From Leptospirales bacterium (lineage in GTDB: Bacteria > Spirochaetota > Leptospiria > Leptospirales > Leptonemataceae): a stretch of DNA of 47,483 nucleotides. Position numbers and translations under genes: made by a program. Positions 1 to 47,483 of this stretch are shown in pieces; within the stretch, counting starts at the first letter, position 1, and each line of letters begins with the position of its first letter. The DNA lies in contig JAIBBN010000021.1 of assembly GCA_019694655.1 (NCBI GenBank), forward strand, positions 1 through 47,483, read 5' to 3'. Under the pieces are notes generated by a model. It saw only the letters and a list, made by a program, of their open reading frames with translations, was not told the origin of the DNA and searched no databases.

Positions 1-20
1 AAAGCGGGCCTGCTGCATGA
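1..20 (+). CDS. 3' end of an upstream gene, possibly the RND membrane-fusion protein
   Basis: Only the last few codons would be in the window: frame 3 reads S-G-P-A-A and ends in a TGA at 18-20, which overlaps the ATG of the RND pump at 17 as ATGA. Such 4-nt overlaps recur throughout this window. RND permeases are usually preceded by a periplasmic adaptor gene, so that identity is a guess from context; five codons carry no family signal. Confidence 0.3.
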
Positions 21-3000
21 TCGAACGCCTTCTGCACTACTTCATTCGCTCCCAGCTCCTGATCTGGCTGGTCATTGTCGGTCTGCTACTGGGGGGACTG
101 ATGGCCCTCTTCGGGTTGCAGCGCGAGGCCTACCCGCGCGTCGATTTTCATCAGGCCGTGATTACTACCGTCTTTCCAGGCGCCGCCCCTGAGGATGTAG
201 AACAACGCGTCACCATTCCGCTGGAAGAGGAGATTCGCGAGGTCGAAGGTCTCAAGCGCGTTCGGTCCACATCGCGACACTCCGTTTCAGAAATCTTCGT
301 GGAAGTTGATTTGAAGGAGCGCGATCCGGACGGCGTGCTCGACGAGGTGCGGCGGGCGCTGGATCGTGTGACCGATCTTCCTTCAGAAGTAACAGAACGG
401 CCGGTCTTCCAGGAGCAGAAGACCGGAACCTTTCCGGTGCTTGAGATTTCGCTCTACGGCGCAAATAGCGAACAGGAGCTGACGGACATTGCCGAATTCT
501 ACGAGAAGCAGTTGGAAAAACTGCCCGGCGTAGCGCGCGTCGACTTATTTGGCAAGCGCGAGCACGAGTGGCAGGCGCTGCTCAATCCAAACAGTATGCG
601 CGCTCGCGGCGTCTCGATGCTTGAGGTCGTGCAGTCGCTGGCAGCGCGCAACGTAAATATTCCCGGCGGCGCACTGGAAGCAGAGCAAGCACGGAACATA
701 CGCACAACCGGCGAATTTCAAAACATTGGCCAGCTGGCGCGCGTCCCGGTACAGTCCAACGATATCGGCAGCCGCACCATGCTCGGTCAGATTGCGCGAT
801 TCGAGGAAGGTTTTGAATCTCCGCGATTGCTGGCGCGCACCAACGGGCAGAATGCGATCAATCTGATGGTCCTCAAGCGCGAGCGCAGCGATATTGTCAC
901 GGTTACCGGCGACGTGGCGCACCGGCTGGAGGAATTGAAACAGATTCGACCCATCCAGAGCGCCATCGTTCTCGATGAAGCCCGGCAAACTCGTCGTCGC
1001 CTTTCCGTCGTGCAATCGAACGCGGCCATGGGCTTCGTTCTGGTTGTCGCCATGCTTATCGCCTTCCTGAATTTTCGCACGGCGCTGGTGACTGCTGGCT
1101 CGCTGCCTCTGGTGGTGCTTGGATCTCTGATATTTTTTCCACAGGCCGATATCACCTTCAACATGATCTCGATGATGGGCTTGATCATCTCGCTGGGCAT
1201 GTTGGTGGATAACAGCATCGTCATTGCCGAAAATGTGCATCGCTACCGCGAGCAGGGCTACTCGCCGATCGAAGCCGCAACGCATGGCGCCGCCGAACTG
1301 GTCATTCCGATTCTGGGCAGCTTTCTGACCACCGTCGCCGCCTTTGTTCCGATGCTGCTCATGACGGGCATCATGGGCAAATTCATCTGGCAGATTCCCT
1401 TTCTGGTAATCGTCAGTCTGAGCGTCAGCTTGCTGGAGTCTTTCTTTCTGCTGCCGGCGCGACTGGCCCGCTTCAGTGAAAAGGAAGGCCAGAAAAACAG
1501 CTCTGAGCTGCGCCAGCGTTTGGACGCCTTCTTTGATGGCGTGGCCTCCGGCTTTGGCGGTTTTGTGCGATTCCTGGCCGCGCATCCCTTTCGTTCCTTT
1601 GCGGTGATGAGCGTCGTCGTCCTGGCCTCCTTCGTTGGCATGGCCTTCATGAAGTTCTCGCTCTTTCCCAAAGAGGAGGTAGAACAGTTTATCATTCGAA
1701 TGGAATTCGAGCCATCGTTGCGCGTAACGCAAACCGTACAACGCATGAGCGCCGTCGAAAGCCTGGTGCGCGGTCTGCCCGCCGACGAACTGGTTAGCTA
1801 CTCGGTCAAGGCGGGCATCCAGCAAATCGACGCCGGCGATCCGCTGACGCGCGTTGGCGAACACCTGGCCATGGTAAATATCTATCTGACTCCTGAGTCG
1901 GAGCGTAAACGCACGGCCAAAGAGATCATCGATGCGCTCACGCCAGCGGTGCGCCAGACGCCAGGTTTGATTGCCTATTCGCTGCAGGAAGTCGTGCCCT
2001 CTCCGCCGGTCGGCGCTGCAATTACCGTGGCCGTAGAAGGTCCGGAGTACGAGAAGCTGCGTGAGATCTCCGCCGAGGTGCGCGCCTATCTGGCGACAAT
2101 CCGCGGCGTAAAAAACATTGCCGATGACTACCGACCAGGGCGCGAGGAAATTATTGTACGCTTGAACGAGGAGCGCGCCGCAACCGCCGGCGTTAGCGAT
2201 CAGCTGGCGGCCCAGATGGTACGCAGCGCCTATGAGGGCGCAGAGGCTACGACCCTGCGCCAGGGCGATCGTGAGATTACCATCCGCGTACGCTACGACG
2301 AACCCTTCCGGCGCGATCTGGCGGCCTTGAGCGAGATCGCCGCGCCCAACCGCGTTGGACTGCGAACTACTCTGGGATCGATTTCCACTCTGGAAACGCG
2401 CAACGGCCCGGAGAGCCTTTCGCACTACGACTTCGAACGGGCGATCACGATCCTCGCCGACGTCGACGAAGATATCATAACTTCTTCTGAAGCAAATGCT
2501 TTGATCTTTGCCAGGTTCAAGGACCTGAGCCAGCGCTATCCAGGCTATGCATTGAAACTGCGCGGCGAGGAACAGGAGACCAACGAGTCCATGGCATCGC
2601 TGGCACAGGCCGGCGGTCTGGCGCTATTGGCCATCTTTGGCATCATCGCCTTGATCTTCAACAGCCCGCTGCGCGCGCTGATTATCATGATGACGGTTCC
2701 GCTTGGCTTGACCGGGATCGTAATTGGCTTTCTCACCGCCGGCAAGGCGCTGTCCTTTTTGGCGCTGATAGGCATCATTGGATTGGCCGGAGTGCAAGTA
2801 AATGCCGGCATCATGCTGGTTGAATTCATCGACAAGGCGCGACGCGAAGATGGCCTGGGCCCGCTCGATGCCGTGGTTGATGCAGCGCGCACGCGCTTTC
2901 GTCCGATTCTTTTGACATCGCTGACAACCATGGCCGGCTTATTCCCAACGGCCTATGCCCTGGGCGGTTCGGATCCAGTACTGATTCCGATGACTCTGGC

Positions 3001-3259
3001 CCTTGCCTGGGGACTGGCCTCTGGCACTTTTGGATCGCTGCTGTTTATCCCGGTGGTTTTCTCCTGCGGCTACAAGCTACGCGAACTCTGGCTCTCTCGG
3101 CGCGGCAGCCAGGCCAATCCTTCGTCCATGAAAACGCTCAGCGAAGCGGAAGCAGCGGCGCGACTGGGAGATTGGCCACAGTCCAACGGAAATGGATCGC
3201 CAGGCGCCAACTTCAATGGCAAAGTACGTCGCTCGTCGAAGCGTACGCTGCAAAACTAA
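17..3259 (+). CDS. RND-family efflux permease (AcrB/MexB-like, HAE type)
   Basis: This 1080-residue protein is the inner-membrane, proton-driven component of a tripartite efflux pump that expels drugs, lipids or metals through an outer-membrane channel. It has the family layout: an N-terminal transmembrane segment (about 12-34), a large periplasmic porter loop starting with the YPRVD / FPGA-P-DVE signature (about 45-65), a membrane block (about 335-480), a second periplasmic loop, and a C-terminal membrane block (about 865-1030). The transmembrane-4 proton-relay motif reads GMLVDNSIVIAENV (about 394-407), with D398 followed by Asn where AcrB has a second Asp; the DN form is common in relatives. 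The tail after the last helix (about 1035-1080) is Ser/Asn/Gly-rich and probably disordered. No adaptor or TolC gene is visible; the adaptor may lie just left of the window. The substrate cannot be told from sequence. Confidence 0.93.
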   Translation: MIERLLHYFIRSQLLIWLVIVGLLLGGLMALFGLQREAYPRVDFHQAVITTVFPGAAPEDVEQRVTIPLEEEIREVEGLKRVRSTSRHSVSEIFVEVDLKERDPDGVLDEVRRALDRVTDLPSEVTERPVFQEQKTGTFPVLEISLYGANSEQELTDIAEFYEKQLEKLPGVARVDLFGKREHEWQALLNPNSMRARGVSMLEVVQSLAARNVNIPGGALEAEQARNIRTTGEFQNIGQLARVPVQSNDIGSRTMLGQIARFEEGFESPRLLARTNGQNAINLMVLKRERSDIVTVTGDVAHRLEELKQIRPIQSAIVLDEARQTRRRLSVVQSNAAMGFVLVVAMLIAFLNFRTALVTAGSLPLVVLGSLIFFPQADITFNMISMMGLIISLGMLVDNSIVIAENVHRYREQGYSPIEAATHGAAELVIPILGSFLTTVAAFVPMLLMTGIMGKFIWQIPFLVIVSLSVSLLESFFLLPARLARFSEKEGQKNSSELRQRLDAFFDGVASGFGGFVRFLAAHPFRSFAVMSVVVLASFVGMAFMKFSLFPKEEVEQFIIRMEFEPSLRVTQTVQRMSAVESLVRGLPADELVSYSVKAGIQQIDAGDPLTRVGEHLAMVNIYLTPESERKRTAKEIIDALTPAVRQTPGLIAYSLQEVVPSPPVGAAITVAVEGPEYEKLREISAEVRAYLATIRGVKNIADDYRPGREEIIVRLNEERAATAGVSDQLAAQMVRSAYEGAEATTLRQGDREITIRVRYDEPFRRDLAALSEIAAPNRVGLRTTLGSISTLETRNGPESLSHYDFERAITILADVDEDIITSSEANALIFARFKDLSQRYPGYALKLRGEEQETNESMASLAQAGGLALLAIFGIIALIFNSPLRALIIMMTVPLGLTGIVIGFLTAGKALSFLALIGIIGLAGVQVNAGIMLVEFIDKARREDGLGPLDAVVDAARTRFRPILLTSLTTMAGLFPTAYALGGSDPVLIPMTLALAWGLASGTFGSLLFIPVVFSCGYKLRELWLSRRGSQANPSSMKTLSEAEAAARLGDWPQSNGNGSPGANFNGKVRRSSKRTLQN

Positions 3260-3330
3260 ACAAAGCATACGGACAAAAAGCGTCTTGCCGGCGCAGAGCA
3301 ACGGAGCGCCTCTGGAGCAGAGGTTGCATC

Positions 3331-3567
3331 ATGGCCGACGAACAAATCGCAGCGCTGAATCAGATCACGGCGATGATTGATGAGAAGGCGACGCTCTACA
3401 AAAACAGTCTGCGTTCCATGCCGCCGGCGCGCGCCGCAGCGGAGAAACAACTGATCCTGAAGCTGATTGACGACGGCCTCTCCCTGGCCAGAAGCATCAA
3501 GCCGGCGCCCTTTTCACTGATCCAGGACCTGGAGCAACTGACTCGCGAACTTTCGCGTTTGGGCTAG
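3331..3567 (+). CDS. Small helical protein of unknown function
   Basis: This 78-residue protein starts at MADEQIAALNQ. An open frame continues upstream to 3172 but overlaps the end of the RND gene, so the ATG at 3331 is the sensible start. The sequence is charged and largely alpha-helical, with a Pro-Pro break near residue 28 (SMPPARAA) and a C-terminal heptad-like stretch (IQDLEQLTRELSRL). It has no signal peptide or membrane segment. It lies 71 nt after the RND gene on the same strand and ends 26 nt before the convergent PBP1C gene. I do not recognise the family; a small cytoplasmic dimeric helical protein is the most that can be said. Confidence 0.6.
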   Translation: MADEQIAALNQITAMIDEKATLYKNSLRSMPPARAAAEKQLILKLIDDGLSLARSIKPAPFSLIQDLEQLTRELSRLG

Positions 3568-3593
3568 CGCGGCGCAGATTTCCCGTCCAGCAT

Positions 3594-5966
3594 TCAAGGC
3601 GATAGCTGTGGCGGCAATACGACCAGCGGCATCGAGTCGCTGCGCCCGTGATCGTCCACCACCCGCAGCGTAAAGTCGCCGGTCGGCGCATCCCAGAAGA
3701 AAGATTCGCCAGGCGCCGCCGCGCCCAGGTAGGCGTCGTCGGCAAACCAGTAGAGACGACGTACGCCGCCATCGGCCACGGCGCTCAACGCCATTCGACG
3801 ATCGCGCAGCGAACCGTGTAATTGTTGGCTGGCGCCGCGCAAGGGAGAAGTGATGTGCGGCGGCGCTCCCTCCTGCGATGCGAACAGACACTCCGCTTCA
3901 AACTCCGGCGGCGCCGCGCGCGGGGCCCCGGCCTGAGCAAACAGCTCCTCCAGATCGCTGGGCCAGAATTCGTATACTTCGGAACGGACATGTTGACGGG
4001 CGCCGCAGACGCGCTTGCCGCTGCGCGCGTCCACCAGCGCCTCGCGGTGGATGTTGCAGCGCGCGATGGGCGAAACGCCGGGCAAGAACCAGGTCAGCCG
4101 CCGATGGGGGCAGTGGTCATTGGGCAGATCGCCGGAGACGGTGCAAACCTCCACCTGAGCGACGCCCGCTGGCGGATTGGCCGCTGCCGGATGACCGCGG
4201 CGATGGCCGGGACGACTGCGCATGGCATCTATGATGCGAAACATCAGCGGCGCCGCCGCCTCACGGCCGGACAGGTAGGGATTGGAACTGCCGTCGAAGG
4301 AGCCGGACCAGACAATTACTACGTAGTCATCAAATATTCCCGCGCTCCAGGCGTCGCGAAAACCCATCGAGGTGCCCGTCTTCCAGTAGACTGGAGATTG
4401 TTCGCTCAGGCCGGGCGTCAGGCCGCGGTTGGGGCGCGACGCCTGCCGTAATATGTCGAGCGTCAGGAAAGCCGCCTGTTCGGAAAACAGACGCTGCGAA
4501 GCGCCGCGCCACGCGTCGAGACTTCCACAGTTTCGCAGGCAGCTCCGCAGCGGCTGCATCTCGCCGCCGCGACCCAGCGCCACATAGAGTCGGGCCAGTT
4601 CCTCCATGGTAACTTCGGCGCCGCCCAGCGCGATAGCCAGCTGGTAGAAAGAGGGCGGCTTCATCTCGCCGACGCCGCTGCGCTGCAAGAGATCATAGAG
4701 CGAGGGATTGTGAACGCGCGAAGCGAGGTAAAATGCAGGGATGTTGCGGCTACGAATCAAAGCCGCGGTAGCGCTCAGCGGACCGCTGAAGTCGCGATCG
4801 AAGTTTTCAGGAACAAAGAGCCCGTAGCTTGCCGGCGCATCCTTGAGCAAGGTATAAGGATGGATGATTCCCTGCTGGAAGGCCAGCGCAAAAAGAAAGG
4901 GCTTCAGCGTCGACCCCGGCGAGCGCCGGGCGCGTACGCCATCGACCTGCCCCTGAATGCTGTCGTCCTTATAGCCTGCCGAACCCAGCCACGCCAGTAT
5001 CTCCGCCGATCGCAGGTCGACAAGAATCGCCGAAACATTGCGCACGCCTTGCGGACGAATCAACTGCAGATGAAGGCGGGCTTGCTCTTCTACAATCGTT
5101 TGAATACTTAAGTCCAGCGTAGTATGGACCTGGGTGGCATTGCTTTGAGCGAGGGCCAGCCAGGTCCAATGCGGCGCCCGAAAGGGCGGCGAAGTGCGAT
5201 GGACCTGTCCCGGCGATAGCGCGACCGCGGCCAGAGCGTCCCCTGGTCTGCTTTGCAGCCAGCGCTCCTGCAGGGCATCGCGGGCGCGGCGCAGCTCTTC
5301 ATTTTGCTGCTGGCCTGGCGCACGGCGCTCCGGGCTCTTGGGGATGACGGCCAGCAACAGGGCCTCGGGCAGGGAAAGCTGCGATGCCGGTTTTTGAAAA
5401 TAGATCAGGCTGGCCGCTTCAATGCCTTCAATGTTGCCGCCAAAGGGCGCCTGACTTAAGTAGTACGAAAGAATTGCGTCTTTGCTGTAGCGAAGCTCGA
5501 TCCACAACGCGATGAATATTTGCAACGCTTTGCCGCCGGGGCTGCGCGTCCGCAACCCGTAGCGCAGGCGCGCCGCCTGCATGGTGATGGTGGAAGCGCC
5601 GCCGCTGTCGCTGCCCCTCAGATAGGCACGCGCTGCACGCAGCAGCGCCACAGGATTCAGCCCCGGATGCAGGTAAAACCACCGGTCCTCCTGCAAGAGA
5701 ATTGCGGCTCGCATTGGGCTGGAGACGCGCGCCTCATCGAAGGGCAATCGCCGCATTTGATCAGCGGTCAAGGTCAGGCGCAGCAGACGGCCATCGCGAT
5801 CGTAGACAGCGCGCGAGTATCCGCCAGGCGGCGTAAGTGGAATCATCCAGCCGCTGAGCCGCATCGCCGCCACAATCAGCGCGGCGACCAACAGGCTGTG
5901 GCCCCACGCTTGCCGGGCAAAAGCTGCAGCATAGCGCTGGCGCCATGCTGCAAGGCGCTGGATCAA
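3594..5966 (-). CDS. pbpC: Penicillin-binding protein 1C (bifunctional class A PBP)
   Basis: This 790-residue inner-membrane enzyme polymerises lipid II into glycan strands (GT51 domain) and has a transpeptidase domain. A membrane anchor lies at about 22-42. The glycosyltransferase carries QEDRWFY with catalytic E93 and GGASTITMQ (122-130). The transpeptidase has SPGSTLK with nucleophile S352, SRN at 406-408 and KTGTS from 529. The C-terminal ~90 residues match the PBP1C-specific domain (ITSPLRG ... FFWDAPTG). Length is normal for PBP1C (about 770-800). Its start overlaps the end of the alpha-2-macroglobulin gene by 4 nt (ATGA on the minus strand). This pairing is conserved across Proteobacteria and others and is taken to link peptidoglycan repair with protease trapping. 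All catalytic residues are present, so it should be active. Confidence 0.95.
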   Translation of the reverse strand: MIQRLAAWRQRYAAAFARQAWGHSLLVAALIVAAMRLSGWMIPLTPPGGYSRAVYDRDGRLLRLTLTADQMRRLPFDEARVSSPMRAAILLQEDRWFYLHPGLNPVALLRAARAYLRGSDSGGASTITMQAARLRYGLRTRSPGGKALQIFIALWIELRYSKDAILSYYLSQAPFGGNIEGIEAASLIYFQKPASQLSLPEALLLAVIPKSPERRAPGQQQNEELRRARDALQERWLQSRPGDALAAVALSPGQVHRTSPPFRAPHWTWLALAQSNATQVHTTLDLSIQTIVEEQARLHLQLIRPQGVRNVSAILVDLRSAEILAWLGSAGYKDDSIQGQVDGVRARRSPGSTLKPFLFALAFQQGIIHPYTLLKDAPASYGLFVPENFDRDFSGPLSATAALIRSRNIPAFYLASRVHNPSLYDLLQRSGVGEMKPPSFYQLAIALGGAEVTMEELARLYVALGRGGEMQPLRSCLRNCGSLDAWRGASQRLFSEQAAFLTLDILRQASRPNRGLTPGLSEQSPVYWKTGTSMGFRDAWSAGIFDDYVVIVWSGSFDGSSNPYLSGREAAAPLMFRIIDAMRSRPGHRRGHPAAANPPAGVAQVEVCTVSGDLPNDHCPHRRLTWFLPGVSPIARCNIHREALVDARSGKRVCGARQHVRSEVYEFWPSDLEELFAQAGAPRAAPPEFEAECLFASQEGAPPHITSPLRGASQQLHGSLRDRRMALSAVADGGVRRLYWFADDAYLGAAAPGESFFWDAPTGDFTLRVVDDHGRSDSMPLVVLPPQLSP

Positions 5967-8900
5967 GGCCTGGCTGCCACGCGCAGTCGTCCCGGCGATG
6001 GCATCACTGCGCGCACCGCACGATCATACATTCCTTCGGCATAGGCCGGCGGGATCACGTACTCTCCGGGATTTGTAGCTCGAATACGGTAGCGAAACTC
6101 GCGCAGGCGATCATCGGCGCTGCCGTATAGAATGATGCGATCTTCGCGCACATCGACATTCTCCGGCCGCCAGCTGAACTCCGCGCGCGCACTGTCGATC
6201 TGCGCCTCGAAGCCGCCCGGAATCAAATCGACGACGGCCACATTGCTCTGCGTCGAACCGATGCCGCGGATGCGCAGGACGACCTGCAGGTCTTCGCCGG
6301 CGGCGGCATGATCGGTCGCCTGCCCCTCAAGATTTTGCAGTTCGCGAAAAATCTCCAGCGATTCCTTGCTGGCCTCCGCGGGCAAGCGCCGGTCAAATCC
6401 GCTTTGCACCGCCTGATAAAACAGGGGCAGCGCAGAGCGGTTGGCCAGGCGCAATACACGCGTTTGTGGCGCAAAGTCCAGCTGCGGAAAAAGCCCGCGC
6501 GGGATGCTCAACTCGCTTTGCGTTCCGTTTTCCAGAATTTGCAAGGCCTGGACATCCAGCGGCTGCTGGCTGGCTTGAGCAGCCAGCGCATCCAGGGCAA
6601 AAATGGTCATCGCCGCCGACAGACTGTTGAAGCTGTTGGCATAAACCGGACGCAAGGTGCGCTGCAGCAGATCGGCGTTGGCGCGACTGAGCTGATCCGG
6701 AAAATGTTTAGCAACAATATAGAGAAAGGTCGCGTCGCGCAGCAAGCCATCGTAAAAGTGAGCATAGTCCGGACTGGTTGCGGACAGCGGATTGAAACGC
6801 GTGATCAGTTCCGCGGCCTGCGGTTCCTGACGCATCAGCTTATGGGCAGCGGCCAGATAGAGGGCAATGCTGTCCTGCTGCCAGCCCTCATAACGGGGCT
6901 CCGCAGCCAGTTTGCGTCGAAGGGCAAGAACTTCGTTCGATACCACCTGACCGTTGCGGGCCCGCAGATAGAGGGCGAAGGCGCGGGAACGCAGATCCAC
7001 GGAGTCATTGACAGACATTTGCTCCAGATACTTCAGGCTGCGTTCCAGCAACTCCGGCGGCAATGGCCGTCCGCGCTCTTTCGCCTCAGTAAGAAACTGA
7101 ACGACATAGGCGCTCTGAAAGGGCGATACGAAGGAATTTGCCGACCAGAAGCCAAAGCCGCCTTCCGAATTCTGGCGGGCGCGCAACACGCGCAGAATGC
7201 CAGTGAACGCGGCGTTGGATTGCTCCGGATTCTGAACGAACTCCGCTCGATTGGCCAGGAGCATGTGCGGCGTTGCCTGAGAAACCAATTGCTCAGTACA
7301 TCCATAGGGATAGTTTCTCAGGTATTCCTGCAATCCGCGGGCCAGACCCAGCGGCAGACGCGACAGGCTGAGACTGTGTCGGCGAAACTGATCATAGGTG
7401 CGACGCGGCGTGGGCGCCTCGACAACTCCCGGTCCTGCAAAGCCGCCCGTGACCGAGGTGCGGTAGATGGTCGCCGGGCGTACGCTGAGCGTTGCGCTGA
7501 GCTGCGAACTCTTGCCGGCGCCCTCCACGCGGAAATGCAACTCTGCCGGACCAGGTTCATCGCGCGCCTGAACGCGGAAGACAGCGATGCGCTCTTTGCC
7601 CTCGGCGACGGTAAGCTTTTGTTCTGCATTTCCGGGAATACTCAGCGGCCCGCTGCTTTCGGCGCGAACTGTCAGCTGCGCGTTCTCGCCGCTGCCTTCG
7701 ACATTGTTGGCCACGCCAACGCTGACTTCGGCCACATCGCCCGGCGCCAGAAAGAGCGGCGCCGATGGCGTGATGACGAAATGATCCTGGATGATCGATC
7801 GCCGCTCTGTTGCGCCAATGGCCGCATCGGACACGGCCACCGCCATGACGCGCAGCGTGCCATTGAAATACTCCGGAACGCGGTACTGCAGGGTCCGAGG
7901 CGTGGCGTCGCTCTGGACAATGCCGGACCAGTAGACGGCCGGCGCCAGATTGCGTCGACGAAAAGGATTCAGGTTGCGGCCCAGATCGCCATCGTCGCCG
8001 CCGCCGGGGCGCGAACGGCGCAGCATAGAGTACTCCGGCAAAATCAAATCAAGGATCTGTGTGGTGCGCGTTTCCAGAGCCCGCTTTCGAAAGAAGTGAG
8101 CAAGCGGATCCGGCGTCTGGTAGCGCGCCACCTGAAGAATCCCCTCATCCACGGCAAAGACGGCAATCCTGCCGGGTTGCGAGGTGCTGTAAGTGATCGG
8201 AAAGTTGCGCCCGGGCAGCGCCTTATCCGGCGTCTGCAATTGGATGCGATTGGCCCGTCGCGCTCGACTGATGGAAAAGGGCTGCACCGCGTAACTGAGC
8301 GGAGCGCTGTAGACTTCCGGGCTGGCCGGGGATCGTATGAAGGCGACGTTTACGTAGGCGCTTCCTTCCAGACTGGCCGGAACGACAATGCTCTGTACTG
8401 TGGAGTTGGTCGAGGTCTGGAACCACTTGTGAGCGTAAACTCGATCACGTTCAATTGTAATCAGGCCGGCGCCCACGTACGGCGCTACAATATTGAGTCG
8501 GATTTCTTCGCCTGGCGCATAGTCACCCTTTTCCAGGCGCAACTGCAGCTCGGCCCCGCGATCCAGGCGGCCGGCCATAGTTCCGGCGCCGGCGATGCTA
8601 AAGGCAATATGATTTAACTCTAAATGGTTCGCGTCTTCAATATAAATGACAAAATCGCCTGGCGCCGAAGATGGCAAATTTAGCCGCAGGCCTGCTGCGC
8701 CAATATTGATCTTCTCCTCGCGCAGCGGAATCTCCCGACGGACGCTGGTATAGCGGTAGACGCCGTCCTCGGCGCGAGCCAGTACCGACACATAGCGCAC
8801 CTCAACGGTGCGCGCCGTCAAGGGGCCCGAAGAAGTGCGCTGAGCGTCGGGACCCACCGCAATCAAATCGACGCCGCGCGTGGCGCCGCGGGCGATGTAG

Positions 8901-11900
8901 TCCAGCGATCCATCGGCGCGATAGCCGATAACACGCTCCAGCGGCGACACCAGAATGCTGCGAATTGCCGTAACCGATCGGCCGCCGCCGCTTTCATAGC
9001 CCTCGGCTACGAAGGTCAGACGATAGGTAGAAGCGCCGAAGCGCTCCAGATGAAAATTGAAATCAGCGCGACCCTTTTCGTCGGCGGCCACAGCTTCCAG
9101 ACTCTCCTGGATGCGACGATCGGCGCGCGCCGGATCGTGAAAATTGTAACCTGGATAGCGTGCAAAGGCGAAGGCGGCCGGGGCAAGCTCCATCTCGCCG
9201 CTGATTTCGTTACCGCTGGCCGCCTGACCGAAGAGATGGCGCAGCTCCGCCACTCCGTGCAGATTGCGCGGCGAAACCCAGCCCTCCTCTGACTGCGCCG
9301 AGAAGGAAGCCCGAATCTGCATACGGTCCGGCTGAAACTCTTCGATGCGAAAGGAGGCGGCGCCGAGCAAGGATGCTCGACGTTGATCGCGCATTGTGTA
9401 GAGGTTGACCTGGTAGACGCCGGTGGGCGAGCCTGGATCGCTTTCAAATTTCAGCTCATGAAAGGCCTGGCGATTCAATCGCAACGGAGTGCGTTGCACC
9501 TCTGCGCCGCGCGCATCCACGATGCTCAGCTCCAGCGGCGCGCCTTCCAGGCGACGATTCCAGTCCCCGGACTTCACAATCAGGCCAATGTGCGCCTCCT
9601 CGCCCGGGCGATACAGGCCGCGGTCGGTAAAGAGAAAGGCCGTAAGCGTTTCCGGACGATCGGCGCCAACCACGCCGCCAATATCAAAGCGCGATAAATT
9701 CAGCTGCCGATCGCCGCGCGCGTAAGGCATGAAGGACACATCCGTTCCTTTGCGCAGCAAGAAGGCCGTTGGCTCCTTTTCACGCTGCAAATCGCGCAGG
9801 GACGGAATACTGACGCGACCTGTAGCGTCGGTCTTCGCCGACGCAACCGGCAGTCCGTTGCGGCCCAGAACCTCCACCTGCACGTCGCCCTCCGGCGTGC
9901 CGCGTGAGACACTTTGTACGAAGAGATCGCGTTCGCCGGAAGCAGCCTCTTTGACCAGCATGCCCAGATCGCTGACCAGCACAAAGCGCCGCTCGACGAC
10001 CAGCGGCCGCTCATCTTCATCTTCCTCCGCCTCATCCCAATCATCGCCTGAGGACCTATCGTCGCTTTGCGAGGCCGCCGGGTCCGGGGGAACATACTCG
10101 CTGAGTCGCAAGAAGAAGAGGCCGGTCTTGTCTGTACGCTGCGTCAGGTAGCGCGAAAAATCAAAGGCGAAGTATTGCACTTCGCCGCCGCTGGGCGGCG
10201 CCAGTCGCACGATTTCTTCAAAATGCTCCGCCAGATTGGTTTCGTTGAAACTATAACTGTTAAAGTAGGGATTCTGAAAATCGCCGCGCGTCTGGCTGAC
10301 CAGATGATTGATTTGATCCGGCAATACACGATCGATTTCAATTTTTACGGCGCGAACCCCGGAGGCGGCCACGCTGATCTTCTTTTCGCCCATCAAACTC
10401 AGCAGCGCGCCTTGCTGTTGTACGGCAATACGGCGCGGAAAGGGCGCCACCCGAAGGATCCGGACAAAGTCCTCGCGTAGCGTATAGCCGGCGAAGTTAC
10501 GCGCGCCGCGCTTGATGCGCACGTACAGCCATCTTCCGCCCTCTGCGGCGAAACGATAGGTATGTTCCCTGGCAAACTCCCGCTCGCCAGCGGCGGCCGT
10601 TAACTCGATGCGTTGCGACTGCCGCAGCAGCGCAGGATCAATTTCCTCTGGCTGCCACTCATGGCGCAGCTCGGCCTCTGTCCCCGGCGACGCGGCGCGA
10701 TCGCGAGGCAGCAGATAGGCTTCGAGGCCGCCTTGCACATCGCTATCGCGGGCCTCAGTCAAGGTGCTGATGGCCAGAACGCGCTCCAGTTGCTGGTCCT
10801 CGCCGCTGATCTCCTGCACGCTGGCATCTTCAATACGAAAGAGTTCGTCGCGCGCCGGCACGGACAATGCCTGACGGGCATCGTCTTCTGTCGGCTCACC
10901 GCCCAGTGTGCTCAGCATTCCCTCTGCGATCTGCAACTCGACCTGAAAGCGCTCTTCCGGCGGCTCAATGTTCTCTGATTGCAGGTAGGCTTCGGTCCGC
11001 GATTCATTGAAGTTCAACGTAAACGAAAACTCGCGGCCTGCGGTCCCGGGCAAAATTGACTTTTGCACCAGCCGCAGCCGCTGCTTGACGGTGCTGACGT
11101 CGATCGGATAATTAAAGTAAATCGTCCCGACAATTTGCTTGATATTGGGATTGGTATAGTCTACATAGAATTCCAATCGCTTAATCGTGACGTGCAGCGG
11201 CGGGATTTGGAAGCTCAGCGAGTAGTCATTGAGCGAGATTTGCTCGGCGTGCAAAACCGGCGCCATTCTGACCTGGTAGCGGCGACCTGGGCTCCAGTCG
11301 GCCGACGGCCAGAAGCTCAGCCGACGGTCATTGGTCCATTCCCAGCGGCCTGGATGCGTCGGCGAAAGTTCCACTCCCTGATCAACCGCTCTTCCAATTC
11401 GTTCGAGCGGCGCCACCGACTGGCCGAACTCCAGAATGACGGGCGACGGTCCGCGATTTTCGCCGGCGATGTAGGGCGCCGGCGGGGTTAGCTGCACTCC
11501 TACTCCCGGCGCACGCGGGAAAAAGACCGAACACAGGCCGCCGCTGACGACAAGAGCGCCGGTGGTTACGCCAAGGGCAAAGGCGCGAGCATAGGCTCGA
11601 GGACTGCGCTCGCGCCAGCGTTGCAGCGGAGCGCGAACGCGCTGCCCGAGCAGTGCTCTGGCAGCCGCCGCCATATGCGCCTTGCGTTGCCGCAGCGGTT
11701 CGAAACGGCGGACAATCCGCGCGCGCCAGGAAAAGATCCGCGCCGATAGCTGTCGCTGCAATGTGGCCTTGCGGTCCGCGAGGCTCGACCGGAGCTCCCG
11801 CCAGGCTCTCAACAGTCGGTTCCCGGATTCCGGCAGCCAGTCGGCATAGCGGTCCAGTTGTAGAAGCAGCCAGTGAATCAGAGCTTGCGGGTAGCGGCGA

Positions 11901-11923
11901 AACATGCGCCCATCAGGGCGCAC
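5963..11923 (-). CDS. Bacterial alpha-2-macroglobulin (YfhM-like protease trap)
   Basis: The product is a 1986-residue periplasmic protease trap. It contains MG-like beta domains, a bait region, and a thioester motif YGCTEQ with Cys at about residue 1542, followed by the alpha/alpha thioester-domain toroid. Cleavage of the bait exposes the thioester, which captures the attacking protease covalently. Unlike the usual lipoprotein form, this one starts with a basic ~115-residue extension rich in Arg and Trp, then a hydrophobic segment (about 115-136, ending GGLCSVFF). The residue before that Cys is Leu, so it is not a good lipobox and is probably a signal anchor. An acidic low-complexity stretch (DDWDEAEEDEDE) lies near residue 630. 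The start at 11923 is GTG; an ATG follows at 11905. It is 23 nt downstream of a lipoprotein gene and overlaps pbpC by 4 nt, so the three form an operon. Confidence 0.93.
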   Translation of the reverse strand: MRPDGRMFRRYPQALIHWLLLQLDRYADWLPESGNRLLRAWRELRSSLADRKATLQRQLSARIFSWRARIVRRFEPLRQRKAHMAAAARALLGQRVRAPLQRWRERSPRAYARAFALGVTTGALVVSGGLCSVFFPRAPGVGVQLTPPAPYIAGENRGPSPVILEFGQSVAPLERIGRAVDQGVELSPTHPGRWEWTNDRRLSFWPSADWSPGRRYQVRMAPVLHAEQISLNDYSLSFQIPPLHVTIKRLEFYVDYTNPNIKQIVGTIYFNYPIDVSTVKQRLRLVQKSILPGTAGREFSFTLNFNESRTEAYLQSENIEPPEERFQVELQIAEGMLSTLGGEPTEDDARQALSVPARDELFRIEDASVQEISGEDQQLERVLAISTLTEARDSDVQGGLEAYLLPRDRAASPGTEAELRHEWQPEEIDPALLRQSQRIELTAAAGEREFAREHTYRFAAEGGRWLYVRIKRGARNFAGYTLREDFVRILRVAPFPRRIAVQQQGALLSLMGEKKISVAASGVRAVKIEIDRVLPDQINHLVSQTRGDFQNPYFNSYSFNETNLAEHFEEIVRLAPPSGGEVQYFAFDFSRYLTQRTDKTGLFFLRLSEYVPPDPAASQSDDRSSGDDWDEAEEDEDERPLVVERRFVLVSDLGMLVKEAASGERDLFVQSVSRGTPEGDVQVEVLGRNGLPVASAKTDATGRVSIPSLRDLQREKEPTAFLLRKGTDVSFMPYARGDRQLNLSRFDIGGVVGADRPETLTAFLFTDRGLYRPGEEAHIGLIVKSGDWNRRLEGAPLELSIVDARGAEVQRTPLRLNRQAFHELKFESDPGSPTGVYQVNLYTMRDQRRASLLGAASFRIEEFQPDRMQIRASFSAQSEEGWVSPRNLHGVAELRHLFGQAASGNEISGEMELAPAAFAFARYPGYNFHDPARADRRIQESLEAVAADEKGRADFNFHLERFGASTYRLTFVAEGYESGGGRSVTAIRSILVSPLERVIGYRADGSLDYIARGATRGVDLIAVGPDAQRTSSGPLTARTVEVRYVSVLARAEDGVYRYTSVRREIPLREEKINIGAAGLRLNLPSSAPGDFVIYIEDANHLELNHIAFSIAGAGTMAGRLDRGAELQLRLEKGDYAPGEEIRLNIVAPYVGAGLITIERDRVYAHKWFQTSTNSTVQSIVVPASLEGSAYVNVAFIRSPASPEVYSAPLSYAVQPFSISRARRANRIQLQTPDKALPGRNFPITYSTSQPGRIAVFAVDEGILQVARYQTPDPLAHFFRKRALETRTTQILDLILPEYSMLRRSRPGGGDDGDLGRNLNPFRRRNLAPAVYWSGIVQSDATPRTLQYRVPEYFNGTLRVMAVAVSDAAIGATERRSIIQDHFVITPSAPLFLAPGDVAEVSVGVANNVEGSGENAQLTVRAESSGPLSIPGNAEQKLTVAEGKERIAVFRVQARDEPGPAELHFRVEGAGKSSQLSATLSVRPATIYRTSVTGGFAGPGVVEAPTPRRTYDQFRRHSLSLSRLPLGLARGLQEYLRNYPYGCTEQLVSQATPHMLLANRAEFVQNPEQSNAAFTGILRVLRARQNSEGGFGFWSANSFVSPFQSAYVVQFLTEAKERGRPLPPELLERSLKYLEQMSVNDSVDLRSRAFALYLRARNGQVVSNEVLALRRKLAAEPRYEGWQQDSIALYLAAAHKLMRQEPQAAELITRFNPLSATSPDYAHFYDGLLRDATFLYIVAKHFPDQLSRANADLLQRTLRPVYANSFNSLSAAMTIFALDALAAQASQQPLDVQALQILENGTQSELSIPRGLFPQLDFAPQTRVLRLANRSALPLFYQAVQSGFDRRLPAEASKESLEIFRELQNLEGQATDHAAAGEDLQVVLRIRGIGSTQSNVAVVDLIPGGFEAQIDSARAEFSWRPENVDVREDRIILYGSADDRLREFRYRIRATNPGEYVIPPAYAEGMYDRAVRAVMPSPGRLRVAARP

Positions 11924-11946
11924 GCCATTTATCGCGGCAAGAGAAT

Positions 11947-12699
11947 CTAGTCAGCCGCGTGCGCGGCCAACGCCACGCCGGAATGCAGCTTGATTCGCAA
12001 ACGACAGACCTGACCATCATGCGCCAGCAGGTGCGAAAAAACCGGGAAGGCCACAATGTGCGCGCTGCCGGCGCGCTGGATTTGAATGTCGACGCTCTGC
12101 TCGCCGCATTGCAGCCGGGCATTTTCAGGATCAAAGCCGCCGGCCAGCACCAGCGTATAGCCCGCCGAGCCAACCAGGGCCTGAGCAATCTGCCGCGCCT
12201 GCTCATTTTGCCCTGGATTGGCGCCGCTTGTTGCGCCGCTGTCGCCTGGATCGATGCGGTCAGGCCGCGGGGCCGCGCTGCGTCCCTCAAAGCGAAAAAT
12301 CAACGAACTCTGGGAGGCGTCATAGGCAGGCGCAACGCTGAAATCCTCCTGTGACTCGTCGAGGCCCTCTAGCCTGCTCAGGGAGATGGCCTGCAGCGAA
12401 GCCTCCAGCACGCGTTCCTGTTCCGTGTCGTAAGCGCGCACCTCTGGATCGGCGCTCAAACGATCGCGATAGCGCTGTAGATTTTCCTGGAATCGCTCGG
12501 TTGAGGGCGCGCCGGGCGCAGCCGAATTTTCGCCGCGCCGCGAAAGCCGCAAAATAGAAGTAGGGATCGAGAAGCGAAAGCGAATGGCAACACTGCCGTC
12601 CTGTCGAAGCTCGACAACGTGCAAGATCTGAAAGCAGGAACTGCAACTGGCCAATGCCAGCAGAGCTATTATTCGAACAAGAAATCTAGATTTGCGCAT
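11947..12699 (-). CDS. Predicted lipoprotein, first gene of the alpha-2-macroglobulin/PBP1C operon
   Basis: This 250-residue protein has a basic N-terminus, a hydrophobic core and a lipobox LASC with lipidated Cys at 19 (LALASCSSC), so it should be an anchored lipoprotein. The mature part begins FQILHVVELRQDGSV, and that beta strand followed by a charged middle recalls lipoproteins that carry one beta-rich domain. A disordered Pro/Ser/Gly/Asp region lies near 145-165, and two further Cys occur in the C-terminal third (near 195 and 230). The start has a good GAGG ribosome site 5 nt upstream. The stop is 23 nt before the alpha-2-macroglobulin start, so co-expression is likely. I do not recognise a named family; an accessory to the protease trap is inference from position only. 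Confidence 0.75.
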   Translation of the reverse strand: MRKSRFLVRIIALLALASCSSCFQILHVVELRQDGSVAIRFRFSIPTSILRLSRRGENSAAPGAPSTERFQENLQRYRDRLSADPEVRAYDTEQERVLEASLQAISLSRLEGLDESQEDFSVAPAYDASQSSLIFRFEGRSAAPRPDRIDPGDSGATSGANPGQNEQARQIAQALVGSAGYTLVLAGGFDPENARLQCGEQSVDIQIQRAGSAHIVAFPVFSHLLAHDGQVCRLRIKLHSGVALAAHAAD

Positions 12700-12856
12700 T
12701 GTCGCCTCGACCCTCGATTCTTATCGGAACTGCAGGGCATACAAGTAGAATTGGGCGGCCATCAAGAAGTGCGTTTTTTTCTGCGCCTGCTGTCACAGCG
12801 GCCGGAATGCTTCGTATCAGCAAGCAGAGAGCCAAATTCAGGCTCAAGGAGCAAAT
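12700..12856. promoter_or_regulatory. Divergent intergenic region between two lipoprotein genes
   Basis: These 157 bases separate the minus-strand envelope operon from the plus-strand lipoprotein/sigma-factor operon, so both promoters must lie here. I see a T7 run (about 12774-12780) and a clear AAGGAG site at 12846-12851 that serves the GTG at 12857. I could not assign -35/-10 boxes with confidence. A self-regulated site for the adjacent sigma factor is possible but not shown. Confidence 0.4.
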
Positions 12857-13276
12857 GTGAATCGAAACAATATCAAAATCCGGCGCCTGGCCCTCTTGCT
12901 GGCCGCCATCCTTGCCGCGGCCGCCGTCGCCTGCGGCCCGCAACCGGGGACCGCACAGCTGGCGCCGGGCGCTGTCATGGAAATTGCTGTGGTCGGCATC
13001 GACCCGCAACGCCGCGCCGACTTGCCTGGCCTGCAGGCGGCCGTACGCCAGGAGATTTCGTCGTGGCCGGGCTTTGTCAGCTGGCAGTCCTTCGAGGCCT
13101 CCGATGATCCCAATGTCGTGATGGACCTGCTGGTATGGCGCAGCCAGGCCGAGGCGGAGGCTGCGTCGCAGCTTGCTCAGAATTCCGAGGTCTGCAAAAA
13201 ATACTTTGCGGCGATCCGGAGCAATCTTCTCTTCCGCCACTTCCGTCCGCTGCCGGCGGCGGAACAGAGACAGTGA
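12857..13276 (+). CDS. Predicted lipoprotein with ABM-like (antibiotic biosynthesis monooxygenase) fold
   Basis: This 139-residue protein starts at a GTG with AAGGAG 5 nt upstream. The signal peptide ends in the lipobox AVAC with Cys26, then a short linker (GPQPGTAQ). The mature ~100 residues look like a dimeric alpha/beta-barrel domain: a first strand (VMEIAVVGI), a helix with R-x-D-L-P-G-L, the W-P-G-F-x-S-W-Q-S-F strand, VVMDLLVWRSQAEAEAA, and a terminal helix and strand. That pattern (a W/F-rich strand, then D-x-x-x-W-x-s-x-e-e-A) is typical of ABM-like proteins that act on or bind small aromatic ligands or haem. Enzymatic function is not claimed. Its TGA overlaps a GTG of the sigma-factor frame and the sigma ATG follows 14 nt later, so the two are co-transcribed and the lipoprotein may sense something for the sigma factor. 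Confidence 0.7.
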   Translation: MNRNNIKIRRLALLLAAILAAAAVACGPQPGTAQLAPGAVMEIAVVGIDPQRRADLPGLQAAVRQEISSWPGFVSWQSFEASDDPNVVMDLLVWRSQAEAEAASQLAQNSEVCKKYFAAIRSNLLFRHFRPLPAAEQRQ

Positions 13277-13290
13277 GCAGGTCTGACTTG

Positions 13291-14169
13291 ATGCAGCCCG
13301 CAGACAAACAAGCTATTCAAATCGAAAGCGAGCGCCTGATTGCTCAGGCGCTTGAACACGGCAAGGCTGCGGCGCTGGAAGCTTTGCTCAAAATGCACGC
13401 CGACTACATCTACAACATCTGCCGCGGCATGTTCCTGAACCCAATCGACGCCGAGGATGCCAGTCAGGAGATCTTGATCAAGCTGACTGCCAACCTGGCA
13501 AAGTACGATGCCAGGCGCGGACGCTTTCGCACCTGGATCTATCGCATTGCTGCCAACCATGCCATCGACATGCGTCGCACTTCTATGGAGGAGCTGGTCA
13601 GCGATTTTGCGGCTTACGGCCGCGATCTGGACAGCGTCCCGTTCGAGGAGATTGGCGCCGGTGAGCTGTCTAACCCCGAGACGCAGCTCTTGATCGAGGA
13701 GGCGAAACTGGGCTGTATGCTGGGCATGCTGCTCTGTCTGGACCGCAAGCAACGCATGACTTTCCTGCTGGGCGAAGTGATGCGTCTGGACTCGCAGGAG
13801 GCGGCCGCAATTCTTGGAATCAGCAGCGACGCCTACCGGCAGCGACTGTCGCGCGCCCGCAGCGATCTCTACCAGTTTATGCAAAATCAATGCGGCCTGA
13901 TCAACAAGGCTAATCCCTGCCGCTGCCATCGCAAAACAAAAGGATTCATTAAGGCCGGTTACGTTGATCCAGCAAACATCAAGTTCGCCGGGCCGCATCT
14001 GCAACGCATCAGGGCAATGGCGGAAAACGGCGAATGTACGCTGGACGAGTACAACAATGCCGGCTATGCCGAGCTCTACAGAGAAAATCCCTTTTACGAA
14101 ACGCCGGCGACAGTCGTTCAAAAACTGATGGCTCAGCTGGAAGTGGAGTTTATCAAGCGCGGTTCTTGA
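13291..14169 (+). CDS. ECF-type sigma-70 factor with C-terminal Cys-rich extension
   Basis: This 292-residue RNA polymerase sigma factor has region 2 at about 30-97 (DAEDASQEILIKL, then the FRTWIYRIAANHAID -10 recognition helix) and region 4 at about 140-198 (QEAAAILGISSDAYRQRLSRAR helix-turn-helix). After region 4 comes an extra ~95 residues beginning with C201-x8-C210-x-C212-H213 (NPCRCHRKTKGFI), a motif recognised in a subgroup of ECF-like factors and probably metal-binding. The tail is helical. I chose ATG 13291 (GCAGG nine nt upstream); a GTG at 13273 that overlaps the lipoprotein stop is possible. The stop TGA overlaps the ATG of the glycosylase gene (TGATG). No anti-sigma gene is adjacent, so control may be internal through the Cys domain or through the upstream lipoprotein. 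Confidence 0.85.
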   Translation: MQPADKQAIQIESERLIAQALEHGKAAALEALLKMHADYIYNICRGMFLNPIDAEDASQEILIKLTANLAKYDARRGRFRTWIYRIAANHAIDMRRTSMEELVSDFAAYGRDLDSVPFEEIGAGELSNPETQLLIEEAKLGCMLGMLLCLDRKQRMTFLLGEVMRLDSQEAAAILGISSDAYRQRLSRARSDLYQFMQNQCGLINKANPCRCHRKTKGFIKAGYVDPANIKFAGPHLQRIRAMAENGECTLDEYNNAGYAELYRENPFYETPATVVQKLMAQLEVEFIKRGS

Positions 14170-14837
14170 TGACGACGAAGAAGAAAGCGGCGAAGAAAAA
14201 GGCTAAGGCCGCCGCCAGGCGGCCGGCGCCGGTCGAGCAACGCTGGCGCGAGCCGGCAATCCACGCCGACGGCAAGACTCGCTGCGCCTGGTGCGGCGAG
14301 GACCCCGACTACGTCCGCTACCACGATGAGGAATGGGGCCGTCCCAAACGCGAGGATCGATTTCTCTTTGAAATGCTGACGCTGGAGGCCGCGCAGGCCG
14401 GCCTCAGCTGGCTGACCATTCTGCGCAAGCGAGAGAACTACCGCAGGGCTTATGACGGCTTTGATCCGAAAAAAGTAGCGCGCTACACGCCAAAGGACGT
14501 GCAGCGGCTGCTGGGCAATGAAGGCATCGTTCGCAATCGGCTGAAGATTCTGTCCTCGATCGACAATGCTCGCGTCTTTCTCGATGTGCAGCAGGAGTAC
14601 GGCAGCTTTTCGCGCTACCTGTGGAGTTTCGTGAACGACCGTCCGCTGCAAAACAGCTTTCGCAGCCTGCGCGAGATTCCGGCGCGCACTGAGCTCTCTG
14701 ATCGCCTGAGCAAGGATTTGAAAAAGCGCGGCTTTCGCTTTGTAGGCTCTACGATCTGCTACGCGCTGATGCAATCGGTGGGCCTGGTCGACGACCATGT
14801 TGAAAACTGCTGGGTGCGCCAGGAGGGCTCACATTGA
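14169..14837 (+). CDS. tag: DNA-3-methyladenine glycosylase I
   Basis: This 222-residue base-excision repair enzyme removes 3-methyladenine from alkylated DNA. The core begins at about residue 38 with the zinc-site motif RCAWCGEDPDYVRYHDEEWG, then FLFEMLTLEAAQAGLSW with the conserved Glu, and the C-terminal zinc residues in VDDHVENCW near 212. In E. coli the zinc is held by C4, H17, H175 and C179, and equivalent residues are all present here. The first ~20 residues form a Lys/Ala tail (KKKAAKKKAKAAARR) absent from the E. coli enzyme, which looks like a non-specific DNA-binding extension. The ATG overlaps the stop of the sigma gene, so the repair gene is translationally coupled to a sigma factor. 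Confidence 0.93.
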   Translation: MTTKKKAAKKKAKAAARRPAPVEQRWREPAIHADGKTRCAWCGEDPDYVRYHDEEWGRPKREDRFLFEMLTLEAAQAGLSWLTILRKRENYRRAYDGFDPKKVARYTPKDVQRLLGNEGIVRNRLKILSSIDNARVFLDVQQEYGSFSRYLWSFVNDRPLQNSFRSLREIPARTELSDRLSKDLKKRGFRFVGSTICYALMQSVGLVDDHVENCWVRQEGSH

Positions 14838-14876
14838 CATCTGGCGCAAACGACAAGGCGCTCTGATCCCGGCGGC

Positions 14877-15995
14877 TCAATGACCCATATTCCAGCTCAG
14901 CAACTGCTGAAACAAACGCGGAAAACGTCCAAGCAAAGCTACGCTTGGATTCCACAACCACGGCCGGCGAATCAAGCTCAGCGCCAGCGGCGTAAGCCAG
15001 CGATAGTTTCTCGTAGCCTGGCGATGACGACGCGCATAGCGACGCAGGGCCGCGCTCAGCGCGCTGGATTGTAGTTCCACGCCCTCCAGCGACTGGGCCA
15101 GCAGCAAGGCCTCCTCCAGCGCCAGGCTGATGCCCTCGCCCGTACAGGCGTCGATGTATCCGCTGGCATCTCCAATCAATGCAGAACGCTCTGCACAGAC
15201 CTTGTGCGCGCGCGCCGCCAGCGGACCGACGGCGGCCAGCTCGTCAGCCGGCGCGGCGTGCTGCACGCGCTCTTGCAATTCAGGAAAATACTGCAGCAGC
15301 TGGCTCAACAATTGTGCTTTGCCGCCTTGCGGCCGGAAGCTACGCACATCCCACAGAAAAGCCAGCTCCACTTCGTCCTCGCCGGTTGGCGTTACATAGG
15401 CCTCCGCGCCGTGAGCGGCGTAAACTTCCACCAGGTCGCTCCATGGTTTCAGTTGAAAGTGTTGCCGCGCGCCCCAGCGCCGCGGACCGGGCGCCGGGCG
15501 TTCCAGACCGGCCAGGGCGCGCACTCGCGAGCGAAAGCCGTCGGCGCCGATCAGCAGCGGAGCGCGAAACTGCAAGCCGCCAGCCTGCAGGCGAACGCCG
15601 CTGGACTCTGCGACGAAGGACTCCAGCGGAGTCGAGCAGTACACTTTGATTTGCTCCAATTGTGCGGCGCGCGACTGCAGTGCAGCCGAAAGCGTCTGGC
15701 GACGCATGCCCAGGCCTGGCCCCTCGCGAAAACAAGCCTCGGCGCGCCGACCGCTGCAGCTGATATAGCGAATGCCATAAAAGGGTCGCGATGCGCCGCG
15801 AACGATGTGCTCCACTACGCCCAGTCGCTGTAGTGACGCCACGCCTACCGGCATCAATCCCTGACCGCAGACCTTGACCTGTGGCAGCGTCGACTTTTCC
15901 AGAATGATAGAGCGACGACCCTGCATCGCCAGCGCTATGGCCGCGGCCAGTCCGGCAGGGCCGGCGCCGACAATCAGGGCTTCGCACTCATTCAT
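14877..15995 (-). CDS. FAD-dependent oxidoreductase of the type III PKS operon
   Basis: This 372-residue flavoprotein is of the geranylgeranyl-reductase / aromatic hydroxylase superfamily. The FAD Rossmann motif GAGPAG lies at 10-15, the KVCGQGLMP loop near 42-50, GADGFRSRVR near 150, and the second FAD motif IGDASGYIDACTGEGI near 275-290. The start is MNECEALIVGAG at 15995; an open frame to 16112 is antisense-like leader inside the ligase gene. The start overlaps the end of the upstream ligase by 8 nt. Flavoprotein hydroxylases accompany type III PKS and methyltransferases in known phenolic-lipid operons (srsABC of Streptomyces griseus), where they oxidise the resorcinol ring. Ring hydroxylation or quinone formation here is inference; a reductase acting on an alkyl or prenyl chain is the alternative. 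Confidence 0.85.
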   Translation of the reverse strand: MNECEALIVGAGPAGLAAAIALAMQGRRSIILEKSTLPQVKVCGQGLMPVGVASLQRLGVVEHIVRGASRPFYGIRYISCSGRRAEACFREGPGLGMRRQTLSAALQSRAAQLEQIKVYCSTPLESFVAESSGVRLQAGGLQFRAPLLIGADGFRSRVRALAGLERPAPGPRRWGARQHFQLKPWSDLVEVYAAHGAEAYVTPTGEDEVELAFLWDVRSFRPQGGKAQLLSQLLQYFPELQERVQHAAPADELAAVGPLAARAHKVCAERSALIGDASGYIDACTGEGISLALEEALLLAQSLEGVELQSSALSAALRRYARRHRQATRNYRWLTPLALSLIRRPWLWNPSVALLGRFPRLFQQLLSWNMGH

Positions 15996-17691
15996 CGCGG
16001 CGCGATTCAGCCAGCGTTTCCAGCAGACCGGCCAGATACAGGCGGGCGGCGGCGCCGCGCCGCACCTTGCCGCTGGTAGTGCGCGGCAGCTTGCCGGCCT
16101 CCAGCACGCCAACGCGCTCCGGGATCAAGCCGGTGGCGGCGATGATTGCCTCGCGCGCCGCTCTGGCCAGCGCCGCCGCATCGGCCTTGCCGCGCTCCTT
16201 TTCGGCCAGTAAGACGAAACCCTCCGAAGCGCGGCGCTCATCGGCGATGGCAAAGGCGACAGCTCGATCGTGTTGCAGTCCGCCAGCGCCATGCACGGCG
16301 TGTTCGATCATCGCCGGATCATGGTTGCGGCCATGAATGATAATAACATCCTTTTCTCTACCGTAGATGTATAGTTCGTCTTCGTATATGAATCCCAGAT
16401 CGCCGGTATCGAGCCAGCCATTGCGCAGCGTTTGCGCTGTGGCCTCTGGACGCAGGTAATAGCCGCTCATTACCGATGGGCCGCGCACAAATATCTTTCC
16501 CACCGATCCCTCAGGCGCGGCCTGGGCGCTGGCGTCGCGTAGCTCGACTTCTACGCCAGGCAGCGGTCTGCCAACGCTGACCACGCGCAGCCGACGCGAT
16601 TGTTCTGCATCTCCGGCAATGGACAGCGCACGGCCCTCGGCCAGCGCCGTGCGATCGAGGTTGGCCGCCTGTGGCGCGCGACCGATGGCGCTGAAGGTAA
16701 CGGCCAGCGTCGCTTCGGCCAGGCCGTAGACCGGCGTGAAGGCCTCATAGCGAAAACCACATTCTGCAAAACGCTCTGCAAAACGACGCAGCGTCGCCTC
16801 GTGTACCGTCTCCGCGCCGATCAACGCCATTTGCAGCCGACTCAAATCAAGGCCGACAAGATCCTCCTGGCGAACACGTTCAGCGCACATCTGCAGCGCA
16901 AAGTTGGGCGCCGGACTGACTGTGGCGCCGCTTTCGCTCAGGGCCTGAAGCCAGAGCGCCGGACGCGCAACAAAATCCTCCGGTCGCACCAGGGTGATAT
17001 CGCCAGGGGCCACAAAGGCCGTGATCAAGCCGCCAATCAGGCCCATATCGTGATGCAGCGGCAGCCATGAACAGCCGCTGTGATCGCTGATCGCCCCGGG
17101 AAAAACGCTGAGTATGGCGCGCGTATTGGCCAGTAGATTGCCGTGACTGAGGGCGATGGGCTTCGGATCGACGGTTGTGCCGCTGGAAAACTGAATGAGG
17201 GCGATGTCCTCTGTCTTTGATTGGCAGCCCGGCAAGGCCGCGAGGCTGGAATCCAGATCAGGCAGATTGTCGAGCGCATCGGATTCGTCGATGGCAAGCA
17301 GACCCAGCTCGCAGGCGCTTGCGGCGCTCTGCAACTGCTTGCGCGAGGCTTCTTCAGCCAGCACGACGCGAGCGCCCGCGGCGCGGAGCAGCGCGCTGGT
17401 AGCGCCGCTGTAATCGGCCATGCGTCCCAGGCGCGGCGTCGCCAGGCAAAAGGGTCGCGCCTTCAGCAGAAAGAGGGCAAACAGGGCGCGAACAAACTCA
17501 AAACCGGTGGGCGCTATCAAAGCCGCGGCATCGTCGGCGCGCAATCCCTGCTTGTGCAATTGCTCCGCAAGCAGTATGGCCTCGGACAGCAATTGGGCAA
17601 AACTTTTGCGCACCACGCTGCCATCGCGCCCGAAAAGACGTACGCCATAGTCGCTGTCGGCGGCGCGGCGCAACGCCTGGATCAGATTCAT
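15988..17691 (-). CDS. Fatty acyl-AMP ligase-like adenylating enzyme
   Basis: This 567-residue ANL-superfamily enzyme activates a carboxylic acid as acyl-AMP. Motifs in order: P-loop FSSGTTVDPKP (168-178), SWLPLHHDMGLIGG (about 208-221), which is typical of fatty acyl-AMP ligases, the YGLAEAT core motif (about 325), GWLDTGDLGF (about 425), and the C-terminal LPRTTSGKVRR with its candidate catalytic Lys near 547. The family transfers the acyl group to an acyl carrier protein rather than to CoA. The gene order fits this: the ACP gene directly upstream overlaps it by 4 nt, and the flavoprotein gene downstream by 8 nt. I infer that it loads a fatty acid onto the neighbouring ACP as a starter for the type III PKS. 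A CoA ligase cannot be excluded from sequence alone. Confidence 0.88.
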   Translation of the reverse strand: MNLIQALRRAADSDYGVRLFGRDGSVVRKSFAQLLSEAILLAEQLHKQGLRADDAAALIAPTGFEFVRALFALFLLKARPFCLATPRLGRMADYSGATSALLRAAGARVVLAEEASRKQLQSAASACELGLLAIDESDALDNLPDLDSSLAALPGCQSKTEDIALIQFSSGTTVDPKPIALSHGNLLANTRAILSVFPGAISDHSGCSWLPLHHDMGLIGGLITAFVAPGDITLVRPEDFVARPALWLQALSESGATVSPAPNFALQMCAERVRQEDLVGLDLSRLQMALIGAETVHEATLRRFAERFAECGFRYEAFTPVYGLAEATLAVTFSAIGRAPQAANLDRTALAEGRALSIAGDAEQSRRLRVVSVGRPLPGVEVELRDASAQAAPEGSVGKIFVRGPSVMSGYYLRPEATAQTLRNGWLDTGDLGFIYEDELYIYGREKDVIIIHGRNHDPAMIEHAVHGAGGLQHDRAVAFAIADERRASEGFVLLAEKERGKADAAALARAAREAIIAATGLIPERVGVLEAGKLPRTTSGKVRRGAAARLYLAGLLETLAESRRDE

Positions 17692-17951
17692 ACTGTTTCG
17701 CCTTCGCGCAAGCGCTGTAGCAAAAGCTGCAGCACATCATCCACGGTGCGCGGCGCTTGATCCGGCGTTTCACCCAGACGGATACGATAGCTATTTTCGA
17801 GTTCCACCGCCAGGGTCAAAAGGCCGACGGAGTCCAATCCCAGGTCCTCGGCCAGACGGCTCTCCGGAAGCGCCGTTTTCTGTACGGCGCAATGTTCGCG
17901 CAACACCTGACGCACGCGCTCCAGCAGCTCTTCCGTCGATGGTTGACCCAT
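17688..17951 (-). CDS. Acyl carrier protein of the type III PKS operon
   Basis: This 87-residue acyl carrier protein has the phosphopantetheine site in DLGLDSVGLL, with Ser41 modified by a holo-ACP synthase elsewhere in the genome. Around it are the usual four helices (ELLERVRQVLRE, then GLLTLAVELENSYRIRL, and VDDVLQLLLQRL). It sits 7 nt after the methyltransferase gene and overlaps the ligase by 4 nt. A dedicated ACP next to a fatty acyl-AMP ligase implies that the pair hands an ACP-bound acyl chain to the type III PKS, bypassing acyl-CoA. Confidence 0.93.
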   Translation of the reverse strand: MGQPSTEELLERVRQVLREHCAVQKTALPESRLAEDLGLDSVGLLTLAVELENSYRIRLGETPDQAPRTVDDVLQLLLQRLREGETV

Positions 17952-17958
17952 GCTTTGC

Positions 17959-18471
17959 TCAACGACCGTGAAGCGCGCGCACTTCTGCTGGAATGCGCAC
18001 CGCCATCAAGGCCGCATTCAGCACGCTGAATACCACGGCCGTCATCCAGCCGCCGTAGATCAGCGGCGCTCCCGCCAGCTCCAGGGCTACGCCAACGTAG
18101 TTTGGATGTCTCAAGTATTTGTAAATCCCGTGGCTGACCGGCGCATGGTCCGGCAGAGAGTAGATGCGCACCGACCAGCGCGAACCGAGCGTGCGAATAG
18201 CGGCCGCGCGCAAGAGCTGACCGGCAAGCAGCAGTACGGCGCCAATGACAGTCAATGGCAAGGTCGGCGTTGCGAAAAAGGACTCCAGCGCCATACTGGG
18301 AAACCACAATATGTGCATGGCCTGCATCCAGCGAAAATGCTGGCTGCCATACTCGCGCCCGCCGCGCAGACGCATCCAGGCCTCGTTGTCTCGCGATAGC
18401 CGCAGTTCAGCAATGCGCTGCTCGGCCAGCGCCAGGATCAAAACCAGAAAAGCAAATTGCGATAGATGCAT
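17959..18471 (-). CDS. Isoprenylcysteine carboxyl methyltransferase-like membrane protein
   Basis: This 170-residue membrane protein of the ICMT/PEMT-like superfamily has hydrophobic segments at about 5-18, 50-65, 72-92 and 135-155. The diagnostic C-terminal motif is GIYKYLRHPNYVG (about 115-128), which binds S-adenosylmethionine, and the preceding LGSRWSVRIYSLPDHAPVSHGIY is typical of the subgroup found with type III PKS genes. In Streptomyces the equivalent protein SrsB O-methylates alkylresorcinols. The gene is 9 nt after the PKS and 7 nt before the ACP gene. An O-methyltransferase acting on the polyketide at the membrane is the likely role; the acceptor position is unknown. Confidence 0.87.
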   Translation of the reverse strand: MHLSQFAFLVLILALAEQRIAELRLSRDNEAWMRLRGGREYGSQHFRWMQAMHILWFPSMALESFFATPTLPLTVIGAVLLLAGQLLRAAAIRTLGSRWSVRIYSLPDHAPVSHGIYKYLRHPNYVGVALELAGAPLIYGGWMTAVVFSVLNAALMAVRIPAEVRALHGR

Positions 18472-18480
18472 CCCTACCCC

Positions 18481-19539
18481 TCAGAAACGAATCAGCACCG
18501 CCTCGGCGCAAAAGGCCGGCCCCATGGCTACCAGCACCCCGTAGCTGCCGCGGGGCGGGCGCTTGCGCTCCAGACTCTCCTTTAATATGAAGAGTACGGA
18601 AGCCGAGGAAAGATTGCCGACTTCGGCCAGACTCTGTCTGGAAAGCTCCAGCGCGTCCTCCGGCAGGTCCAGCGCTTCTGCCATGGCCGAAATAACTTTC
18701 GGCCCGCCGGGATGGGCGATCCACAGAGCGATGTCCTTGAGTTTCAGCCCGTGATCTGCCAGGAAGTCCTCAATACCGGGCCGCAGGTGTGCGGCTGCAA
18801 AACTGGCGACCTCCGAGGAGAGAACGATCTTAAAGCCGGTATCAACCACGTCCCAGCCCATCACCCGCTCCGAATCCGGAAAGAAGATGGCTCGTGAATC
18901 GATGGTCTCCGGCATCTCCGGGCGCACTGCCGGATGATCCTCGCCCAGCATCAATACTGAGGCCGCACCGTCGCCAAACAGTCCGCTGGAAACAATATTG
19001 GCGATGGACAGATCTTCGCGCTGCAAAGTCAAAGAGCAGAGTTCCACTGAAAGTAACATGCCGGCCTCGTCGCTGTGGTTCAAGTAGTCGTGCAGACGTG
19101 CAATGCCGGCGGCGCCGGCCAGACAGCCGAGGCCAAAAACGGGCGTACGTTTCATGTGCCGCGGGAAAGGCATGCGATTCATTAAACGCGCTTCAATGGA
19201 AGGCACAGCCAGGCCGGTGATAGTTGTGGAAATAAAATGATCGATTTCCAGCGCCGGCAGCTGCGCCTGCTGCAGCGCGGCGCGCGCGACGCGCTCGCCT
19301 ATTTCCAGAGCGGCAGTCGTCCACGCGGCGTTGGTCTTGCCCAGACCCTGCAGCTGGCGATACTCTTCCAGCGGCAGTGACAGACAGCGACCGCCGACCA
19401 GCACGTTACGATGAAACTGCTCGATTCGATCAAGATTGAAGTGCCGTTCGGACCACAGATCGCGAAAGGCGGCAATCAATTCGTCCTGACTGTAACGATG
19501 GGGAGGGAGTGCCGAAGCAACGGCGGCGATTCTGGGCAT
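18481..19539 (-). CDS. Type III polyketide synthase (chalcone/stilbene synthase family)
   Basis: This 352-residue homodimeric condensing enzyme extends a starter acyl chain with malonyl units and cyclises the product without its own ACP. The Cys-His-Asn catalytic triad is intact: C139 in FGLGCLAGAAGIAR, H276 in WIAHPGGPKVI and N309 in EVGNLSSASV. The conserved tail GVLVAMGPAF is present. Length and motifs match bacterial alkylresorcinol/alkylpyrone synthases more than plant enzymes. It is the first gene of a minus-strand operon with methyltransferase, ACP, acyl-AMP ligase and flavoprotein. The expected product is a long-chain alkylresorcinol or alkylpyrone, a phenolic membrane lipid. Chain length and ring type cannot be read from the sequence. 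Confidence 0.93.
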   Translation of the reverse strand: MPRIAAVASALPPHRYSQDELIAAFRDLWSERHFNLDRIEQFHRNVLVGGRCLSLPLEEYRQLQGLGKTNAAWTTAALEIGERVARAALQQAQLPALEIDHFISTTITGLAVPSIEARLMNRMPFPRHMKRTPVFGLGCLAGAAGIARLHDYLNHSDEAGMLLSVELCSLTLQREDLSIANIVSSGLFGDGAASVLMLGEDHPAVRPEMPETIDSRAIFFPDSERVMGWDVVDTGFKIVLSSEVASFAAAHLRPGIEDFLADHGLKLKDIALWIAHPGGPKVISAMAEALDLPEDALELSRQSLAEVGNLSSASVLFILKESLERKRPPRGSYGVLVAMGPAFCAEAVLIRF

Positions 19540-19609
19540 GGGAATAGGCGCTCTGGCAGCAAGTTAGGCATATGCATTGCGCCCGTCGATGATATTCCCG
19601 GGCGCAGAC

Positions 19610-19732
19610 TCAGGCAATGCCCAATACGGCTGTAAGTTGTTGTAAATCGGGCCAGTCTCTCGCAAGATTCACAGTCAGCGTTGTCTTGCCGACTCCGCCC
19701 TTGAAGTTGATCACTGCGATCTGCCGAGCCAT
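19610..19732 (-). pseudogene. ParA/MinD-type ATPase N-terminal fragment (40 codons)
   Basis: A minus-strand frame from ATG 19732 to TGA 19610 reads MARQIAVINFKGGVGKTTLT, then VNLA, and continues RDWPDLQQLTAVLGIA before stopping. The first ~24 residues are a perfect ParA start with the deviant Walker A box KGGVGKTT. The remaining 16 residues have none of the expected second strand (RVLLIDxDPQ), nor do I see it in the following ~70 bases. It is therefore most likely the stub of a deleted parA gene, lying 71 nt upstream of the PKS operon. A 40-residue expressed leader peptide is a less likely alternative. Confidence 0.6.
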
Positions 19733-19840
19733 CGTTAGCGCTGCGATGACGAAAAACGGGCGCGCGCCCAGAAACGTCAATTCTCTTAGAATTTACAGAA
19801 GGTCGCGGCTGCTGCACAAAGTCGCTGCTACGCCGACGTG

Positions 19841-19878
19841 TCCGCTGCGCGACACTGTATCCGCAGCGCGACACTACA
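19841..19878 (+). repeat. Two tandem 19-bp repeats upstream of glmS
   Basis: The 19-mer TCCGCTGCGCGACACTGTA at 19841-19859 is followed directly by TCCGCAGCGCGACACTACA at 19860-19878, with 16 of 19 bases identical. They end 69 nt before the glmS ATG. Two abutting copies, about two helical turns apart, suit a repressor or activator site. This is inference from spacing; no regulator is identified. Confidence 0.5.
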
Positions 19879-19947
19879 ATCCTGTCCCCCGATTGGTCTG
19901 GCTTTTCCGCCTTGCCCGAAGCCTGCGGGGACAATATCGTGCCCGCC

Positions 19948-21780
19948 ATGTGCGGCATCGTCGCTTATATCGGTTCTAAGTCAGTCAATTCCGTTCTGCT
20001 GGTGGGGCTGACGCGTCTTGAATATCGCGGCTACGACTCCGCGGGCGTGGCAGTACTGGACAACGGCGAATTGCAGGTGCGCAAAGAGCGCGGCAAGATC
20101 AAGGACCTGGAAGCGCTGCTCCAGGCCCATCCGGTAGAGGGCGTGGCCGGCATTGGCCACACGCGCTGGGCCACGCATGGCGAGCCCAATCGCGCCAACG
20201 CCCACCCGCATACCGATACCAGCGGCCATCTGGCCGTCGTCCACAATGGGATCATTGAAAATCACTACGAACTGCGCCAGGAATTGATCCGCGAAGGTCA
20301 CCTGTTTCACTCCGAAACGGACACGGAAGTGATTCCGCACCTGATTGAACAGGAGATGCGCGCCGGCGCTACGATTGAGGAGGCGCTCTTTCGTACGATG
20401 CAGCGTCTGCACGGCCGCTATGCCTTTGTCATGCTCTACGACGGAGCGCCCGATCGCATCTTCTTTGCTCGCGATGGCTCGCCGTTAATATTTGGACATG
20501 GACGCAACGAAACCTTTCTGGCCAGCGACGTGCCCGCCATCGTACCCCTGGCCCGCGAGCACTACGTTTTCGAAAACGGCGAGTGGGGCTGGATCACGCA
20601 GGACCATCTTCATGTAATGAATGGCGATCGCCAGCCGCGCCACGTGGATCTCAAGAAAATCGAAATCACAGTCAATGACCTCGATCGCGGCGGCTACGAG
20701 CATTTTATGCTCAAAGAAATTATGGAACAGCCAGGCATGTTGCGCCGGGTGATCCAGGAGCGTTGCAATGACGCCGGTCGAATTCTCTTTCCGGAAGCCA
20801 CGCTGGCCAATGACTTCCTGATTCGCCTTTCCAAGATCATGATCACCAGCGCCGGCACATCATGGCACGCCGGGCTGGTCGGCAAGATGTACCTGGAACG
20901 CCTGACCAAGATCACTACCGAAGTCGATATCAGTTCCGAGTTCCGCTATCGCAATCCAATCGCCGAGGGGGATACCCAGGTACTGGCAATTTCCCAGAGC
21001 GGCGAGACGGCGGACACCATTGCCGGCATCTACGAGGCCAAATCCAAATTTCTAAAAGTATTGTCCTTCGTGAACAACGCCAACAGCACCATCGCCCGCG
21101 AATCGGACTCTTTCATTCAGCTGATGGCCGGGCCGGAGATTGGCGTCGCCTCGACCAAGGCTTATACCGCGCAGTTGATGCACCTCCTGCTCTACGCCAT
21201 TTACATCAGCGGCGTGAAGTGGATGCTCGATCGCAGCGATCGCATGGCCCTGATCGAAGAGATTCGCTCGCTGCCGGACAAGATGGATCGAATCCTGGAG
21301 CGCGCCGACGAGATCAAACAGTGGGCCTCCGATTTTCGCGAAACGCGCGACTTCATTTTCCTGGGACGCTCCTGGAACTATCCGACAGCCCTCGAAGGCG
21401 CGCTCAAATTGAAAGAAATCTCCTATATCCATGCCTCCGGCTACGCCGGCGGCGAATTCAAGCACGGTCCGATAGCATTGATCACGGAAGAAGTGCCGGT
21501 GGTCTGTATTGCGCCAAAGAGCGACATCTTTGACAAGATGATCTCGAACATCGAAGAAGTCAAGGCGCGCAAGGGCAAGATCATATCAATCTACACCGAA
21601 GGCGACGAGAAGACGCCGAAGCTCAGCGACTACTCTTTTGCGATTCCCGAATGTTCCGAGCTGCTCTCGCCCTTGCTTGCCGTTGTTCCGCTGCAGCTGC
21701 TGGCTTATTATGTGGCTGTCGATCGCGGTTGCGAGCCGGACCAGCCGCGCAACCTGGCAAAATCAGTAACCGTGGAGTAA
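19948..21780 (+). CDS. glmS: Glutamine-fructose-6-phosphate aminotransferase (isomerizing)
   Basis: This 610-residue cytoplasmic enzyme makes glucosamine-6-phosphate from fructose-6-phosphate and glutamine, the first step to UDP-GlcNAc for peptidoglycan and lipopolysaccharide. The start is fixed by the N-terminal nucleophile: MCGIVAYIG, where Cys becomes residue 1 after Met removal; a frame open to 19912 would bury it. The class II glutaminase domain (GIGHTRWATHGEP, HNGIIENH) is followed by two SIS isomerase domains (SAGTSWHAG, ISQSGETADT, EFKHGPIALI) and the hallmark C-terminus LAKSVTVE. It is followed 3 nt later by a GlmU-like gene, so two UDP-GlcNAc steps are co-expressed. I found no obvious glmS ribozyme; the leader instead carries a tandem 19-bp repeat. 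Confidence 0.97.
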   Translation: MCGIVAYIGSKSVNSVLLVGLTRLEYRGYDSAGVAVLDNGELQVRKERGKIKDLEALLQAHPVEGVAGIGHTRWATHGEPNRANAHPHTDTSGHLAVVHNGIIENHYELRQELIREGHLFHSETDTEVIPHLIEQEMRAGATIEEALFRTMQRLHGRYAFVMLYDGAPDRIFFARDGSPLIFGHGRNETFLASDVPAIVPLAREHYVFENGEWGWITQDHLHVMNGDRQPRHVDLKKIEITVNDLDRGGYEHFMLKEIMEQPGMLRRVIQERCNDAGRILFPEATLANDFLIRLSKIMITSAGTSWHAGLVGKMYLERLTKITTEVDISSEFRYRNPIAEGDTQVLAISQSGETADTIAGIYEAKSKFLKVLSFVNNANSTIARESDSFIQLMAGPEIGVASTKAYTAQLMHLLLYAIYISGVKWMLDRSDRMALIEEIRSLPDKMDRILERADEIKQWASDFRETRDFIFLGRSWNYPTALEGALKLKEISYIHASGYAGGEFKHGPIALITEEVPVVCIAPKSDIFDKMISNIEEVKARKGKIISIYTEGDEKTPKLSDYSFAIPECSELLSPLLAVVPLQLLAYYVAVDRGCEPDQPRNLAKSVTVE

Positions 21781-21783
21781 GCT

Positions 21784-22887
21784 ATGAGCATCGTTCTGTT
21801 GCTCGACGGCGATGAAGCCATCGCCCGTCCGCTGACCCGCATGCGGTCGCGATTTTCGTTGCGCGACGGGATCTATTCGCCCTTGCAGCGCTTGCGCCGC
21901 AAGCACCAGAACGCTCAGTTTTTCTACTACCACCCGGATGCCGCTCACGAAAGTTCGATTGCGCGCCTTGAGGGTCTGGAGCCAGCGCGCGTACTGCTTG
22001 GCGCCGAGGCCAATAGCATCGCCGCTGCCGAAATTCTGGCCACGCAGCGCGGCGCAGCGGCGATTCCCGCGGCGCCCTTGCTCGATGCACTGGACGCTAT
22101 CGGACCGCGCCTGCAGAAGGATTTGGATCTCTGGGGCCAGCTTAGCGGCGCCCTGCGATCTCCCGCCGAGCTCAAGGCCCTCGGCGTGCAGTTGATCGGC
22201 GATCTCGATCGACTCTATGTACATGCGAACGTTCAGTTGACGCCAGGCATCGTAATCGACCTTCGATCCGGGCCGGTAATCCTGGACGACAATGTCAGCA
22301 TCAGCGCCTTCAGCTATCTGGAGGGACCGCTCTACGCCGGGCCCGGGGCTTACATTGACAATGCACGAATCACCGGCGGAGTTATCATTGGCGCCAAATG
22401 CCGCGTTGGCGGCGAGATCGAGAATTCCATCTTTGGCGACTTCAGCAACAAACACCACGAAGGCTTTGTTGGCCACAGCTGGCTGGGCGCCTGGGTAAAC
22501 CTCGGCGCGCTGAGCACTACGTCCGATCTCAAGAACAACTACGGCGAAATTCGCCCGCTACAACCGCCCTCGGCGGCCGAGCTGGAGCGCGGACAGCGAT
22601 CGGCGGGAGCGCCGTGGAGCAGCGGTCGGATCAAGCTTGGCGCCATCATCGGCGATTGCGTCAAGACAGCGATCGGCACCATGATCCCCAGCGGGGCCCT
22701 GATTGACGCCGGCGCCAATGTCTTTGGCGGTCCGGCGCCGCGTTACACGCCGCCCTTTGCCTGGGGACCGGGCGGGGAACGCTACCGCGCCGACCGTTTC
22801 TTTGCCGATTGCGAGCGCATTTTCGCCAGGCGTCAGCAGAGCCCGCATTCCGAGCTCTTTGCCCTGGCCGCTCGATTCACGCGCTGA
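21784..22887 (+). CDS. GlmU-like sugar nucleotidyltransferase / N-acetyltransferase (alternative family)
   Basis: This 367-residue protein matches the alternative GlmU family known from Bacteroidetes and Leptospira (TIGR03991 type), thought to acetylate glucosamine-1-phosphate and form UDP-GlcNAc. The C-terminal half is a left-handed beta helix of hexapeptide repeats (about 155-300) with the diagnostic KHHEGFVGHSWLGAWVNLGA (about 220-240) and DLKNNYG. The N-terminal half (MSIVLLLDGDEAIARPLTR) lacks the canonical GxGTRM pyrophosphorylase loop of E. coli GlmU, as is usual in this family. The start has GTGGAG upstream and lies 3 nt after glmS. Co-transcription with glmS strongly supports the amino-sugar role. 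Confidence 0.87.
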   Translation: MSIVLLLDGDEAIARPLTRMRSRFSLRDGIYSPLQRLRRKHQNAQFFYYHPDAAHESSIARLEGLEPARVLLGAEANSIAAAEILATQRGAAAIPAAPLLDALDAIGPRLQKDLDLWGQLSGALRSPAELKALGVQLIGDLDRLYVHANVQLTPGIVIDLRSGPVILDDNVSISAFSYLEGPLYAGPGAYIDNARITGGVIIGAKCRVGGEIENSIFGDFSNKHHEGFVGHSWLGAWVNLGALSTTSDLKNNYGEIRPLQPPSAAELERGQRSAGAPWSSGRIKLGAIIGDCVKTAIGTMIPSGALIDAGANVFGGPAPRYTPPFAWGPGGERYRADRFFADCERIFARRQQSPHSELFALAARFTR

Positions 22888-22937
22888 ATTCGCTTGCCCG
22901 CGGCAATGCAGCGCGAAGCCTGTGTTTTCCTCCGGCT

Positions 22938-23222
22938 ATGACAGCGCGCAAAAAAGAACCTGGCTTTGAAGAGGCCCTCGATCAGCTGGAAGAAATTACA
23001 CGGCAGCTGGAAGGCGGGCAGCTGACGCTGGATGAATCCATTCAGGCCTTCGAACGCGGCATGGAATTGCGCAAGCTCTGCCTGGAGATGCTGCAAAAGG
23101 CGGAGAAGAAGCTGGAATATCTGGAGCGTCAGGCCGACGGGGCCCTCGCCCGCAAGCCAATCGATAGTCCCGAGGACGCGGCGCGCAGTGCGGTAAGTCA
23201 GTCGCGTCTGTTTCAGGAATAG
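22938..23222 (+). CDS. xseB: Exodeoxyribonuclease VII small subunit
   Basis: This 94-residue small subunit of the single-strand-specific exonuclease VII works in DNA repair and recombination together with XseA. The family signature is clear: FEEALDQLEEITRQLEGGQLTLDESIQAFERGMEL, then a coiled-coil C-terminus (CLEMLQKAEKKLEYLE) that wraps the large subunit. The ATG at 22938 gives the standard length with a short disordered tail; a frame open to 22809 overlaps the previous gene and is not used. The large subunit gene xseA is not in this window, so the pair is split. The next gene starts 6 nt later. Confidence 0.95.
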   Translation: MTARKKEPGFEEALDQLEEITRQLEGGQLTLDESIQAFERGMELRKLCLEMLQKAEKKLEYLERQADGALARKPIDSPEDAARSAVSQSRLFQE

Positions 23223-23228
23223 TCCGCC

Positions 23229-24383
23229 TTGGTCGCAGTCGGCGATCGCCTTACGTTGCGCATCGAAAAGTGGGTTCAGAACGGCTATTGCCTGGCGCAC
23301 GAACCGAATGGCCGGCCCGTCTTTGTTCATGGCGCGCTGCCGGGAGAAACAGTTGAACTCCGCATACAAAAAGCTGTAGAGTCACATAGTTTTGCGACGA
23401 CCGAGCGCATCGTTGAATCCGCGCCCGAAAGACAGGACCCCTCCTGTTCGCTCTTTCCGCGTTGTGGCGGATGCTCCTTTCGCCATCTGGAGCGCGAAGC
23501 GGAGCTGCAGCTCAAGCGAACGCTGCTCGATGAATTTGACGCCCTTGCCACCTGCTTTGCCGAGGCTGCGCCGCGGGCCTTCGCCGGTCCGCCCGATGGC
23601 TATCGCAATCATCTGCAATTGCACGGCGGACCGAACGGCCCCGGTTACTTTGAGCCCTTCAGCAATCGAAGCCTGCCTCTGCCGCCAGAGGGCTGCGCCC
23701 TGGCTCCGCCGCAGCTGCTGGACTGGATTGCAACACACCCCGGCGAAGGCAAGAAACTGGTCTATCGCCTGCACCAGGACCAGGCGCACGGACCGCTGCA
23801 GGCTGAAGATCCGCCCCTGCAAGAGATCATCGCCCTCGACGACGATCATTCCTTCAGCATTGAGTTTGGCCCGCTTGGCTTTTTCCAGGTGAATCGTTAT
23901 CTGATTCCGGCCTGGCTGCAGGAGCTGCGTCGTCTGGTTCCCCCGGGGCAGCCGACCAGCTGCGAACTGTACTGTGGCGCTGGCTTAATTGCCTGCGCCC
24001 TGCGCGATTTACTTGGAGAGTACGAAGGATTTGAAATCTCCAGCGAGGCGCTGCACTACGCGCGACGTAACTTCAAACGTCTGGGGCTTTCGGGCAAATT
24101 CTACGCGCAAGATCTGGATCGTCAGCCGGCGCCCCTGGGGGGCGCGCCGCGTCTGCTGCTGGTCAATCCGCCGCGCGCGGGAATTGGTCGAGCGCAAATG
24201 GATGTCATACTTCAAAGACGACCGAAACGCTTGATCTATTCCTCCTGCAATCCGGCCAGCCTCAACCGCGATCTGCGCCGATTGCGCCAGGCAGGCTACC
24301 GCGCCAGCGGCAGCGCCTGGTTTGATTTTTTTCCACGCACGCCGCATGTAGAAACACTGCTGGCCCTGGATATTCCTTCTTGA
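23229..24383 (+). CDS. TrmA/RlmD-family 23S rRNA (uracil-5-)-methyltransferase-like protein
   Basis: This 384-residue SAM-dependent methyltransferase makes 5-methyluridine in rRNA or tRNA. It begins at TTG 23229, six nt after xseB, with an N-terminal TRAM-like RNA-binding segment (1-62). It then has an iron-sulfur site C73-x5-C79-x2-C82 (PRCGGCSF) with a likely fourth Cys in PEGCALAP. The methyltransferase core has FQVNRYL, the SAM-binding CELYCGAGLI, and the catalytic YSSCNPASL with Cys340; the usual C-terminal DFFPRTPHVETL is present. The motif IV reads VNPPRAG where RlmD/TrmA have DPPR, so an Asp is replaced by Asn. Whether the target is 23S rRNA U1939-like or tRNA U54 cannot be decided here. 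Confidence 0.88.
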   Translation: MVAVGDRLTLRIEKWVQNGYCLAHEPNGRPVFVHGALPGETVELRIQKAVESHSFATTERIVESAPERQDPSCSLFPRCGGCSFRHLEREAELQLKRTLLDEFDALATCFAEAAPRAFAGPPDGYRNHLQLHGGPNGPGYFEPFSNRSLPLPPEGCALAPPQLLDWIATHPGEGKKLVYRLHQDQAHGPLQAEDPPLQEIIALDDDHSFSIEFGPLGFFQVNRYLIPAWLQELRRLVPPGQPTSCELYCGAGLIACALRDLLGEYEGFEISSEALHYARRNFKRLGLSGKFYAQDLDRQPAPLGGAPRLLLVNPPRAGIGRAQMDVILQRRPKRLIYSSCNPASLNRDLRRLRQAGYRASGSAWFDFFPRTPHVETLLALDIPS

Positions 24384-24415
24384 TTCCGAGCTGCCGTCGT
24401 CACATACCGCTTGCC

Positions 24416-25054
24416 ATGATTCTCGCCCCACAGCCTGGCCGGCGCCAGAGGCAAGAACGGAAGCTGCGGATGTTCAGCCTGCTGCTGCCAGCGGCGCTGC
24501 TGGCCGGCGCCTGTACGCCTTCTGCCGAATTGCAGCGCATGGGCGTGGCCTACAACTTCCTGGACGAAGGATTCCTCGATCGTCACACCTTGCAAACGCT
24601 GGGGCGCTCGCAAATGGAAAGCAGCGGCGGCGGACTGGACGCGGACCGCTCGCGCTGCCTGACGCGGGCCCTGGATGAGGCCAGGTTGCGCGCTGTGCGC
24701 GCTATGCTGCATTTGCGCGACTCCATTCCGCCGCTGGCCACGGACAGCAGCTACAACCAGAGCGCCTTTGAATCCGACTACCCGCGCCGCTTTCCGGAGG
24801 CCGAACTGCGCCGGGCGCAGAGCGAATTTGCCGCTCTGCTGGAGCGCGGCTACATTGCTTTACAGGACGCCCGCTCGCAAGATTCCTGCAAATTGGCCTT
24901 CCGCATCGTTGGCGAAGATCTGCCCCGAGAGATTCGGGCCACGCCCGGTCGGCAGCGCCAGCATCGCGATCAACCATGGAACCGAGAGCAGCAACGGCCG
25001 ATCCCCGGCCAGCTCAATGCGCCAGCCGCGCCGCAAGGCGGCGCAAGCTACTGA
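24416..25054 (+). CDS. Predicted lipoprotein of unknown function
   Basis: This 212-residue protein has a basic n-region (RRQRQERKLR), a hydrophobic stretch (FSLLLPAALLAGAC) and a lipidated Cys at about 33. The lipobox AGAC is loose but acceptable by spirochaete standards. The mature part is helix-rich with several Arg and Leu (DRSRCLTRALDEARLRAVRAMLHL) and a second Cys pair, and its last ~35 residues are Pro/Gln/Arg-rich and disordered. ATG 24470 with GGAAG upstream is a shorter alternative start, and a TTG at 24380 is unlikely. The next lipoprotein starts within it. I recognise no domain. Confidence 0.68.
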   Translation: MILAPQPGRRQRQERKLRMFSLLLPAALLAGACTPSAELQRMGVAYNFLDEGFLDRHTLQTLGRSQMESSGGGLDADRSRCLTRALDEARLRAVRAMLHLRDSIPPLATDSSYNQSAFESDYPRRFPEAELRRAQSEFAALLERGYIALQDARSQDSCKLAFRIVGEDLPREIRATPGRQRQHRDQPWNREQQRPIPGQLNAPAAPQGGASY

Positions 25055-25446
25055 AGTTTGGCCTGCCGCTTGCCCTGGCGTTGATCTCACTGTCTTTAGG
25101 CGCCTGCTTGTTCGGACAGCCGGAGTATCCGCCGCTGGCCTCCGAATTCCGCCGTGATGGAATGGTTTCCAGCAATACCTATCAGGTGCATATTTCCGTC
25201 TTTGCCGAAGATGAAGAGTCCGCATTGCAGCGCGGCGCCGCGCTGGCGCGCAGCAAAGCGATGAACCTGCTCCTGCAGGAACCGATGATCAGCGCCCGCA
25301 TCAGCGACTACGGACGTCAGGAAATACGGCGTCTGGTGGATGCGGCTCGCGTTGTACGCGTTCACCAGGAATCGGCTGATTCCTGGATTGTCGTTTTACA
25401 GGTTTCCAGACGCGGACTTCGCGACTACTTACAGAAACTATATTAA
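24976..25446 (+). CDS. Predicted lipoprotein of unknown function
   Basis: The protein has 156 residues, with a long basic n-region, a hydrophobic core (PLALALISLSLGAC) and a canonical lipobox LGAC at Cys44. The mature domain is a compact alpha/beta unit: SSNTYQVHISVFAEDEESALQRGAALARSKAMNLLL, then an RRLVDAARVVRV helix, then WIVVLQVSRRGLRDYLQ. This resembles small domains in which a repeated strand-helix-strand handles a periplasmic partner. The annotated ATG lies 79 nt inside the previous lipoprotein gene, an unusually deep overlap; the true start may be a later alternative codon just before the hydrophobic segment. gltX begins 18 nt later. Confidence 0.65.
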   Translation: MEPRAATADPRPAQCASRAARRRKLLKFGLPLALALISLSLGACLFGQPEYPPLASEFRRDGMVSSNTYQVHISVFAEDEESALQRGAALARSKAMNLLLQEPMISARISDYGRQEIRRLVDAARVVRVHQESADSWIVVLQVSRRGLRDYLQKLY

Positions 25447-25464
25447 ACTTCAGGAAATTCCAAA

Positions 25465-27021
25465 ATGACGTCGCCTCGCATTCGCACACGTTTTGCCCCC
25501 TCGCCCACCGGTTATCTGCACATTGGCGGCGCGCGCACTGCGCTGTTCAACTTTCTCTATGCGCGCTCGCAGGGCGGCGACTTCATCATTCGCATTGAGG
25601 ATACCGATCAAGAACGCAGTACGCCGGAATCAGAAAAAACCATCATGGAATCGCTCTCCTGGCTGGGCATCGTCGAGGATGAGGGCCCGATCAAAGGCGG
25701 TCCCTATGCGCCTTACCGTCAATCGGAGCGGCTGGATACCTACCAGCGCTACGTCGACCAATTGCGCAAGAAGGGCCAGGCCTATCCCTGCTTTTGCAGC
25801 GACGAGGAGCTGGGCGAGAAACAGGAAAAAGCAAAGTTTCTGGGCCTGCCTTATGTATACGACGGCAAATGCCGCAGCCTGAGCGACGAAGAGATCGAAC
25901 GTAGAGCGGCGGCCGGCGAACTGTATGCCATTCGCTTTCGCGTTGAGCCGCGCGAGATTTCCGTCGATGACGCAGTACAGGGCAAGGTGAAGTTTGACTC
26001 GCGCCTGATTGGCGACTTCATCATTGTAAAATCTGACGGCTTTCCCTCTTACAACTTTGCAGTGGTGGTCGATGACCACGAGATGAAAATCACCCACGTG
26101 ATTCGCGGGGTGGGCCACCTTTCCAATACGCCGCGCCAGATCATGATTCACGAGGCGCTGGATCTGCCGCTGCCATCCTATTCGCACATTAGCGAGATTG
26201 TTGGCACAGATAAGAAAAAGCTCTCCAAGCGTCGCGGCGCCGCTTCCGTATTGTTCTTTCGCGACCTGGGTTACCTTTCCGAGGCGCTCACCAACTATAT
26301 GGCCCTGCTGGGCTGGTATCCGCGCGACGGAGTGGAATACATGCCCGAGGGCGAACTGGCGCGCAAATTCGATGTCGCCCAGTGTTCCAAGAGCCCGGCG
26401 ATGTTCGACTTCTTCCTTACCGAAAACGCCAGCGAGGACCTGGACCCGGCATCCCTGCCGCGCGAGGAATTGCACAAGTACATCAATCGCAAGTCCAAGT
26501 TGAACTGGCTGAACAATCGCTATTTGCGCGAAACGCCCGTCGATAAGATCTGGCCGCTGGTTCTGGCCTTCTGCCAGAAGGACGTTTTTGCGGCCGCCGT
26601 GGCGGCGGCGACGCCGGATAAACTGCGGCAGAGTTTCGAATCGGTGCGCGTCTATCTGGACACGCTGGACGAGTTGCCGGCATACGTGCGCGAACTGTTT
26701 AAAGACAACGCGGAAATCGCCGACGGCGTCGCGCGCGCTGTCCTCGATGAGCCGCTGGCGCTGGAGGCCGTGCAGGCTTTCGTGGCCGTGATTGGCGAAA
26801 GCAAACCGACCACGCCCGATGGCTTTTCGGCGGCGATGAAGGAGGCCGGCAAGCGCAGCGGCGCCAAAGGCCGCGGACTGTTCATGCCCATTCGCGTGGC
26901 CAGCACCGCCTCCATGCAGGGGCTGGAACTGCCGACGCTCTTCTCGATCCTGGGCGCCGAAGCGGTGGCTGAACGTATCCGGCGCGTTCTCAATGCTGCG
27001 GGCCTTGCCTTTTCTGGTTGA
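25465..27021 (+). CDS. gltX: Glutamate-tRNA ligase
   Basis: This 518-residue class I aminoacyl-tRNA synthetase charges tRNA-Glu with glutamate, and possibly tRNA-Gln if the organism uses the amidation route. The nucleotide-binding HIGH motif reads HIGG at 19-22 (APSPTGYLHIGG), and the KMSKS loop reads KKLSKRRGA at about 251-259. The Cys-rich zinc element (CFCSDEEL ... DGKC) is present at about 110-137, and IRIEDTDQERS follows the expected position. The anticodon-binding helical domain fills the C-terminal third. The start has an AGGAAA-like site. It is the penultimate gene of the plus-strand run begun by glmS. Confidence 0.97.
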   Translation: MTSPRIRTRFAPSPTGYLHIGGARTALFNFLYARSQGGDFIIRIEDTDQERSTPESEKTIMESLSWLGIVEDEGPIKGGPYAPYRQSERLDTYQRYVDQLRKKGQAYPCFCSDEELGEKQEKAKFLGLPYVYDGKCRSLSDEEIERRAAAGELYAIRFRVEPREISVDDAVQGKVKFDSRLIGDFIIVKSDGFPSYNFAVVVDDHEMKITHVIRGVGHLSNTPRQIMIHEALDLPLPSYSHISEIVGTDKKKLSKRRGAASVLFFRDLGYLSEALTNYMALLGWYPRDGVEYMPEGELARKFDVAQCSKSPAMFDFFLTENASEDLDPASLPREELHKYINRKSKLNWLNNRYLRETPVDKIWPLVLAFCQKDVFAAAVAAATPDKLRQSFESVRVYLDTLDELPAYVRELFKDNAEIADGVARAVLDEPLALEAVQAFVAVIGESKPTTPDGFSAAMKEAGKRSGAKGRGLFMPIRVASTASMQGLELPTLFSILGAEAVAERIRRVLNAAGLAFSG

Positions 27022-27061
27022 AAGCTGGCTGACAATCGGCCGCTCTGGAAAGGGTTGAACT

Positions 27062-27685
27062 ATGCCGCAGTCGGTTTCCAAAGCTGAGATCATCGCCAGC
27101 GTCAAGAATGCCGGCGTAGGCTACCATCTGGTAACGGCAATGCAGGATCTGTCGCGGCAGGCGGCGGAGGGCGACAGCGTAGCGCTAGATGCGCTGGGCG
27201 AAATGCTTGAGGAGTGTCGCGATACCAAATTCTGGATTCGCAACAGCCGCTACTGTTCGGCGGTAGTCCATGCCGTGGCCCACGTTGGGGCCATGCGTTC
27301 CATGAAGCTGCTGGTTGACTTTGTGCGCGGTCTTTCTCCGGACGCGCCCTACGGCGTAGTGGAACTGATCTCCAGCATTCTGCCTACCTACCGTCGAATT
27401 GTGATGGGTTCGGTGATGCAGCTCCTGGAGGAGGCCCCGGACGGCCCGGCGCGCGCCGTTGGCTTGCAAACTCTATGCAATATGTATCTGGACCATGCCT
27501 TGCAGGGCGAACAAATTCGTTTTCTGGAGCAGACGCTGCAGAACTTCGACCGTGATAACTACCTGACCCAGACCGTCGCCGACCTGGTGCGTCTGGAAAT
27601 GGCCTATCGCGAAGAAGAGGCCGCCGCCGATCTTGAGGCGATGTTGCACGGCTTCTTGATCGAGACCCCTGACCATTCCAATTGA
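27062..27685 (+). CDS. Helical-repeat (HEAT-like) protein of unknown function
   Basis: This 207-residue protein is built almost wholly of amphipathic helices in pairs, resembling HEAT/ARM-type repeats: VTAMQDLSRQAAEGDSVALDALGEML, SRYCSAVVHAVAHVGAMRSMKLLVDFV, then APYGVVELISSILPTYRRIVMGSVMQLLEE. It has no signal peptide, membrane segment or catalytic motif. The start has GGAAAGGG upstream and is 40 nt after gltX, so it is probably the last gene of that transcript. A scaffold or protein-binding role is a guess. Confidence 0.7.
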   Translation: MPQSVSKAEIIASVKNAGVGYHLVTAMQDLSRQAAEGDSVALDALGEMLEECRDTKFWIRNSRYCSAVVHAVAHVGAMRSMKLLVDFVRGLSPDAPYGVVELISSILPTYRRIVMGSVMQLLEEAPDGPARAVGLQTLCNMYLDHALQGEQIRFLEQTLQNFDRDNYLTQTVADLVRLEMAYREEEAAADLEAMLHGFLIETPDHSN

Positions 27686-27767
27686 ACGTCTTGACTCCCG
27701 CCGCGGGCCGGCCGACAAGGGCTGGACGTAAATTGGAAGCATTCTTATTTTGTAACGGGAGACAAAG

Positions 27768-28235
27768 ATGAAGATCAATACCGGAATTGGCGATAGCGAC
27801 CGCGCCGCAATCAGCGCCGGACTGCGCAAGGTGCTGGCGGATACCTACACGCTATACTTGAAGACTCATAACTATCACTGGAACGTCACCGGGCCGATGT
27901 TTGACAGCTTGCATCGCCTGTTCATGGAACAATACACTGAACTCTGGAATGCCGTCGACCTGGTAGCAGAACGCATTCGCTCGCTGGGCGAATTTGCCCC
28001 GGGAACCTACGAACAATTTGCAAAGCTGACCAAAATCAAAGAGGAAAGCCAGCCGCCAAAGGCTGCGGAAATGCTGCAGAATCTGGTGGGCGGTCACGAG
28101 ACGCTCATCGAAACGCTGCGCGAGGCCTTCCCGGCTGCCGAACAGGCCAACGATCAGGCCACCATGGACCTGCTGACGCAGCGCCTGCAGATCCACGAAA
28201 AAACGGCCTGGATGCTGCGGACCATGCTGGAATAG
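27768..28235 (+). CDS. dps: Dps family DNA-protection / ferritin-like protein
   Basis: This 155-residue Dps forms a 12-subunit iron-oxidising shell that protects DNA from hydrogen peroxide. The first helix carries HNYHWNVTGPMFDSLHRLF with ferroxidase H37 and H49, and ELWNAVDLVAERI supplies the partner D64/E68 across the dimer; residue identities are from comparison to the family. A classic GGGAGA ribosome site precedes the start. It faces the ferredoxin-cyclase gene across a long hairpin and heads an iron-storage cluster with bfd and bfr. No Fur-like box was found in its own leader. Confidence 0.95.
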   Translation: MKINTGIGDSDRAAISAGLRKVLADTYTLYLKTHNYHWNVTGPMFDSLHRLFMEQYTELWNAVDLVAERIRSLGEFAPGTYEQFAKLTKIKEESQPPKAAEMLQNLVGGHETLIETLREAFPAAEQANDQATMDLLTQRLQIHEKTAWMLRTMLE

Positions 28236-28251
28236 ATCGCATAGTGCAAGG

Positions 28252-28280
28252 TCGCTTCAGCCAGACAATCTGGCTGGCGA
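28252..28280. terminator. Hairpin between convergent dps and cyclase genes
   Basis: A perfect stem CAGCCAGA / TCTGGCTG (28258-28265 and 28269-28276) with a CAA loop is extended by TCGC / GCGA across a two-base bulge, giving 12 pairs. It sits exactly between the two stop codons and abuts the cyclase stop. There is no T run on either side, so termination efficiency is unsure, but position and length favour a bidirectional terminator. Confidence 0.55.
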
Positions 28281-29183
28281 CTACTCCGGCAGCGTCAGCT
28301 CATAGAGCCGAAAACGTCCGCTCTTGCCGCGCAGCGGTGCGCTGAAGACCCGTCGCGGCTGGATGACGTCGCGCACCTTCTCCATCACCGACTCGGAAAT
28401 CAAAATCTGCGCGCCGGCTTTCTTGGTCAGGGACTCAATGCGGCTGGCGGTATTGACTGCGTCGCCGATGGCGGTAAACTCACGTTTGGCCTGATGTCCC
28501 AGCGCTCCAACAATCGCTTCGCCATAGTGAATGCCCACGCCAATGTTGAAGGCGACATCAAAGTGCTTGCGCAAATAGACATTCAGCTCGCCCAGCGATT
28601 CGACCATACTGACTGCGCTGTTGACCGCCTGGCGACAGATCTCGCGTTCGTCGCCGCCCTCCAGTCCAAATAAGGCCATCAGGCCGTCGCCAATGTACTT
28701 GTCGATGACGCCCTGGTTGGCCAGCACCGCCGCACCCATCCGACGAAAGTAGCGATTGAGCATGTGAACAACATCATAGGCCAGATTGCGCTCGGAGAAG
28801 CTGGTGAAGTTGCGGATGTCCGAAAAGAGAATGGCCAGCTTCTGTTCCCTGCCGGTGCTGGGGGCCTCCTCGCTGCGCGCCTGCTGCAGATCCTCCTCGT
28901 CCATCACCAGGCGGCGAACACGCACCGAACCATGCACCCGGGACTGACAGGCCAGGCGAATGTTCTGCTCGAAGCCCTTGCGCGCCGCCAGTTTTGCTTC
29001 CGCTTCGTTGCGCGGCGCCAGGTTTTCGAGGCCCTCCAGAACAATGACACGACAGGTGGAACAGCGCGCCTGGCCGCCACAGGCATGGGCATGAGCGATG
29101 CCGGCTTCAAGGGAGTGCTCCAGCAGGGTTCGATCCGCCAACTCGCTCTGGACGCTCAAATCTTGCTCAAAAGTGATCCTCAC
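28281..29183 (-). CDS. Class III adenylate/guanylate cyclase fused to a 2Fe-2S ferredoxin domain
   Basis: This 300-residue cytoplasmic protein has an N-terminal plant-type 2Fe-2S domain (Cys35, 41, 44 and 79: C-x5-C-x2-C-x34-C) fused to a class III nucleotide cyclase (about 115-298). The catalytic core shows FSDIRNFT (metal Asp122), DKYIGDGLMALF (K162, Asp166) and GDAVNTASRIE (N244, R248), so it is likely active. The cofactor should tie cAMP or cGMP output to redox or iron. I chose GTG 29183 because GGGAGG precedes it by ~5 nt; a frame open to 29339 would overlap bfd. It is divergent from bfd, and both share an intergenic Fur-like box. Substrate (ATP or GTP) is not proven. Confidence 0.9.
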   Translation of the reverse strand: MRITFEQDLSVQSELADRTLLEHSLEAGIAHAHACGGQARCSTCRVIVLEGLENLAPRNEAEAKLAARKGFEQNIRLACQSRVHGSVRVRRLVMDEEDLQQARSEEAPSTGREQKLAILFSDIRNFTSFSERNLAYDVVHMLNRYFRRMGAAVLANQGVIDKYIGDGLMALFGLEGGDEREICRQAVNSAVSMVESLGELNVYLRKHFDVAFNIGVGIHYGEAIVGALGHQAKREFTAIGDAVNTASRIESLTKKAGAQILISESVMEKVRDVIQPRRVFSAPLRGKSGRFRLYELTLPE

Positions 29184-29238
29184 CGCCGCCTCCCTGGGCC
29201 TGTAATATTCGCCCGACTCCCGCTTTCCCTCTTGACCA

Positions 29239-29253
29239 TGAGAATGAGTCTCA
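29239..29253 (+). promoter_or_regulatory. Fur-like 7-1-7 box between the cyclase and bfd
   Basis: The 15-mer TGAGAATGAGTCTCA reads as TGAGAAT-G-AGTCTCA, a near-perfect 7-1-7 inverted repeat with one mismatch between arms. It matches the shape of Fur/PerR-type sites. It lies 15 nt before the bfd ATG and 55 nt upstream of the cyclase GTG, so one protein could repress both. A related box precedes bfr. Confidence 0.6.
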
Positions 29254-29268
29254 GTAGTATGGGGCAGG

Positions 29269-29463
29269 ATGTATGTCTGCGTCTGCCATGCCGTTACCGA
29301 TGGCGAAATCCGCAAGGCGGTAGAGGGCGGGGCCTCCACTTTGCGCGAGGTTCAGGCCAGCCTGCCAGTGGGCGCCCGCTGTGGCGCCTGCCTGGATTTT
29401 GCAGAGCATCTCGTCGATGAGCACCATGGTCACTGCCAGCGCAGTGTTCGCGCTGCGGGCTGA
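29269..29463 (+). CDS. bfd: Bacterioferritin-associated ferredoxin
   Basis: This 64-residue protein binds a 2Fe-2S cluster and donates electrons to bacterioferritin haem, releasing stored iron. The four ligands are visible: C4-x-C6 in MYVCVCHAVT and CGAC near 38-41 in GARCGACLDFA. The length is standard (about 60-70), with a His/Gly-rich C-terminus. Its partner bfr lies 107 nt downstream on the same strand. A Fur-like box overlaps its promoter region, consistent with induction under iron limitation. Confidence 0.95.
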   Translation: MYVCVCHAVTDGEIRKAVEGGASTLREVQASLPVGARCGACLDFAEHLVDEHHGHCQRSVRAAG

Positions 29464-29473
29464 ACCTCGCCCC

Positions 29474-29488
29474 TAAGATTAAGTCTCA
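29474..29488 (+). promoter_or_regulatory. Second Fur-like box, upstream of bfr
   Basis: TAAGATTAAGTCTCA reads TAAGATT-A-AGTCTCA, arms differing at two positions. Its right arm AGTCTCA is identical to the right arm of the box before bfd. It begins 11 nt after the bfd stop and ends 82 nt before the bfr ATG. Sharing an arm between two iron genes argues for a common regulator. Confidence 0.5.
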
Positions 29489-29526
29489 TTCGCAATCCTC
29501 TCTGCGGCCGGTCGCAGCGCAGACTT

Positions 29527-29556
29527 GACGCCGCCCAGGCGTCTTGCTCAGCTGAG
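29527..29556 (+). other. Leader hairpin and palindrome before bfr
   Basis: The bfr leader contains GACGCC-gccca-GGCGTC (29527-29543, six perfect pairs) followed by the 10-bp palindrome CTCAGCTGAG (29547-29556). They end just before the AGGAG ribosome site (29560-29564). They could shape access to the ribosome site or be bound by a dimeric regulator; neither is shown. Confidence 0.35.
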
Positions 29557-29570
29557 GCCAGGAGTGCAGC

Positions 29571-30053
29571 ATGAAGGGCGACGCCAGGGTAATCCAGTTT
29601 TTGAATCGAGCGCTGAAAAACGAGCTCACGGCCATCAACCAGTACTTCTTGCATTCGCGGATGTTGCACAACTGGGGTCTGAAGCGCCTTGGCGATCATG
29701 AGCACAAAGAGTCCATCGATGAGATGAAGCACGCCGACAAACTGATCGAGCGTATTCTGTTTCTCGAGGGTCTGCCCAGCATGCAGGAGCTGGGCAAGCT
29801 GCGCATTGGCGAAAAAGTGCGCGAGCTTCTGGAGTGCGACCTGGCGCTGGAACGCGAGGCCGTGCCGGACCTGAAAGAGGCCATCGCCCATTGCGAGAGC
29901 GTCAGCGACTATGTGAGCCGCGAGCTTTTTGAATCGATTCTAGAAAGTGAAGAAGAGCATATCGACTTCCTGGAAACGCAACTGAGCCTGATCGACCGCA
30001 TCGGCGAACAGAACTACGCTCAGAGCATGATAGGCGAGTCTTCCGCCAGCTGA
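29571..30053 (+). CDS. bfr: Bacterioferritin
   Basis: This 160-residue haem-containing ferritin stores iron in a 24-subunit shell. The haem-binding Met52 is in DEMKHAD, and ferroxidase residues E18 ([11 protein letters not shown]), E51, H54, an E in LEREAVPDL, and E127/H130 ([11 protein letters not shown]) are all present. Length matches the family. The AGGAG site lies 6 nt upstream of ATG. Its release partner Bfd is upstream, and Dps and a ferredoxin-cyclase are near. A Fur-like box and a leader hairpin lie upstream. Both haem and ferroxidase sites look intact, so it should be functional. Confidence 0.96.
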
Positions 30054-30062
30054 AACGCAGGC

Positions 30063-30090
30063 GCGCCGCAAAGGCCGCAGGCTGCGGCGC
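30063..30090. terminator. Hairpin between convergent bfr and spermidine synthase-like gene
   Basis: GCGCCGCA (30063-30070) and TGCGGCGC (30083-30090) form eight perfect GC-rich pairs with a 12-nt loop. It fills the gap between the two convergent stop codons. No T run follows, as at the dps/cyclase hairpin, so this genome may rely on GC stems or Rho. Confidence 0.5.
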
Positions 30091-31083
30091 TTACTCAAAT
30101 GCGTCCGGAAAATCGGGCGCCGCATCGGTGATCAGGCGCGCATCGCTTTGTTCTACGATTCGATTAATATAGGGACGACTCACGGCCATGGAATGGTGCA
30201 CGGCGCCGTTGTAAAGTTGCAGGCCCCCTACGCGCCGCTGCCGCAGTCGGCGATCGATCGTCGCCGCGGGAACTGCCGCCACATCGATCGATGGACTGGC
30301 ATGCACCAGGGCCCACAGTGTGCCGTACTGGGCTACGAACTGGTGCATGGGCCGCACTTTTCCAAAGACGCTGCGCAGGGTGCGCAGAATTGAAGTATAA
30401 GCCAGCGGTCGATCCTCCGCCGACTCGGCGTGCATGCTGAAGATGCTGCGCCTGTCGCGCAGCGCCCGTCGTACGCTTCGAAAAAATTCCTGCGTATAGA
30501 GCAGGCAGGAAGGACCGCTGGGATCGGTCATGTCCATCAGGATAACATCGTAGCGTTTGCGACAGCCCTCTACAAACTGGCGGCCATCGCCAATTGTGAT
30601 GTGCACACGCGGATCATCAAAACTGCCGCCGTGGACGCCAGGCAGCCAGCGCCGCGCGACCTCAACTACTTCGCCATCCAGATCGACCAGATCAATGCGC
30701 TCAATGCTGCGATGACGACAGACCTGGCGCAACACGCCGCCATCTCCGCCGCCAATGATCAATACGCTTCGCGGATCAGGATGCGCCGAGAGCGCCGGAT
30801 GCGCCAGCGCTTCGTGGTACTGGAATTCGCGCGTTTCAAAAAGCTGGGCGATGCCGTCCAGCAACAGCACGCGACCAAAGGCCTCGCTCTCTACCAGCTC
30901 CAGCGATTGGTAGCGGGTTTGTAGCTTCAATAGAGTGCGTTTGATAGTAAAGAAATAGCCGTGGTTGGCGCTCAGGCTTTCCAGATGTCGACGCTTGCCC
31001 CTCAATCGAAGGGCGGCCAGCAGAAGACGCCAGAGTGCGGCCGGATTCAACCGCGCTCTACAGGCAGACCCTGGGCCTGCCAT
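30091..31083 (-). CDS. Spermidine synthase-like (polyamine aminopropyltransferase fold) protein
   Basis: This 330-residue protein has the SpeE-type Rossmann fold. LLLDGIAQLFETREFQYHEAL precedes the SAM-site glycine motif IGGGDGGVLRQV, then DLVDLDGEVVEVARRWLP, a DGRQFV loop, and YDVILMDMTDPSGPS with the catalytic-region Asp. These fit transfer of an aminopropyl group from decarboxylated SAM to putrescine. The first ~40 residues are basic and could be an extension. ATG 31083 lies inside the rhodanese gene; a TTG at 31050 overlaps the rhodanese stop and may be the true start. It ends the glmM-like operon. The C-terminal substrate pocket is not typical enough to fix the amine acceptor. Confidence 0.85.
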   Translation of the reverse strand: MAGPGSACRARLNPAALWRLLLAALRLRGKRRHLESLSANHGYFFTIKRTLLKLQTRYQSLELVESEAFGRVLLLDGIAQLFETREFQYHEALAHPALSAHPDPRSVLIIGGGDGGVLRQVCRHRSIERIDLVDLDGEVVEVARRWLPGVHGGSFDDPRVHITIGDGRQFVEGCRKRYDVILMDMTDPSGPSCLLYTQEFFRSVRRALRDRRSIFSMHAESAEDRPLAYTSILRTLRSVFGKVRPMHQFVAQYGTLWALVHASPSIDVAAVPAATIDRRLRQRRVGGLQLYNGAVHHSMAVSRPYINRIVEQSDARLITDAAPDFPDAFE

Positions 31084-31373
31084 TCCATGGTGCCGCCGCT
31101 GATGTTGATGGCCGGAATGCCGGCGGCATTGAGCATCAGGCAGGCCTGGCCGGAGCGTGCGCCGCTGCGACAGATAACCAGAATTTTCTCTTCGTATCCG
31201 CCCTGATCGCGAGCGGCGCGGATTTCATCGACATCCAGCTGTTGCAGGGTAAAAAGCTGCGCGCCGCGCGCGTGCACTTCGCGAAACTCTTCCGCGGTGC
31301 GTACATCGATCAGAAAAACTTTTCGTCCCGATTGCAATATGCCCTGAGCTTCTACTGGCGTGGTAACTTCCAT
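31047..31373 (-). CDS. Rhodanese-like sulfurtransferase domain protein
   Basis: This 108-residue single-domain rhodanese moves sulfane sulfur via a persulfide on Cys68 in the active loop CRSGARS. The flanking LIDVRTAEEFREVHARGA and ISGGTMEWQAQGLPV are characteristic. I start at ATG 31373, which has AGAGG five nt upstream. A TTG at 31421 would add a hydrophobic leader (LAALAAARATAAEA) that could export it, so a periplasmic form remains possible. It overlaps the next gene by 37 nt if that gene begins at 31083. Confidence 0.87.
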   Translation of the reverse strand: MEVTTPVEAQGILQSGRKVFLIDVRTAEEFREVHARGAQLFTLQQLDVDEIRAARDQGGYEEKILVICRSGARSGQACLMLNAAGIPAINISGGTMEWQAQGLPVERG

Positions 31374-31423
31374 TCTGGCCTCTGCTGCAGTGGCCCTGGC
31401 TGCGGCAAGCGCAGCAAGCAAAT

Positions 31424-32305
31424 TCAGAAAAGCTCAACGAGGCCCGCGGCGGCCAGCCGACGCAGCTCGCGCTCATCGCGCATGGGCATCAGGATCAATC
31501 CCTGAGCGGCCAGACGTTGCAGTTCGCTCTCCACGCCCTGCAGCGAAGAGCAGGCCAGGCGCATCTCCTCTGCAGCCAGGCCGGCCTGCCAGCCGCCGTT
31601 TTGCTGGCAATGCAGTCGCGGCGGCCAGACAAAGAGCAGGTATTCGCGATCGGCCTGGGTGCGCACATAAAGCCAGCGTTGGTCGCCGCCTGGCGAACTG
31701 GTCCAGAGCGAAACGACGCCAGGCGCCGCCTCCCAGCGCGTTGGCGCATCCGCCGGTCGAATGGCTTCCAGTACGGGCGCCGGCAAACCGGAATCGCGCA
31801 CCAGTCCGGGGTGCAATTGCGCCGGCGCAAGCATGGCATGTTCGCGCCAGGCATCGACGTCGGGCAGCGCCGCAAATCCGGAAAAGGAAAGAACATCGCC
31901 GGACAGAAACAGGATCGCCTGCGAAGTCGCCAGATCGCGCCGCCACGCGCTGCGCACGCTGGCATAGTCATCGGTCGCACAGCGGGCGGGACCGTCCGCT
32001 GCCAGCGCCGAGTCGATCATCAATGGACCGCGCGCAAAGATGGCCGCAGCGGCAGCAGCAGCATCGGCGTCGCGTCCGCGGCAGAAGGGCGAGAGCGGCG
32101 AAATCGGACAACGTCCGCTGATGTAAATGCGCAGAGCCTGCGGCAGCGCGGCGCGCCGGTAGCTGCGCGCCAGATCACGAATGCGCTGCAGATCCTGCGG
32201 CGGCGTGGCATAAGCCTGCGGCAGAGGACGATAGAGAAAACCCAGGAGAGCAAGGACAAGCGTCGCGACCAGAAGCATCGCCGCCGCCGGATGGATACGC
32301 AGCAT
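31424..32305 (-). CDS. Membrane-anchored protein of unknown function
   Basis: This 293-residue protein has one N-terminal transmembrane segment (about 8-25, MLLVATLVLALLGFLY) and a soluble remainder. The middle is Ala/Arg-rich with Cys pairs (ISGRCPISPLSPFCRG, ARCATDDY) and Trp-rich strands (QRWLYVRTQADREYLLFVWPPRLHC). The Cys residues suggest an exported domain with disulfides. It starts 3 nt after the phosphohexomutase stop, so it is in that operon. I recognise no family. Confidence 0.68.
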   Translation of the reverse strand: MLRIHPAAAMLLVATLVLALLGFLYRPLPQAYATPPQDLQRIRDLARSYRRAALPQALRIYISGRCPISPLSPFCRGRDADAAAAAAAIFARGPLMIDSALAADGPARCATDDYASVRSAWRRDLATSQAILFLSGDVLSFSGFAALPDVDAWREHAMLAPAQLHPGLVRDSGLPAPVLEAIRPADAPTRWEAAPGVVSLWTSSPGGDQRWLYVRTQADREYLLFVWPPRLHCQQNGGWQAGLAAEEMRLACSSLQGVESELQRLAAQGLILMPMRDERELRRLAAAGLVELF

Positions 32306-32308
32306 TTG

Positions 32309-33718
32309 CTATACCTGCTTCAAGGCATCGCGGGCGCGGGCCAGCACTTCCTTCAGTTGTGCTGCGCTGTCTCCCTGAGCGATAATGCGCACCACCGGCT
32401 CTGTGTTGCTGCCGCGAACATGCAGCCAGCTTTGCTCGCCAAAGCTCAAGTGCAGACCATCGCGACGATCGCTCTTGGCGCCGCGAAAGCTGGTTTCCAG
32501 TACGGAAAAGAGGCGCGCCAGACGCGACGGCTCCAGCGGCATCTTGGTCTTTTCCATAAAGAGCGGCGGCAGCGCTGGCGACAGGTCATCCAGCGTACTG
32601 CTCTGGCGCGCCGCCATGGCTGAAAGGGTCAGGGCGGCGCCGCTCAAAGAATCGCGGCCAAAGGAAGGAATGCGCGGATCGATTACGCCGCCATTGCCTT
32701 CGCCGCCGAAGACAGCGCGGCGCTTCTTCATTTGCGCCACAACGTTGGCTTCGCCGACCGGCGAACGTTCGACGCGCAGGCCAAAGGACTTGCCGACGGC
32801 ATCGAGCAGCGTGGCCGTCGAAAGGTTTACAATCGCATACTTATTCCGCAGCTTGCGCCCTTCCCGGTCGGCGCTCAAGCCAAGAAAAGCGACTGGCAGC
32901 GTGTATTCTTCATTCCAGGCGCCCTGCCCGGCGGAGCCCAGCACCAATCGGTCGGCGTCTGGATCCAGGGCAAAGCCAACCGCGGCGCCGCTATCAGCAA
33001 GAGCGCGCCCGAAGTCGCGCAGCGCAGCGGGCGTTGGTTCGGGCGGACGGGGGAAGCCGCCATCGCGGGTTGCATCGCAGTAGAGGCGAATCACCTCACA
33101 GCCCATTTCTTCCAGCAACGCCGGCAGAGCGACGCGACCAGCCCCGCCCGCAGCATCGACCAATACACGGTAGCGACGCGCACGGATCTCTTCCAGATTG
33201 GGCAGCGACTGCAGCACGGCGCGAATGTGATCGCCAATGGCATCGATGGAGCGCAACCGCCCGGTGCGGCGCCAGTCCAGATCGCGCGGCGCATCGTTTT
33301 CGATGGCCGCCTGCCAGCGATCAAAGGCGGCGCGGTCGAAAAAGGCGCCGCCTTTTTGAATGAATTTCAATCCGTTCCATTCCGGCGGATTGTGGCTGGC
33401 GCTGACTACAATTCCGCCATCCGCCTTCTGCTGAACCACCGCCGCTTTGATGGTTGGCGTAGGCGCCAGGTCGGCATCCAGAACCTCCTTGCCCTGCGCA
33501 GCCAGCGCCGCGGCGCAAAGTTGCATCAGCCATGGGCCCGTGGAGCGTGAATCGCGGCCAATCACCACGCGCTTACCGGTCACTACGCCAAAGGCGCGAA
33601 TGAAATGCAGTGCGTTAACGGCATCCAGTCCCTCCGGGATCACGCCGCGGATACCTGAGATCGAGATCATCAGGTGTTTGCCGCGTTCCGTCAGGCTGCG
33701 ATAGGAGGGCGCGCTCAT
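32309..33718 (-). CDS. Phosphoglucosamine/phosphomannomutase family protein
   Basis: This 469-residue alpha-D-phosphohexomutase interconverts hexose-1- and -6-phosphates. The phosphoserine loop is VVSASHNPPEWNG with catalytic Ser108; the metal loop is DPDADRL; the sugar loop GEGNGGVIDP and the phosphate loop RGSNTEPVVRI are present. GEGNGG in place of the GlmM GEQSG motif leans to phosphomanno-/glucomutase-type specificity or an archaeal-like GlmM. The start ATG 33718 begins MSAPSYRSLTERGK; a frame open to 33841 runs into the tRNA gene and is not used. With glmS and the GlmU-like gene elsewhere in the window, a GlmM role is tempting but not proven. Confidence 0.92.
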   Translation of the reverse strand: MSAPSYRSLTERGKHLMISISGIRGVIPEGLDAVNALHFIRAFGVVTGKRVVIGRDSRSTGPWLMQLCAAALAAQGKEVLDADLAPTPTIKAAVVQQKADGGIVVSASHNPPEWNGLKFIQKGGAFFDRAAFDRWQAAIENDAPRDLDWRRTGRLRSIDAIGDHIRAVLQSLPNLEEIRARRYRVLVDAAGGAGRVALPALLEEMGCEVIRLYCDATRDGGFPRPPEPTPAALRDFGRALADSGAAVGFALDPDADRLVLGSAGQGAWNEEYTLPVAFLGLSADREGRKLRNKYAIVNLSTATLLDAVGKSFGLRVERSPVGEANVVAQMKKRRAVFGGEGNGGVIDPRIPSFGRDSLSGAALTLSAMAARQSSTLDDLSPALPPLFMEKTKMPLEPSRLARLFSVLETSFRGAKSDRRDGLHLSFGEQSWLHVRGSNTEPVVRIIAQGDSAAQLKEVLARARDALKQV

Positions 33719-33794
33719 TGCAAGAGATGCCGTGTAGGGTAAGGAAGAGGCTGGCGAAGAATCAATTTCTGCAAAGGTACGAACGAATGCAAAC

Positions 33795-33878
<84 letters not shown>

Positions 33879-34026
33879 GGCAGCGTGCAGGATTTCAAGC
33901 AAGGGTCGAGGGTCGAGCATTTTCTGCGACGGCGCTTGCTGCAGGCTGAGCCTGGCCGGCGGCAGCTGGCGCGGCCGGCTCAAAAAAGTTTCCAGCGCTC
34001 TGCAAGACGCGCCGTTACTGAGATCG
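33879..34026. other. Gap between tRNA-Leu and the GAF/GGDEF-like gene
   Basis: This 148-nt stretch must hold the tRNA promoter (minus strand) and a promoter for the plus-strand gene. A short tandem GGGTCGA repeat is seen at about 33904-33917. The GGDEF-like open frame runs through here back into the tRNA, but coding across a tRNA is unlikely. I could not assign promoter boxes. Confidence 0.35.
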
Positions 34027-35406
34027 GTGAAGCTTTGCGCCTTCCTTGTTACGGCTTTCGTACTGGCCACGCCGGCGGGCGCGCTATGGGCGCAGCAAAG
34101 CCCCCAGCTCCCGACGCCGATGATCCAGTCGCCGCAAAGTTCCGGCGGCGGCGGACGTTGGCTGTCGACGGCGGCCTGGGCCCTGGTGGGCGCTGGCGCG
34201 GCGGCTCTGGTGCTGGCCCTCAATCGCATCAACCGTCGGCGCAAACCAAAGGATGCCTCTACCGCCGCGGCGCCCATCCCGCAGGCCGTAGTACGCGACG
34301 ATCACGATGCTGTCGCCGCCCCGCTGCAGCAGGAAGACGAAGCGGCTCTGCCTGAGGATGCGGCAGTTGAGCAGGAACGCTGGAACCTGCCCGGTTTTCT
34401 GGCGGTGATGGCGCCGGTGCGCACACGACTGGCGCCGGAGACGCAGGATTTTGCCGCCGCCGTCTTACGGCAGCCAGCGGGCGAAAGCCTCTTTGATTTT
34501 CGATACTATGATTTTGTTGATAGCGGCGAGTTTCTGGAAAGCGTCAGCGATCTGGAAAGCTTTGCCCGATCCTTCTTGAGCAGCGTCAGTTCTGCGCTGC
34601 AGGACTGCGACAGCCTGCTCTTCCTGCGCAACCGATTGGGCGATATGGCGCCCTGCCTGGAAAAGCGCGGCAGCGTCTTTGTTTCCGGTGCGGCGCTGGA
34701 AGATGAACATCTGGAGCGCGATTGTCTGACGCAGCTGGAAGCCGGACGCTACGTGGCCCTGGAAGACGGCCTGCGCCTGGTTTTTCCGCTGCCCTCGCAC
34801 CGCGGCCTGATTGGCGCGCTGCGTTTCAGTTCCCGGCGGCCGCTGTTTCGCCCGGAAGAGCTGGCCCTGGCCTGGTTTCGAATTCGCAAATTTGGCGAAT
34901 GGCTGCTGCAGGCGGCGGTCTTCGAGCAGGCTACAGTCGATCGACAATCGGCGCTGAACAACGGCATGACCTTTCATCGCGATTTGCGACACGAGTTTGC
35001 GCTGCGCGACAGCCTGCGCGAACGCCGCGAGCTGAGTTTGGTGCAATTTCTGAAGGGCGGCGGCCAAACGCTCTGGCGCGGATTGCAATTGCGCCGACGC
35101 TTTGGCGATCGCCGCCTGTATCGCATTGCCGCCGATGTCTTTGCGCTGCTGGGCCCGCAGTCGATGGAAGGAGAAATCGATCGACGCTTCTCCGAATACC
35201 TCAGCGATCTCGGCGAGCGCGAAACCGTCGAACTGCAAATTGGTTGCGCTATTCTGGAAGACGATGTGGAATCCCCGCTGGAGTGGTTTCGGCGCGCCGG
35301 CGCGGCGCTGGAACAGGCGCGGTCCGAAGGTCCCAATAGTTTCCGGGTCTACGCCCCGGTCGCTCCGACGGCGGAGTTTGTAGAGCATGGATCCTTTGCT
35401 GGATGA
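34027..35406 (+). CDS. Exported/anchored GAF-like protein with degenerate GGDEF domain
   Basis: This 459-residue protein starts at GTG 34027 with a signal- or anchor-like segment (CAFLVTAFVLATPAGALWAQ), then a second hydrophobic helix (about 45-65, WALVGAGAAALVLAL) and a disordered acidic linker. A GAF-like region follows (about 150-300). The C-terminal part follows the diguanylate cyclase pattern: LNNGMTFHRDLRHEFALRDS in place of D-x-LTGLxNR, LYRIAADVFALL near 367 where active enzymes have RYGGDEFAIL, and EQARSEGPNSFRVY at the end. The active-site GGDEF is gone, so it is probably a non-catalytic sensor or binding domain. It overlaps the CheX-like gene by 20 nt. The start is uncertain. Confidence 0.7.
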   Translation: MKLCAFLVTAFVLATPAGALWAQQSPQLPTPMIQSPQSSGGGGRWLSTAAWALVGAGAAALVLALNRINRRRKPKDASTAAAPIPQAVVRDDHDAVAAPLQQEDEAALPEDAAVEQERWNLPGFLAVMAPVRTRLAPETQDFAAAVLRQPAGESLFDFRYYDFVDSGEFLESVSDLESFARSFLSSVSSALQDCDSLLFLRNRLGDMAPCLEKRGSVFVSGAALEDEHLERDCLTQLEAGRYVALEDGLRLVFPLPSHRGLIGALRFSSRRPLFRPEELALAWFRIRKFGEWLLQAAVFEQATVDRQSALNNGMTFHRDLRHEFALRDSLRERRELSLVQFLKGGGQTLWRGLQLRRRFGDRRLYRIAADVFALLGPQSMEGEIDRRFSEYLSDLGERETVELQIGCAILEDDVESPLEWFRRAGAALEQARSEGPNSFRVYAPVAPTAEFVEHGSFAG

Positions 35407-35932
35407 GAAGATCGTCCTGACGCTTTCGCGCGTCTGTCAGGATTTTTTCAAAGAGAACCTTTACCTAAGCGCGGACAAGGAAGCCTACGGTCCCTCGCGC
35501 AACGAAGGCCTTTGCTACGAAAGCTGCTCGCGCATTGGTTTCGAGGGCGATGTCAACGGCTTCCTCTACTTTTGTATGGACGGCTATACCAAGTTGAAGC
35601 TGCTGCCGCGTATTGCCGAACGCTTTGGCATCGATGCCGGATTGAAGGGCATGGCCGACTCGGTGTTGCTGGAATTTGCCAACCAGATGGCCGCAGATAT
35701 TGTCGAAGAGCTGCGCGATGGCGGCTTTGCCGTACAACTGACGCCGCCAGAGAACTTGAGCCACAAATTGACGGCCATCGACCTCGGGCTCTATCGCCAG
35801 TACATCATCATTTTCTTTCTGCGCGATCGACGCGAGCGCAGCTATAAGGGACGCATCTATCTGGTGCTGACAATGCGCAAGTTCAGTCCGGCGTCTGGCG
35901 ACGCGCTTCCAGAGCCTGCAACTTCCGCCTGA
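35387..35932 (+). CDS. CheX-like (CheC/CheX/FliY) phosphatase-family protein
   Basis: This 181-residue protein resembles CheX-type CheY phosphatases. The conserved alpha-helix with the E-x2-N pair is at 96-99 in LLEFANQMAADIVEEL, preceded by a beta strand GDVNGFLYFCMDGYTKLKL and followed by a second amphipathic helix and LSHKLTAIDLGLY. CheX dephosphorylates response regulators. Here the start lies 20 nt inside the GGDEF-like gene, so they are translationally linked. Its last 50 nt overlap the convergent DUF5329-like gene. Only one E-x2-N motif is visible, as in CheX. No chemotaxis gene is nearby, so its partner is unknown. Confidence 0.68.
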   Translation: MDPLLDEKIVLTLSRVCQDFFKENLYLSADKEAYGPSRNEGLCYESCSRIGFEGDVNGFLYFCMDGYTKLKLLPRIAERFGIDAGLKGMADSVLLEFANQMAADIVEELRDGGFAVQLTPPENLSHKLTAIDLGLYRQYIIIFFLRDRRERSYKGRIYLVLTMRKFSPASGDALPEPATSA

Positions 35933-36353
35933 GCCAGTCGGCGCTGGAGCTTTCTAGGCCATCGGGCATGCGGATACGGTATTCCTCGCCGCTGAGACTG
36001 GACCTGGTTCCAATGTAGCGGATAAAATCGCGCGCCGTCTGGATTCGTCCGCCGGAGCGCGATAGCTTCAGCCGCATGTGTTCGGCAGCGGCCGCTGCTG
36101 GATGCCAGCTGCCGTTGCGGTAGAAACTGGCGCCGGAGGAAGCGACCGCCTGAATCAGCGCCTCAATCTTCTGCGACTCGCTGAGCGGCGCCGTCGGCGC
36201 TGCGCCTGGACGTGCGGGGCCAGCGCCGGCCGACTGGGCCGCCAGCGCGCCGCCTGAAAGCAAAAGGAACAGCAGCAGCGCCGCCGGGCGCATTCTGCGG
36301 GCAGCTCGCCAGAGGTGAAAATTTGTAACATTGCTGGTTGCTTTCATTCTCAT
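35883..36353 (-). CDS. DUF5329-like secreted protein
   Basis: This 156-residue exported protein has a long n-region, a hydrophobic core (AALLLFLLLSGGALA) and a cleavage-like ALAAQ. The mature domain follows the DUF5329 pattern: SESQKIEALIQAVASSGASFYRNGSWH, then AAAEHMRLKLSR, IQTARDFIRYIGTRSSLSG, YRIRMPDGLESSSADWLRRKL. The conserved F-x-RNG and T-A-x-DFI blocks are clear. The usual Cys in the SGCxFIRNG block is Ala here. ATG 36293 is a shorter start that would leave just the signal peptide. It converges with the CheX-like gene and overlaps it by 50 nt. Confidence 0.78.
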   Translation of the reverse strand: MRMKATSNVTNFHLWRAARRMRPAALLLFLLLSGGALAAQSAGAGPARPGAAPTAPLSESQKIEALIQAVASSGASFYRNGSWHPAAAAAEHMRLKLSRSGGRIQTARDFIRYIGTRSSLSGEEYRIRMPDGLESSSADWLRRKLQALEARRQTPD

Positions 36354-36429
36354 GTGTTATGCTCTATTGGAAGAGAGTTGCGCCTGTGATCGCGTCGCCG
36401 CCGCAGGCAAGGAAACCCGGATAAGCCCT

Positions 36430-37899
36430 ATGTGGAATCACTCATTGCTCAAGCTCAGACTGGACAACCTGTGCAGTTTCCCTGCCCTGCAAAATGCCGA
36501 TATCGAAGGCTTTGGCGCCGTCCTGGAATCACTGGACGACTGGTCCCTGTTTCGAATCAATCCGCTTTCCTTTGCCCAACGCCATGCAATTCCGACGGCT
36601 CAGGCCGTGGATCTGTTCGTGCACAGCGCCCGCATTGGTCTGATGGATTTCTCCTACAACATGATCTGCCCGATGTGCGGCGGGCGCGAACACAGCCATG
36701 AGGCCCTCGATCAGGTGGAAAGCAGGTCCTTTCACTGTACGATCTGCAACATCGACGTCGACAGCAACCTGGACGATCAGGTCGAGGTATCCTTCAGCAT
36801 CAACCCGGCAGTCAAGAGCCTGGACATCGATCCCTATGCCAGCCGCGAGAACCACCGCCGTTATTTTTTTTCCGACAATCTAAAGCGTCACCCTGATCTC
36901 AAGGCCTACCAGGCCGAGGCCATCAAGTCCTTCGTGGTGCTGGAACCGGAACAGCGCAAGGTCGTGGAGCTGCGGGCGCGACCGGGAGAAACCTATCAAT
37001 TCTTGAGCATTGACAATCATTCGCCGTCGATCCTGAACTTTGGCGAACAGCTGCAGGGCATCGCCGAACAGGAAATCGAAATGCTCGATCGTCACTTCTC
37101 GCATCCAGAAGTACAGGTCAGCGGCGAGCAATTGCGCATTGGCGTGCGCAACCTCTGCGGCGTGCGACGCAGCTTTCTGGTCTTGAAGCCCAATTTTCCG
37201 CGGCTGCATGAGATTCTCGATCAGCACCCCAGCGAGAAGGTCCCCTTCCTGACGGCTAAGATGCTGCTCAACAACCAGAGCTTCCGCGATCTGTTTCGCG
37301 TACAGACGCTCAGCAAGGATTTGAATCTGAGCGTCAAAAGCCTGACGCTGCTTTTTACCGATCTCAAGGGCAGCACGGAGATGTACGATCGCGCCGGCGA
37401 TCACACCGCCTACCAGCTGGTACAGGACCACTTCCGCATCCTGACCGAGGCGGTGCGCGCCAATAACGGCGCCATTGTCAAAACGATGGGCGACGCCATC
37501 ATGGCCAGTTTTTCGCAGCCCCTGGATGGATTGCGCGCTGCAGCGCAGATGATGCACTCCATGGATGATTTCAATGGCCGTCTGCGCGAGCTGGGCTATT
37601 CGCTGGGATTGAAGATCGGACTGAACGAGGGACCCTCGCTGGCCGTAAACAGCAACAGCGCCATCGACTACTTCGGTCAATCGGTGAACATTGCCGCACG
37701 CGTGCAGGGCCTGGCCAGCGCCGGCGAAATCTGGATCAGCGAGAGCGTCTTCCAGTCGCCAGGCATTGCCGAACTGCTCGACGAGCGCGGCTACCAATCA
37801 CAGCGCGTGGAAGCGACGCTGAAGGGCGTGGGCGGCGCCGCCATTGTGCATCGCCTGCAAAAGACCGGCGGCGCCCCGCAAGAATCGGCGGCAGCCTGA
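36430..37899 (+). CDS. Class III adenylate/guanylate cyclase with DUF5939-like N-terminal domain
   Basis: This 489-residue soluble protein has an N-terminal domain with a Cys4 pair (C80-x2-C83 in ICPMCGG and C103-x2-C106 in HCTICN), likely zinc-binding, then a beta-rich DUF5939-like middle, then a class III cyclase (about 303-480). Catalytic residues are present: TLLFTDLKGSTEM (Asp311), IVKTMGDAIMASF (K351, Asp355) and SVNIAARVQ (N420, R424). K351 favours ATP as substrate. An open frame to 36331 overlaps the divergent gene; ATG 36430 is preferred. It ends 6 nt from a convergent membrane-protein gene. The domain order is familiar from Leptospira-type cyclases. Confidence 0.85.
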   Translation: MWNHSLLKLRLDNLCSFPALQNADIEGFGAVLESLDDWSLFRINPLSFAQRHAIPTAQAVDLFVHSARIGLMDFSYNMICPMCGGREHSHEALDQVESRSFHCTICNIDVDSNLDDQVEVSFSINPAVKSLDIDPYASRENHRRYFFSDNLKRHPDLKAYQAEAIKSFVVLEPEQRKVVELRARPGETYQFLSIDNHSPSILNFGEQLQGIAEQEIEMLDRHFSHPEVQVSGEQLRIGVRNLCGVRRSFLVLKPNFPRLHEILDQHPSEKVPFLTAKMLLNNQSFRDLFRVQTLSKDLNLSVKSLTLLFTDLKGSTEMYDRAGDHTAYQLVQDHFRILTEAVRANNGAIVKTMGDAIMASFSQPLDGLRAAAQMMHSMDDFNGRLRELGYSLGLKIGLNEGPSLAVNSNSAIDYFGQSVNIAARVQGLASAGEIWISESVFQSPGIAELLDERGYQSQRVEATLKGVGGAAIVHRLQKTGGAPQESAAA

Positions 37900-37905
37900 G
37901 GGCCG

Positions 37906-38463
37906 TCAAAGATCCGACGCTTGCGCCGCAGGCAATCGCTGGCGCCATACTCGCCAGGCCAGGTAGCACAGCAAATTGTAGAGGGCGCGAATCAACTGTA
38001 GCGCCAGCAGGACAGCATAGAACCAGTAGTAGCCGCCGGCCTCCGGCGCAATCGTTTGCTGAGCGCGCAGCTGCAAACTGAGATCAAGAACAGCGCGCAA
38101 CAGCAGCGAACCGCAATGCACGCTGACAAAAAACAGCGCGCCGGCATAAACCCAGAGGCCAGGCCGCTTGCCGCGCAATAGCAGCAGCTGGCCGGCCACC
38201 GTGGTCAGCAGAATCAGGAAGGCCAGCCAGTGCAGCGGCGTCATTTCGCCGCCGGGATAGAAGTAGGGAAAGATCTCCTGAAAACTCAGGGACTGCTGGC
38301 GGTATTCGGCGATCGGGCTGAGCCAGAAGTAAAAGGCGTGGCGCAGCACAGGCTCCAGAAGCAGCAGCAGCCAGACCAGCGCCAGGTCCAGCCACGACAG
38401 CAGGCGCAAGCGCGCCTCAATTGCGCCGGAGAGGCTCAGCGGGCCGTTCTCCCTGAGAAGCAA
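37906..38463 (-). CDS. Polytopic membrane protein of unknown function
   Basis: This 185-residue protein has about four hydrophobic segments (25-45, 77-95, 105-122, 147-170), e.g. LSWLDLALVWLLLLLEPVL and HWLAFLILLTTVAGQLLLL. Loops are short and aromatic-rich (FYFWLSPIAEYRQQ, FPYFYPGG). There is no catalytic motif and I recognise no family. It converges with the cyclase gene. Confidence 0.65.
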   Translation of the reverse strand: MLLRENGPLSLSGAIEARLRLLSWLDLALVWLLLLLEPVLRHAFYFWLSPIAEYRQQSLSFQEIFPYFYPGGEMTPLHWLAFLILLTTVAGQLLLLRGKRPGLWVYAGALFFVSVHCGSLLLRAVLDLSLQLRAQQTIAPEAGGYYWFYAVLLALQLIRALYNLLCYLAWRVWRQRLPAAQASDL

Positions 38464-38697
38464 GCCGCCAGCGCGGAAAAATTCATATAGTCATACTTAG
38501 CAAACGGAAGATTGGCCGCGGGACGGGCCGGGCGAGCTTGTAAAATCATCAATGTCAACAACTTGCGCAGTTTATGGCGCAGCGGCCACAACAGCGCAGA
38601 TCGAAGGCCCCGCTGCGGCGAGAAAAAAAACGAAATAATGGTTTGCATCCTGGAGTCACAATCTTAAAAAAATGGAACCTGGCGGTCCGTGTGCTTT
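38464..38697 (+). promoter_or_regulatory. Leader of the STAS gene with a GC hairpin
   Basis: This 234-nt gap is flanked by divergently oriented genes. It holds an 8-bp stem CGCAGCGG / CCGCTGCG (38578-38585 and 38610-38617), followed by an A8 run (about 38623-38630) and a second A7 run (about 38666-38672). The A rather than T run argues against a terminator on the plus strand. A minus-strand frame here (70 codons) looks random. Promoter boxes were not assigned. Confidence 0.35.
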
Positions 38698-39063
38698 ATG
38701 GAAGATGATCTGGAAGAGTCGCAAGCGTTGCAGCTGGAGGAGTTCCCTGGCGGCCTGGTGGTGCGCTGTCTGGAGTCGGAGGTGACCATGTTCATCCTGC
38801 CGGACATTCGGATGACCCTGATGGAAGCGCTGGCCAGTCAGCCAAAGGCAGTGATTCTGGACTTCGCCGAGACCTCCTTTCTGGACTCCTCGGGCGTTGC
38901 GCTGCTGTTCAAGCTGCAAAATGACATCCATAAATATGGCGGCCGCTTTGCCGTCACTGGATTGCGCAGCAGCCTGCGACGCGTACTGGCCGCTGTGATT
39001 CGTAACAACGAAATCCACCTTTTCGATACGCTGGAAGACGCAAAACGCGAGCTGGCCAGCTGA
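38698..39063 (+). CDS. STAS-domain anti-sigma factor antagonist
   Basis: This 121-residue STAS domain protein is of the SpoIIAA/RsbV family, which binds an anti-sigma kinase and frees its sigma factor. The phosphorylation loop FLDSSGVALLFKL (S64/S65) follows the strand AVILDF, and the strand-helix order VVRCLESEVTMFILPDIRMTLMEAL, FAVTGLRSSLRRVLAAV is as expected. ATG 38698 is chosen; a GTG at 38689 adds three residues. No partner anti-sigma factor or phosphatase is adjacent, so the pathway must be elsewhere. Confidence 0.9.
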   Translation: MEDDLEESQALQLEEFPGGLVVRCLESEVTMFILPDIRMTLMEALASQPKAVILDFAETSFLDSSGVALLFKLQNDIHKYGGRFAVTGLRSSLRRVLAAVIRNNEIHLFDTLEDAKRELAS

Positions 39064-39077
39064 GCGCAGTTCTATGC

Positions 39078-40475
39078 TCAGGGACGCCGCAAATGCCAGG
39101 CGCGCGGACGAACAAAAGAACGAATGCCCTCAAGGCCCAGCGTAACGCCCATGCCGGAATCATTGCGTCCGGACCACGGCAAGCGCGGACTCACACGATC
39201 GCAGCAATTCCAGTAAACCGTGCCATAGTTAAGTCGCGATAGAACAGCCTGGGCGCGTTCGCCATCGCCGGAATAGACGCTGGCCGTCAGACCGTAGCGC
39301 GAGTCGGCCATCAGGCTCATGGCCGCGCGGTCATCCTTGACCGGCGCAAGGCCAATGATCGGGCCAAAGCTCTCTTCGCGCATCAGTTCCATCTGGTGAT
39401 TGCAGTTCGCAAAAACTGTCGCCTCAAAAAAGTAGCCGGGGCCCGCGCCGCGCTTGCCGCCCTGCAGCAGGCGCCCGCCAAGTGCGGCGGCGTCGCTGCT
39501 CTGCCGTTCCAGTACGCCAAGCTGTCCCTGACGGGCCACCGGACCGATGTAAGTTTCCTCGGATAGCGGGTCGCCCATGCGATAGGATTTTACTTCGGCG
39601 CAAAAGGCCTCCAGAAAGCGATCGTAGATCGACTGCTGTACGTAGATACGCTCCACGGAACAACAGCTCTGTCCGGTATTGTAGAAGGCGCCATCGGCAA
39701 TGGAGGCGGCGGCGGCGGCAATATCGACATCGTCGCAGACATAGACCGGATCCTTGCCGCCCAGCTCCAGCTGCAGGCGCGTAAAGCGCCGCGAGCAGAT
39801 GTCGGCGATGGCGCGACCGGTTTTGTATGATCCGGTGAAAAAGACGCCGCCCGTGGGGTATTTCAGCAATTCCTGTCCGGCAAAACCGTCGCCAATGATT
39901 GGGATCAGAACCTCGTCGGGCACGCCGGATTGATAGAGCAATTCGGCGATGGAAAGGCCGCTGAGCGCCGCAAATTCGGAAGGCTTATAAAGCACCGTGT
40001 TGCCGGTAAGCAGCGCCGGAAGGATAACATTCAGGCCCACAAAATAGGGATAATTCCAGGCGGAGATGCAGCTCACCACGCCCAGCGGATCATAGGTGAT
40101 GCGTTCTTCGGTGCGACCGTCGGGCGCCTCAGCGGCGCTGAGCGCCGTTTCGCCGCGCAGTACGCGATCGACGTGATCGACAAAGAAGTCGATGCGCCCC
40201 AGCACGCTTTCCAGTTCGCCGCGCGCTTGACGGATGGGCTTGCCCATTTCCTCGCTGAGCGTGCGCGCCAGCAGCTCGCGCCTGTCGACCAGTAGCTGCC
40301 GGAATTTGCGAACCATCTGTTGGCGGCTGGCCAGGCTGGTGGCCGACCACTCCAGCTGGGCGGCCATGGCGCGATTGTACTTCTCAATGATCGAACGGGA
40401 ATCATCGCATTCCAGTTCGGTGATGAGTTGTTCGCTAGCGGGATTGACGATGCGAAGCAGGCGCGCGGCGCTCAT
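39078..40475 (-). CDS. NAD(P)-dependent aldehyde dehydrogenase
   Basis: This 465-residue ALDH-superfamily enzyme oxidises an aldehyde to the acid. The cofactor region has SAWNYPYFVGLNVILPALLTGNTVLYKPSE, then FTGSYKTGRAIA; catalytic Glu237 is in LQLELGGKDP and nucleophile Cys271 in FYNTGQSCCSVERIYV, with the usual ESFGPI motif. The start MSAARLLRIVNPAS gives a normal length. It overlaps the C26 hydrolase gene by 4 nt and is last in an operon with an iron alcohol dehydrogenase. In the Puu pathway an ALDH makes gamma-glutamyl-GABA, which the C26 enzyme cleaves; the pairing here suggests a similar step, but substrate is inference. Confidence 0.93.
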   Translation of the reverse strand: MSAARLLRIVNPASEQLITELECDDSRSIIEKYNRAMAAQLEWSATSLASRQQMVRKFRQLLVDRRELLARTLSEEMGKPIRQARGELESVLGRIDFFVDHVDRVLRGETALSAAEAPDGRTEERITYDPLGVVSCISAWNYPYFVGLNVILPALLTGNTVLYKPSEFAALSGLSIAELLYQSGVPDEVLIPIIGDGFAGQELLKYPTGGVFFTGSYKTGRAIADICSRRFTRLQLELGGKDPVYVCDDVDIAAAAASIADGAFYNTGQSCCSVERIYVQQSIYDRFLEAFCAEVKSYRMGDPLSEETYIGPVARQGQLGVLERQSSDAAALGGRLLQGGKRGAGPGYFFEATVFANCNHQMELMREESFGPIIGLAPVKDDRAAMSLMADSRYGLTASVYSGDGERAQAVLSRLNYGTVYWNCCDRVSPRLPWSGRNDSGMGVTLGLEGIRSFVRPRAWHLRRP

Positions 40476-41302
40476 CCAGAAACTCCTGGATATGAGACGA
40501 AAGCAGCGCTCGCTTTCGATGCGCTGCGACGCGCTTTCGCCGATTTCAGAAATTCGCCAAGCAAGGGCGCGGCCGGCAGCAGCTCACGCTGTTCGGTGCG
40601 CTGAAACTCCGGATGCCACTGAACGCCGCGCACCAGCGGCAGCTCGGCGCCTTCTGGATTGTGCGTCAGACGAATGGCCTCGATGATGCCGTCCTCGACA
40701 CAGACCGCCTCGACCTGCAGATTGCGGCCCAGCTCTTTGATGGCCTGGTGGTGGATGGTAATGATCTCGCCGCCCTCGCGTCCGGGATAGAGGCGCGCCA
40801 GATCGGCCCCGGCTTCAAAACGAATGTGGTGGCGTAAGTTGTCGTACTGTCCGTGGTCGCGATGCAGACGCGCCTGCGGTTGTTGGGTGGCAATGTCCTG
40901 GTAGAGACTGCCGCCCAGCGCCACGTTGAGCAGCTGATGACCGCGGCAGATGCCCAGGATTGGCTTGCTTTGCGCCAGGAAGGCGCGCACCAGTTCGATT
41001 TCATAGAGATCGCGAAAGCGGTCGCCGCTCCACTCCGGACGCAGCGCCGTTTCGCCATAGCTCTCCGGCGCCAGATCGGAACCGCCCTGCAGCACCAGGC
41101 CATCAAGCTCCGCTGCCAGGCGCTGCGCTTTGAGATCGGCATTGCTGGTGGGAACCATGATCGGCAACACGCCCTGGCTGGCGACCCAGTGGACCATCGA
41201 CTCTTCCAGGTACAGCAGACGCTTGCCCTTGAAGATGTTACGCTCCGGGTCCGGATGAAAGAAGGAGGCGCTGATGCCAATGCGCAGGAGCACGTCGCTC
41301 AT
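40472..41302 (-). CDS. Gamma-glutamyl-gamma-aminobutyrate hydrolase-like peptidase C26
   Basis: This 276-residue class I glutamine amidotransferase-like hydrolase is related to PuuD. The catalytic triad is intact: C119 in LGICRGHQLLN, H230 and E232 in GVQWHPEFQ. The oxyanion loop LDGLVLQGGSDLAPESYGE and HHQAIKELG near 185 are typical of C26 enzymes that cleave gamma-glutamyl-amine amides. The gene overlaps the downstream aldehyde dehydrogenase by 4 nt and follows the alcohol dehydrogenase by 48 nt. Likely action is on a gamma-glutamylated amine or polyamine breakdown product. Confidence 0.88.
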   Translation of the reverse strand: MSDVLLRIGISASFFHPDPERNIFKGKRLLYLEESMVHWVASQGVLPIMVPTSNADLKAQRLAAELDGLVLQGGSDLAPESYGETALRPEWSGDRFRDLYEIELVRAFLAQSKPILGICRGHQLLNVALGGSLYQDIATQQPQARLHRDHGQYDNLRHHIRFEAGADLARLYPGREGGEIITIHHQAIKELGRNLQVEAVCVEDGIIEAIRLTHNPEGAELPLVRGVQWHPEFQRTEQRELLPAAPLLGEFLKSAKARRSASKASAAFVSYPGVSG

Positions 41303-41350
41303 ACCCTTCCAGCAAGTTGATCTGCTGCGCCGACTGCTACGCTTTTTTCT

Positions 41351-42526
41351 TCAGGCCGCAAAAGCCTTGCGATACAGCTCTTCAAAATCGGCGCGCGAGA
41401 CGCTGCGCGGATTGAGCGGATGGCAGCCGTCGGCCAGGGCCACGTCGACCAGCTCGTTGAGGCGCGTATCGTCAAGTCCGTGGCTGCGCAGTCCGGCCGG
41501 CATTCCCACCGTCGCCTTGAGCTCCTTCAACCAATCCACAAAGCCGCCAGCATCCGGACGCCGCGCTCCGACGGTCCTTGCCATCCAGGCAAACTCTTCT
41601 TTGGCCGCCGGCAGATTGAACTCCATGGCGTAATCGATCATGATGCCGTTGGCCAGGCCGTGGTGCAGGTCGTAGACTGTCGAAAGGGCATGAGCCAGGG
41701 AGTGCGTCACGCCCAGGCCCTTTTGAAAGGCGACGGCGCCCATCATCGAAGCGTTGAGCATCTGGCCGCGAGCCAGGAGGTGCTCCGGCGTGGCCGCGAC
41801 GTGAGCGCGCGCAAAGTCGACACAGGCCGATAGCGAAAGCGAAGCCAGTCGCAGGCCTTCCATGGCAATGCCGTCACACAGCGGTTGATAGCCGCGGGCA
41901 ATGCGCGCCTCCACCAGATGGGTCACGGCATCCATGCCGGTAGCGGCGGTGACGCCGGCCGGCAAGGCCACAAGCAGCTCCGGATCGGCAAAGACCTCCA
42001 GCGGCAGCAGTCGCGGCGAAAAGATGATCTTCTTACGATGGCTGCTATCCTCGGAGACCACTGCACTGCGGCCCACCTCGCTGCCGGTGCCGGCGGTGGT
42101 AGGAAGGGCAAAGAGCGGCGGAAGGCGCTGATCCACCGGGCGAGCGCCAGGCAGACCGTCCTCGTAGTCGAAAAGGTCGCCTGGGTGAGCGGCCATCAAG
42201 GCAATGGCCTTGGCCACATCCTGGGAGGCCCCGCCGCCAAAGGCCACAATGCAATCGGACTGGTGGGCGCGAAATGCAGCCACGCCCAGGTCGACCTGTG
42301 ATTTCACTGGATTGCCAATGACGCCATCGTAGATGGCCAGCGATTGTCCGGCGGCGCGCAGCAGTGCGCTGAATTCCTCTACGATGGGCAGCTTGGCCAG
42401 GGCTTGATCGGTGACCAGCAGCGGGCGCAGGCAGTTGCGTTGCTGCAGGGCGGCGGCGCAATTGCGGCGAGCGCCGACGCCAAAATGGATCACGGTGGGA
42501 AAGTTGTACCGAACGATTTCGCTCAC
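41351..42526 (-). CDS. Iron-containing alcohol dehydrogenase
   Basis: This 391-residue group III alcohol dehydrogenase has the NAD-binding GGGASQDVAKAIAL (about 97-110), the PTTAGTGSEVGRSAVV motif, and metal ligands D199, H203 (GMDAVTHLVEA), H279 (THSLAHAL) and H289 (DLHHGLANG). The enzyme oxidises or reduces small alcohols and aldehydes. GGGA replaces the usual GGGS. It is the first gene of the operon with the C26 hydrolase and aldehyde dehydrogenase and is divergent from the AraC regulator, 81 nt away. Confidence 0.9.
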   Translation of the reverse strand: MSEIVRYNFPTVIHFGVGARRNCAAALQQRNCLRPLLVTDQALAKLPIVEEFSALLRAAGQSLAIYDGVIGNPVKSQVDLGVAAFRAHQSDCIVAFGGGASQDVAKAIALMAAHPGDLFDYEDGLPGARPVDQRLPPLFALPTTAGTGSEVGRSAVVSEDSSHRKKIIFSPRLLPLEVFADPELLVALPAGVTAATGMDAVTHLVEARIARGYQPLCDGIAMEGLRLASLSLSACVDFARAHVAATPEHLLARGQMLNASMMGAVAFQKGLGVTHSLAHALSTVYDLHHGLANGIMIDYAMEFNLPAAKEEFAWMARTVGARRPDAGGFVDWLKELKATVGMPAGLRSHGLDDTRLNELVDVALADGCHPLNPRSVSRADFEELYRKAFAA

Positions 42527-42607
42527 GGCGTCAACTGGATCAAGGCGGCGGCGACGGCAATCATTGCACGACAGGGCGCGAAGTAGAATAGACAGCGCGC
42601 CCGTCCC
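42527..42607. promoter_or_regulatory. Divergent control region between the alcohol dehydrogenase operon and the AraC gene
   Basis: Eighty-one nt between two divergent starts must hold both promoters, so the AraC-type regulator most probably acts here on itself and on the operon. The bases include a GCGGCGGCGACGGC run and no clear direct repeat. Specific sites were not assigned. Confidence 0.4.
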
Positions 42608-43432
42608 ATGCTAGCAAGCGGCCTGAGCGGCGGGGGATTCGAAGCAGTGACCGACGATGCGCAGCGACGCGTGTATCTGTGGCGAGATCGCACTCTCTAT
42701 GCGACCACACACAATCATACCGGCTGGCATCGTCATTTTGGCGCCTCGATTGCCGTCAGCGTGGCCGAACCGTTTCTGCTGGAAACGCGACGCAGCCGCG
42801 CTGAATACCGGGCGGCGCTGGTGCCGCCCAATCTCGAACATCGCACCCTGGCGCCTTCCACGCGCATGGCGGTATTGATTGTCGATCCGGACTGCGCCGC
42901 CTTTCGACCCTGGCTGGGCGGACTTTCGCTGACGCGCGTGCAGGAGCTGGCGGCGTCCGAGTTTGCCACATTGCACCTTGATATGCAGGCCATTCTCGAG
43001 GGACGCGCCGACCGGGCAACGGTGCAGCGCTGCGCCGCAGGCATGCTGGCCAGTCAGGCGCAGCAGGCGCCGGCCCTCGATTTGCGCATCCAGACGGTGC
43101 TGCAGCGCATCCGCAGCAGCTTTCCGGATTGTCCCTCGCTGGCCGCGCTGGCTGGCGAACAGGGGCTTTCGCCCAATCGACTGATGACCCTTTTCAAACG
43201 CAACCTGGGGCTGCCAATGCGTCGCTACTTTCTGTGGCTGCGCCTGCGCGCTGCGGCGCGCTATCTGGATGGCAGCGGCACGCTGACCGAGGCCGCCCAC
43301 GCCGCCGGCTTTGCTGATTCAGCGCATTTCAGCCGCGTTTTTCAACAGAACTTTGGCATGCGACCCTCCGATATCTTTCGCGCCCGCGAGGCCGGCATGC
43401 TGCAGATCATGGAGCGCCTGGAGGCCGACTAG
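42608..43432 (+). CDS. AraC-family transcriptional regulator
   Basis: This 274-residue regulator has a C-terminal double helix-turn-helix (about 160-265): PSLAALAGEQGLSPNRLMTLFKRNLGLPMRRYFLWLRLRAAARYL, then LTEAAHAAGFADSAHFSRVFQQNFGMRPSDI. The N-terminal half (HTGWHRHFGASIAVSV, LVPPNLEHRT) looks like the small cupin-type ligand domain. It is divergent from the alcohol dehydrogenase operon and upstream of the propeller pair; either may be its target. The ligand is unknown, an amine or alcohol being a reasonable guess. Confidence 0.9.
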   Translation: MLASGLSGGGFEAVTDDAQRRVYLWRDRTLYATTHNHTGWHRHFGASIAVSVAEPFLLETRRSRAEYRAALVPPNLEHRTLAPSTRMAVLIVDPDCAAFRPWLGGLSLTRVQELAASEFATLHLDMQAILEGRADRATVQRCAAGMLASQAQQAPALDLRIQTVLQRIRSSFPDCPSLAALAGEQGLSPNRLMTLFKRNLGLPMRRYFLWLRLRAAARYLDGSGTLTEAAHAAGFADSAHFSRVFQQNFGMRPSDIFRAREAGMLQIMERLEAD

Positions 43433-43496
43433 TTTTTGCCTGCGGCGCAAGATTCGTTCAAGCGTCGCGCTGCCGCTTCATGCTAGTCTGCAGCCC

Positions 43497-44801
43497 ATGA
43501 AACGGGTTCTTGCAGTCCTTGCCGCTGCGCTGCTTTCGCTGTGCGGCTACCTCTACTACCCGCGCGCCGAGCGCGCCCATCTGGTGATGGCCGAGTCCTA
43601 CGACATCGGGCCCACGCCCTCTGGCATCGAGGCCGTGCGCGCCGCAGCCGACGACATTGCCAGCCATCTACGACACCGCGGCGACAAAGTCCCTGGCTTT
43701 GACGACCTGATACTTTATGAAGACAGAGGATTTGGCATTGCCACAGGAATGGATGGCTATTTCTGGAAGATCGATCTGGCAAGCGGCGCCGCCGAACGCT
43801 TTGCAAAGACGCCCTTGATCGCCGCCGGCGCAGTGCGCGATCCAGGCGACCCGGATCGCATCTACGCTTGCGTATCCAGACTGCACGGCGAGCCAGAGGC
43901 GCCGGATGCAAAAGTCGGTCTCTACGAACTGCGTCTTTCGACACGCACAGTGCAGCCGGTGTTAACGCGGACCTTGATTCCGCCGGCCTATGAGTCCGCG
44001 CCGGGCGCCAGCGGCAAGGTCTATCGACCGGAAGAAGCGCCGGCGCTTGCCGTGGCCGACTTCAACGACAGCAACTCCGCGCCGATGGCCTTCTGCAATG
44101 ACCTGGCCGTCTCCGCCGACGGCCAGCGCATCTACATGACCACGCCCTACGCCTATGCCGGCGCGGCGATGGGCGGCGGCGCCTTTGGCGAAGCGATCAC
44201 ATTGGCGCGCAACGGCCTGCTCTGGCAGTTCGATCGTCGCGCTGGCACGCTAGCGCTGGCGGCCCGAGATTTCAACTTCATCGATGGCATCCTGATCGAG
44301 GGCCAGGGAAACGAAAAGGAACAGTCGCTGTTGATCACCGAGACCACGAAGTTTCGTATCGATCGACTTTTTCTGAACGGTCCGCGCGCCGGCGCGCACG
44401 ATACGCTCTGGGAATACCTGCCAGGCATGCCCGATGGCATGGATCGCGATGCAGAGGGTCGTATCTGGATTGGCATCATCAAAAAACGCACCGGCCTGAT
44501 TACCTTTGCGCACCGCAATCTCTGGCTGAAGTATGCGCTGCTCAATGTTCCACAATCGCTGCTGCCCATTCCGCACCAGACCGGCGTGCTGGCGCTCAGT
44601 CCCGATGCATCGCAGGCCCTCTACTATGCGGAGTATGAAGGCGAGGGCCCGCAGGAAATTTCCGTGGCCGTTCCCGGCCGAAGCGAAATCTATCTGCCCA
44701 ACTTTCGCAAGAGTTCGCGCGGGCTCTACAGTATTCCCTATCCGGCGCAATTGCAGGCATCCAGTCGCGCTACACAGAACAATTCAGGAGCCGCTCGATG
44801 A
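43497..44801 (+). CDS. Exported strictosidine synthase-like beta-propeller protein
   Basis: This 434-residue protein starts MKRVLAVLAAALLSLCGYLYY, a signal peptide or anchor, followed by a six-bladed propeller. It shows the strictosidine synthase/SMP-30 pattern: FCNDLAVSADGQRIYMTT (about 195-212), then LWEYLPGMPDGMDRDAEGRIWIGI (about 300-325). The Asn-Asp pair of the metal site is present. In plants the fold makes alkaloid scaffolds, but bacterial relatives are mostly lactonase-like or unknown. An open frame to 43311 overlaps the AraC gene and is not used. The stop overlaps the start of the next gene by 4 nt (ATGA). The function is not established. Confidence 0.78.
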   Translation: MKRVLAVLAAALLSLCGYLYYPRAERAHLVMAESYDIGPTPSGIEAVRAAADDIASHLRHRGDKVPGFDDLILYEDRGFGIATGMDGYFWKIDLASGAAERFAKTPLIAAGAVRDPGDPDRIYACVSRLHGEPEAPDAKVGLYELRLSTRTVQPVLTRTLIPPAYESAPGASGKVYRPEEAPALAVADFNDSNSAPMAFCNDLAVSADGQRIYMTTPYAYAGAAMGGGAFGEAITLARNGLLWQFDRRAGTLALAARDFNFIDGILIEGQGNEKEQSLLITETTKFRIDRLFLNGPRAGAHDTLWEYLPGMPDGMDRDAEGRIWIGIIKKRTGLITFAHRNLWLKYALLNVPQSLLPIPHQTGVLALSPDASQALYYAEYEGEGPQEISVAVPGRSEIYLPNFRKSSRGLYSIPYPAQLQASSRATQNNSGAAR

Positions 44802-46540
44802 AAACGATCTGGAATACCTTATTGCTGGCAGCGCTCGGCCTCGGCATGAGCGCCACGCTGCAGGCCCGCACGCTGCAGGGTACGGTGCGCGACGCCCAGG
44901 GTCGCGCCGTGGCCGGGGCCATTGTCACCGCCTTTCAGGGCGCCGTGGCCGAGTCCTGCTACACCAACGGCAGCGGAAGCTACCGACTCAGTTTGAACTT
45001 GAACGATCGCGCCCGGCTGCGGGCGCGTCACGCAGGATTTCTCGATGCCGAGGCCGACGAGGGCGGCGCCCTGACCTTGCGCGACGCCACGCCGCAACAG
45101 CGCTCCGATGCGCTTGCGGCCAGCGCCCACGCCGCGACGCTGCAGTGGGAGTCGCCGGAGCATCGCAACAACTTTGTCAGCCAGTGCCACTACTGCCACC
45201 AGATTGGCAACGCCCTGACGCGCAACGTCAAGGATGAGGAGACCTGGCAGACGACGCTGGATCGCATGCAGGGCTACGGAGCGCTGATCACCAGTTCGGA
45301 TGAAGAAGCCTTTCGCGGCACGCTGAGCCGCTATTTTCAGGGCGCGCCAGTGACCGACCGCCAGTCGCACCAGCTGGATGCGGCAGCGCAGCCGGCGCAG
45401 ATCACCGAATGGAAGCTTGGCGAGGCCGATTCCTTTTTGCACGATGCCGAGTTGCATCCCAATGGCCGGGTCTACGCCGTGGACATGAGCAAAGACCGCA
45501 TCTACGAGGTGGACCGCGCCCGAAATACAATCGTTGCTTACGATCTGCCGCCCTCCGAGCTGCCGCTGGGCGGCATGTTTGCCGGGGCCTATCGTCCGCT
45601 GGGCACTTTTGCCGCGCGCCACGGTCCGCACAGCATCCAGGTCGGTCCCGATGGTAAGCTATGGACAACCAATTCGCTGGCAGCGGAGGTCATGTCCTTT
45701 GATCCAGTAAGCCACGCCTTTCAGATTTTTCCCATCCCCGATGCAATCTATCCGCACACGCTGCGCTTTGACCGCAAAGGCATGCTGTGGTTTACCGTGG
45801 CGCTTTCCAACAAGATTGGCCGCTTTGATCCGCGCACGCAGCAGTTTACGATGATCGAGTTGCCCTCGCACGGAATGTGGCGCTGGCTGAGCGATGCGCT
45901 GGTTCCCACAATTCTGGAAGTGGCCAGCTGGTTTCCACAGAAGAATTTTCAGGTGAGCCTTTCGCACCACAAGGTCAGCGGCGAGGGACGACGCGTCTTG
46001 AATCTGCCCTACGGCATCGACGTGAGTCCGCTGGATGGTTCGATCTGGTACAGCAAGCTGTACTCGGGATACATTGGCCGCGTCGATCCGGAGACGCTGG
46101 AAGTCGAGGAGATTGAAAGTCCGCTGGGCGGACCGCGTCGCCTGCGTTTTGCGCCGGATGGAATGCTGTGGATTCCATCTTTTGAACAGGGCACAATCAT
46201 GCGACTGGATACGCGCACGCGCCAGTTCCAGCATTACAAACTGCCGCTGCTGGCAGAAGGCGAGTACGAAACGCCCTATGCGCTGGGCATTGATCCCAAA
46301 AACGGAATGGTGTGGATCACATCAAATCTTTCTGATCGCATCTTTCGACTGGATCCAATCAGCGGAAGTTTCACCGCCTACCCCAGCCCGACGCGCGTCA
46401 CCTACATGCGCGATATCCTTTTTGGCGAAAGCGGCGAGATCTGCAGCACCAACTCCAACATGCCGGCCTACGCCATCGAGGGCGCCAGCCAGAAGGTGAT
46501 CTGCCTCAACCCGACAGGCGGAGCGACGCGCAATCGCTGA
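44798..46540 (+). CDS. Exported carboxypeptidase-like/CxxCH/virginiamycin B lyase-like propeller protein
   Basis: This 580-residue exported protein has an unusual order of parts. A signal peptide (1-23) precedes a carboxypeptidase-regulatory-like beta-sandwich (LQGTVRDAQGRAVAGAIVT, about 26-95). A cytochrome c haem-binding motif C130-HYC-H134 follows in FVSQCHYCHQIG, with a short helical stretch (about 120-180) like a haem-binding unit. Then a seven-bladed propeller (about 205-570) has virginiamycin B lyase-type repeats (PHSIQVGPDGKLWTTN, LPYGIDVSPLDGSIWYSK, ALGIDPKNGMVWITSN). The single haem site and export suggest a periplasmic oxidoreductase or lyase. It is coupled to the strictosidine synthase-like gene by ATGA overlap. 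Substrate is unknown. Confidence 0.8.
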   Translation: MKTIWNTLLLAALGLGMSATLQARTLQGTVRDAQGRAVAGAIVTAFQGAVAESCYTNGSGSYRLSLNLNDRARLRARHAGFLDAEADEGGALTLRDATPQQRSDALAASAHAATLQWESPEHRNNFVSQCHYCHQIGNALTRNVKDEETWQTTLDRMQGYGALITSSDEEAFRGTLSRYFQGAPVTDRQSHQLDAAAQPAQITEWKLGEADSFLHDAELHPNGRVYAVDMSKDRIYEVDRARNTIVAYDLPPSELPLGGMFAGAYRPLGTFAARHGPHSIQVGPDGKLWTTNSLAAEVMSFDPVSHAFQIFPIPDAIYPHTLRFDRKGMLWFTVALSNKIGRFDPRTQQFTMIELPSHGMWRWLSDALVPTILEVASWFPQKNFQVSLSHHKVSGEGRRVLNLPYGIDVSPLDGSIWYSKLYSGYIGRVDPETLEVEEIESPLGGPRRLRFAPDGMLWIPSFEQGTIMRLDTRTRQFQHYKLPLLAEGEYETPYALGIDPKNGMVWITSNLSDRIFRLDPISGSFTAYPSPTRVTYMRDILFGESGEICSTNSNMPAYAIEGASQKVICLNPTGGATRNR

Positions 46541-46555
46541 ACTATAGCGCAGCGC

Positions 46556-46585
46556 GCGGGCCTTTGCACAAAGGCAATCGCCCGC
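46556..46585 (+). terminator. Possible terminator hairpin after the propeller pair
   Basis: The stem GCGGG / CCCGC (46556-46560 and 46581-46585) encloses the perfect inverted repeat CCTTTG-CA-CAAAGG (46561-46574) with a six-nt bulge. It begins 16 nt after the stop codon. No T run follows, so function is uncertain. Confidence 0.35.
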
Positions 46586-46764
46586 CGCTGCAGCCGGCCT
46601 CAATCCCCCACAAATTAGTGTATCTTTGCTTATAAATGAGGCGCCTTCCCGCGGCGCCGGCGGGCCCGGGAGATATGTTTAACTGAATAACAACACAGCG
46701 ACTGGTAAAAATGTTGATAATAGAATTGGGCCTCGGAATCTCGCCTGGACGCAAAGGCGGGTGA
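46586..46764. other. Intergenic region with AT-rich segment
   Basis: This stretch between the last propeller gene and the decayed recombinase has a GC-rich part with a GCGCC/GGCGC-type repeat (about 46640-46665) followed by an AT-rich part (about 46675-46730, e.g. TGTTGATAATAGAATT). I see no gene. It could hold an old element end or a promoter; neither is shown. Confidence 0.3.
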
Positions 46765-47340
46765 GTGAGGGGGCGGAAAAAGGCCTGGGACTCACCTGGC
46801 GAAGCTGTGTCCGCAGCGGGCGGCGATGGGGGCCGCATTGACGACCGCAAGCAGGACATGGTTCTGCATCGGCGGAGACCGACCGGCCGCCCTTCAAAGC
46901 GAAGCGAATTACTGATTTACCGGCGCCCAAAGCAGGCGCAGCTGGAAATCGGACAACATACCGGGAGCGACGTCCATCAGCGGCTCAGTTTTGCTTTGCC
47001 GGAGTCCAGACGAGTCGCTGACAATCGATTCGAGCTGCCAATGGACAACGGTAAGCATCGACTGCTGCCGGCGCTCTGCTATTCGGCCGGGCTGCGCGTC
47101 CGCGAAGTAGTCGCATTGCGCCGATCGGATCTGGACGGCCGCGCAATCCGAGTGCGCCAGGGAAAAAGAAAGAAGGATCGCTACAGCCTGCTGGCGAAGT
47201 CGAACCACAAGCCGCTGGACGACTAAAGCCGGCGACCCGGCCGAAGTTCGCATAACCAACAAGGGAGTGCGACAATACGAAATCGCCTATTTGCTGCGCA
47301 GTGCGGACAAGACGAAGGCGGATAGGCAACGGGATTGACC
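46765..47340 (+). pseudogene. Decayed tyrosine recombinase (XerC/D-type integrase) remnant
   Basis: The frame to 47226 ends in a clear recombinase core fragment: KHRLLPALCYSAGLRVREVV, then ALRRSDLDGRAIRV, RQGKRKKDRYSLL. The first catalytic Arg lies in GLRVREV and a Lys in the beta-hairpin loop QGKRKKDRY. It stops in DD at 47226, after which another frame (about 47227-47340) reads RITNKGVRQYEIAYLLR, faintly like the following segment. The downstream H-x-x-R and Tyr motifs are absent. The N-terminal ~60 codons do not look like a recombinase. This is a broken gene, probably left from an integrated element. Confidence 0.6.
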
Positions 47341-47483
47341 AGGAAGGCGAAGTCGGACAGATTGAGTTAAACGAAAGGCCCGTCATGCTCGCGCGTTTCG
47401 CGCAATGCGGCCGTCGAAAGCTATGTTCTTCTTTTCTTTTGCTGACGGGCGAATGTCTCCTCGCTTAGGAACGCCTCTCAAAC
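47341..47483. other. Right-hand edge with no recognised gene
   Basis: I see no coding signature in these 143 bases. A pyrimidine-rich stretch (about 47430-47445, TTCTTCTTTTCTTTT) on the plus strand could be the T run of a terminator, but no clear stem precedes it. The window ends inside unassigned DNA. Confidence 0.3.

Follow-up and report, generated by a model that had tools for sequence, protein, structure and literature searches.

The five closely packed genes at 14877–19539 raise the question of whether a relative of Leptospira builds a phenolic lipid on a type III polyketide synthase (PKS), how the fatty acid would reach that enzyme, and whether a pathway of this kind is new. The window, meaning the whole 47,483-nt stretch of DNA that was analyzed, belongs to the 3.92-Mb, 33-contig draft genome of an uncultured Leptospirales lineage (Spirochaetota); a sequence-only reading had correctly supposed a spirochaete host. 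Gene content, conserved residues, and gene neighborhoods suggest that the five-gene set probably makes a fatty-acid-derived phenolic lipid, with the type of pathway already known and the host new. We consider it likely that the locus is a spirochaete copy of the phenolic-lipid operon typified by ftp of Myxococcus xanthus, with a fatty acid loaded via acyl-AMP and acyl-ACP and with tailoring like that by SrsB and SrsC.

Operon architecture and gene content

The genes form a tight operon in the following order:

18481–19539, minus strand: type III PKS, FtpA/PKS11-like (352 aa; Pfam PF02797/PF00195, Chal_sti_synt_C/N, above cut-off)
17959–18471, minus strand: ICMT-family membrane methyltransferase (170 aa; Pfam PF04140, 93 bits; putative SrsB/BpsB-like role)
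17688–17951, minus strand: stand-alone acyl carrier protein, ACP (87 aa; Pfam PF00550 PP-binding, 22 bits; Ser41 in LDS)
15988–17691, minus strand: fatty acyl-AMP ligase, FAAL (567 aa; Pfam AMP-binding, 179 bits; best NCBIfam model, fatty acyl-AMP ligase)
14877–15995, minus strand: FAD-dependent monooxygenase-like, class-A-like flavoprotein (372 aa; Pfam PF01494 FAD_binding_3, 88 bits; putative SrsC-like role)

Gaps of 9 nt (18472–18480, PKS/methyltransferase) and 7 nt (17952–17958, methyltransferase/ACP) are followed by overlaps of 4 nt (17688–17691, ACP/FAAL) and 8 nt (15988–15995, FAAL/flavoprotein), the latter presuming that the flavoprotein starts at the ATG at 15995 and not at the upstream TTG (16112) given in the mechanical list of open reading frames. 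These coordinates and spacings had been read earlier from the letters alone and proved exact to the base, and the gene identities proposed with them were borne out by Pfam models that exceed their cut-offs for all five proteins, in the case of the ACP barely (cut-off 20.8 bits). The catalytic motifs of the PKS and ACP are likewise intact, as had been claimed. A promoter scan found one candidate versus 1.2 expected by chance, and so nothing above chance.

The minus strand of the window has two other features. At 19611–19732, between GlmS and the operon, a short stretch that resembles the N terminus of ParA (MARQIAVINFKGGVGKTTLTVNLARDWP...) and ends in a stop looks like a gene remnant, and a large open reading frame at 5963–11923 (1986 aa) resembles, by eye, a protein of the alpha-2-macroglobulin type.

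The type III PKS and its probable loading partners

The PKS carries the Cys139-His276-Asn309 triad of type III enzymes, and its chalcone-synthase fold is indicated by the Pfam matches and by a full-length alignment with its best solved relative, Mtb PKS11 (7.5e-91); CylI is another close solved relative. Both the triad and Trp229 are kept among relatives, Trp229 in every row of the family alignment. A Trp at the equivalent position has been linked to resorcinol formation (PMC5916927), but PKS11, an alpha-pyrone synthase by name, has this Trp as well, and sequence therefore does not decide between the ring types.

The best PDB matches of the ligase are FAALs (3pbk, 5.2e-75). Residues W209, P211, M216, and F264 together with the FAAL-specific helix (FSH, PEDFVARP) align with the CoA-rejection elements of the E. 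coli FAAL, where W209, M216, F264, and the FSH correspond to W224, M231, F279, and T252–R258. The bulky W, M, and F and the helix are those expected of a plugged CoA pocket, and the CoA-rejection residues are conserved in the family (56 rows), which rules out a plain acyl-CoA ligase mistaken for a FAAL. Since the ligase keeps all CoA-rejection residues checked, it is very likely that loading proceeds via the ACP and bypasses CoA, in line with the CoA-independent loading that the sequence-only reading had put forward. The study describing these elements also showed acyl transfer for an M. xanthus FAAL-ACP pair, not necessarily the ftp pair (PMC8460268). Furthermore, D40 and S41 of the ACP are invariant (68 rows), and the genome has two AcpS-type phosphopantetheinyl transferase matches, making a holo-ACP plausible.

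Comparison with known systems

Supply of a type III PKS by a built-in FAAL-ACP pair had been singled out as unusual in the sequence-only reading. Hayashi et al. reportedly described fatty acyl-AMP ligase loading of the type III PKS FtpA of M. xanthus in 2011 (ChemBioChem 12:2166), as passages citing that work relate, and the gene order of the window operon is widespread among Myxococcota and Acidobacteriota. Together, the published FtpA loading and the widely shared operon order rule out novelty of this loading mode; the pathway type is a known one.

The M. xanthus ftp cluster resembles the window operon in its type III PKS, methyltransferase, acyl-AMP ligase, and monooxygenase genes and differs in that the window host is a spirochaete, while likeness in the ACP and in the five-gene order is read from a relative, Myxococcus sp. 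RHSTA-1-4 (locus L055). For a cluster in Acidobacteria Mor1, agreement with the M. xanthus alkylresorcylic acid pathway has been published for both gene content and gene order, with identities of 58% (PKS), 54% (methyltransferase), 54% (ligase), and 47% (monooxygenase) (PMC5006271). The identities of Mor1 to L055 (59.7% for PKS, 53.0% for methyltransferase, 56.4% for FAAL, and 47.6% for flavoprotein) are near these published values, so L055 very probably carries an M. xanthus-type cluster. Identity to the L055 proteins is 54.5% for the window PKS and 42–55% across all five, and the five genes stand together in a single-strand order that is identical in the L055 and Corallococcus loci. In a phylogenetic tree, the window PKS groups with FAAL-associated PKSs from myxobacteria and acidobacteria.

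The srsABC cluster of Streptomyces griseus and the pks10 cluster of M. smegmatis also combine a type III PKS with a methyltransferase and an oxidoreductase, but these are three-gene sets without FAAL or ACP, as are two Streptomyces loci (L104 and L105; PKS-ICMT-FAD only), whereas in the window the ACP and FAAL genes are placed between those for the methyltransferase and the flavoprotein. The cylindrocyclophane pathway starts from a stand-alone FAAL (CylA) and ACP (CylB) and ends with a type III PKS, CylI (PMC11837247), but has type I PKS modules between the ACP and CylI that are absent from the window operon. The hidABC genes (hierridins) and planctomycete alkylresorcinol operons share a methyltransferase, an oxidoreductase, and a type III PKS with the window, but differ in gene order, and the parts of the source that deal with them do not mention a FAAL or ACP (PMC10896814).

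Distribution and inheritance

The sequence-only reading had proposed searching genomes for a conserved set of these five genes, and the arrangement proved widespread. When 84,980 genomes were scanned on the basis of the PKS, 239 relatives emerged, of which the best 80 were taken further; among 96 loci examined in all, 44 had the exact five-gene order (40 after dropping four duplicate pairs), and the remainder include loci interrupted by contig ends or with one gene moved. Most carriers of the exact order belong to Myxococcota, Acidobacteriota, or the spirochaete family of the host, five other genomes of which have it unchanged, while Mor1 (L064) has the same five genes in slightly different order. 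This recurrence across genomes rules out a chance neighborhood.

Within the host family, a sixth genome (G012; loci L026 and L127) has a split operon, with the methyltransferase, ACP, FAAL, and flavoprotein genes on one contig and a full PKS gene alone on another; a C-terminal PKS fragment lies ~13 kb from the four-gene set. In genome G011, the operon lies divergent beside GlmS, as it does in the window, and several genes further upstream are common to both, a pattern consistent with vertical descent in two genera and with our reading of the operon as vertically maintained.

The window PKS falls within an 83-row group (support 100) that holds the Myxococcus and Corallococcus PKSs, and within it sits with its own family beside one record labeled Planctomycetota, in a quick tree with several open forks. 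In a record titled Planctomycetota (L040), the PKS is one of those closest to the spirochaete family, which reflects either transfer or a mislabeled bin. In another Planctomycetota record (L109), the catalytic Cys is aligned with Gly, and the methyltransferase and flavoprotein genes are divergent from PKS-ACP-FAAL. Apart from the 83-row group stands a second type III PKS of other Leptospirales (L028–L035), ~27–35% identical to the window PKS, with an ICMT gene adjoining it at L028 and L029 and FAAL or ACP near none of these loci. Some members of the window PKS clade have PKS-ICMT-FAD without FAAL or ACP nearby (the Streptomyces loci L104 and L105, as well as L071, L072, and L095), so the enzyme has no obligatory link to loading through an ACP. 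FAAL presence on the PKS tree needs at least eight changes, a count that includes the split G012 operon and distant paralogues; the loading pair has thus been gained or lost repeatedly, and the count gives no direction.

Proposed pathway and alternatives

In the pathway that we propose, the FAAL would convert a free long-chain fatty acid to acyl-AMP, rejecting CoA, and would load the acyl chain onto the phosphopantetheine arm of the ACP encoded in the operon. From there the chain would go to the type III PKS, to be lengthened by malonyl, or possibly methylmalonyl, units and cyclized to an alkylresorcylic acid or alkylresorcinol. By analogy with the srs pathway, in which SrsC has a recognized role, methylation and hydroxylation would follow: the ICMT-type enzyme may carry out O-methylation, which SrsB couples with decarboxylation, and the flavoprotein may hydroxylate the ring to give a methoxy-alkyl-hydroquinone or quinone in the membrane. 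A cited paper credits SrsB in its title with decarboxylative methylation of alkylresorcylic acid, and ICMT orthologues adjoin the PKS in relatives of the window operon. The srsABC-like tailoring logic proposed earlier thus finds support by analogy, while the final steps, the product, and its membrane role are what we infer from the gene set.

The FAAL-ACP pair could instead serve another pathway while the PKS takes acyl-CoA or acyl-ACP from fatty acid synthesis (FAS), as might be expected from the same-clade PKSs that have no such pair and from the description of FtpA as acting on long-chain acyl-CoA (PMC5916927). This is improbable given that, in different phyla, tailoring genes flank the FAAL and ACP genes within the operon, that the operon FAAL is the only FAAL-like match >100 bits in the genome, and that pairwise identities of the five proteins co-vary (Spearman 0.59–0.85), with PKS and FAAL at rho 0.85. 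With loading by the operon's own pair retained, the product might alternatively be an O-methylated alkylpyrone, as with BpsA/BpsB of B. subtilis. Bacillus ICMT-type enzymes reportedly methylate pyrones too, according to the title of a cited paper, and the name of PKS11, the best solved relative, points the same way. Furthermore, a conserved myxobacterial type III PKS cluster has been assigned to alkylpyrones (PMC12766979). However, the operon matches the genes of the M. xanthus alkylresorcylic acid pathway, Trp229 is conserved, and the conserved flavoprotein, which resembles ring hydroxylases, suits a resorcinol better than a pyrone, making a pyrone product unlikely.

The flavoprotein itself might be a geranylgeranyl-reductase-like enzyme acting on an unsaturated chain, since its best NCBIfam match is the geranylgeranyl reductase superfamily (TIGR02032), although at 103 bits this falls below the cut-off of 158.8. 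We regard this as rather unlikely: the nearest solved structures are FAD monooxygenases (6sw1 and 2x3n, weak matches at 1e-12 in the PDB search), and the homologous myxobacterial gene has been described as a monooxygenase (PMC5006271).

Implications for Leptospirales

In the literature searched, no description of a phenolic lipid in this spirochaete was found. The locus extends FAAL-ACP-loaded type III PKS operons to Spirochaetota and marks the operon as a widely shared, conserved cassette, not a Myxococcus peculiarity, while clade members without FAAL and ACP offer a natural comparison for shifts in loading specificity. More tentatively, the operon might give these Leptospirales a methoxylated alkyl-hydroquinone or quinone, a phenolic membrane lipid that the literature searched does not describe for spirochaetes and possibly an extra redox carrier like the mycobacterial polyketide quinones. 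A quinone product would point to a lipid with a redox-carrier or envelope role that was not expected in relatives of Leptospira.
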